In this document: one piece after another, positions 1 through 33,481 of the stretch
Layout: the number at the start of each line of letters is the position of its first letter
Numbering within the stretch: the stretch's first letter is position 1
From: Actinomycetota bacterium
Lineage (GTDB): Bacteria > Actinomycetota > CALGFH01
Direction: 5' to 3'
DNA: 33,481 nucleotides
NCBI GenBank assembly: GCA_036280995.1
Contig: DASUPQ010000331.1
Span: forward strand, 1-33,481
The notes under the pieces: generated by a model
Seen by the model: the letters and a program-made list of their open reading frames with translations, nothing else
Databases searched by the model: none
What the model was told of the DNA's origin: nothing
Translations under genes and position numbers: made by a program

Positions 1-1194
1 GCCGACCCGCTGGTCGAGCGCGACCCGGCCGCCCCGGCGCCGGGTCGCGCCGGCGGGGCGCCGTGGACGGCCGCCCCGCCCGGGTCGCCGGTGGCCGCCC
101 CCGGCGACGTGGCCGCCCTGGCCGAGGCGGTCCGGGCCGCCCCCCGCGGGGTGCTGGTGGCCGGCTGGGGCGCGGACCTGGACCCGGGCGCCGCCGACGC
201 CTTCGCCGCCGCCAGCGGCTGGCCGGTCCTGGCCGACCCGCTGTCCGGGGCCCGCCGCGGCCCGGCGGCCGTCTCCACCTACGACGGCCTGCTCCGGGCG
301 CCCCGGTTCGCCGCCGCCCACCGCCCCGACCTGGCCGTCCGGGTCGGCGGCGCCCCCACCAGCAAGGCCCTGACGGCCTGGCTGGACGCGTCCGTGCCCC
401 AGGTCCTGGTCGACCCGGCCGGCGGCTGGCTCGACCCCGCCCGCACCGCCGCCCTGCGCCTCACCGCCGACCCCTCCGCCCTCCTGGCCGCCACCGCCGC
501 CCGGCTCGCCGCCGGTCCCTCCGATCGGTGGCTCCGGTCCTGGCTGGACGCCGAGCGGCTGGCCCGGGAGGCGATCGACGGGCTGCTGGACGAGTGGGCC
601 GAGCCGTTCGAGGGCCGGGTGGCCCGCGACCTGACCGGCTGGGTCCCGGAGGGGGGGACGCTGGTGGTCGGCTCCAGCATGCCGGTCCGGGACGTGGACG
701 CCTTCGCCCGGGCGCGGGACGGCCTGCGGTTCGTGGCCAACCGCGGGCTGTCGGGGATCGACGGGTTCGTGGCCACCGCCCTGGGGGTGGCGGCGGCCGG
801 CGAGGAGCCGGTGGCGGCCCTCTGCGGCGACCTGTCGCTGCTGCACGACGCCTCCAGCCTGCTCGGCGCGGCCGGGCGGCCGCGGGGGCCGGTGCTGGTC
901 GTGGTCGACAACGACGGCGGCGGGATCTTCAGCTTCCTCCCCCAGGCCGAGCTGCCCGGCGAGCTGTTCGAGCCCCTGTTCGGCACCCCGCACGGGCTCG
1001 ACCTGGCCGCCCTGGCCGCCGCCGCGCGGGTCCCCTGCCGGGTGGTCGAGAAGGCGGCCGACCTGGTCCCGGCCCTCGACGCCGCCCTGGCCGGCGGCGG
1101 CACCCGGCTGGTGCTGGTGCGCAGCGAGCGGGCGGCCAACCTGGCCCGCCACCGCGCCCTGGCCGAGGCCGTGGCCGCCGCCGTCGGCGGGTAG
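1..1194 (+). CDS. menD: MenD, 2-succinyl-5-enolpyruvyl-6-hydroxy-3-cyclohexene-1-carboxylate synthase (5' end missing)
   Basis: The gene enters from the left edge in frame 1 and stops with TAG at 1192-1194, so the N-terminal part of this roughly 550-residue enzyme is outside the window; 397 residues remain. MenD is a thiamine-diphosphate enzyme that joins 2-oxoglutarate-derived succinic semialdehyde to isochorismate in menaquinone synthesis. The visible part covers the central domain and the C-terminal ThDP-binding domain. The ThDP/Mg motif GDLSLLHDASSLL lies around 829-867, and VVDNDGGGIFSFLPQ, matching the MenD pattern NNNGGxIFS.LP, lies around 901-945. A conserved SSMPVRD stretch precedes them. 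menF, which makes the isochorismate substrate, lies on the other strand at 2090-3406, supporting the call. The downstream hydrolase starts only 9 bases after the stop and may be co-transcribed. Confidence 0.93.
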   Translation, partial: ADPLVERDPAAPAPGRAGGAPWTAAPPGSPVAAPGDVAALAEAVRAAPRGVLVAGWGADLDPGAADAFAAASGWPVLADPLSGARRGPAAVSTYDGLLRAPRFAAAHRPDLAVRVGGAPTSKALTAWLDASVPQVLVDPAGGWLDPARTAALRLTADPSALLAATAARLAAGPSDRWLRSWLDAERLAREAIDGLLDEWAEPFEGRVARDLTGWVPEGGTLVVGSSMPVRDVDAFARARDGLRFVANRGLSGIDGFVATALGVAAAGEEPVAALCGDLSLLHDASSLLGAAGRPRGPVLVVVDNDGGGIFSFLPQAELPGELFEPLFGTPHGLDLAALAAAARVPCRVVEKAADLVPALDAALAGGGTRLVLVRSERAANLARHRALAEAVAAAVGG

Positions 1195-1203
1195 GCTGCC
1201 GCC

Positions 1204-2085
1204 ATGCTGTTCGAGGGGTTCGACAGCCGGACCGTGGCCGCCGAGGGGGCCGCGATCCACCTGCGCCTCGGCGGCCACGGCCCGCCGCTGCTGCTGCTCC
1301 ACGGCTACCCCCAGACCTCGGCCATGTGGCACAAGGTCGCGCCCGGGCTGGCCGAGCGGTTCACCGTGGTCGCGGCCGACCTGCGCGGCTACGGCCGCTC
1401 CGGCAAGCCGCCCTCCGACCCGGGCCACCTCGCCTACTCCAAGCGGGTCATGGCCCGCGACATGATCGAGGTCATGGCCGCCCTCGGCTTCGGCGCCTTC
1501 GGGGTCGCCGGCCACGACCGGGGCGGCCGGGTCGGCTACCGCATGGCCCTCGACCACCCGGAGGTGGTGACCCGGCTGGCCGTGCTCGACATCGTCCCGA
1601 CCCATGTGATGTGGCAGCGGATGGACCGGGAGCTGGCCATGGCCACCTACCACTGGCTGTTCCTGGCCCAGCCCGGCGGCCTCCCCGAGACCCTGATCGG
1701 CGCCGACCCCGGCTGGTGGGTGCGGGAGAAGCTGCGCCGCTGGGCCGGCGACCCGGCGGCGTTCGACCCCGAGGCGGTCGAGGAGTACGTGCGCTGCTTC
1801 GCCGACCCGGCCGCCGTCCACGCCTCCTGCGAGGACTACCGGGCGGGCGCCACCGTCGACGACCGGCTGGACGCCGCCGACCTGGGCCGGCGCCGGATCG
1901 CCTGCCCGGTCCTGGCCCTCTGGGGCACCGACGGCATCGCCCGCCGGGCCGAGGACCCGCTGGCCTCCTGGCGGCCCTGGTGCGACGACGTCCGCGGCCA
2001 GGGCGTCCCCGGCGGCCACTTCGTCGCCGAGGAGTCGCCGGCCGAGACCCTGGCCGCCCTGGAGGGGTTCTTCGCCGCCGGCTGA
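1204..2085 (+). CDS. Alpha/beta hydrolase, probable fluoroacetate/haloacetate dehalogenase
   Basis: A 293-residue alpha/beta hydrolase of the haloacetate dehalogenase type, which hydrolyses the carbon-halogen bond of haloacetates through an aspartyl-ester intermediate. HGYPQT (34-39) forms the oxyanion region. The nucleophile is Asp105 in GHDRGGR, where Ser hydrolases have Ser. Arg106 and Arg109 match the two arginines that bind substrate carboxylate in fluoroacetate dehalogenase. The acid Asp129 (LDIVPT) and base His272 (GGHF) complete the triad. His150-Trp151 (YHW) and Tyr212 match the halide-pocket residues, and Trp180 another pocket residue. These equivalences rest on recalled family numbering, not a computed alignment. 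Start ATG 1204 is 9 bases after menD; no strong Shine-Dalgarno is seen. An epoxide hydrolase is the main alternative, less likely with both arginines present. The stop is 4 bases from the convergent menF stop. Confidence 0.85.
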   Translation: MLFEGFDSRTVAAEGAAIHLRLGGHGPPLLLLHGYPQTSAMWHKVAPGLAERFTVVAADLRGYGRSGKPPSDPGHLAYSKRVMARDMIEVMAALGFGAFGVAGHDRGGRVGYRMALDHPEVVTRLAVLDIVPTHVMWQRMDRELAMATYHWLFLAQPGGLPETLIGADPGWWVREKLRRWAGDPAAFDPEAVEEYVRCFADPAAVHASCEDYRAGATVDDRLDAADLGRRRIACPVLALWGTDGIARRAEDPLASWRPWCDDVRGQGVPGGHFVAEESPAETLAALEGFFAAG

Positions 2086-2089
2086 GCGG

Positions 2090-3406
2090 TCAGGGGCCGA
2101 GCAGGACCTCCAGCATCGCCCGCAGCTTGTGCTCGGTCTCGGCCCATTCGGCGTCGGGGTCGGAGCCGGGGACGATGCCGGCCCCGGCGATCAGGTGGGC
2201 GCGGCGGCCCTGGAGGGCGGCGCAGCGCAGGGCCACCGCCCACTCGCCGTCGCCGGCGCGGTCGACCCAGCCCACCGGGCCGGCGTAGCGGCCCCGGTCG
2301 AACGGCTCCAGGGCGGCGATCACGGCCAGGGCGGCGTCCCTCGGTGAGCCGCCAACGGCCGGGGTCGGATGGAGCAGGCCGGCCAGCTCGAGGGCGGACG
2401 GCAGCGGGCCGGTGAGGTCGGCGGTGATCTCGGTGGCGAGGTGGGCGACGGTGGCCAGCCGGACGACCTCGGGCCGGCCGACCTCGACCCGGTCGGCCAC
2501 CTTGGCCAGGCCCTCGGCCACGGCGTCGACCACCAGCCGGTGCTCGACCGCCTCCTTGGGCGACCCGGTGAGGCGGGCCAGCCCGTCGGCCTCGGCGGCG
2601 GCGCTGTCCCCCCGGGGCACGGTCCCGGCCATCGGCCGCGAGGTGGCCACCCGCCCCCGCCGCCGGACCAGCAGCTCGGGGCTGGCCCCGACGAACCCGC
2701 CGCTGGCGTACAGGTAGGTCGACCCGCCCGAGCGCCGCCGCAGCCGCCGCAGCACCTCGCCCCGCGGGAACGGCCGCTCCGCCTCCACCGCCGCCTCCCG
2801 GGCCAGCACCACCTTGTCGAGCCGCCCGGCCCCGATCGCCGCCAGCGCCGCCCGCACCGCCGCCCGCCAGCCGGCCAGGCCGGACCCGCCGGCCGACCGC
2901 TCGCTGTCGAGGCGGCGGGCGACCGGCCAGGGGGCGTCGGCGGCCGAGCCACGCAGGCGGCCGACCAGCTCGCCGGGGCCGGGCGGGGCGAACGGGGCCG
3001 GCTCGGTGAGGACGGCCCAGGTTCGGCCGTCGGGGTCGGTGCGCAGCAGCAGGGCCGGGACGACCAGCTCGCCCGGGGTGGCCGGGTGGAACGGGAGGGC
3101 GCCGACCGCCGCCGGGCCCAGGCCGGTGCGGTCGGGGTCGGCGACCTCGGCCGCCTCGAGCAGGCTGGCGACCGTCTCGCCGGCCCGCTCGACCCGCCCC
3201 GGTCCCGTGCCCACGGGGACGCGGGCGGCCGCGCCCAGGCCGACCAGGGCGCCGCCCGGGGAATGCCACACGAAGCCGTCGTCGCCGGCCTCCCCGAGCG
3301 GGTCGAGCCCGTCGTCGAGGCGGACGACCCGGCTGAACAGGGGACCGGGCTCCAGCCGTTCGGACCCTTGGGACGGGTCGGTCCCGGGGTCCTCCGTTGA
3401 CGTCAT
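2090..3406 (-). CDS. menF: Isochorismate synthase MenF
   Basis: A 438-residue chorismate-binding enzyme converting chorismate to isochorismate, the first committed step of menaquinone synthesis. The C-terminal chorismate-binding domain carries LDKVVLAREA with the general-base lysine, then YLYASGGFVGASPELLV, MAGTVPRG, the SPKE.VEH stretch, HPTPAVGG, and near the end GAGIVPGSDPDAEWAETEHK. The order and wording fit MenF/EntC rather than anthranilate or aminodeoxychorismate synthase. menD close by favours menaquinone over siderophore or salicylate synthesis. The reading frame stays open upstream, but ATG 3406 gives a normal length and the protein begins MTSTEDPGTDPSQG. iclR ends 37 bases upstream on the same strand, so some menF transcripts may come from the dha operon promoter. 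Confidence 0.93.
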   Translation of the reverse strand: MTSTEDPGTDPSQGSERLEPGPLFSRVVRLDDGLDPLGEAGDDGFVWHSPGGALVGLGAAARVPVGTGPGRVERAGETVASLLEAAEVADPDRTGLGPAAVGALPFHPATPGELVVPALLLRTDPDGRTWAVLTEPAPFAPPGPGELVGRLRGSAADAPWPVARRLDSERSAGGSGLAGWRAAVRAALAAIGAGRLDKVVLAREAAVEAERPFPRGEVLRRLRRRSGGSTYLYASGGFVGASPELLVRRRGRVATSRPMAGTVPRGDSAAAEADGLARLTGSPKEAVEHRLVVDAVAEGLAKVADRVEVGRPEVVRLATVAHLATEITADLTGPLPSALELAGLLHPTPAVGGSPRDAALAVIAALEPFDRGRYAGPVGWVDRAGDGEWAVALRCAALQGRRAHLIAGAGIVPGSDPDAEWAETEHKLRAMLEVLLGP

Positions 3407-3443
3407 GGCGCCATCGTAGGGGCGGGATGCGCCGTCGCGCGAC

Positions 3444-4216
3444 TCAGGCGCCGGCGCCGGGGACGGCCGGGCGGCCGGCGCCCAGCTCGCGCGAGAGCCC
3501 GCGGGCCGCCTCCTTGACGGCGGCCACCGCGTCGGCGGCCGGGCCGTCGGGGAGCAGGCGCTCGACCGGGCCGGCCAGCCCGATGGCGCCGACCACCGCC
3601 CCCCGGTTGTCGAACAGCGCGGCGGCGATGCCGGCCTCCCCGACGATCGCCTCCTGGTCCTCGACGGCCACCCCGGTCTCGACCACCGCCTCAAGGGCCG
3701 CCCGGAGGACGGTCCCCGACGTCAGGGTCCGGCCCGTGAGCCGGGGCAGCGGGCCGGCCAGGAGCTCGCCCTGGGCCTCCGGCTCCAGGTAGGCGACGGT
3801 CGCCTTGCCGAGGGCGCAGGCGTGCCAGGGGATCGACGCCCCCACCTGGAGGATCTGGAGCGAGTTGTCGGGCCGGAACACGTGGTGGACGAGCAGCACG
3901 TTGGGGCCGTAGAGGACCCCGACGTGGACGGCCTCGCCGGCCCGGCCGGCCAGGGTCTCGGCCCACAGCAGGGAGCGGGCCCGCAGCTCGTTGTTGTCCA
4001 GGAAGGCGTTGCCGAGCTGGAGCAGGGCCGGTCCCAGCCGGTACTTGCCGGTCTCGGAGTCCTGCTCGACCAGCTGGTGGGCCTCGAGGGTGCGCAGCAG
4101 GCCGTACACGGTCGCCTTGGCCAGGCCGAGCCGCTCGGCCAGCTCGGTCACGCCCAGCCGGGCCGACTCCGACCCGAGGGCCTTGAGGATCCGGGCCGCC
4201 CGCCCGACCGACTGGA

Positions 4217-4220
<4 letters not shown>
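3444..4220 (-). CDS. IclR family transcriptional regulator
   Basis: A 258-residue IclR-type regulator. The N-terminal winged helix (about 1-65) reads SVGRAARILKAL, then VTELAERLGLAKATVYGLLR as the helix-turn-helix. The rest is the GAF-like effector domain, with VHVGVLYGPNVLLVH, PWHACALGKA, VEDQEAIVGEAGIAAALFD and a closing AAVKEAARGLSREL. Start ATG 4220 overlaps the dhaL stop as ATGA, so translation is coupled and the regulator is the distal gene of the dhaM-dhaL operon. It probably controls that operon through the palindrome at 5421-5445, as a triose or glycerol metabolite sensor. That link is inferred from position; the effector is unknown. Confidence 0.92.
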
Positions 4221-4963
<743 letters not shown>

Positions 4964-4965
4964 CC

Positions 4966-5388
4966 TCATTCCCCGGCCTGATGCTCCGGCGCCTTGACCT
5001 TGGCCATGGTGGCCGCGCCCCTGGCCGCCTGGTCGACGTCGTCGAGGCTGGAGCCGGTGCTGGCCTGGATGGCGGCGACCACGGCGCCCTCGACGACCGG
5101 GGCCTCGGCGATGCGGACCCGGCCGCGGGTCTCCTCCTCGACCAGCTCGTCGATGGCCAGCTGGGCCGAGAGCACGGCCGACCCCAGGTCGACCAGGACC
5201 AGCACCCCGTCGCCCTCGTCGGCGGCCGCGATGGCCTCCGCGATCAGGGTGGCGTCGGTGCCGATGCCGCCGTCGTCGGTGCCCCCGGCGGCCTGGATGC
5301 GCACGCCGCCGGCCATCTGGCCGGCCAGCTCGACCACGCCCTCGGCCACCTTGGCCGAGTGGGACACGACGACCAGGCCCACGCTCAC
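4966..5388 (-). CDS. dhaM: DhaM, phosphotransferase subunit of dihydroxyacetone kinase (EIIA-Man fold)
   Basis: A 140-residue single-domain DhaM. It takes phosphate from HPr of the phosphotransferase system and passes it to ADP on DhaL. The EIIA-mannose-type fold shows the N-terminal strand MSVGLVVVSHSAKVAEGV with the phosphorylated histidine at His10, then GGTDDGGIGTDATLI and VLVLVDLGSAVLSAQLA. It lacks the extra HPr and EI-like domains of the E. coli protein, as is usual in actinobacteria. The start is GTG 5388 behind a strong Shine-Dalgarno (AGGAGGTGGAGG, 4 bases before it). The promoter and palindrome at 5421-5482 lie directly upstream, so dhaM is the first gene of the operon. No EI or HPr gene is in the window. 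Confidence 0.9.
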   Translation of the reverse strand: MSVGLVVVSHSAKVAEGVVELAGQMAGGVRIQAAGGTDDGGIGTDATLIAEAIAAADEGDGVLVLVDLGSAVLSAQLAIDELVEEETRGRVRIAEAPVVEGAVVAAIQASTGSSLDDVDQAARGAATMAKVKAPEHQAGE

Positions 5389-5420
5389 GGGCCCTCCACC
5401 TCCTGACCCGCCCGGACGAC

Positions 5421-5445
5421 CGGTGTTCGATCATGCCGAACACCG
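5421..5445. promoter_or_regulatory. Perfect inverted repeat, candidate IclR operator
   Basis: CGGTGTTCG (5421-5429), 7-base spacer, CGAACACCG (5437-5445): nine of nine bases pair. It sits 33 bases upstream of the dhaM start, just downstream of the candidate -10, where a bound repressor would block transcription. IclR proteins often bind GTTCG..CGAAC-like palindromes, and an iclR gene ends this operon. The regulator-site pairing is inferred. Confidence 0.65.
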
Positions 5446-5452
5446 TTAGGGC

Positions 5453-5482
5453 ATTACGCACCGGGGTTGCTTGTCTTGTCAA
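5453..5482 (-). promoter_or_regulatory. Candidate promoter of dhaM-dhaL-iclR
   Basis: On the minus strand a perfect TTGACA (5482-5477) is followed after 18 bases by CGTAAT (5458-5453), matching TATAAT at four positions. The predicted start falls in the palindrome 5421-5445. This stretch is less GC-rich than its surroundings. The -35 is convincing and the -10 less so. Confidence 0.5.
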
Positions 5483-5514
5483 GAGGTGGAGGGCCGCCGC
5501 CGGTCCCCGGGGTG

Positions 5515-5733
5515 CTAGGCGTCGCCGCGCTCGTACTTGAACGAGATCTTGACCTTGGTCCGGTAGGCCCGGACCCGGCCCTCCTCGATCACCAGGTCCT
5601 GCTCGACGACCTCGGCGATCCGCAGGTCCCGGAGCGTGTGGGAGGCGGTCTCGACGGCGGCCGCGGCCGCCCGCTCCCACGACTCGGAGCTGGTCCCGAC
5701 CAGCTCGGTGACCCGGTAGACGCTTTCGGCCAT
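5515..5733 (-). CDS. Dodecin family protein, SecE2/calcium-dodecin type
   Basis: A 72-residue dodecin, a small strand-helix-strand-strand protein that assembles into hollow dodecamers. It starts VYRVTELVGTSSESWERAA and ends YRTKVKISFKYE, both typical. Classical dodecins stack flavin on a Trp in the motif LxWFEV; here the aligned stretch is LRIAEV, with Ile39 at that place. This matches the branch represented by mycobacterial Rv0379 (SecE2, calcium dodecin) rather than the flavin-binding branch. Flavin binding is therefore doubtful. The start ATG 5733 has GGAAGG about 10 bases upstream. It lies upstream of the dha promoter on the same strand and diverges from the acyl-CoA dehydrogenase; no functional link to either is evident. 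Confidence 0.88.
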   Translation of the reverse strand: MAESVYRVTELVGTSSESWERAAAAAVETASHTLRDLRIAEVVEQDLVIEEGRVRAYRTKVKISFKYERGDA

Positions 5734-5826
5734 GGGCGACCATCCTTCCGGCTGGGCGGCCCGCTGCTGGCCGCCGGCTACCGCCTACCGTATATCGTCG
5801 TGGGGGCGCGCCCGAAGGAGGCACCG

Positions 5827-7083
5827 ATGGCCGTGCTGGCGATGACAGCGGAGGTCCGGGAGCTGCGCGAGCGGGTCCGCGACCTCATGGACCGGCTCGT
5901 CTACCCCAACGAGCCCCGACTCGACCGCGAGGACGACCAGGCCCAGGCCCTGGTCGAGGAGCTGCGGGCCGAGGTCAGGGCGGCCGGGCTGTGGGCCCCC
6001 CACCTCGGTCCCGAGGCCGGCGGCAGCGGCCGCGGGTTCGTCGCCTATGCGTTCCTCAACGAGCTGATCGGCCGCAGCGTCTGGGCGCCGCTGATCTTCG
6101 GCTGCCAGGCCCCCGACGCCGGCAACGCCGAGATCCTGCAGCTGTTCGGCACCTCCGACCAGCGCCGGCGGTGGCTGGCGCCGCTGGTCGCCGGGGAGGT
6201 CCGCTCGTTCTTCTCCATGACCGAGCCCGAGGTGTCGGGGTCCGACCCCACCGGGCTGCGGACCCGCGCCGTCCGCGACGGCGACGACTGGGTGATCGAC
6301 GGCCACAAGTGGTTCAGCTCCGGGGCCGAGGGGGCGGCCTTCGGGATCGTCATGGCCGTCACCGACCCCGCCGCCGAGCCGCACCGGCGCATGAGCCAGA
6401 TCATCGTCCCGGCGACCACCCCCGGGGTCGAGATCGTCCGCGCCATCCCGGTCATGGGCCACCGGGGCCGCGGCTGGAGCACCCACTGCGAGGTCCGCTA
6501 CCGCGGGGTGCGGGTGCCGGTGGCCAACACCGTCGGCGCCCCCGGGGACGGCTTCCGCATCGCCCAGAAGCGCCTCGGCCCCGGCCGCATCCACCACGTC
6601 ATGCGCTGGCTCGGCCAGATGCAGCGGGCCTTCGAGCTGATGTGCGGCTACGCCCTGCGCCGCCAGGCCTTCGGGGGGCCGCTGGCCGCCAAGCAGACGG
6701 TCCAGAACTGGGTGGCCGACTCGGCGGCCGAGATCCAGGCCTGCCGGCTCCTCACCCTGGACGCCGCCGCCCGCATCGACCAGGGCGAGGAGGCCCGGGT
6801 CGAGATCTCGGCGGTCAAGTTCCACGCCGCCCGGGTGCTCCACGACGTCATCGACCGGGCCGTCCAGACCCACGGCGCCCTCGGCCTCACCGACCAGACC
6901 CCCCTGGCCCGCATGTACGCCGACGCCCGGGCGGCCCGCTTCTACGACGGTCCCGACGAGGTCCACCGGATGGTGGTGAGCCGCCGGGTCCTGCGGGCGT
7001 TCGAGCAGGGCGGGGTCTGGGACTTCGCCGACGGCGGCCCCCGTGCCGCCGGCGAGTCGCCCTCGACCGGGGTGCCCGGTTAG
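5827..7083 (+). CDS. Acyl-CoA dehydrogenase (ACAD10/11-like)
   Basis: A 418-residue flavoprotein that introduces a 2,3-double bond into an acyl-CoA and passes electrons to electron-transfer flavoprotein. The N-terminal helical domain is followed by the FAD-contacting beta domain (FFSMTEPEVSGSDPTG, then WVIDGHKWFSSGAEGA) and the C-terminal helical domain (RRQAFGGPLAAKQTVQ, VQTHGALGLTDQTPL, FYDGPDEVHR). In many family members the catalytic base is the Glu of YEGT; the aligned residue here is Asp374 in YDGPDE, as in the ACAD10/11 group. Start ATG 5827 follows GAAGGAGG by 6 bases, and a candidate -10 TATATC lies at 5791. An in-frame extension upstream covers the dodecin promoter region and is not coding. 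The acyl chain cannot be told from sequence. Confidence 0.92.
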   Translation: MAVLAMTAEVRELRERVRDLMDRLVYPNEPRLDREDDQAQALVEELRAEVRAAGLWAPHLGPEAGGSGRGFVAYAFLNELIGRSVWAPLIFGCQAPDAGNAEILQLFGTSDQRRRWLAPLVAGEVRSFFSMTEPEVSGSDPTGLRTRAVRDGDDWVIDGHKWFSSGAEGAAFGIVMAVTDPAAEPHRRMSQIIVPATTPGVEIVRAIPVMGHRGRGWSTHCEVRYRGVRVPVANTVGAPGDGFRIAQKRLGPGRIHHVMRWLGQMQRAFELMCGYALRRQAFGGPLAAKQTVQNWVADSAAEIQACRLLTLDAAARIDQGEEARVEISAVKFHAARVLHDVIDRAVQTHGALGLTDQTPLARMYADARAARFYDGPDEVHRMVVSRRVLRAFEQGGVWDFADGGPRAAGESPSTGVPG

Positions 7084-7116
7084 GCTGGTGCACCGTTTCG
7101 GAGGAGGGGGGATGTC

Positions 7117-7635
7117 ATGCCTCCAGAGCAGGACGAGAACCGCGAACGCCAGCTCGCCGCCCTACGCCGCTACGTGTCCGACCTCGACGTCCGCCGCCCC
7201 AGCGACCCCCCGGCCCCGCCGGGCGGGCAGCGACGACGTTCCGCCTGGCCCTGGCTGCTGGTCACCTTCCTGCTGATGGCCGCGTCGCTGGCCGGCGGCA
7301 TCGCCATCGGCAACCGCGACCAGGCCGGCCGCTCCTCGCAGTTCGCGGGCACGACCGCCAGCAGCAGCGCCCCCTCTCCCACCGCCTCCCCGGAGTGCGC
7401 CGAGGCGGTGGAGCGGGCCAACAGGTCCATGAGCTACGCCGTGAAGGTGTCGGGCGCCCTGCGCGAGCACACCCAGATCATGAACGACCTGCTCAACGGC
7501 AAGATCAGCGCCGACGCGGCCCTCCGCACGGGCACCCCGTCGCTGATCACCGGCTCCGCCGAGGCGGCCCGCTTCGACGTCGCCCTGGCCGACTACCGCA
7601 AGGTCGTCGACCAATGCCAGCTGCGCACCTCCTAG
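7117..7635 (+). CDS. Single-pass membrane protein of unknown function
   Basis: A 172-residue protein with no family I recognise. Residues 1-43 are charged and cytosolic, ending in Pro/Arg-rich PPAPPGGQRRRSAWP. Residues 44-65 form one transmembrane helix (WLLVTFLLMAASLAGGIAIG). A Ser/Thr/Ala/Pro-rich linker follows (about 73-92), then an outside domain of about 75 residues predicted mainly helical. The only two cysteines, Cys94 and Cys167, frame that domain and could form a disulfide outside the cell. Positive charges before the helix suggest an N-in, C-out topology. Start ATG 7117 follows GGAGGAGGGG. It lies 33 bases after the acyl-CoA dehydrogenase, and co-transcription is possible without implying shared function. 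Confidence 0.75.
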   Translation: MPPEQDENRERQLAALRRYVSDLDVRRPSDPPAPPGGQRRRSAWPWLLVTFLLMAASLAGGIAIGNRDQAGRSSQFAGTTASSSAPSPTASPECAEAVERANRSMSYAVKVSGALREHTQIMNDLLNGKISADAALRTGTPSLITGSAEAARFDVALADYRKVVDQCQLRTS

Positions 7636-7682
7636 CGACAGCGGCGCCCACTCGGAAGCAGGGCGGAGGCCTTGTTCGAGCG

Positions 7683-8342
7683 TCAGCCATGGGCCAGGAC
7701 GCGATCGAGCGGCCGAGGCACGCTCGTCAGATCCAGCGCGTCGACGAGCAACCGCGCGTAGCGGATCTTGCGGCCGCTGTGGGTGCCGATGAAGCGCCGA
7801 AGCTGCTGCTGGCGGCTCCGTCCCTGCCAGGCGGGCTGCTGCTGGAAGGTGCGGAACGATCCAAGCTCGCCCTGGGCCTCGACGACCTGTTCCACACCGG
7901 CGGCACCCAGGCAGCGGATCAGCTCGTCCTCCAGGTCGGCGACGCACACGTAGAACCCGAGCGCTTCCATGTCGGCGCGACCGAGGCTGGAGCCGAGGCC
8001 GGCCCGCTCCAGACCGCGCCGGAAGTCGCCCTCCGCACCGGCGTCACACAGGCCCGCCAGTCCGCGGTTCAAGCCCTGGGAACCGAACAGCTCCAGGAAG
8101 CGTCGGATGTTCCTGGCCCCGCCCATTGGCACCACGGCAACGCCCTCGGCGGCAAGCTCTCGACCACGGCGCGCAGCCAGCGCCTGGAGCGCGACCTGGT
8201 CGCTGATCCCCTCAACCAGCACGACCGTCCGTGGGTCGACGCTGGCGGCCAGGGCGTGTGCTGCCGCGGCGACCAGCGGAGCCTCTCCGCCGCCGGCCAG
8301 CGACCCGACGGCTGCCGGCGGGAATCGCTGCTTGTCGTTCAC
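7683..8342 (-). CDS. Stand-alone TOPRIM-domain protein (OLD-nuclease-like C-terminal part)
   Basis: A 219-residue protein resembling the TOPRIM half of OLD-family nucleases without their N-terminal ATPase. The TOPRIM core reads TVVLVEGISDQVALQAL with the metal-binding Glu, then GVAVVPMGGARNIRRFLELF, and GLAGLCDAGAEGDF where Asp of the usual DxD survives and the second position is altered (DAG). TOPRIM enzymes cut or join nucleic acid with Mg; whether this one is active is unknown. The start is GTG 8342, 4 bases downstream of the transpeptidase stop, so it may be the second gene of that transcript. Three 60-base stretches counted by hand are 67-70 percent GC, lower than the neighbours (82 percent in one transpeptidase line), which could reflect later acquisition. 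Confidence 0.75.
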   Translation of the reverse strand: MNDKQRFPPAAVGSLAGGGEAPLVAAAAHALAASVDPRTVVLVEGISDQVALQALAARRGRELAAEGVAVVPMGGARNIRRFLELFGSQGLNRGLAGLCDAGAEGDFRRGLERAGLGSSLGRADMEALGFYVCVADLEDELIRCLGAAGVEQVVEAQGELGSFRTFQQQPAWQGRSRQQQLRRFIGTHSGRKIRYARLLVDALDLTSVPRPLDRVLAHG

Positions 8343-8346
8343 CTGC

Positions 8347-9570
8347 CTAGCCGGGAAGGGCGCTGCCGGCCAGCCAGCGGCTCCAGGACATGTTCCAGTC
8401 GGCCACGCCGAAGCTGTTGCCGGGGCGCTTGGGCGAGCCCCGGACCTCGACCACGTCGCCGCGGCGGGTCAGGCGGTAGAACCAGGCCGCGTTGGCGGTG
8501 GACAGGTTGACGCAGCCGTGGGAGACGTTGGCCCGGCCCTGGGAGCCGGTGGACCAGGGGGCGGCGTGGACGAACTCGCCGGAGTTGGAGATCCGCACCG
8601 ACCAGGCGACCCGCTGGTAGTAGCCGCCCGGGGAGTTCCGGGGGATGCCCACGGTCGAGGAGTCCATCAGCTTCACCGGGGTCTTCTCGAGGACGAAGTG
8701 GACCCCGTTGGTGGTCGGGTACCGCTCCCGGCCGGTGCTGACCGGCAGGACCCTGAGGGTGCGCCCGCCCGAGACGACCTTCATGCGGTGGGTCCGGACG
8801 TCGACGACGCTGACCCGGCGCTCGCCGATGCGGAAGCGGATCGTCCGGTCGGCCACACCCCAGACCCCGCGGCCGGCGTCGGCCCCGGCCAGCCGGGCCC
8901 GCAGGGTGACCCGGGACCCGCTCGGCCAGTAGCTCTTCGGCCGGTAGTGGACCTCGTTGTCGGCGAACCAGTGCCAGGCCCCGGTCACCGGCTTGGACGA
9001 GGTCACCTCCAGGCGCCGCTCGACCGCGGCCCGGTCGGCCACGGGCTGGCTGAACCAGACGCCGATGGGCAGGCCGACCCCGACCGTCTCGCCGTCCAGG
9101 GGCATGATCGCCGCCCGCAGCTCGGCCCGGGGCCGCAGGGTGGTGAAGCTGGTCCGCGCGCGGGTCGGGGCCCCGGCGTCGTTGACGGCCTCGGCCACCA
9201 CCCGGTAGCGGGTCGCCGGGGCCAGGGGGCCGGTGCTCACCCAGGTGCGGCCGTCGTCGGCCAGGGTGCCGGCCAGCTTCCGCCCGCCGCTGGTCGTGAC
9301 CCGGACGGCCCGCAGCCGCCCGGCGTCGGCCACCACCCGGGCCCGGGTGTCGAGCCCGACCCGGGTCGCCCGGTCCCTGGGGGTCACGGTGACCTTGACC
9401 GGGGCCGCCGCCTCGCCCCCGCCGGCCTCCCTGGCCGCCCCGGCCGGGGCCGGCCGGTCGCCCGCGGTGCAGCCGCCGGCGGCCAGGGCGACCACGGCGA
9501 CCGCGGCCACGACCAGCGGCAGCAGCGGCCGCGGCGGCCGCGGTGCTCCGGGACGGCGCAAACGAGTCAT
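8347..9570 (-). CDS. L,D-transpeptidase lipoprotein (Ig-like domains plus YkuD)
   Basis: A 407-residue cell-wall enzyme forming 3-3 cross-links in peptidoglycan through a catalytic cysteine. The N-terminus has a basic stretch, a hydrophobic core and a lipobox ending in Cys34 (ALAAGGC), so it should be a lipoprotein outside the membrane. Residues from about 50 to 250 look like two Ig-like domains, as in mycobacterial LdtMt2 (TRVGLDTRARVVAD, GVGLPIGVWFSQPV, SGSRVTLRA). The C-terminal YkuD domain holds FVHAAPWS and SHGCVNLS, with His351 and catalytic Cys353. Start ATG 9570 has GGAGGG just upstream. Such enzymes give resistance to penicillins but remain sensitive to carbapenems in known cases. 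The TOPRIM gene follows closely on the same strand. Confidence 0.93.
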   Translation of the reverse strand: MTRLRRPGAPRPPRPLLPLVVAAVAVVALAAGGCTAGDRPAPAGAAREAGGGEAAAPVKVTVTPRDRATRVGLDTRARVVADAGRLRAVRVTTSGGRKLAGTLADDGRTWVSTGPLAPATRYRVVAEAVNDAGAPTRARTSFTTLRPRAELRAAIMPLDGETVGVGLPIGVWFSQPVADRAAVERRLEVTSSKPVTGAWHWFADNEVHYRPKSYWPSGSRVTLRARLAGADAGRGVWGVADRTIRFRIGERRVSVVDVRTHRMKVVSGGRTLRVLPVSTGRERYPTTNGVHFVLEKTPVKLMDSSTVGIPRNSPGGYYQRVAWSVRISNSGEFVHAAPWSTGSQGRANVSHGCVNLSTANAAWFYRLTRRGDVVEVRGSPKRPGNSFGVADWNMSWSRWLAGSALPG

Positions 9571-9628
9571 CGCCCTCCGAGTCTACCCGGCCCTCCGGTC
9601 CCGGCCCGGGTGCGAGCGCGTCCCGGAC

Positions 9629-9656
9629 TTGAACAGACGCACCGCTTTGGTAGTCT
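9629..9656 (+). promoter_or_regulatory. Candidate promoter of the penicillin-acylase family gene
   Basis: TTGAAC (9629-9634) and TAGTCT (9651-9656) are separated by 16 bases, in the 160-base gap between the divergent transpeptidase and acylase genes. The predicted start near 9663 gives a leader of about 68 bases ending in AGGAGAG ahead of ATG 9731. The leader is GC-rich, and I recognise no riboswitch in it. Confidence 0.45.
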
Positions 9657-9730
9657 TCGCCGGGTTCGGACGACGCCCGGGGCAGCGGTCGCTCCGGGAG
9701 CTGGGAGCCGTCCCAGGAGAGATCACCCCG

Positions 9731-12523
9731 ATGCGGCGCGCCATCATCGTCGTCCTCGCCCTCGCCCTGCTGCTGCCGGCCGGCGTGCTCGCCCAGGCAG
9801 CGGCCGCCGACCCGGTCGACGTGCCCGGGCTGGAGGGGCCGGCCTCGGTCGACCGGGACGCCAACGGGATCGCCCACATCCGGGCCGGCTCCCGCCACGA
9901 CCTGTTCTTCCTCCAGGGGTGGGTCCACGCCCAGGACCGGCTGTTCCAGATGGACGTGCGCCGCCGCCAGGCCGGCGGGACGCTGGCCGAGCTGCTCGGG
10001 CCGGCCGCCCTGCCCACCGACGTGCAGCTGCGGGCCATCGGCCTGCACCGGGCGGCCGCCCGCTCCCTGCCCGCCCTGTCCGACGACGCCCGGAGGGTGC
10101 TGGCCGCCTACGCCGACGGGGTCAACGCCTGGGTCGCCGGCAACCCGCTGCCGCCCGAGTACGGGGCCCTCAGCCTGACCTCGTTCCGGCCCTGGACGGC
10201 CCTGGACAGCGTGGCCGTCGGCAAGCTCCAGGCCTTCGGGCTCTCGTTCGACCTCGACATCGAGCTCACCACCGCCCTGCTCGGCTACCAGCAGGCCGGG
10301 CAGGCGGCCGGCTTCGACGGCACCGCCCTGTTCTTCCAGGACCTGTGGCGGGCCGAGCCGTTCACCGACGCCTCGACCGTGCCCGACGCCAGCCGGGCCG
10401 GCCCGGCGGCGGCCACGGCGGCCCCCGCCAGGGGCGGGGCCTCGGTGGCCGGCGTCGAGGCCGCGGGCGAGCGGCTGGGGGCCGCCGGCCGCCTGGCCGA
10501 GCGCTACGCCGCCGCCGCGGCCAAGGTGCCGCTGCTGCGCCGCGCCCTGGCCCGCGACCGGGGCCAGACCGGCTCCAACCAGTGGGCGGTGTCGGGCCGG
10601 GTGGCCGCCGGCGGCCACCCGCTGCTGGCCAACGACCCCCACCTGGCCCTGGACTCGCCCTCGACCTTCTACCCGGTCCACCTCCAGGCCGGGCGGACCG
10701 ACGCCATCGGCAGCGGCTTCGCCGGCACGCCGGGGGTGATCGTCGGCAACAACCGCTTCATCTCCTGGGGCGCCACCGTCAACCCGATGGACGTCACCGA
10801 CACCTACGCCGAGCAGGTCCGGCCCGACCCGTCCTCGCCGAGCGGCCTGGCCACCGTCTACCAGGGCCGGCTGGAGCCGATCATCCCCATCCCCGAGACC
10901 TTCCGGCAGAACAACCCGGGCTCGGGCACCCCCGACAACCTCACCGTCGTGCCCCCCGGCGGCCCGATCCCGCCGGCGACCCTGATCGTGCCCCGGCGCA
11001 ACAACGGCCCCATCATCCAGCTCGACCAGGCCGCCGGGACCGCCCTCAGCGTCCAGTACACCGGCTTCAGCGCCACCCGGGAGCTGGACACGTTCCTGAT
11101 CTGGGACGACGCCCGCAACCTTGACGACTTCCGCCGCGGCCTGCAGTTCTTCGACGTCGGCGGCCAGAACTGGGCCTATGCCGACGTCGAGGGCAACATC
11201 GCCTACTTCACCAGCGCCGAGCTGCCCCTGCGGGAGGACCTCCAGGCCGGCACCGTGAACGGCCTGCCCCCGTTCTTCATCCGCAACGGCACCGGCGGCA
11301 ACGAGTGGCTGCCGGCCCGCAACCCCCAGCCCGGCCAGGCCATCCCCTACGAGATCCTGCCCTATGAGGAGATGCCGCAGATCGTCAACCCGCCGGCCGG
11401 CTTCTTCGTCAACGCCAACAACGACCCGGCCGGGGTCACCCTGGACAACGACCCCATGAACCAGACGCGGCCCGGCGGCGGCATCTACTACCTCAACAAC
11501 GGCTACGCCGGCATCCGCGGCGGCCGCATCACCGCCCTGCTCCGGGCCGAGCTGGCCGGCGACGGCACCGTGTCGTTCGCCGACATGCAGCGCATCCAGG
11601 CCGACGTCGCCCTGGTCGACGCCCAGTTCTTCGTCCCCCACCTGGTCAGGGCGCTGGCCCGGGGGGTGCTGGACAGCGACCCGACCCTGCGCGGCCTGGC
11701 CCGGGACCCGGCCGTGGCCGAGGCGGTCGGCCGCCTGGCCATCTGGAGCCGCCGGACCCCGACCGGCATCGCCGAGGGCTACGACGCCGGCGACGTCGAC
11801 GGCCAGCGGCAGGCCCCGACCCGCCTGGAGCAGCTCAACAGCGCCGCCGCCACCATCTACGCGGTCTGGCGCAGCCAGGTCATCAAGGGCGCCATCGACG
11901 CCCGGCTGGCCCCGTTCGGCCTGGAGGGGCCCGACGGCGAGCGCTCCCTGACCGCCCTCAAGCACCTGCTCGAGACCTTCGCCGACACCAAGGGCGTCGG
12001 CGCCTCGGGCGTCGACTTCTTCGCCGTCCCCGGGGTCGCCGACCCGGCCGACCGCCGCGACGTGGTCCTGCTCCAGGCGGTCAAGGCCGCCCTGGCCAAG
12101 CTGGCCGGCCCCGACTTCCAGGCCGCCTTCGGCGGGTCGACCGACCAGGACGACTACCGCTGGGGCCGGCTCCACCGGGTGACCCTCGACCACCCCCTCG
12201 GCGGGCCGTTCAACATCCCCCCGGCCTTCGGCGCCTTCCCGCCGCCCCTGGCCGACCTGCCCGGCATCCCCACCGACGGCGGCTTCGAGACGGTCGACGC
12301 CTCCACCCACGACGCCCGCGCCGACGCCACCGGCGAGTTCGGCTTCGGCGGCGGCCCGGCCAACCGCTACGTCAGCGAGCTCCGGGCCCCGGGCGACATC
12401 CGCGCCTCCTCCAGCCTCCCCGGCGGCACCAGCGGCGTCCCCGGCAGCCCGTTCTACGTCAACCTGCTCCCGGAGTGGCTGACCAACGACAGCTTCGCCC
12501 TGGAGCAGGACGCCGCCGCCTGA
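9731..12523 (+). CDS. Penicillin acylase family protein (N-terminal nucleophile amidohydrolase)
   Basis: A 930-residue secreted hydrolase of the penicillin G acylase / acyl-homoserine-lactone acylase family. It begins with a signal peptide (MRRAIIVVLALALLL, likely cut after AQA) and the alpha-chain motifs DANGIAHIRA and WVHAQDRLFQMDVRRRQ. Like its relatives it should cut itself at Gly281-Ser282 in TGSNQWAVSG, freeing Ser282 as the N-terminal nucleophile of the beta chain. HPLLANDPHLAL, PGVIVGNNRFISWG and the asparagine-containing FVNANNDP follow in the usual order. The acyl amide substrate is unknown: penicillins, quorum-sensing lactones and cyclic lipopeptides are all hydrolysed by relatives. 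Start ATG 9731 follows AGGAGAG and gives the signal peptide; a longer in-frame extension back to 9233 overlaps the transpeptidase gene and is rejected. Confidence 0.93.
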   Translation: MRRAIIVVLALALLLPAGVLAQAAAADPVDVPGLEGPASVDRDANGIAHIRAGSRHDLFFLQGWVHAQDRLFQMDVRRRQAGGTLAELLGPAALPTDVQLRAIGLHRAAARSLPALSDDARRVLAAYADGVNAWVAGNPLPPEYGALSLTSFRPWTALDSVAVGKLQAFGLSFDLDIELTTALLGYQQAGQAAGFDGTALFFQDLWRAEPFTDASTVPDASRAGPAAATAAPARGGASVAGVEAAGERLGAAGRLAERYAAAAAKVPLLRRALARDRGQTGSNQWAVSGRVAAGGHPLLANDPHLALDSPSTFYPVHLQAGRTDAIGSGFAGTPGVIVGNNRFISWGATVNPMDVTDTYAEQVRPDPSSPSGLATVYQGRLEPIIPIPETFRQNNPGSGTPDNLTVVPPGGPIPPATLIVPRRNNGPIIQLDQAAGTALSVQYTGFSATRELDTFLIWDDARNLDDFRRGLQFFDVGGQNWAYADVEGNIAYFTSAELPLREDLQAGTVNGLPPFFIRNGTGGNEWLPARNPQPGQAIPYEILPYEEMPQIVNPPAGFFVNANNDPAGVTLDNDPMNQTRPGGGIYYLNNGYAGIRGGRITALLRAELAGDGTVSFADMQRIQADVALVDAQFFVPHLVRALARGVLDSDPTLRGLARDPAVAEAVGRLAIWSRRTPTGIAEGYDAGDVDGQRQAPTRLEQLNSAAATIYAVWRSQVIKGAIDARLAPFGLEGPDGERSLTALKHLLETFADTKGVGASGVDFFAVPGVADPADRRDVVLLQAVKAALAKLAGPDFQAAFGGSTDQDDYRWGRLHRVTLDHPLGGPFNIPPAFGAFPPPLADLPGIPTDGGFETVDASTHDARADATGEFGFGGGPANRYVSELRAPGDIRASSSLPGGTSGVPGSPFYVNLLPEWLTNDSFALEQDAAA

Positions 12524-12529
12524 CGCCGC

Positions 12530-13399
12530 TCAGATCTGGGCCGCGAACCCCTCGACGGTTGACTCCTGCGTGCGTTCGCCGCGGGTCAGGCGGCGGTAGA
12601 CGAAGAAGCCCAGGGCGATGGCCAGCAGGGACGAGAACAGCATGATGGTGGCCAGGGCGTTGAGGGCCGGGGTGGGGCTGGCCCGGGCGGTGTTGTAGAT
12701 CTTCACCGACATGGGCTCGGAGGCGGCGTCGGCGGACAGGTAGCGGACGAGCACGAAGTCGTCGATGACGTCGGCGAAGACGAGCACGGCGCTGGCGAAG
12801 ATGGCCGGGGACAGCAGGGGCAGCAGGACGTGGCGGAGCGCCTTGAGCGGGGAGGCGCCCAGGTCCATGGCCGCCTCCTCGTACTCGCTGCCGATCGAGA
12901 GCATGCGGGCCCGGCAGATGATCACCGGGTAGGAGAGCTGGAAGGTGACCAGGCCCAGGAGCTGGGCCCAGGTGCCGAGCTGGACCGCCTTGAGCAGGTT
13001 GGTGAACAGGAACAGCAGGGCCACGGCGAGGAGGATCTCGGGCAGGACGAACGACAGCAGCATCTGGAAGTTGAAGCCGGCGGCCAGCCGGCCCCGCCAG
13101 CGGTCAAGGCCGATGGCGAAGGCGACCCCGAGGGGCACGGCGACCAGGGTGGTGAGCACGGCCAGGCGCAGGCTGTGCAGCAGGGCCCGTTGCAGGTCGG
13201 GGTCGTTCCAGACCGACAGCACCGGGTCCTGCCAGTACCAGCGCAGCGAGAAGCCCTGCCAGCTGGAGCGGGAGCGGCCGGCGTTGAACGAGAACCAGAC
13301 GGCGATCGCCACCGGCAGCACCGACCAGGCCAGGTAGCCCCAGACCAGCGCCGCCAGCAGCCGCGGCTTGCGCCAGGGGTCGGTCAGCCAGCGCTTCAC
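12530..13399 (-). CDS. potC: ABC transporter permease, PotC type
   Basis: A 289-residue inner-membrane permease of the spermidine/putrescine importer class. It has about six transmembrane segments (LAALVWGYLAWSVLPVAIAV, then SLRLAVLTTLVAVPLGVAFA, MLLSFVLPEILLAVALLFLF and others). The cytosolic EAA loop, which contacts the ATPase, reads EYEEAAMDLGASPLKALRHV followed by LLPLLSPAIFA. It is the last gene of the potD-potB-potC unit, starting 4 bases after the potB stop, and ends 6 bases from the convergent acylase stop. The symbol marks family; the true substrate may be another amine, and the catabolic neighbours favour that. Confidence 0.9.
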   Translation of the reverse strand: MKRWLTDPWRKPRLLAALVWGYLAWSVLPVAIAVWFSFNAGRSRSSWQGFSLRWYWQDPVLSVWNDPDLQRALLHSLRLAVLTTLVAVPLGVAFAIGLDRWRGRLAAGFNFQMLLSFVLPEILLAVALLFLFTNLLKAVQLGTWAQLLGLVTFQLSYPVIICRARMLSIGSEYEEAAMDLGASPLKALRHVLLPLLSPAIFASAVLVFADVIDDFVLVRYLSADAASEPMSVKIYNTARASPTPALNALATIMLFSSLLAIALGFFVYRRLTRGERTQESTVEGFAAQI

Positions 13400-13403
13400 C
13401 GGC

Positions 13404-14402
13404 TCACCTCCCCGCCTCGCGGGAGGCGCGGGCGGTGGCCCGGATGTAGAGCACCATCGGCAGGGCCAGCAGGGCCATCATGACCAGCACGAGGGCGGCG
13501 GCCTGGCCGCCCTGGCCGGGGCTGGCGATGGCGTCGTTGACCAGGTTGCCGACCATCGAGGTCCGCGGCGACCCCGACAGCAGGTCGTTGGTGAAGTAGT
13601 CGCCGAACATGGGCAGGGAGGTCACGACCAGGCCGGCCAGGATGGCCTGGCGGGACAGGGGCAGGGTGACCAGCACGAAGGTCCGCCGCCGGCTCGCCCC
13701 CAGGTCGCGGGCCGCCTCCAGCAGCCGCTGGTCGACCCGGTCCAGCCCGGCGTACAGGGCCAGGACCATGTACGGGATGTAGCCGTAGACCAGCCCCAGG
13801 GTGACGGTGACCGGCTGGCCGGCCAGCCACGGGAACGGCTCGTCCAGGATCCCGACCGCCTCCAGCACGTTGTTGACCATGCCGTCGGCCTCCAGGAGGT
13901 TGACCCAGGCCAGCATGCGCATCATGTAGCTGACCCAGAACGGGGCCAGCAGGGCCACCAGCAGCAGCCCCTTGCGGCGGCCGGCATAGCGGGTCACGTA
14001 GTAGGCGACCGGGTAGGCCACCAGCAGGCAGAGGGCGCTGGCCGCGGCCACATAGGCGAAGGTGCGCAGGAACGCCGGGCCGAGGAACCCGCCGGGGCCG
14101 AAGACGCGGTCGTACAGCAGCTCGAACTGGAACGGGTTCCACTGCGCCGGGTTCCAGACCGGCACCGGGGTCCGGAACAGCGGGTCGACGGCCCCGAAGG
14201 CGATCGACAGGACCACGTAGAACGGCAGCAGGAACAGCACGACCAGCCAGACCATCCCCGGGACGGCGAAGGACGGCCAGAACCAGCGGGGGTGCCAGGC
14301 GCCGGCACGGGCGGAGGCGCGACGCGCACCCCGCCGGTGCGGCAACTTCGGCTCGGCCTGACCGGGCTCACGGGTCGTCGCCGGGGCCTCCGAGGTCGCC
14401 AC
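13404..14402 (-). CDS. potB: ABC transporter permease, PotB type
   Basis: A 332-residue membrane permease, partner of the PotC-type protein. A hydrophilic N-terminus of about 45 residues (rich in Arg, Ala, Pro) precedes the first helix, FAVPGMVWLVVLFLLPFYVV. Further helices and the EAA loop (RLLEAARDLGASRRRTFVLV, then TLPLSRQAILAGL) follow the family plan. The start is GTG 14402, 3 bases downstream of the potD stop, so the genes should be translated from one mRNA. Downstream starts inside the N-terminal extension are possible but less likely given the spacing. Confidence 0.9.
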   Translation of the reverse strand: MATSEAPATTREPGQAEPKLPHRRGARRASARAGAWHPRWFWPSFAVPGMVWLVVLFLLPFYVVLSIAFGAVDPLFRTPVPVWNPAQWNPFQFELLYDRVFGPGGFLGPAFLRTFAYVAAASALCLLVAYPVAYYVTRYAGRRKGLLLVALLAPFWVSYMMRMLAWVNLLEADGMVNNVLEAVGILDEPFPWLAGQPVTVTLGLVYGYIPYMVLALYAGLDRVDQRLLEAARDLGASRRRTFVLVTLPLSRQAILAGLVVTSLPMFGDYFTNDLLSGSPRTSMVGNLVNDAIASPGQGGQAAALVLVMMALLALPMVLYIRATARASREAGR

Positions 14403-14405
14403 CGG

Positions 14406-15647
14406 CTACGCTCCGGCCTTGAACTCCTGCCAGACCGCGTGCCAGCGGTCGTCGACCTCGCCGGGCAGCTCCAGGTAGCGGTAGCCGGACTCGAAGTAGG
14501 CCGGCAGCACGGTCGCGGTCTCGAGGTTCTTGGGCAGCAGCTCCTGGCCGACCAGCTCGGTCGGGTTGAGCTTGTTCTGGGGCGGCTGGTAGCCGTTCCA
14601 GCTCATGTTCTCCACGGCCACGTCGTAGTCGAGCAGGTGGTCCATGAACAGGTGGCCCAGCACCGGGTTCTTGCCCGAGCGCAGCAGCACGATCAGGTCG
14701 CTGTTGACCGGACCCTTGCCGTCGGCCGGGAACCAGTAGCGCATCACGTCGGCGCTCTGGCCCTTGGGCATGTAGTACTGGGCGTTGACCATGTCGCCCG
14801 ACCAGGCCTGGGTGATCCAGGTCTTGGACTCGGGCAGGTCGATGTAGTCGTTGGTGTTGACCCGCGGCCGGACCGTCTGGGCCAGGTCCACCAGCTGGTC
14901 CCGGGCCAGGTTGAGGTGGTCCTGGTTGGCCGTGTTGAGGTCGGTGATGCCGTTCTTGAGCAGGGTCATGCCGATGGCCTCGCGGTAGTCGTCGAGGATG
15001 CCGACCTTGCCCCGGTAGCGCTCGTCCCAGAGGGCCTCGTAGGGGTTGGGCAGCTGGGCGACGTCGTCCTTGACCTTGTCGACCCGCCAGGCGATGCCGG
15101 TGGTGTAGATCGTGTACGGCACCGTGTAGTTCCAGCCCTGGTCGTACCAGGGGTTCTGGAACGCCGGCCAGACCTGCTCGATGTTGGGGATGTAGGAGTG
15201 GTTGAGGGGGCGCAGGAAGTTCCCCTGGATCAGCTTGCCGATGTAGTCGTAGGTGGGGAACAGCACGTCGAAGGCGACCTGGCCGGCGCGCAGCTTGGCC
15301 ACGGCCTCGTCCATGTTGCCGTAGGTGGAGACCTGCACCTTGACGTCGTACTTCTTGTACTTCTTCTCGAAGTCCTGCACGACCTTCTTGTAGATGTACT
15401 CGCTCCAGTTGTAGACGCGCAGGGTCGCGCCCTGTTCCGGGGCCAGGCCGTCGGCGATGCGCCCGGCGTCGGCCGGGACCGGCCAGGTGACCGGGTTCTC
15501 GGGGCTGGCGAGCTTGGGCCCGCCGGCGCCGGGGGCGACCCCGGTGGCGTCGCGCTCGCCGCACGCCGACAGCAGGACTCCTCCGGAGACGGCCAGCGCC
15601 GTGGCCGCGGAACGGGAGAGGAAGGCTCGGCGGCTCATCCTGGCCAT
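14406..15647 (-). CDS. potD: Spermidine/putrescine-type substrate-binding lipoprotein, PotD type
   Basis: A 413-residue binding protein of the PotD family, delivering substrate to the PotB/PotC permeases. The N-terminus MARMSRRAFLSRSAATALAV has the twin-arginine SRRAFL pattern and then a lipobox ending in Cys29 (LLSAC), so it is probably a Tat-exported lipoprotein. The mature part begins with a family pattern, LRVYNWSEYIYKKVVQDFEK, and continues with DVLFPTYDYIGKLI and VPYTIYTTGIAWR. Start ATG 15647 is chosen because AGGAGG lies 5 bases upstream; an in-frame ATG 39 bases earlier lacks this. The promoter at 15678-15706 contains the TetR-type operator. Relatives bind polyamines, but the sequence cannot fix the ligand. 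Confidence 0.92.
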   Translation of the reverse strand: MARMSRRAFLSRSAATALAVSGGVLLSACGERDATGVAPGAGGPKLASPENPVTWPVPADAGRIADGLAPEQGATLRVYNWSEYIYKKVVQDFEKKYKKYDVKVQVSTYGNMDEAVAKLRAGQVAFDVLFPTYDYIGKLIQGNFLRPLNHSYIPNIEQVWPAFQNPWYDQGWNYTVPYTIYTTGIAWRVDKVKDDVAQLPNPYEALWDERYRGKVGILDDYREAIGMTLLKNGITDLNTANQDHLNLARDQLVDLAQTVRPRVNTNDYIDLPESKTWITQAWSGDMVNAQYYMPKGQSADVMRYWFPADGKGPVNSDLIVLLRSGKNPVLGHLFMDHLLDYDVAVENMSWNGYQPPQNKLNPTELVGQELLPKNLETATVLPAYFESGYRYLELPGEVDDRWHAVWQEFKAGA

Positions 15648-15662
15648 GGCTGCCTCCTGAGC

Positions 15663-15692
15663 TTGCAGGTGGGCGGAAGTAAACAATAAACT
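15663..15692 (+). promoter_or_regulatory. Candidate promoter of the acyl-CoA dehydrogenase/aminotransferase/potA operon
   Basis: TTGCAG (15663-15668), 18 bases, TAAACT (15687-15692). The last three bases of the -10 are the first of the palindrome, so a bound repressor would cover the -10 and the start point near 15699. The same geometry is repeated at 20145-20174. Confidence 0.5.
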
Positions 15693-15706
15693 GAACGTTC
15701 AGTCAA
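15678..15706 (-). promoter_or_regulatory. Candidate promoter of potD-potB-potC
   Basis: On the minus strand TTGACT (15706-15701) is followed after 17 bases by TTTACT (15683-15678). The palindrome 15690-15703 overlaps the -35 and fills most of the spacer, a classical repressor position. The predicted start near 15671 leaves a short leader holding AGGAGG. Confidence 0.55.
15690..15703. promoter_or_regulatory. TetR/BetI-type operator, copy 1
   Basis: ACTGAACGTTCAGT is a 14-base perfect palindrome between the divergent potD and acyl-CoA dehydrogenase genes. With the next four bases it forms an 18-base sequence (15690-15707) identical to 20172-20189. Its core resembles the GAACGTTC-type sites bound by BetI and related TetR proteins. 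The TetR gene at 19432-20094 is the likely source of the regulator. Confidence 0.8.
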
Positions 15707-15737
15707 TGTTTGCGTTACGCTTCCGGGGAGTCTGTTC

Positions 15738-16916
15738 GTGGGCCGAAGCTATCCGATGTCGGAGGCAGACCGGGAGATCCAGGCGGCCGCCAGGGCGCTC
15801 GCGGACGAGCTGCTCCCCCACGAGGTCGAGGCCGAGCTGCACGGCGGCGAGCTGCCCGACGGGCTGCTCGAGGCGCACCGGCGCCGGGTCGCCGAGCTCG
15901 GCTTCGAGGCCATCAACATGCCCAAGGAGCTCGGCGGGGGCGGCTTCACGGCCTTCCAGCAGGTGCTGGTCCAGGAGCAGATCGGGCGGGTCACCAACGC
16001 CCTCGGCTGGGTGGTCCACACCCCGGCCTCCTGGCTGCCCAAGGTCGCCACCACCGAGCAGCTGGACCGCTGGGTGGTGCCGACCATCCGCGGCGAGCGC
16101 CGCGAGTGCTACGCCATCACCGAGGAGGGCGCCGGCTCCGACGTCGACGCCATCCAGGCCACGGCGACCCGCGACGGCGACCACTACGTGCTCAACGGGG
16201 TCAAGTGGCACGTGACCTCCTTCAACCACGCCGACCACGTGTTCTTCCAGGGCAAGCTGGCCGGCGGGGCCAACGCGGGCGCCCACGCCATGTTCGTGCT
16301 CGACCTGGACACCCCCGGCATCCGGGTGGTCCGCACCCCCGCGTACACCCACACCTACCCCTACCACCACCCGGTGGTCGCCTTCGAGGACGTCCGCGTC
16401 CCCGCCGGCCAGCTGATCGGCGCCGAGGGCGACGGCATGACCTTCGCCTATGAGTGGTTCCGGTACGAGCGGCTGATGATCGCCGCCCGGGCCCTGGGCG
16501 CGGCCGAGCGGCTGATCGAGGAGGCCACGGCCTTCGCCAGGGAGCGCCACGCCTACGGCCAGGCCATCTTCGGCTACCAGGCGGTCCAGTTCATGCTGGC
16601 CGACTCCCTGACCGAGCTGTGGGCGGCCCGGCTGATGACCTACCAGACCGCCCACGGCCTCGACGCCGGCCTCGACGTCAAGGTCCAGCACGCCCAGTGC
16701 TCGATGGCCAAGCTGTACGCCTCCGAGATGGCCGGGCGGGTCGCCGACCGGGCGGTGCAGATCTTCGGAGGGCGCGGCTACATGCGCGAGAACGTGGCCG
16801 AGCGCTTCTACCGGGAGCTGCGGGTGGACAGGATCTGGGAGGGCACCTCCGAGATCCAGCGGGCGATCATCGCCGACCAGCTCGCCAAGCGGGGCGTGGG
16901 CACGCTGACCGGATAA
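15738..16916 (+). CDS. Acyl-CoA dehydrogenase in the TetR-operator cluster
   Basis: A 392-residue acyl-CoA dehydrogenase with the complete family pattern: an N-terminal helical domain (LGFEAINMPKELGGGGFT), the FAD-contacting ECYAITEEGAGSDVDAIQAT and YVLNGVKWHVTSF, and the C-terminal RHAYGQAIFGYQAVQFMLAD, VQIFGGRGYMREN and RIWEGTSEIQR. Glu368 in WEGTSE is the expected catalytic base, unlike the gene at 5827, which has Asp. The start is taken as GTG 15738 because GGGGAG lies 7 bases upstream; ATG 15756 is the alternative. The aminotransferase begins 12 bases after the stop. It should oxidise an acyl-CoA or an aminoacyl-CoA made in this pathway, with electrons going to electron-transfer flavoprotein; the substrate is inferred only by context. 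Confidence 0.92.
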   Translation: MGRSYPMSEADREIQAAARALADELLPHEVEAELHGGELPDGLLEAHRRRVAELGFEAINMPKELGGGGFTAFQQVLVQEQIGRVTNALGWVVHTPASWLPKVATTEQLDRWVVPTIRGERRECYAITEEGAGSDVDAIQATATRDGDHYVLNGVKWHVTSFNHADHVFFQGKLAGGANAGAHAMFVLDLDTPGIRVVRTPAYTHTYPYHHPVVAFEDVRVPAGQLIGAEGDGMTFAYEWFRYERLMIAARALGAAERLIEEATAFARERHAYGQAIFGYQAVQFMLADSLTELWAARLMTYQTAHGLDAGLDVKVQHAQCSMAKLYASEMAGRVADRAVQIFGGRGYMRENVAERFYRELRVDRIWEGTSEIQRAIIADQLAKRGVGTLTG

Positions 16917-16928
16917 GAGGAGACGGCC

Positions 16929-18299
16929 ATGACGGTGTCGGTGTCGGTTGGGACCCGCCTGGACGAGCTGATCGCCGTCCAGGAGCAGCGGTTCCTGGAC
17001 CGCCAGCCCCGCTCGCGGGAGCTGCTGGCGCGGGCCGGCCGGTCCCTGGCCGGCGGGGTCACCTCGAGCTGGCAGATCTCCCGGCCCCAGGCCGTCTGGA
17101 TCAGCCACGGCCAGGGCGGCCGCGTCTGGGACGCCGACGGCAACGAGTACGTCGACCTCCACGGCGGCTACGGCGTCATGGCCGTCGGGCACGCCCACCC
17201 GGCGGTGGTGGCCGCCGTCTCCGAGCGGGTCGCCAGGGGCACCCACTTCGCCCAGCCGACGGCCGAGGCCATCGTGGTCGCCGAGGAGCTGGGCCGGCGG
17301 TTCGGCCTGCCCCTGTGGCGCTTCGCCAACTCGGGCACCGAGGCCACCATGGACGCCGTCCACCTGATGCGGGCCATCACCGGCCGGTCGCGCATCGTCA
17401 AGGTCGAGGGCTGCTACCACGGCCACCACGACTCGGTGCAGGTGTCGGTCTACCAGCCGCTGGAGGAGATCGGGCCGGTCCACGGCCCGGCCAGCGCGGT
17501 CGCCTCCAGCGGCATCCCGGCCGAGATCGTCCGGCTGACCACGGTCGTGCCCTACAACGACCTTGAGGTCACCGAGCGGATCTTCGCCGAGCACCGGGGC
17601 GAGATCGCCGGGATGCTGCTGGAGCCGGTGATGATGAACGCCGGGATCATCCCGCCCGAGCCCGGCTACCTGGAGGGCCTCCGCGAGCTGACCAGGCGCC
17701 ACGGCGCCCTGCTCGCCTTCGACGAGGTCAAGACGGGCGTGACCGCCGCCCCCGGCGGGGCGGTCGAGCGCTACGGGGTCACCCCCGACATCATCTGCCT
17801 GGCCAAGGCCATCGGCGGCGGCCTGTCCACCGCCGCCATCGGCGGCAGCCAGGCCGTCATGGACCACATCACCAGCGGCCACTACGACCAGGTCGGGACC
17901 TTCAACGGCAACCCGCTGGCCATGGCCGCCGCCGCGGCCGCCCTGACCGAGGTGCTGACCCCGGACACCTACCGGCGGATCGCCGGCCTGCAGCAGCGCA
18001 TGGTCTCCGGGGTCGAGCAGGTCCTGGCCCGCACCGGGCTGCCCGCCCACGTGGTCGCGGTCGGGGCCAAGGGCTGCGTCACCTTCTCCCCCACCCCGGT
18101 CCGCAACTACCGGGACTTCCTGGCCATCGACGACCGCTGGAGCCACTGCCACTGGCTCTACCAGCACAACGGCGGCGTGTTCCTGCCGCCCTGGGGCAAG
18201 GCCGAGCAGTGGCTGCTGTCGGCCCAGCACGGCGACGAGGACGTCGACCGGTTCGTGGCCAACTTCGCCGCCTTCGCCGACGACGTCGCCGGCGGCTGA
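16929..18299 (+). CDS. Class III PLP-dependent aminotransferase (glutamate-1-semialdehyde aminomutase-like)
   Basis: A 456-residue fold-type I PLP enzyme closest in pattern to glutamate-1-semialdehyde 2,1-aminomutase. Visible are GGVTSSWQ, VWDADGNEYVDLHGGYGVMA, VGHAHPAVVAAV, the phosphate-binding FANSGTEATMDA, the pocket sequence EGCYHGHHD, the cofactor Asp in LLAFDEVKTG, and Lys293 in CLAKAIGGG, which forms the internal aldimine. FNGNPLAMAAA ends the core. The gene is unlikely to serve haem synthesis, since it lies in an operon with an acyl-CoA dehydrogenase and a transporter ATPase. A transaminase or an aminomutase acting on an amino acid or diamine is more likely. ATG 16929 follows AGAGGAGA. 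The potA-type gene follows after 58 bases. Confidence 0.88.
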   Translation: MTVSVSVGTRLDELIAVQEQRFLDRQPRSRELLARAGRSLAGGVTSSWQISRPQAVWISHGQGGRVWDADGNEYVDLHGGYGVMAVGHAHPAVVAAVSERVARGTHFAQPTAEAIVVAEELGRRFGLPLWRFANSGTEATMDAVHLMRAITGRSRIVKVEGCYHGHHDSVQVSVYQPLEEIGPVHGPASAVASSGIPAEIVRLTTVVPYNDLEVTERIFAEHRGEIAGMLLEPVMMNAGIIPPEPGYLEGLRELTRRHGALLAFDEVKTGVTAAPGGAVERYGVTPDIICLAKAIGGGLSTAAIGGSQAVMDHITSGHYDQVGTFNGNPLAMAAAAAALTEVLTPDTYRRIAGLQQRMVSGVEQVLARTGLPAHVVAVGAKGCVTFSPTPVRNYRDFLAIDDRWSHCHWLYQHNGGVFLPPWGKAEQWLLSAQHGDEDVDRFVANFAAFADDVAGG

Positions 18300-18357
18300 A
18301 CGCGGCCACGGCCGGTTACGATGCCGGCAGCGGAGCGTGGCGGAAAGGGGTCGCCGC

Positions 18358-19440
18358 ATGGGCGGAGGCGAGATCCGGCTGGTCGAGCTGGTCAAGCGGT
18401 TCGAGGACGTCACCGCCGTCGACGGCATCGACCTGGACGTGCCCGGGGGCGAGTTCTTCGCCCTGCTCGGCCCCTCGGGCTGCGGCAAGACGACCACCCT
18501 GCGGCTGGTCGCCGGGTTCGAGCAGCCCACCGGCGGGCGCATCCTCCTCGACGGGGTCGACATGGCCCGCACCCCGCCCCACAAGCGCAAGGTCAACACC
18601 GTGTTCCAGAGCTACGCCCTGTTCCCGTTCCTCAACGTGGCCGACAACGTCGCCTTCGGGCTGCGGTTCCAGGACCTGGACAAGGGCGAGGCCAGGCGGC
18701 GGGTGGCCGAGGCCCTGGCCCTGGTCCAGCTCCAGGGGCTGGAGCGGCGGCGGCCGGCCCAGCTGTCAGGCGGCCAGGCCCAGCGGGTCGCGCTCGCCCG
18801 GGCGCTGGTCTTGAACCCGTCGGTGCTGCTGCTGGACGAGCCGCTGGGGGCCCTGGACGCCAAGCTGCGCAAGACCCTCCAGGTGGAGCTGAAGGCGCTC
18901 CAGGAGGCGGTCGGGATCACCTTCGTGTACGTGACCCACGACCAGGAGGAGGCCCTCACCATGTCGGACCGCCTGGCCGTGATGGCCGGCGGCCGCATCG
19001 AGCAGGTCGGTCCCCCGGCCGAGCTGTACGAGGCGCCGGCGACCACGTACGTGGCCGGGTTCCTGGGGGTGGCCAACCTCCTGGGGGCGACGGCCGCCGG
19101 TGGCGACGGCGGGGGGCCCTGCCGGGTCCGGCTGGGCGAGTTCGAGCTGGCCGCGGCCGGCGGCGACACCGGCGCCAGCGGCGACGTCAAGGTGGTCATC
19201 CGGCCCGAGCGGGTGGTCCTGGAGCCCTACGGCACGACCGGCCCCAACCGGGTCCCGGGCATGGTCGAGCGCCTGGTCTACCTGGGGCCGTCCACCCAGC
19301 TGGTGGTCCGCCTGGCCAACGGCGAGCCCCTCCAGGCGCTGGTCCAGAACCAGGGCCAGCCGATCGCCTGGCAGCAGGGCACGGCCATCGCCGTCCACCT
19401 CCCCGCCGACGCCCTGCGGGTCCTGCCCGCCTCAGCCTGA
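18358..19440 (+). CDS. potA: ABC transporter ATPase, PotA type
   Basis: A 360-residue ATPase energising the PotBCD-type importer. The nucleotide-binding domain has Walker A GPSGCGKTT (38-46), the Q-loop in VFQSYALFPFLNVADNV, signature LSGGQAQR, Walker B LLLDEPLGALD and the switch histidine in YVTHDQEEA. After about residue 240 a TOBE-type domain follows (VVIRPERVVLEP, then VYLGPSTQLVVRLANGE), as in PotA and other MalK-like proteins. Start ATG 18358 is favoured because GAAAGGGG lies about 8 bases upstream; GTG 18337 is the alternative. No other ATPase of this kind is near the permease genes, so it very likely serves them although it is in the divergent operon. Its stop overlaps the end of tetR by 9 bases. 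Confidence 0.92.
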   Translation: MGGGEIRLVELVKRFEDVTAVDGIDLDVPGGEFFALLGPSGCGKTTTLRLVAGFEQPTGGRILLDGVDMARTPPHKRKVNTVFQSYALFPFLNVADNVAFGLRFQDLDKGEARRRVAEALALVQLQGLERRRPAQLSGGQAQRVALARALVLNPSVLLLDEPLGALDAKLRKTLQVELKALQEAVGITFVYVTHDQEEALTMSDRLAVMAGGRIEQVGPPAELYEAPATTYVAGFLGVANLLGATAAGGDGGGPCRVRLGEFELAAAGGDTGASGDVKVVIRPERVVLEPYGTTGPNRVPGMVERLVYLGPSTQLVVRLANGEPLQALVQNQGQPIAWQQGTAIAVHLPADALRVLPASA

Positions 19441-20094
19441 GGCGGCCCGCTCGGGCGAGGGCACCAGGCTGGCGCGGTCCTCGGCCGTCCAGTCGAAGCC
19501 GAGCTCCCTGGCGCAGATCTCCAGGCACAGGTCGAACATGCGCTCGCGGGACACCTCCGGGTCCTGGAGGACGACCAGGATGGCCAGGCCGTCGATCAGG
19601 GCGGCCAGCCGCAGGGCGAACGTCTCCACGTCGACCGGGGCGAACTCGCCCGCCGCCTGCCCCTGGCGGACGATCTCGCCGATGGTCGTCCGCCAGCGCC
19701 GGTCCATGGTCAGGCGGTCCCTGGCCACGTCCGGCTTGTGGGCCGCCCTGGCCCACAGGTCGAGCCACAGCACCCACTCGTCGAAGTCGTCCTCGGCCTC
19801 CCCGACCGAGCACGAGCAGCGCACCAGCTCGACCAGCCGGTCGCGGGCGCTGGACATGCCGGCCACGGCCTCGGCCGTCTTGGCGTAGAAGCGATCCTCG
19901 GCGAAGGCCAGCGCCTCGGCGAGCAGGGTGTCCTTGGTGCCGAAGTAGTAGATGACCAGGGCCGGGCTGGTGCCGGCCTGGTCGGCCACGTCCTTGATCC
20001 CGGTGTCGCAGAGGCCCTTCTCCGCGATCACCCGCACGGCCGCCTTGAGGATCTGGTGGCGCCGTGCGTCGGACAGCTTGCGTCGTGGGCTCAT
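19432..20094 (-). CDS. TetR family regulator, BetI-like
   Basis: A 220-residue TetR protein. The N-terminal DNA-binding domain reads RRHQILKAAVRVIAEKGL, then GIKDVADQAGTSPALVIYYF with the helix-turn-helix, and GTKDTLLAEAL. The C-terminal ligand domain contains DEWVLWLDLWARAAHKPDV and a closing ALRLAALIDGLAILVVLQD, reminiscent of the BetI-type C-terminal domain. ATG 20094 is preferred: it has GGAG 6 bases upstream and gives a standard length, while ATG 20166 would add 24 residues and nearly touch the operator. A possible minus-strand -10 TACACT lies at 20131-20126. Copy 2 of the palindrome is 77 bases upstream, so autoregulation together with control of the oxidoreductase and transporter operons is likely. 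The inducer is unknown; the transported amine or a CoA ester is the best guess. Confidence 0.92.
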   Translation of the reverse strand: MSPRRKLSDARRHQILKAAVRVIAEKGLCDTGIKDVADQAGTSPALVIYYFGTKDTLLAEALAFAEDRFYAKTAEAVAGMSSARDRLVELVRCSCSVGEAEDDFDEWVLWLDLWARAAHKPDVARDRLTMDRRWRTTIGEIVRQGQAAGEFAPVDVETFALRLAALIDGLAILVVLQDPEVSRERMFDLCLEICARELGFDWTAEDRASLVPSPERAASG

Positions 20095-20144
20095 GCCTGC
20101 TCCAAGGATGTCGACGTCGCCGTGCAGTGTAGGGCGCTTCAGGC

Positions 20145-20174
20145 TTGTCGCGCGCTCCCCGGCCATCTTAGACT
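20145..20174 (+). promoter_or_regulatory. Candidate promoter of the FAD oxidoreductase/acyl-CoA synthetase operon
   Basis: TTGTCG (20145-20150), 18 bases, TAGACT (20169-20174). As at 15663-15692, the final ACT of the -10 is the start of the palindrome, so spacing and operator placement are the same in both control regions. The predicted start is near 20181. Confidence 0.5.
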
Positions 20175-20186
20175 GAACGTTCAGTC
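20171..20186. promoter_or_regulatory. TetR/BetI-type operator, copy 2
   Basis: GACTGAACGTTCAGTC is a 16-base perfect palindrome between tetR and the FAD oxidoreductase. Bases 20172-20189 (ACTGAACGTTCAGTCAAT) are identical to copy 1 at 15690-15707. It overlaps the candidate -10 of the oxidoreductase promoter. Confidence 0.82.
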
Positions 20187-20210
20187 AATTACAGTCTTGT
20201 TGGAGGGGAC

Positions 20211-21833
20211 ATGGCCGCGGCCTGGGACGCGATCGTCATCGGGGGCGGCCACAACGGGCTGGTGGCCGGCGCCTACCTGGCCCGGGCGGGGGCGCGCACG
20301 GTCGTCCTGGAGGCCAGGTCCAAGGTCGGGGGCGCGGCCGCCACCGACGCCCCCTGGCCCGAGGCCCCCGAGATCAACGTGACCCGGCTGTCGTACGTGA
20401 TGAGCCTGATGCCGCCGCGGATCATCCGCGACCTCGACCTGGAGCGGCACGGCTACAGGCTGTTCCCCATGGGGCCGGCCTACCAGGCCTGGCCGGACGG
20501 CCGCTCGCTGACCCTGTACGACGACGACGCCCGCCGCAACCACGAGCAGATCTCCAAGTTCTCCAAGCGGGACGCCGACGCCATGGTCCGCTGGGACGCC
20601 TGGCTGGAGGGGCTGGCGGCGGTGCTGGGGCCGCTGCTCACCCAGACCCCGCCCAAGATCGGCTCGCGCCGGCCGTCGGACCTGCGCGACCTGCTCCGGC
20701 TGGCCTGGCGCTACCGCGGCCTGGACGTGCGCACCGTCGGCGACGTGACCCGGCTCATGACCATGAGCGTCCGCGACCTGCTGGACGACTGGTTCCAGTC
20801 CGAGGAGGTCAAGGCGAGCCTGGCCATCAACGGGGTGATCGGCACCTGGGCCGGGCCCGACTCGCCCGGCACCGCGTACGTGATGGCCCACCACTCGATC
20901 GGCGACGTCGGCGACGGCCACCTCGGCAGCTGGGGCTTCCCCGAGGGCGGCATGGGGGCGGTCTCGGACGCCATCCACCGCTCGGCCCTGGCCAACGGGG
21001 CCAGCGTGCGCACCGGCGCCCGGGTCGAGCGGGTGCTGGTGTCGGGCGGGCGGGCCACCGGGGTGGTCCTGGCCGGCGGGGAGGTGCTGCACGCCCCGGT
21101 GGTGGTGACGGCCATCCACCCCCGGATCACGTTCCTGGAGCAGATCGACCGGGCCGAGCTGCCGGCCGACTTCGTCACCGACATGGAGCGCTGGAAGTCG
21201 CGCAGCGGGGTGGTCAAGATCAACCTGGCCCTGGCCGAGCTGCCCGACTTCACCGCCGACCCCGGCACCGAGATGGCCGAGCACCACACCGGGGCCATCG
21301 CCATGGCCCTGTCGGTCGGCTACATCGAGCAGGCGTTCCAGGACGCCAAGCAGGGCCGGGGCGCGACCCGGCCGTTCTCGGACGGCTGCATCCCGACGGT
21401 GTTCGACAAGACCCTGGCCCCCGAGGGCATCCACGTCATGTCGCTGTTCACCCAGTGGTGCCCGCACGAGTGGTCGGAGGCCCCCCACGCCGACGAGCTG
21501 GAGGCCTACGCCGACCGGATGATCGACTGCTACGCGGAGCTGGCCCCCAACCTCAAGGGCGCCATCCTGCACCGCGACGTCGTCGGGCCCTGGCAGATGG
21601 AGCAGGAGTGGGGGCTGGTCGGGGGCAACATCTTCCACGGCGAGCTCTCGGTCGAGCAGCTGTTCCACATGCGGCCCGCGCCCGGCTACGCCGACTACCG
21701 CAGCCCCATCACCGGCCTCTACCAGGCCAGCTCGGCCACCCACGGTGGCGGCGGGGTCTGCGGCATCCCCGGCTGGCAGGCCTACCGGGCCGTGCTGTCC
21801 GACCGCAGGCGAGCCACCCGCCGCCGCTGGTGA
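20211..21833 (+). CDS. NAD(P)/FAD-dependent oxidoreductase (phytoene-desaturase/PYROXD2-like)
   Basis: A 540-residue flavoprotein of the phytoene dehydrogenase/amine oxidase superfamily. The N-terminal dinucleotide-binding fold is clear: DAIVIGGGHNGLVAGAYLAR with the GxGxxG pattern, then VVLEARSKVGGAA. Family-typical FPEGGMGAVSDAI, a central substrate domain, and a closing GLYQASSATHGGGGVCGIPG with a cofactor-binding glycine run follow. No carotenoid gene is near, so desaturation of phytoene is unlikely. Oxidation of an amine or a C-C bond of the pathway intermediate fits the neighbours better, as an inference. ATG 20211 follows GGAGGGG by 2 bases, just downstream of operator copy 2. Its TGA stop overlaps the GTG start of the synthetase gene, indicating coupled translation. 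Confidence 0.9.
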   Translation: MAAAWDAIVIGGGHNGLVAGAYLARAGARTVVLEARSKVGGAAATDAPWPEAPEINVTRLSYVMSLMPPRIIRDLDLERHGYRLFPMGPAYQAWPDGRSLTLYDDDARRNHEQISKFSKRDADAMVRWDAWLEGLAAVLGPLLTQTPPKIGSRRPSDLRDLLRLAWRYRGLDVRTVGDVTRLMTMSVRDLLDDWFQSEEVKASLAINGVIGTWAGPDSPGTAYVMAHHSIGDVGDGHLGSWGFPEGGMGAVSDAIHRSALANGASVRTGARVERVLVSGGRATGVVLAGGEVLHAPVVVTAIHPRITFLEQIDRAELPADFVTDMERWKSRSGVVKINLALAELPDFTADPGTEMAEHHTGAIAMALSVGYIEQAFQDAKQGRGATRPFSDGCIPTVFDKTLAPEGIHVMSLFTQWCPHEWSEAPHADELEAYADRMIDCYAELAPNLKGAILHRDVVGPWQMEQEWGLVGGNIFHGELSVEQLFHMRPAPGYADYRSPITGLYQASSATHGGGGVCGIPGWQAYRAVLSDRRRATRRRW

Positions 21834-24010
21834 CCGATCGGGGCCCGTTCGCCCCGGAGCCAACGCGCCCCGGCGGCCCTCCCCCGCCCGGTCCGGAGCC
21901 GGGGCGACCCGGCGGCCGCCTTCCCCTCGCGCCGCTGCTCGAGCCGCGGGCGGTGGCGGTGGTGGGGGCCAGCGCGCGGCCCGGGTCGTTCGGGGACACG
22001 CTGGTCGCCCAGCTGCTCGCCGGCGGGTACCGGGGCGCGGTCCACCTGGTCAACCCGCGCTACCGGGAGGTGGCCGGGCGCCCCTGCCACCCGTCCCTGG
22101 CCGATCTGCCGGGCCCGGTCGACCTGGCCGTGCTGGCCGTGCCCAACGCCGCCCTGGAGGCTCAGCTCCAGGCGGCGGCCGACGCGGGCATCCCGGCCGC
22201 GGTCATCTTCGCCAGCTGCCTCGACCCGGACCCCGATCCAGCCGGCCCGACCCTGGCCGAGCGCCTGGCGGCGATCGCCCGGGCGGCCGGCATGGCGGTG
22301 TGCGGCGGCAACGGCATGGGCTTCTTCAACCTCGACCAGAGCTTGAGGGTCTGCGGCTACCCGGAGCCGGCCGACCTGCCCCCCGGGCCGGTGGCCGTGG
22401 TCAGCCACTCCGGGTCGGTGTTCTCGGCCCTGCTCCACAACCGCCGCGGCCTCCGGTTCAACCTGGTCGTGTCGGCCGGCAACGAGCTCGTCACCACCGC
22501 CGCCGCCTACCTCGACCACGCCCTGGAGCTGCCCGGGACCCGGGTGGTGGCCCTGTTCCTGGAGACGGTCAGGGAGCCGGCGGCGTTCCGGGCCGCCCTG
22601 GCCAAGGCGGCCGCCCGGGCCATTCCGGTGGTCGCCCTCAAGGTCGGGCGCGGCCCGGCCGCCCGGGCCATGGTCGCCGCCCACTCCGGCGCCCTGGCCG
22701 GTGAGGACGGCGCCTACCAGGCCCTGTTCGACGCCTACGGGGTCGCCCAGGTGGCCACCCTTGACGAGCTGGCCGACACCTGCGAGCTGCTGGCCGGCCG
22801 GCGGGCCGCGCCCGGCGGGCTGGCCGCCATCCACGACTCGGGGGGCGAGCGGGCCCACCTGCTGGACGTGGCCGAACGGCTCCGGGTGCCGCTGGCCGCG
22901 ATCTCCGAGACGACCCGCCAGCGGCTGGCGGCCGTGCTCGAGCCCGGCCTCCCCCCCGCCAACCCGCTCGACGCCTGGGGCACCGGCAACGACGCCAACG
23001 ACATCTTCGCCGCCTGCATCCAGGCCCTGCTCGACGACCCGGCCACCGCCGCCCTCGCCCTCGACCTCGACCTGACCACCGAGCCCACCCCCGAGACGAG
23101 CTACACCGGCCTGGCCGTCGACGCCGCCGCCTCCACCACCAAGCCGGTCGCCGTCATCGCCAACCTGACCGCCGCCGCCGACCCGGCCGACGCCGCCACC
23201 CTCCGCGCCGCCGGCGTCCCCGTGCTCGAGGGCACCGCCACCGGCCTGGCCGCGTTCGGCCACCTGCTGGCCTACCGCGAGTTCCTCGCCCACCGGCCGC
23301 CGGGGGCTGCGGGCAGCTCCGGACCGGCCCGGGAGCGGTGGAAAGAGCGGTGGCGGGCGCGGCTGGGCGACCCCGGGCGGCCGCTGGACGAGGCCGAGGG
23401 GCTGGCCCTGGTGGGCGACTGGGGGGTGCCGGTGGTGGCGGCCGAGGTCGCGACCAGCCTGGCGGAGGCGGTGGCGGCGGCCGGGCGGGTCGGGTGGCCG
23501 GTGGCGTTGAAGACGGCCGCACCCGGGGTGGTCCACAAGTCGGACGTGGACGGGGTGCGGCTGGGGCTGGACGGGCCGGACCGGCTGGCCGCCGCCTACG
23601 CCGACCTGGCGGCCCGGCTGGGGCCGCGGGTGCTGGTCGCCGCCATGGCCGGCCCCGGGGTGGAGCTGGCCCTCGGGGTGGTCGCCGACCCGCAGTTCGG
23701 GCCCCTGGTGATGGTGGCCGCTGGCGGGGTGCTGGTCGAGGTCATGCGGGACCGCCGCTTCGCCCTGCCCCCGGTCGACCGGCGCCAGGCCCTGGCCATG
23801 CTCGACCGCCTCGCCGTCCGGCCCCTGCTCGACGGGGTCCGCGGCGCCCCCCCGGCCGACCTGGACGCCGTCGCCGACGCCGTCGCCAGCCTCTCGGCCC
23901 TGGCCGTCGACCTCGGCGACCGCCTGGCCGCCCTGGACGTGAACCCCCTGCTCGCCGGCCCGGACGGCTGCGTCGCGGTCGACGCCCTGGTGGCGGCGAA
24001 GGCCGGGTGA
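21830..24010 (+). CDS. NDP-forming acyl-CoA synthetase (fused alpha-beta, acetate-CoA ligase family)
   Basis: A 726-residue single-chain enzyme of the ADP-forming acetyl-CoA synthetase family, which interconverts acyl-CoA plus ADP and phosphate with free acid, CoA and ATP. After a Pro/Gly-rich start of about 30 residues comes the CoA-binding fold (AVAVVGASARPGSFGDTLVA), then the succinyl-CoA-ligase-like domains (VAVVSHSGSVFSALL, and AAHSGALAGED with the presumed phosphohistidine His285). From about residue 520 an ATP-grasp domain follows (WPVALKTAAPGVVHKSDVDG, GPLVMVAAGG, DVNPLLAG). The start is GTG 21830, overlapping the oxidoreductase stop as GTGA. It probably activates the acid end product or recovers ATP from the acyl-CoA formed by the cluster. 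Relatives also act on propionyl, aryl and other acids. Confidence 0.9.
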   Translation: MTDRGPFAPEPTRPGGPPPPGPEPGRPGGRLPLAPLLEPRAVAVVGASARPGSFGDTLVAQLLAGGYRGAVHLVNPRYREVAGRPCHPSLADLPGPVDLAVLAVPNAALEAQLQAAADAGIPAAVIFASCLDPDPDPAGPTLAERLAAIARAAGMAVCGGNGMGFFNLDQSLRVCGYPEPADLPPGPVAVVSHSGSVFSALLHNRRGLRFNLVVSAGNELVTTAAAYLDHALELPGTRVVALFLETVREPAAFRAALAKAAARAIPVVALKVGRGPAARAMVAAHSGALAGEDGAYQALFDAYGVAQVATLDELADTCELLAGRRAAPGGLAAIHDSGGERAHLLDVAERLRVPLAAISETTRQRLAAVLEPGLPPANPLDAWGTGNDANDIFAACIQALLDDPATAALALDLDLTTEPTPETSYTGLAVDAAASTTKPVAVIANLTAAADPADAATLRAAGVPVLEGTATGLAAFGHLLAYREFLAHRPPGAAGSSGPARERWKERWRARLGDPGRPLDEAEGLALVGDWGVPVVAAEVATSLAEAVAAAGRVGWPVALKTAAPGVVHKSDVDGVRLGLDGPDRLAAAYADLAARLGPRVLVAAMAGPGVELALGVVADPQFGPLVMVAAGGVLVEVMRDRRFALPPVDRRQALAMLDRLAVRPLLDGVRGAPPADLDAVADAVASLSALAVDLGDRLAALDVNPLLAGPDGCVAVDALVAAKAG

Positions 24011-24048
24011 GGGGCGGCGGCCGGTGACCTGACATACTGGCCCGCGTC

Positions 24049-25710
24049 ATGGAAGCGAGCGCCGACCGCCGGCTGGTCGCGGGCCGCTATGCCCTCGGGG
24101 GGCCGCTGGGCCGGGGCGGGATGGGCACGGTGTGGCGGGCCGACGACGTCCTGCTGGGCCGGGCGGTGGCGGTCAAGGAGGTCGAGCTGCCGGGCGGGCC
24201 GGGCAGGGGGCCGCCGGCGCTGCGGGAGCGGGCGCTGCGCGAGGCCAGGGCCGCGGCCCGGCTCAACCACCCGGGGGTGGTCACCCTCCACGACGTGGTC
24301 GAGGCCGACGGCCGGCTGTTCCTGGTCATGGAGCTGGTCGAGGCCCCGACCCTGCGCCACCTGGTCGACCGGTCGGGCCCGGTGTCGCCTGCGGGGGCGG
24401 CCCGGGTCGGGCTGGCCCTGCTGGACGCGCTGGACGCGGCCCACCGGGCGGGGATCGTCCATCACGACGTCAAGCCGGCCAACGTGATGGTGGCCGCCGA
24501 CGGCCGGGTCAAGCTGGCCGACTTCGGCATCGCCTCCCTCCAGGAGGACACCCAGCGCACCCTCACCGCCGGCCCCGGGCCGGGGGCCCGGAGAGGACCG
24601 GCGCGGAATGGCGGCGCCGGGGCAGGGGCCGGCGGGCCGGAGGGGCTGGCGGGCGCCGCGGGGTCGGGGGCCGAGGGGCCGGACCGGGCGGTGACGGCGG
24701 TGTTCGGGTCGCTGCCGTACGTGGCCCCGGAGCAGGCCAGGGACGAGCGGGCCGGGCCGGCGGCCGACCTGTGGGCGCTGGGGGCGACGCTGTGGTTCGC
24801 GGTCGAGGGGGTGGCCCCGTTCGAGCGGGCCGGTCCGGCCGCCACCCTCGCCGCCGTCCTCCACGACCCGCCCGGCCGCCCGGCCCGGGCCGGGCCGCTG
24901 GAACCGGTCCTGCTGGCCCTGCTGACCAAGGACCCAGGCGCCCGCCCCGGGGCCGCGGCCGTCCGCGGCATGCTGGCGCCGACGGCCACCGGGTCCCCCG
25001 GCCCGACCGCCCCGACGACCGCCGGTCCCCGCGGCCCGGCCGCGCCGACGGCCGGCACGACGCGCCTCCCCGGCGACCCGGCGGCCGCCACCGAGGTGCT
25101 GGTCGGGGCCGCTCCCCCGCCCGGCTGGGGCGAACCGCGCCCGGCGCCCTTGGGGCGACGGCCGCGGGGCCGGGTGCAGCTCCCGGGCTGGACCGCCCCG
25201 CCGCGGCGGAAGCGGCGCTGGGGGCGGCGGCTGCTGGTCGCCGCCGGGGTCCTGGCCCTGCTCGCGGTGGCCAGCAACCTCGGCGACGCCGAGCGGCGGG
25301 CCGACAGTGCCCCGGCCGGGCTGGGCGACCCGGTCCGGGACGGTCAGTTCGAGTTCGTGGTCCGCTCGGTCGACTGCGGCGCCGCGTCCGTGGGCCGGGG
25401 CCTCGCGCCCAAGACCGCGCAGGACCAGTTCTGCCTGGTCGCGCTCGAGGTCGAGAACACCGGCACCGAGGGCCGCACCTTCGGCGGCGGCCAGCAGTTC
25501 CTGTTCGACACCGACGGCAACCGCCACGACCCGGACCTGGACGCGACCGCCCGCCACGAAGGCGATGCCCGGCTGTGGTCCAGCCACCTCAACCCGGGCC
25601 AGCGCCTGGAGGGCACGCTCGTCTACGACGTCCCCGAGTCCGTCACCCCGTCACGGGTCGAGCTCCACGACGGCCCCCTCAGCGGCGGCGCCAGCGTCGC
25701 GGTGGCCTGA
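24049..25710 (+). CDS. Membrane-anchored Ser/Thr protein kinase with DUF4352-like C-terminal domain
   Basis: A 553-residue Hanks-type kinase. Kinase landmarks: glycine loop GRGGMGTVW (21-29), Lys43 in AVK, Glu65 of helix C, catalytic Asp140 in HHDVKPAN with Asn145, DFG at 158-160, and APE at 226-228. The usual HRD arginine is His139. A Gly/Ala-rich insert of about 45 residues (roughly 173-217) lengthens the activation segment. A Pro/Thr/Ala-rich juxtamembrane stretch leads to one transmembrane helix near 393-412, then an outside domain of about 130 residues (FCLVALEVENTGTEGRTF, FDTDGNRHDPD) that looks like DUF4352/telokin-like domains, not PASTA repeats. ATG 24049 has no clear Shine-Dalgarno; a -10-like CATACT at 24033 allows a nearly leaderless mRNA. 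The stop is 7 bases from the convergent gene. Confidence 0.88.
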   Translation: MEASADRRLVAGRYALGGPLGRGGMGTVWRADDVLLGRAVAVKEVELPGGPGRGPPALRERALREARAAARLNHPGVVTLHDVVEADGRLFLVMELVEAPTLRHLVDRSGPVSPAGAARVGLALLDALDAAHRAGIVHHDVKPANVMVAADGRVKLADFGIASLQEDTQRTLTAGPGPGARRGPARNGGAGAGAGGPEGLAGAAGSGAEGPDRAVTAVFGSLPYVAPEQARDERAGPAADLWALGATLWFAVEGVAPFERAGPAATLAAVLHDPPGRPARAGPLEPVLLALLTKDPGARPGAAAVRGMLAPTATGSPGPTAPTTAGPRGPAAPTAGTTRLPGDPAAATEVLVGAAPPPGWGEPRPAPLGRRPRGRVQLPGWTAPPRRKRRWGRRLLVAAGVLALLAVASNLGDAERRADSAPAGLGDPVRDGQFEFVVRSVDCGAASVGRGLAPKTAQDQFCLVALEVENTGTEGRTFGGGQQFLFDTDGNRHDPDLDATARHEGDARLWSSHLNPGQRLEGTLVYDVPESVTPSRVELHDGPLSGGASVAVA

Positions 25711-25717
25711 GCGCCCG

Positions 25718-26431
25718 TCACCAGTAGCCGCGGCGGCGGGCGTCGGCCACGGCCGCGGCCACCCCGTCGCGCCAGGGCTCGCCGTGGCCGGGGAGCAGCA
25801 GCTGCGCGTTCAGCCCGGCCAGCGCGTCCAGGGAGCTCCGGGCCTGCTCGTTGTCCTCGTTGACGCCCTTGACGAGCAGCCGCGGCCCGCGACGCCGCCG
25901 GTACGGGTCGAAGGTGACCAGGGTGTCGCCGCTGAAGACGACGCTGGCGTCCGGCAGGTGCAGGGCGCAGTTGCCGCGGGTGTGGCCGGGAAGGTGGCGG
26001 ACCCGGGGCCGCCCGGGGACGTCGAGGACGTCGCCGTCGGTGAAGGTGCGGACCTCGGCGGCGTCGGGGGTGGCGAGCAGCCCGTTGCGGAGGCCGTGGA
26101 CGAGCAGCGGCCAGGCGGTCGGCCGCAGGTACAGCCGGAACGGCGGGAACCGGCGCAGCCCGGGCTCGGCGTCGCGCTCGTGGACCCAGACGGTGGCGTC
26201 GGAGTTGGCCTTCACCTGGTGGGCGAAGCCGACGTGGTCGGCGTGGGCGTGGGTGAGGACGACCGCCTCGACCGCCTCGACCTTGCCGCCGAGGGCGGTC
26301 AACGCGTCGGTGAGCTGCGGCCAGTAGCCGCGCATGCCGGCGTCGACCAGGGTGATGCGGCCCCCGCGCTCGATCAGGTACCAGTTGACCATGCGGGTGC
26401 CGAACCGGTGGATGCCGTCGGCTACCTCCAT
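25718..26431 (-). CDS. MBL-fold metallo-hydrolase
   Basis: A 237-residue metallo-beta-lactamase-fold hydrolase. The metal site is complete: THAHADH (His61, His63, Asp65, His66), LPGHTRGNCALHL with the third-motif histidine, FSGDTL with the bridging Asp, and PGHGEPW with the last histidine. The start MEVADGIHRFGTRMVNWYLI and ITLVDAGMRG are typical of the glyoxalase II/lactonase-like branch. The substrate is not evident. ATG 26431 fits the fold's first strand; the frame stays open far upstream but that stretch overlaps the DUF4126-like gene. That gene ends 38 bases upstream on the same strand, so the two may be one unit. Confidence 0.9.
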   Translation of the reverse strand: MEVADGIHRFGTRMVNWYLIERGGRITLVDAGMRGYWPQLTDALTALGGKVEAVEAVVLTHAHADHVGFAHQVKANSDATVWVHERDAEPGLRRFPPFRLYLRPTAWPLLVHGLRNGLLATPDAAEVRTFTDGDVLDVPGRPRVRHLPGHTRGNCALHLPDASVVFSGDTLVTFDPYRRRRGPRLLVKGVNEDNEQARSSLDALAGLNAQLLLPGHGEPWRDGVAAAVADARRRGYW

Positions 26432-26469
26432 GGCGACGGCCTTGCACGAGATCGGCGCCGCAAACCCTT

Positions 26470-26982
26470 CTAGCCGGAGTCGCGGCCGGCGGTGACCACG
26501 GCGACGGCCAGGGCGACGGCGAACAGGTCCTCGGCGGCGCCGAGCAGCGGGCCGGGGAGGCGGGTCCGCTCGGCGGCCAGGGCGCGCACCTTGGTGGCGG
26601 CGTAGGCGCCGGCGCCGGCCCCGGCAGCGCCGAGGAGGGCACCGAGGGGGCGCGACTCGCCGGCGTCGTACTGAACCGCGGCGCCGATCGTCCCGCCGGT
26701 GACCAGGCGCTGGGTGAACGGGCCCCAGGTGGTCCGGCGCGGCGTCATGGGGAGCTTGTCGGCGACCAGCTCGCCGGCGAAGGCGACCAGCGCGCCGCCC
26801 GTCCCCTGGGGCGAGGCGAACCGGCGGGCCAGCCGGCCCGCGCCCGGGTCGAAGCGGCCCTGCCTGGCCTCGACGGCCAGGAGGGCGACCGGGACCTGGG
26901 AGCGGATGCCGGTGACGAACCCGAGCAGCAGCGCCCTGACGGGCGGCGGCAGGGGTGGCAGGAGGGAGGGGGCCCGGTCCAC
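26470..26982 (-). CDS. DUF4126-like integral membrane protein
   Basis: A 170-residue hydrophobic protein matching the pattern of DUF4126 members: RALLLGFVTGIRSQVPVALL near the start, ELVADKLPMTPRRTTWGPFT, GGTIGAAV, a Gly/Ala-rich helix (LGALLGAAGAGAGAYAATKV) and a final helix AAEDLFAVALAVAVVTAG. About four membrane segments are expected. Function is unknown in the family. The start is GTG 26982, with AAGGAG 5 bases upstream, which excludes the much longer open frame. It diverges from the phosphotransferase gene with 40 bases between the starts. Confidence 0.75.
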   Translation of the reverse strand: MDRAPSLLPPLPPPVRALLLGFVTGIRSQVPVALLAVEARQGRFDPGAGRLARRFASPQGTGGALVAFAGELVADKLPMTPRRTTWGPFTQRLVTGGTIGAAVQYDAGESRPLGALLGAAGAGAGAYAATKVRALAAERTRLPGPLLGAAEDLFAVALAVAVVTAGRDSG

Positions 26983-27022
26983 GGCGGCTCCTTCGGTTCG
27001 GCGGGTGCATGATGCTAGCCGC

Positions 27023-27955
27023 ATGGCCGCGATCGAGCCTCCCGAAACCAGCCGGGTCGCCCGGCTGCTCCGCCGCCGCCCGCCGGCGGCCGCCCTGCGC
27101 TGGGCGGCGGCGCCGTTCGGCCCCGGGAGCCGGGTGGTGGCGGTGCGGCCGCTGCCGTCGGCCTGGCTGGCCAACCACGCCGTCGACGTGGCCGACGCGG
27201 CCGGCGCGACCCATCGGCTGGTGCTGCGCCGCTGGGCGCGACCCGGCTGGGACGACGAGGACCCCGACTTCACCGCCGCCCGCGAGGCGGCCATCCTGGA
27301 GCTCCTCGCCCCCACCCCGGTGCCGGCGCCGCCGCTGGTCGCCGCCGACCCCGACGCCGCCGTCTGCGACGTGCCCGCGTTGCTGGTCAGCCGCCTCCCC
27401 GGCGCCCCGCCCGACCTCCACGACCCGGCCGCCCTGGTCGAGGGTCTGGCCGCGGCCCTCCCGCCCATCCATGCCGTGACCGTTCCGGCGACCCGCGTCG
27501 TGCCTCCCCATCACCGCTTCTACGAACCAGCGACGCTGGTCCCGCCGGCCTGGTCGGACCGGCCGGAGTTGTGGGAGCGGGCGTTCACGGTGGCGGCCGG
27601 GCCGCCGCCGGACGACCGGGCCTGCTTCATCCACCGCGACTACCACCCGGGGAACACCCTCTGGACCGGCGGCCGGCTCACCGGGGTGGTGGACTGGATC
27701 GGCGGGTCGTGGGGGCCGCCCTCGGTCGACCTGGGCCACATGCGGGTCAACCTGACCGCCGACCTCGGCCTGGCCGTCGCCGACCGGTTCCTGGCCGCCC
27801 ACCGCGCCCTGACCGGCTTCGACCACCACCCCTGGTGGGACGTGGCCGCGACGGTCGACGTCGTCCCCGAGACGCCGCCGGCCTGGCGCGGCGTGGAGGA
27901 CCTGGTCGCCGCCGCCCTGGCCCGCCTCGGCGGCGAGGTCGGCAAAGCCGGCTAG
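27023..27955 (+). CDS. Aminoglycoside phosphotransferase (APH)-fold kinase
   Basis: A 310-residue member of the APH/choline-kinase-like superfamily, transferring phosphate from ATP to a small-molecule hydroxyl. The catalytic loop FIHRDYHPGNTLW places the base at Asp206 with the following Asn, and GVVDWIGGSWGPPSVDLGHM gives the metal-binding Asp224. An N-lobe-like part (NHAVDVADAAG, HRLVLRRWAR) precedes. Most chromosomal actinobacterial members are not true resistance enzymes, and the substrate here is unknown. ATG 27023 is chosen, with GTG 27005 as an alternative. A strong hairpin lies 17 bases after the stop. Confidence 0.85.
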   Translation: MAAIEPPETSRVARLLRRRPPAAALRWAAAPFGPGSRVVAVRPLPSAWLANHAVDVADAAGATHRLVLRRWARPGWDDEDPDFTAAREAAILELLAPTPVPAPPLVAADPDAAVCDVPALLVSRLPGAPPDLHDPAALVEGLAAALPPIHAVTVPATRVVPPHHRFYEPATLVPPAWSDRPELWERAFTVAAGPPPDDRACFIHRDYHPGNTLWTGGRLTGVVDWIGGSWGPPSVDLGHMRVNLTADLGLAVADRFLAAHRALTGFDHHPWWDVAATVDVVPETPPAWRGVEDLVAAALARLGGEVGKAG

Positions 27956-27972
27956 GCGTTCTGCCCGTCGTC

Positions 27973-27996
27973 GTCCCGCAGCTCAGGCTGCGGGAC
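27973..27996 (+). terminator. Hairpin downstream of the APH-fold kinase gene
   Basis: GTCCCGCAGC (27973-27982), loop TCAG, GCTGCGGGAC (27987-27996): a perfect 10-base stem. It starts 17 bases after the stop codon and lies before the patatin gene. No T-run follows, so it is a terminator only if U-less hairpins work here; mRNA 3'-end protection is another role. Confidence 0.55.
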
Positions 27997-28056
27997 TGCC
28001 CCGCCCGTAACTCGCGCAGCAGCGGAGCAAACAAGCGGTCCCGTAGCATGGGACGG

Positions 28057-29343
28057 ATGACCGGAACGGGACCTGTCCGGGTGGCGATCGCCTGCCAGGG
28101 CGGCGGCAGCCACACCGCCTTCACGGCCGGGGTGCTCAAGCGCCTCCTCGGCGCCGAGGAGCTGGCCGGGGTCGAGGTCGTCGGTCTCAGCGGCACCTCC
28201 GGCGGGGCCGTCTGCGCCCTGCTCGCCTGGTCGGCGCTGCTCGACGACGACCAGGCCGCCGCCGGCAAGCTGCTGGAGGCGTTCTGGGCCGACAACTCGG
28301 CCACGACCCCGCTGGAGCAGCTGGTCAACGCCTGGGTGCTGTGGGCGGCCAGGCTGGAGAACCTGGTCGTCCTGCCGGCGGTCAGCCCCTACGACACGCC
28401 AACGTCGGTGGCCGCTCTTGAGGAGTTCCGGGCCATGCTGGAACGGCGGGTCGACTTCGGGCGGTTCGCCGTCCCGGCCGGCGAGTCGCGGCCGATGCTG
28501 CTGATCGGGGCCGTGGACGTCCTCTCGGGCGAGTTCCGGGCGTTCAACAGCCGTCGCGACCCGATCACCGCCGACACGATCCTGGCCTCGGCGGCCATCC
28601 CCAACCTGTTCCGCTCCGTCCGGGTCGGCGACGGCACCTACTGGGACGGCCTGTTCTCCCAGAACCCGCCCGTCCGGGAGCTGGTCGACACCCGCCCCGA
28701 CGAGCTCTGGGTGATCCAGATCAACCCCAGGCGCTGGGACGGGGAGCCGCGGACGATGGTCGAGATCGCCGACCGCCGCAACGAGCTGGCCGGCAACCTC
28801 TCCCTGCACCAGGAGCTCGGCTTCATCGAGAAGATCGACCAGCTGCTGGCCGAGGGCCGGCTGGCCGCCGACGGCCGCTACAAGCAGATCACGGTGCGGG
28901 TGCTGGAGCTGTCCCGGTCGCGGCTGTCCCGGTCGCTCGGCACCGCCTCCAAGCTCAACCGCGACCCCGGCTTCATCCGCGACCTGATCGCCCACGGCGA
29001 GGCCATGGCCGAGGAGTTCCTGGCCGCGCTGGCCTTCGAGCGCGCCTGGCGGCGCCGCGACCCCGGGGCGGTGCTGGCCTGCTTCGCCGACGACGCCGAG
29101 CTGGTCTCGGCGCCGCCCTTCCCGGACCGGGGCAGCCTCCGCGGCCGCCAGCGGATCGGCCGGTTCGTGCGCGAGCACCTGACCGCCGACCTGCACGTCG
29201 ACCCGACCCGCAAGCAGGTGACCCGTGACCGGGTGACCTGGACCGTGCAGGCCCACCGCGACGACCCGGCGGCGGCGGTCCGGGGCCGGGCCGAGGCCGA
29301 GCTCCGGACAGGCCGGATCACCACCCTGCGCCTGGGCGGCTGA
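28057..29343 (+). CDS. Patatin-like phospholipase fused to a SnoaL/NTF2-like domain
   Basis: A 428-residue protein. Residues 1 to about 320 are a patatin-type lipid acyl hydrolase with a Ser-Asp dyad: the oxyanion loop CQGGGSHTAF, Ser48 in GTSGG, and Asp197 in YWDGLFSQNPPV. The last hundred residues (FERAWRRRDPGAVLACFADD, LRGRQRIGRFV, a closing beta stretch) look like a SnoaL/NTF2-fold domain, commonly a small-ligand pocket or dimer module. The frame is continuous across the join. ATG 28057 is taken as start; ATG 28048 is in frame too. TAGCAT at 28044-28049 could be a -10 for a leaderless mRNA starting near 28057. The stop abuts the convergent phosphoesterase stop with no gap. Confidence 0.85.
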   Translation: MTGTGPVRVAIACQGGGSHTAFTAGVLKRLLGAEELAGVEVVGLSGTSGGAVCALLAWSALLDDDQAAAGKLLEAFWADNSATTPLEQLVNAWVLWAARLENLVVLPAVSPYDTPTSVAALEEFRAMLERRVDFGRFAVPAGESRPMLLIGAVDVLSGEFRAFNSRRDPITADTILASAAIPNLFRSVRVGDGTYWDGLFSQNPPVRELVDTRPDELWVIQINPRRWDGEPRTMVEIADRRNELAGNLSLHQELGFIEKIDQLLAEGRLAADGRYKQITVRVLELSRSRLSRSLGTASKLNRDPGFIRDLIAHGEAMAEEFLAALAFERAWRRRDPGAVLACFADDAELVSAPPFPDRGSLRGRQRIGRFVREHLTADLHVDPTRKQVTRDRVTWTVQAHRDDPAAAVRGRAEAELRTGRITTLRLGG

Positions 29344-30072
29344 TCAGGCCGGGGCGTCCTCGGCGTCGAAGCGGAACACCTCGTAGGCGCGGCCGATCAC
29401 GGGGGCGGCGACGTTGCGCACCGGCACCCCGCCGGGGGTGGTGCCGGTGCGGCTGCCCCGGTGGGCGTGGCCGTGCAGGACCAGGTCGGCCCCGGCCCGG
29501 TCGACGGCCTCGGCCAGCAGGTAGCTGCCGAGGAAGGCGTGGATCTCGCGGGGCTCGCCGGCCAGGGTCTCGGCCACCGGCGAGTAGTGCAGCAGGGCGA
29601 TCCGGCGGTCCGCCCGGAGCCCCCCGAGGGCCCGTTCCAGCCGGCCGGCCAGGGTCTTGGTGTGGCCGACGAACGCCTTCATCTCCGGTTCGCCGAAGTC
29701 GCTGGCGCTGGCCCCGGCGAAGCCGCCGCCGAACCCCTTGCTGCCGGCGATCCCGAGCCGGCGGCCGCCCACCTCCAGCACCGCCGCCTCACCCTCCAGG
29801 ACGCGGATGCCGGCCTCCTCGAGGACCTCGGTGACGGCGTCCTGCTCGTCGGAGTGGTAGTCGTGGTTGCCGAGGACGGCCACCGTCGGCACCCCGACGC
29901 CGCGCAGCTCCTCGGCCAGCACCTTGGCCTCCTCGGGCCGGCCCCGGTGGGTGAGGTCGCCGGCCAGCAGGAACAGGTCGGCGTGGTCGGCCAGGCCGGC
30001 CAGGCGCGGGGCCAGGCGGCCCGCCGAGTCGACCCCGACGTGGACGTCGCCGACGGCCGCCACCCGGATCAT
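29344..30072 (-). CDS. Metallophosphoesterase (calcineurin-like)
   Basis: A 242-residue calcineurin-like phosphoesterase with all metal motifs: GDVHVG (Asp9, His11), GDLTHRG (Asp39), GNHDYH (Asn69, His70), LLHYSP and HGHAHRG. The length and compact ending fit the small single-domain members; cyclic nucleotides, nucleotides and phosphodiesters are typical substrates, and none can be singled out. Start ATG 30072 overlaps the stop of the nucleotidyltransferase-BON gene as ATGA, so the two are translated from one mRNA. A nucleotidyl-adding enzyme coupled to a phosphoesterase suggests opposing activities, but this is speculation. Confidence 0.9.
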   Translation of the reverse strand: MIRVAAVGDVHVGVDSAGRLAPRLAGLADHADLFLLAGDLTHRGRPEEAKVLAEELRGVGVPTVAVLGNHDYHSDEQDAVTEVLEEAGIRVLEGEAAVLEVGGRRLGIAGSKGFGGGFAGASASDFGEPEMKAFVGHTKTLAGRLERALGGLRADRRIALLHYSPVAETLAGEPREIHAFLGSYLLAEAVDRAGADLVLHGHAHRGSRTGTTPGGVPVRNVAAPVIGRAYEVFRFDAEDAPA

Positions 30073-30971
30073 GGCAGCGTCTCTACGAACGGGTCGGCCG
30101 CCGCGTCCTCGACGTCGGTCAGGTTGCGGACCTCCCGGCCGGGCAGGGCCTTGGCGATGACCTCGGCCACGGCGGCCTGCCGTTCGGGCGTGGCCACCGT
30201 CCCGGTCACCACCACCTCGCGCCCGTCGATGGCGACGTCCAGCTCCAGCTCGGCCGTCTGGGGGTCGCCGGCCAGGGCCTCGTTGGCGTGGGCGACCAGG
30301 TACTCGTCGGGCACGTCGGCGCCGGTCTCCTGCTCGCGGGCCTGCTCCAGCAGCGACTCGATCACCCAGTCGGGCACCCGCAGCCCGTCGGTCTGGGCGT
30401 ACAGCAGCAGGCTGGCCACCCGGCGCGGGCCCGGGGCGGCCCGGCGCAGCAGGTAGGGCCAGTCGAGCTCGCCCGTCTCGACCAGGGCGAGGGCGTCGAA
30501 CCAGTGCCGCTGGCGGTGCTCGCGGTGGACGATCGCCTTGATCACCAGCAGGTCCTCGGGGCCGAGGACGTTGAGCTGGAGGTCCTCGAAGGTGCCCTGG
30601 CGGACCCGCGACAGCATCTCGTCGTCGAGCACGATCCCGCCGGTGCTCTCGAAGATCACGTCGACCAGGACGCCGTCCTTGGTCGCCTTGTAGAGCCAGG
30701 TCTGGTCGGTCTCCTCGGTGTCGTAGCCGGCGTCGGCGAAGGCGCGCAGCATCGTCCGGGCGTCGTCGCGGCGCACGCACAGGTCGATGTCGTGGGTCCA
30801 GCGGGGCCGGCCCAGCGCGGTCGAGGCGATCCCGCCCATGAAGGCGTGCGGCAGGCCGGTGCCGCCGGCGACCGCGATGGCCTCGGTGAGCACCCGCAGG
30901 AAGGTCTCCTCGTCGACCTCGGGAAGGGTGCCCCGCCACTCGCGCTCGTGGGGGTGGTGCTCGTCGTCCAT
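30069..30971 (-). CDS. Nucleotidyltransferase-fold protein with C-terminal BON domain
   Basis: A 300-residue two-domain protein. Residues about 20-180 have the Pol-beta-like nucleotidyltransferase signature: GG at 46-47 in FMGGIASTALG, the metal pair Asp61 and Asp63 in THDIDLCV, and the third acidic residue Asp104 in VDVIFE, so the active site looks complete. A helical stretch (LLVIKAIVHREHRQRHWFDA) follows, as in antitoxin- or toxin-type members. Residues about 224-288 form a BON domain (ELELDVAIDGREVVVTGTVA, then AEVIAKALPGREVRNL). BON domains usually occur in envelope or stress proteins, and no signal peptide is seen here. ATG 30971 has only a weak AGGA upstream. It diverges from the antiporter gene and overlaps the phosphoesterase. 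Confidence 0.82.
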   Translation of the reverse strand: MDDEHHPHEREWRGTLPEVDEETFLRVLTEAIAVAGGTGLPHAFMGGIASTALGRPRWTHDIDLCVRRDDARTMLRAFADAGYDTEETDQTWLYKATKDGVLVDVIFESTGGIVLDDEMLSRVRQGTFEDLQLNVLGPEDLLVIKAIVHREHRQRHWFDALALVETGELDWPYLLRRAAPGPRRVASLLLYAQTDGLRVPDWVIESLLEQAREQETGADVPDEYLVAHANEALAGDPQTAELELDVAIDGREVVVTGTVATPERQAAVAEVIAKALPGREVRNLTDVEDAAADPFVETLP

Positions 30972-31004
30972 GTCCTGGCTGTTCCACGCCCGGCAGGCGA
31001 CGAA

Positions 31005-31045
31005 ACGCGCCGGTGGGCGCCGGGTGGCGGGCGCGACCGGCGCGT
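31005..31045. promoter_or_regulatory. Inverted repeat in the nucleotidyltransferase/antiporter divergent region
   Basis: ACGCGCCGGT (31005-31014) and ACCGGCGCGT (31036-31045) are perfect 10-base inverted repeats 21 bases apart, within the 91-base gap between divergent starts. It could be a regulator site or a hairpin in the antiporter leader, which has no clear Shine-Dalgarno. High GC makes chance repeats more likely. Confidence 0.35.
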
Positions 31046-31062
31046 GCCACCGTTGCCCCGTC

Positions 31063-32640
31063 ATGGAGACCCTCGAGCTCATGGTCGCCCTGCTCGCCGC
31101 CGTCGCGGTGGTGGTCAGGCTGGCCGGGCGGACCAACATCCCCGAGCCGGTGCTGCTGGTGCTGGCCGGCCTGGCCGTCGCCCTGATCCCGGGGCTGCCC
31201 CAGGTCGAGCTCGACCCGGAGCTGATCCTGGCCCTGTTCCTGCCGCCGCTGCTGTACTGGGCGGCGCTCCACACCGACCTGGAGGAGCTGCGCGGCAATC
31301 TCAGGCCGATCGCCCTGCTGGCCGTGGGGCTGGTGCTGGTGACCACGGCCGCGGTGGCGGTGCTGGGCCACACGGTGCTCGGGCTGCCGGTGGCGGTGGC
31401 GGTGGTGCTGGGGGCGATCGTGTCCCCGCCCGACCCGGTGGCCGCGACCGCCGTCTGCGGCCGCCTGGGACTGCCCAGGCGGATGGTCGCCATCCTGGAG
31501 GGCGAGGGGCTGCTCAACGACGCCACCGCCCTGGTCCTGTACCGGATGGCGGTGGCCGCGGCCGTCTCCGGCGCCTTCTCGCTGGTCGACGCCGGGATCG
31601 AGCTGGGCGTGTCGGCCGTCGGGGGGACGGCGGTGGGGCTGGCCGTCGGCTGGGCCGGCAGCCGCATCCTGCGCCGGGTGTCGGAGGCGCCGGTCGAGAA
31701 CACCGTCAAGCTGCTGCTGCCGTACGTGGCCTGGCTGGCCGCCGAGCGGGTCCATGTCTCGGGGGTGCTGGCCGTGCTCGCCTGCGGGGTGCTGATGACG
31801 CGCCACTGGAGCGCCATCTCCTCGGGGGCCCGGCTCCAGGCCCGCCAGCTCTGGGACTGGCTGGTGTTCGTCCTCGAGGGCCTGTCGTTCGTGCTCGTCG
31901 GGGTGCAGCTGCGCACCGTGGTCGAGGGGATCGAGGGCCGCTCCCTGGCCGACCTGGCCCTGGCCGCCCTGGCCGTCAACCTGGTCGTCATCGTCGTGCG
32001 CCTGGCCCTGGTGTTCCCGGCCAGCTGGCTGCCGCGGCTGTCGGCCCGGGTGCGCGAGCGCGACCCCTACCCGGGCTGGCGGCGGCTCACGGTGGTCGGC
32101 TGGGCGGGCATGCGCGGGGTGGTGACCCTCGCCCTCGCCCTGGCCATCCCGACCGAGGTCGAGGGGGGCGGCCCGTTCCCCGACCGCAACCTGGTCGTGT
32201 TCCTGGCCTTCTCGGTGATCGTGGTCACCCTGGTCGGCGAGGGCCTGACCCTGCCGTGGGTCATCCGCCGGCTGGGGGTGACGGCCGACGACGACGGGGC
32301 GGCCGGCGACGGCCGCCGGGCCCTGGCCCGGCTGTCCGAGGTCGCCCTGGACCACCTGGACACGCTCGAACCGGGGAGCGACGGCGTCCCGGCGGAGCTG
32401 GTGGACCGGCTCCGCGAACGCTACCGGGCCCGCCTGGCCCACCTCGACCAGACCCGGGACGAGGACCCGCCCGAGGGCCACCGGGCCGTCACCGAGCTGG
32501 TCCACGACCTGCTCGGGGTCCAGCGGGAGGAGCTGCGCCGCCTGCGCGAGCAGGGAGCGGTCACAACCGAGGTGGCCCGCCGCCTCGACCACGACCTTGA
32601 CCTGGAGGAGGCCCGGCTGGAGCGCGAGCGCCCGGGCTGA
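31063..32640 (+). CDS. Na+/H+ antiporter, CPA1 (NhaP/YjcE-like) family
   Basis: A 525-residue membrane antiporter that exchanges cytosolic Na+ (or K+) for protons. About 12 hydrophobic segments span residues 5 to 400. The ion site is intact: SPPDPVAATAV with Asp124, and EGEGLLNDATALVLYRMAVA with the Asn152-Asp153 pair typical of electroneutral CPA1 exchangers. GVQLRTVVEG and GWAGMRGVVTLALALAIP follow as in family members. The last 100 or so residues form a charged helical cytosolic tail (LDHLDTLEPGSDG, EELRRLREQGAVT) that may be regulatory. ATG 31063 gives the normal N-terminal helix; no clear Shine-Dalgarno is seen. Confidence 0.92.
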   Translation: METLELMVALLAAVAVVVRLAGRTNIPEPVLLVLAGLAVALIPGLPQVELDPELILALFLPPLLYWAALHTDLEELRGNLRPIALLAVGLVLVTTAAVAVLGHTVLGLPVAVAVVLGAIVSPPDPVAATAVCGRLGLPRRMVAILEGEGLLNDATALVLYRMAVAAAVSGAFSLVDAGIELGVSAVGGTAVGLAVGWAGSRILRRVSEAPVENTVKLLLPYVAWLAAERVHVSGVLAVLACGVLMTRHWSAISSGARLQARQLWDWLVFVLEGLSFVLVGVQLRTVVEGIEGRSLADLALAALAVNLVVIVVRLALVFPASWLPRLSARVRERDPYPGWRRLTVVGWAGMRGVVTLALALAIPTEVEGGGPFPDRNLVVFLAFSVIVVTLVGEGLTLPWVIRRLGVTADDDGAAGDGRRALARLSEVALDHLDTLEPGSDGVPAELVDRLRERYRARLAHLDQTRDEDPPEGHRAVTELVHDLLGVQREELRRLREQGAVTTEVARRLDHDLDLEEARLERERPG

Positions 32641-32705
32641 TTCCGTGCCCGGTCCCCGGGGTAGGGGTGCCCGGCCGACGAACGCGACGAGGAGGGCCGG
32701 GCCCG

Positions 32706-33481
32706 ATGGCTGTCGATGCAGACGTGCTGGAGCGGATCCGCGAGCGGCTGCGGGTGTCGACCCGGGTCGGGGACGAGCGGATCGAGGTCGCGACCCGCGA
32801 CGCCGACGTGGTCCTGCTCGGGGCCGTGGCCTCGCCGGAGGAGGCGACGGTGGCCGGCCAGCTGGCCGAGGAGTACGCCACCTCGGTGGTGAACGAGCTC
32901 CAGGTCGACCGGGGCCTGCGCGAGGGCTTCGACGACGACCCGCTGGCCACCGAGCCCGCCTCCCCGACCGAGGACGAGGTCCTGGTCGGGTCGACCGACA
33001 TGCTGGCCGGTCCCGACTCGGCCCCGACCCAGGACCTGGCCGAGGCCCTTGACGAGAACGAGCCCTGGACCCCGCCGGACGTGCCCCAGCTGGCCCCGAC
33101 CGCGACCGAGCAGCGCGGCGGCGTGGCCGCCGCCGACCGGCTCGCCCTGTCGGAGTGGGACGAGGCCGGCGGCGACCCCGACGACCTGCTCGACGAGGAG
33201 GACCGGGCCGCCCGGGCGGGCGCCGCCGCCCCCGACCTGGCCGCCGCCGATCTCCGCCACGCCGCCGGCGGCGGCGAGCTGCCCGCCCTCGACCCGACCG
33301 CCGCCACCTCCGGCGGCGACCCGGAGGCGGAGCCGCCCAGCGTCGAGGGCGGTCGCGGCGACGACATGGTCGAGCAGGTCCCCGGCACGGCCAAGGGCCC
33401 GGGCGCCGTGGGCGAGCCCACCACCGGGGGCGGCCCCCTGGGCGGCACCCCGGCCACCGAGACCGGCGCCGTGGGCGCCGA
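32706..33481 (+). CDS. BON-domain protein with long acidic, low-complexity tail (3' end missing)
   Basis: This reading frame is open from ATG 32706 to the right edge, giving at least 258 residues. GAGGAGGG lies about 9 bases upstream of the ATG. Residues about 5-70 form a BON domain (DVLERIRERLRVSTRVGDER, then VVLLGAVASPEEATVAGQLA and VVNELQVDRGL). The rest is rich in Asp, Glu, Ala, Gly and Pro (PTEDEVLVGSTDM, EWDEAGGDPDDLLDEEDRA, GGGPLGGTPATETGAVG) and is probably disordered. No signal peptide or membrane helix is visible in the part seen. It follows the antiporter by 65 bases on the same strand. Function is unknown; BON domains are thought to bind phospholipid membranes. Confidence 0.72.
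   Translation, partial: MAVDADVLERIRERLRVSTRVGDERIEVATRDADVVLLGAVASPEEATVAGQLAEEYATSVVNELQVDRGLREGFDDDPLATEPASPTEDEVLVGSTDMLAGPDSAPTQDLAEALDENEPWTPPDVPQLAPTATEQRGGVAAADRLALSEWDEAGGDPDDLLDEEDRAARAGAAAPDLAAADLRHAAGGGELPALDPTAATSGGDPEAEPPSVEGGRGDDMVEQVPGTAKGPGAVGEPTTGGGPLGGTPATETGAVGA

Follow-up and report, generated by a model that had tools for sequence, protein, structure and literature searches.

In actinobacterial genomes the gene for a minimal nucleotidyltransferase (NT) lies beside that for a calcineurin-like metallophosphoesterase (MPE) in a linkage that is real and old, and that goes beyond chance since the two genes adjoin in 52 of 56 assessable genomes and, where the NT matched at E<1e-30, in 37 of 37. 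Our tentative interpretation is that the module nt-bon-mpe encodes a widespread and not yet described cycle of reversible nucleotidylation. A MenT-like transferase would mark a nucleic-acid end or a protein, a phosphodiesterase would erase the mark, and a cytoplasmic BON protein would act as adaptor, in actinobacteria and, in BON-less form, in alphaproteobacteria.

Linkage of the two genes across genomes

The NT search covered 397 genomes of the phylum, of which 100 gave some match. MPE was searched independently of NT in 394 genomes, and 57 matched at E<=1e-40 with a single copy each. Adjacency was scored by hand from coordinates, and one genome (G211) was set aside as the locus met a contig end. 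The 52 genomes with adjoining genes span 21 families; the four with an MPE and no adjoining NT (G018, G083, G200, G333) belong to three. A survey of conserved linkage had been named beforehand, in the preliminary description of this DNA, as a test that could refute the pair, and its outcome speaks for the pair. Nonomuraea (L126) carries BON-MPE with no NT detected nearby, and the genus g37 has distant NTs and no MPE of the kind studied here. Taken with the four genomes above, these cases mean that either half can occur alone.

The genes occur as nt-bon-mpe, nt-mpe and bon-mpe-nt, and in convergent and divergent arrangements. On the MPE tree, a quick tree with several forks open, at least 8 changes of arrangement are required (NT loss being one kind), and most pairs stay together; a single clade with 100% SH-aLRT support holds all BON loci. 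Distances among NT proteins co-vary with those among MPE proteins (Mantel r 0.55, a value reached in 0 of 2000 permutations; 0.42 between families), a correlation that shows shared history and is not proof of interaction. Because the genes are found side by side across many families in several gene orders, NT and MPE very probably work together. At two loci (L057 and L048; G146 and G213) two different NT genes flank one MPE.

Among the Alphaproteobacteria, NT and MPE are adjacent in Rhizobium, Ensifer, Sinorhizobium, Azospirillum, Skermanella and Sphingobium. These pairs are located on plasmids or second replicons, and BON is absent from them. Carriers include organisms in laboratory use, namely Sinorhizobium meliloti (on pSymB) and Streptomyces; at the module of Streptomyces fungicidicus the existing annotation reads nucleotidyltransferase, BON and metallophosphoesterase. 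EcfG (general stress) promoters ahead of the alphaproteobacterial NT genes were considered and rejected: the motif lies on the right strand and just upstream in Sphingobium only, and in the other loci it is missing, on the opposite strand or within the NT gene.

The NT-BON gene and its overlap with mpe

The stretch of DNA analyzed here, the window, is 33,481 nucleotides long. Its NT-BON gene (30069..30971, (-)) begins with ATG and encodes a fused protein of 300 aa. The nucleotidyltransferase domain, of the NTP_transf_5/DUF2204 kind (aa 1-215; 30327..30971, (-)), was assigned from Pfam, alignments, the AlphaFold model of NT-BON (pLDDT 91, pTM 0.74) and Foldseek. Both NTP_transf_5 (PF14907; 42.8 bits, 6e-11) and DUF2204 (PF09970; 36 bits, 7e-9) score over their curated cut-offs on the window protein, and at E<=0.01 they match 41/41 and 40/41, respectively, of the NT relatives. 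The nucleotidyltransferase site that had been described as complete, with GG, DxD and a third Asp, is intact (G46-G47, D61xD63, D104). In the alignment of 41 homologues D61, D63 and D104 are all invariant, as are W92 and W171.

The MPE (29344..30072, (-); 242 aa) was assigned from Pfam Metallophos (PF00149; 57.3 bits against a cut-off of 21.5, 4e-15) and Foldseek, and its AlphaFold model, like that of NT-BON, is confident (pLDDT 93). All metal-ligand positions are present (D9, H11, D39, N69, H162, H200, H202, H204), and the ligands are invariant among the homologues in the alignment. It is better conserved than NT, with a median identity of 46% against 29%. Between the window and a second genome of the genus, dN/dS is ~0.40 for NT and ~0.20 for MPE; the BON part gives ~0.85, from a small segment with too few changes to judge.

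As had been reported, the stop of NT-BON overlaps the start of mpe as ATGA, exactly at 30069..30072 on the (-) strand. The NT-BON frame closes ...ACG CTG CCA TGA, with the stop TGA at 30071-30069, and the ATG of mpe at 30072 sits inside the NT-BON 3' end. The overlap is likely to reflect translational coupling, and 4-nt overlaps occur at one or both nt/bon/mpe junctions in many relatives. The N-terminus of NT-BON is not hydrophobic, and for this reason NT-BON and MPE are most likely both cytoplasmic. Neither protein attains the cut-off of any NCBIfam model, and Rfam gave no match near the locus.

The BON domain and its fusion to NT

The BON domain (aa 222-287; 30111..30308, (-)) scores slightly below the Pfam cut-off of 27 when the whole protein is searched (PF04972, 23.6 bits) and above it when the segment is searched alone (27.1 bits). 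The BON profile matches 22/22 homologous segments or genes, the best at 3e-11, and a BON-family profile retrieves DolP, OsmY and Rv0899 among PDB entries. On these profile searches, which had been put forward as a second way in which the description could fail, the BON assignment is genuine. Two features bear on a possible membrane role of BON. An obvious signal peptide is absent, and the lipid-binding residue of DolP BON2, given as Trp127 (PMC7806268), corresponds in the profile alignment to a conserved Tyr (Y224) in the window BON. The C-terminal tail of BON proteins, E-x-[L/V/I], is conserved (bon genes of L047-L084). Conservation of the E-x-L tail is due in part to an embedded ribosome-binding site for mpe, although three loci with no bon-mpe overlap retain the tail as well. 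A second BON-domain protein is encoded at 32706-33479 (+), past the Na+/H+ antiporter gene, and is open at the window end; it has an N-terminal Pfam BON match (2.5e-8) followed by a long low-complexity tail, and is 86% identical in the sister genome.

Actinobacteria most often carry the module as separate nt, bon and mpe genes in this order, in most cases overlapping by 4 nt. A separate bon stands between nt and mpe in most BON-bearing relatives, and many lineages are without BON. The fusion of NT to BON, as noted in the preliminary description, recurs in the second genome of the genus (L002 in G001, 91% identical), where fusion and overlap are identical in form, and in one other family (L046 in G289); a scan of genome contigs returned the close relative as the sole match. 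An assembly error is therefore unlikely, given the same fusion in the second genome, and judged by its distribution the fusion is a local variant of the module. Where nt sits downstream (L080, L084) or is undetected (L126), bon remains directly 5' of mpe. The fusions suggest that the NT and BON proteins act jointly.

Neighboring genes

The window pair is flanked by a divergent Na+/H+ antiporter gene and a convergent patatin gene (28039-29343, (+)), which encodes a patatin-like phospholipase fused to a SnoaL-like domain and abuts the MPE stop. Among the loci examined, these flanks accompany the pair within the genus only, and no general third partner of NT and MPE was found in loci outside it.

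Repair-type genes lie near the module in some lineages only. Topoisomerase IB (TopIB), a single-copy gene present in 31/56 genomes, adjoins the module in six genomes of three families (f8, f66, f47) and in Nonomuraea, and is ~5 kb away in one f39 genome. The TopIB-flanked loci, from four lineages, are L049, L052, L059, L060, L063, L064 and L126, the last being the BON-MPE locus of Nonomuraea. In three f2 genomes mpe is followed directly by a LigD Prim-Pol gene, and two of the three have an ATP-dependent ligase gene alongside; in Ensifer ligase genes are near the NT-MPE pair. Prim-Pol is found somewhere in the genome in 41/56. We judge that such neighbors exceed random placement by a good margin, though they are lineage-specific. 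An apparent MPE-PrimPol fusion in L061 was discarded because a stretch of N in the sequence accounts for it.

Folds and proposed function

Known substrates of minimal nucleotidyltransferases include tRNA and antibiotics. By Foldseek, the closest structures to NT are MenT1 (TMt 0.64), LnuA (0.64) and ANT(2'') (~0.65), with TM1012 also similar; profile search agrees with these fold matches, and MenT1 is nearest by both. The MenT/AbiEii toxins (MenT1, PDB 8an4/8an5; PMC10435456) share with NT the minimal nucleotidyltransferase fold, the DxD and the third Asp. However, the partner of MenT is the MenA antitoxin, whereas that of the window NT is MPE, with or without BON, and the AbiEii/DUF1814 Pfam profile does not match the window protein. 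The lincosamide and aminoglycoside nucleotidyltransferases LnuA and ANT(2'')-Ia are alike in fold with a weak profile match; unlike them, the window NT stands in a conserved chromosomal operon with MPE, which is not resistance-like. For MPE, Rv0805 and PptH are the nearest structures (TMq up to 0.71), and GpdQ and LpxH are also alike. In the PptT/PptH pair of M. tuberculosis a transferase is opposed by an MPE-fold phosphodiesterase, since PptH (Rv2795c; PDB 6unc) cuts a phosphodiester put on by a transferase (PMC8557913). PptT is a phosphopantetheinyl transferase, whereas the putative writer of the window is a nucleotidyltransferase, and in the profile search MPE matched none of the PptH chains, the likeness lying in the fold alone.

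The pairing of a possible nucleotidyl-adding enzyme with a possible remover, as first described, is consistent with active sites that are intact and with the structures matched by the models. We hypothesize, with rather less than even confidence, that nt and mpe, with bon where present, encode opposing enzymes, a writer and an eraser, with BON as an accessory. Opposing action on one acceptor would be the simplest reading because the active sites are complete and the genes have been kept together through rearrangements. According to this hypothesis NT would use an NTP to attach NMP to an acceptor, forming a phosphodiester that MPE, with its phosphodiesterase-like fold, would hydrolyse, and BON would tether or regulate NT beside MPE. 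Candidate acceptors are an RNA or DNA end, a protein or a small molecule; nucleic-acid ends handled under stress seem the likelier, because genes for TopIB, LigD-type primase-polymerase and ATP-dependent ligase are near in several lineages.

The combination of BON with DUF2204 has been counted before: Table 1 of Bryant et al. (2020, PMC7806268) enters it as cluster 10 with 80 proteins, 77 of them from Actinobacteria. Domain pair and phylum are as here, and the table assigns neither a function nor a metallophosphoesterase partner; a description of the three-part module was not found there. Nor did the open-access papers searched yield one joining NT, BON and metallophosphoesterase, an earlier mention elsewhere being possible. 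In the literature searched, a dedicated enzymatic eraser beside a minimal nucleotidyltransferase, across two phyla, has not been described. If true, our hypothesis would give a testable function to the DUF2204/NTP_transf_5 family and to cytoplasmic BON proteins.

Alternative explanations

The resemblance of NT to MenT1 in fold and profile also suits a toxin-antitoxin system, in which a MenT-like NT would modify tRNA or another target and either MPE, by enzymatic reversal, or BON would be the antitoxin. Consistent with this, a close NT is never without MPE while MPE is at times alone, the asymmetry expected of a harmful NT. Toxin-antitoxin action through enzymatic reversal would be a special case of writer and eraser chemistry; we regard it as a serious rival, and yet as unlikely overall. 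MPE is present as a single copy per genome in an ordinary chromosomal setting, phage records have no copy, and MPE rather than NT is the more conserved partner; the distant NTs of g37 do without MPE. Moreover, a MenA/AbiEi-type antitoxin is absent beside the window NT, whose neighbors are MPE and the Na+/H+ antiporter and whose conserved partners are BON and MPE, and AbiEii, which misses the window protein, matches 11/41 of its relatives. The repair-type neighbors could alternatively mean that the two enzymes, instead of writing and erasing a mark, form a route of nucleic-acid repair in the style of LigD end-healing and polymerase, with MPE cleaning blocked 3' ends and NT adding to them. The Prim-Pol, ligase and TopIB loci listed above point this way. 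We consider it unlikely, because at most loci such neighbors are missing even though Prim-Pol is common in the genomes, the one apparent fusion is spurious, and NT is of the MenT/LnuA/ANT kind and no polymerase.

The presence of LnuA and ANT(2'') among the closest structures, together with a weak Pfam Aminoglyc_resit match to the window NT and to 27/41 relatives, would also suit a metabolic or detoxifying pair, NT adenylylating a small molecule (an antibiotic or an intermediate) and MPE processing the product. Such a role is improbable: the spread of the pair tracks families and is unlike that of mobile resistance genes, an enzyme conferring resistance does not require a conserved remover, and no common biosynthetic cluster surrounds the pair. 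Finally, the patatin-SnoaL protein, convergent with MPE and abutting its stop, could be the effector of CBASS-like signaling, with NT producing a cyclic nucleotide and MPE degrading the signal. This is very improbable, since patatin and antiporter were not found beside the pair outside the genus, PADLOC gave no NT match, CD-NTases rank far below MenT and LnuA in the NT fold search, and the CBASS lipase model reached only E=0.13. The suggestion of a defense pair in the preliminary description, and with it the CBASS reading, was consequently dropped: no defense model gave a useful match, the patatin is not conserved beside the pair, 50,697 phage records gave no hits, and the neighbors of the module are ordinary, stress or repair genes. 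Viral contigs scanned with MPE gave two distant relatives and nothing closer. Elsewhere in the window, Pfam places an OLD-like TOPRIM domain (2.4e-11) in a small protein encoded at 7683-8342 (-).
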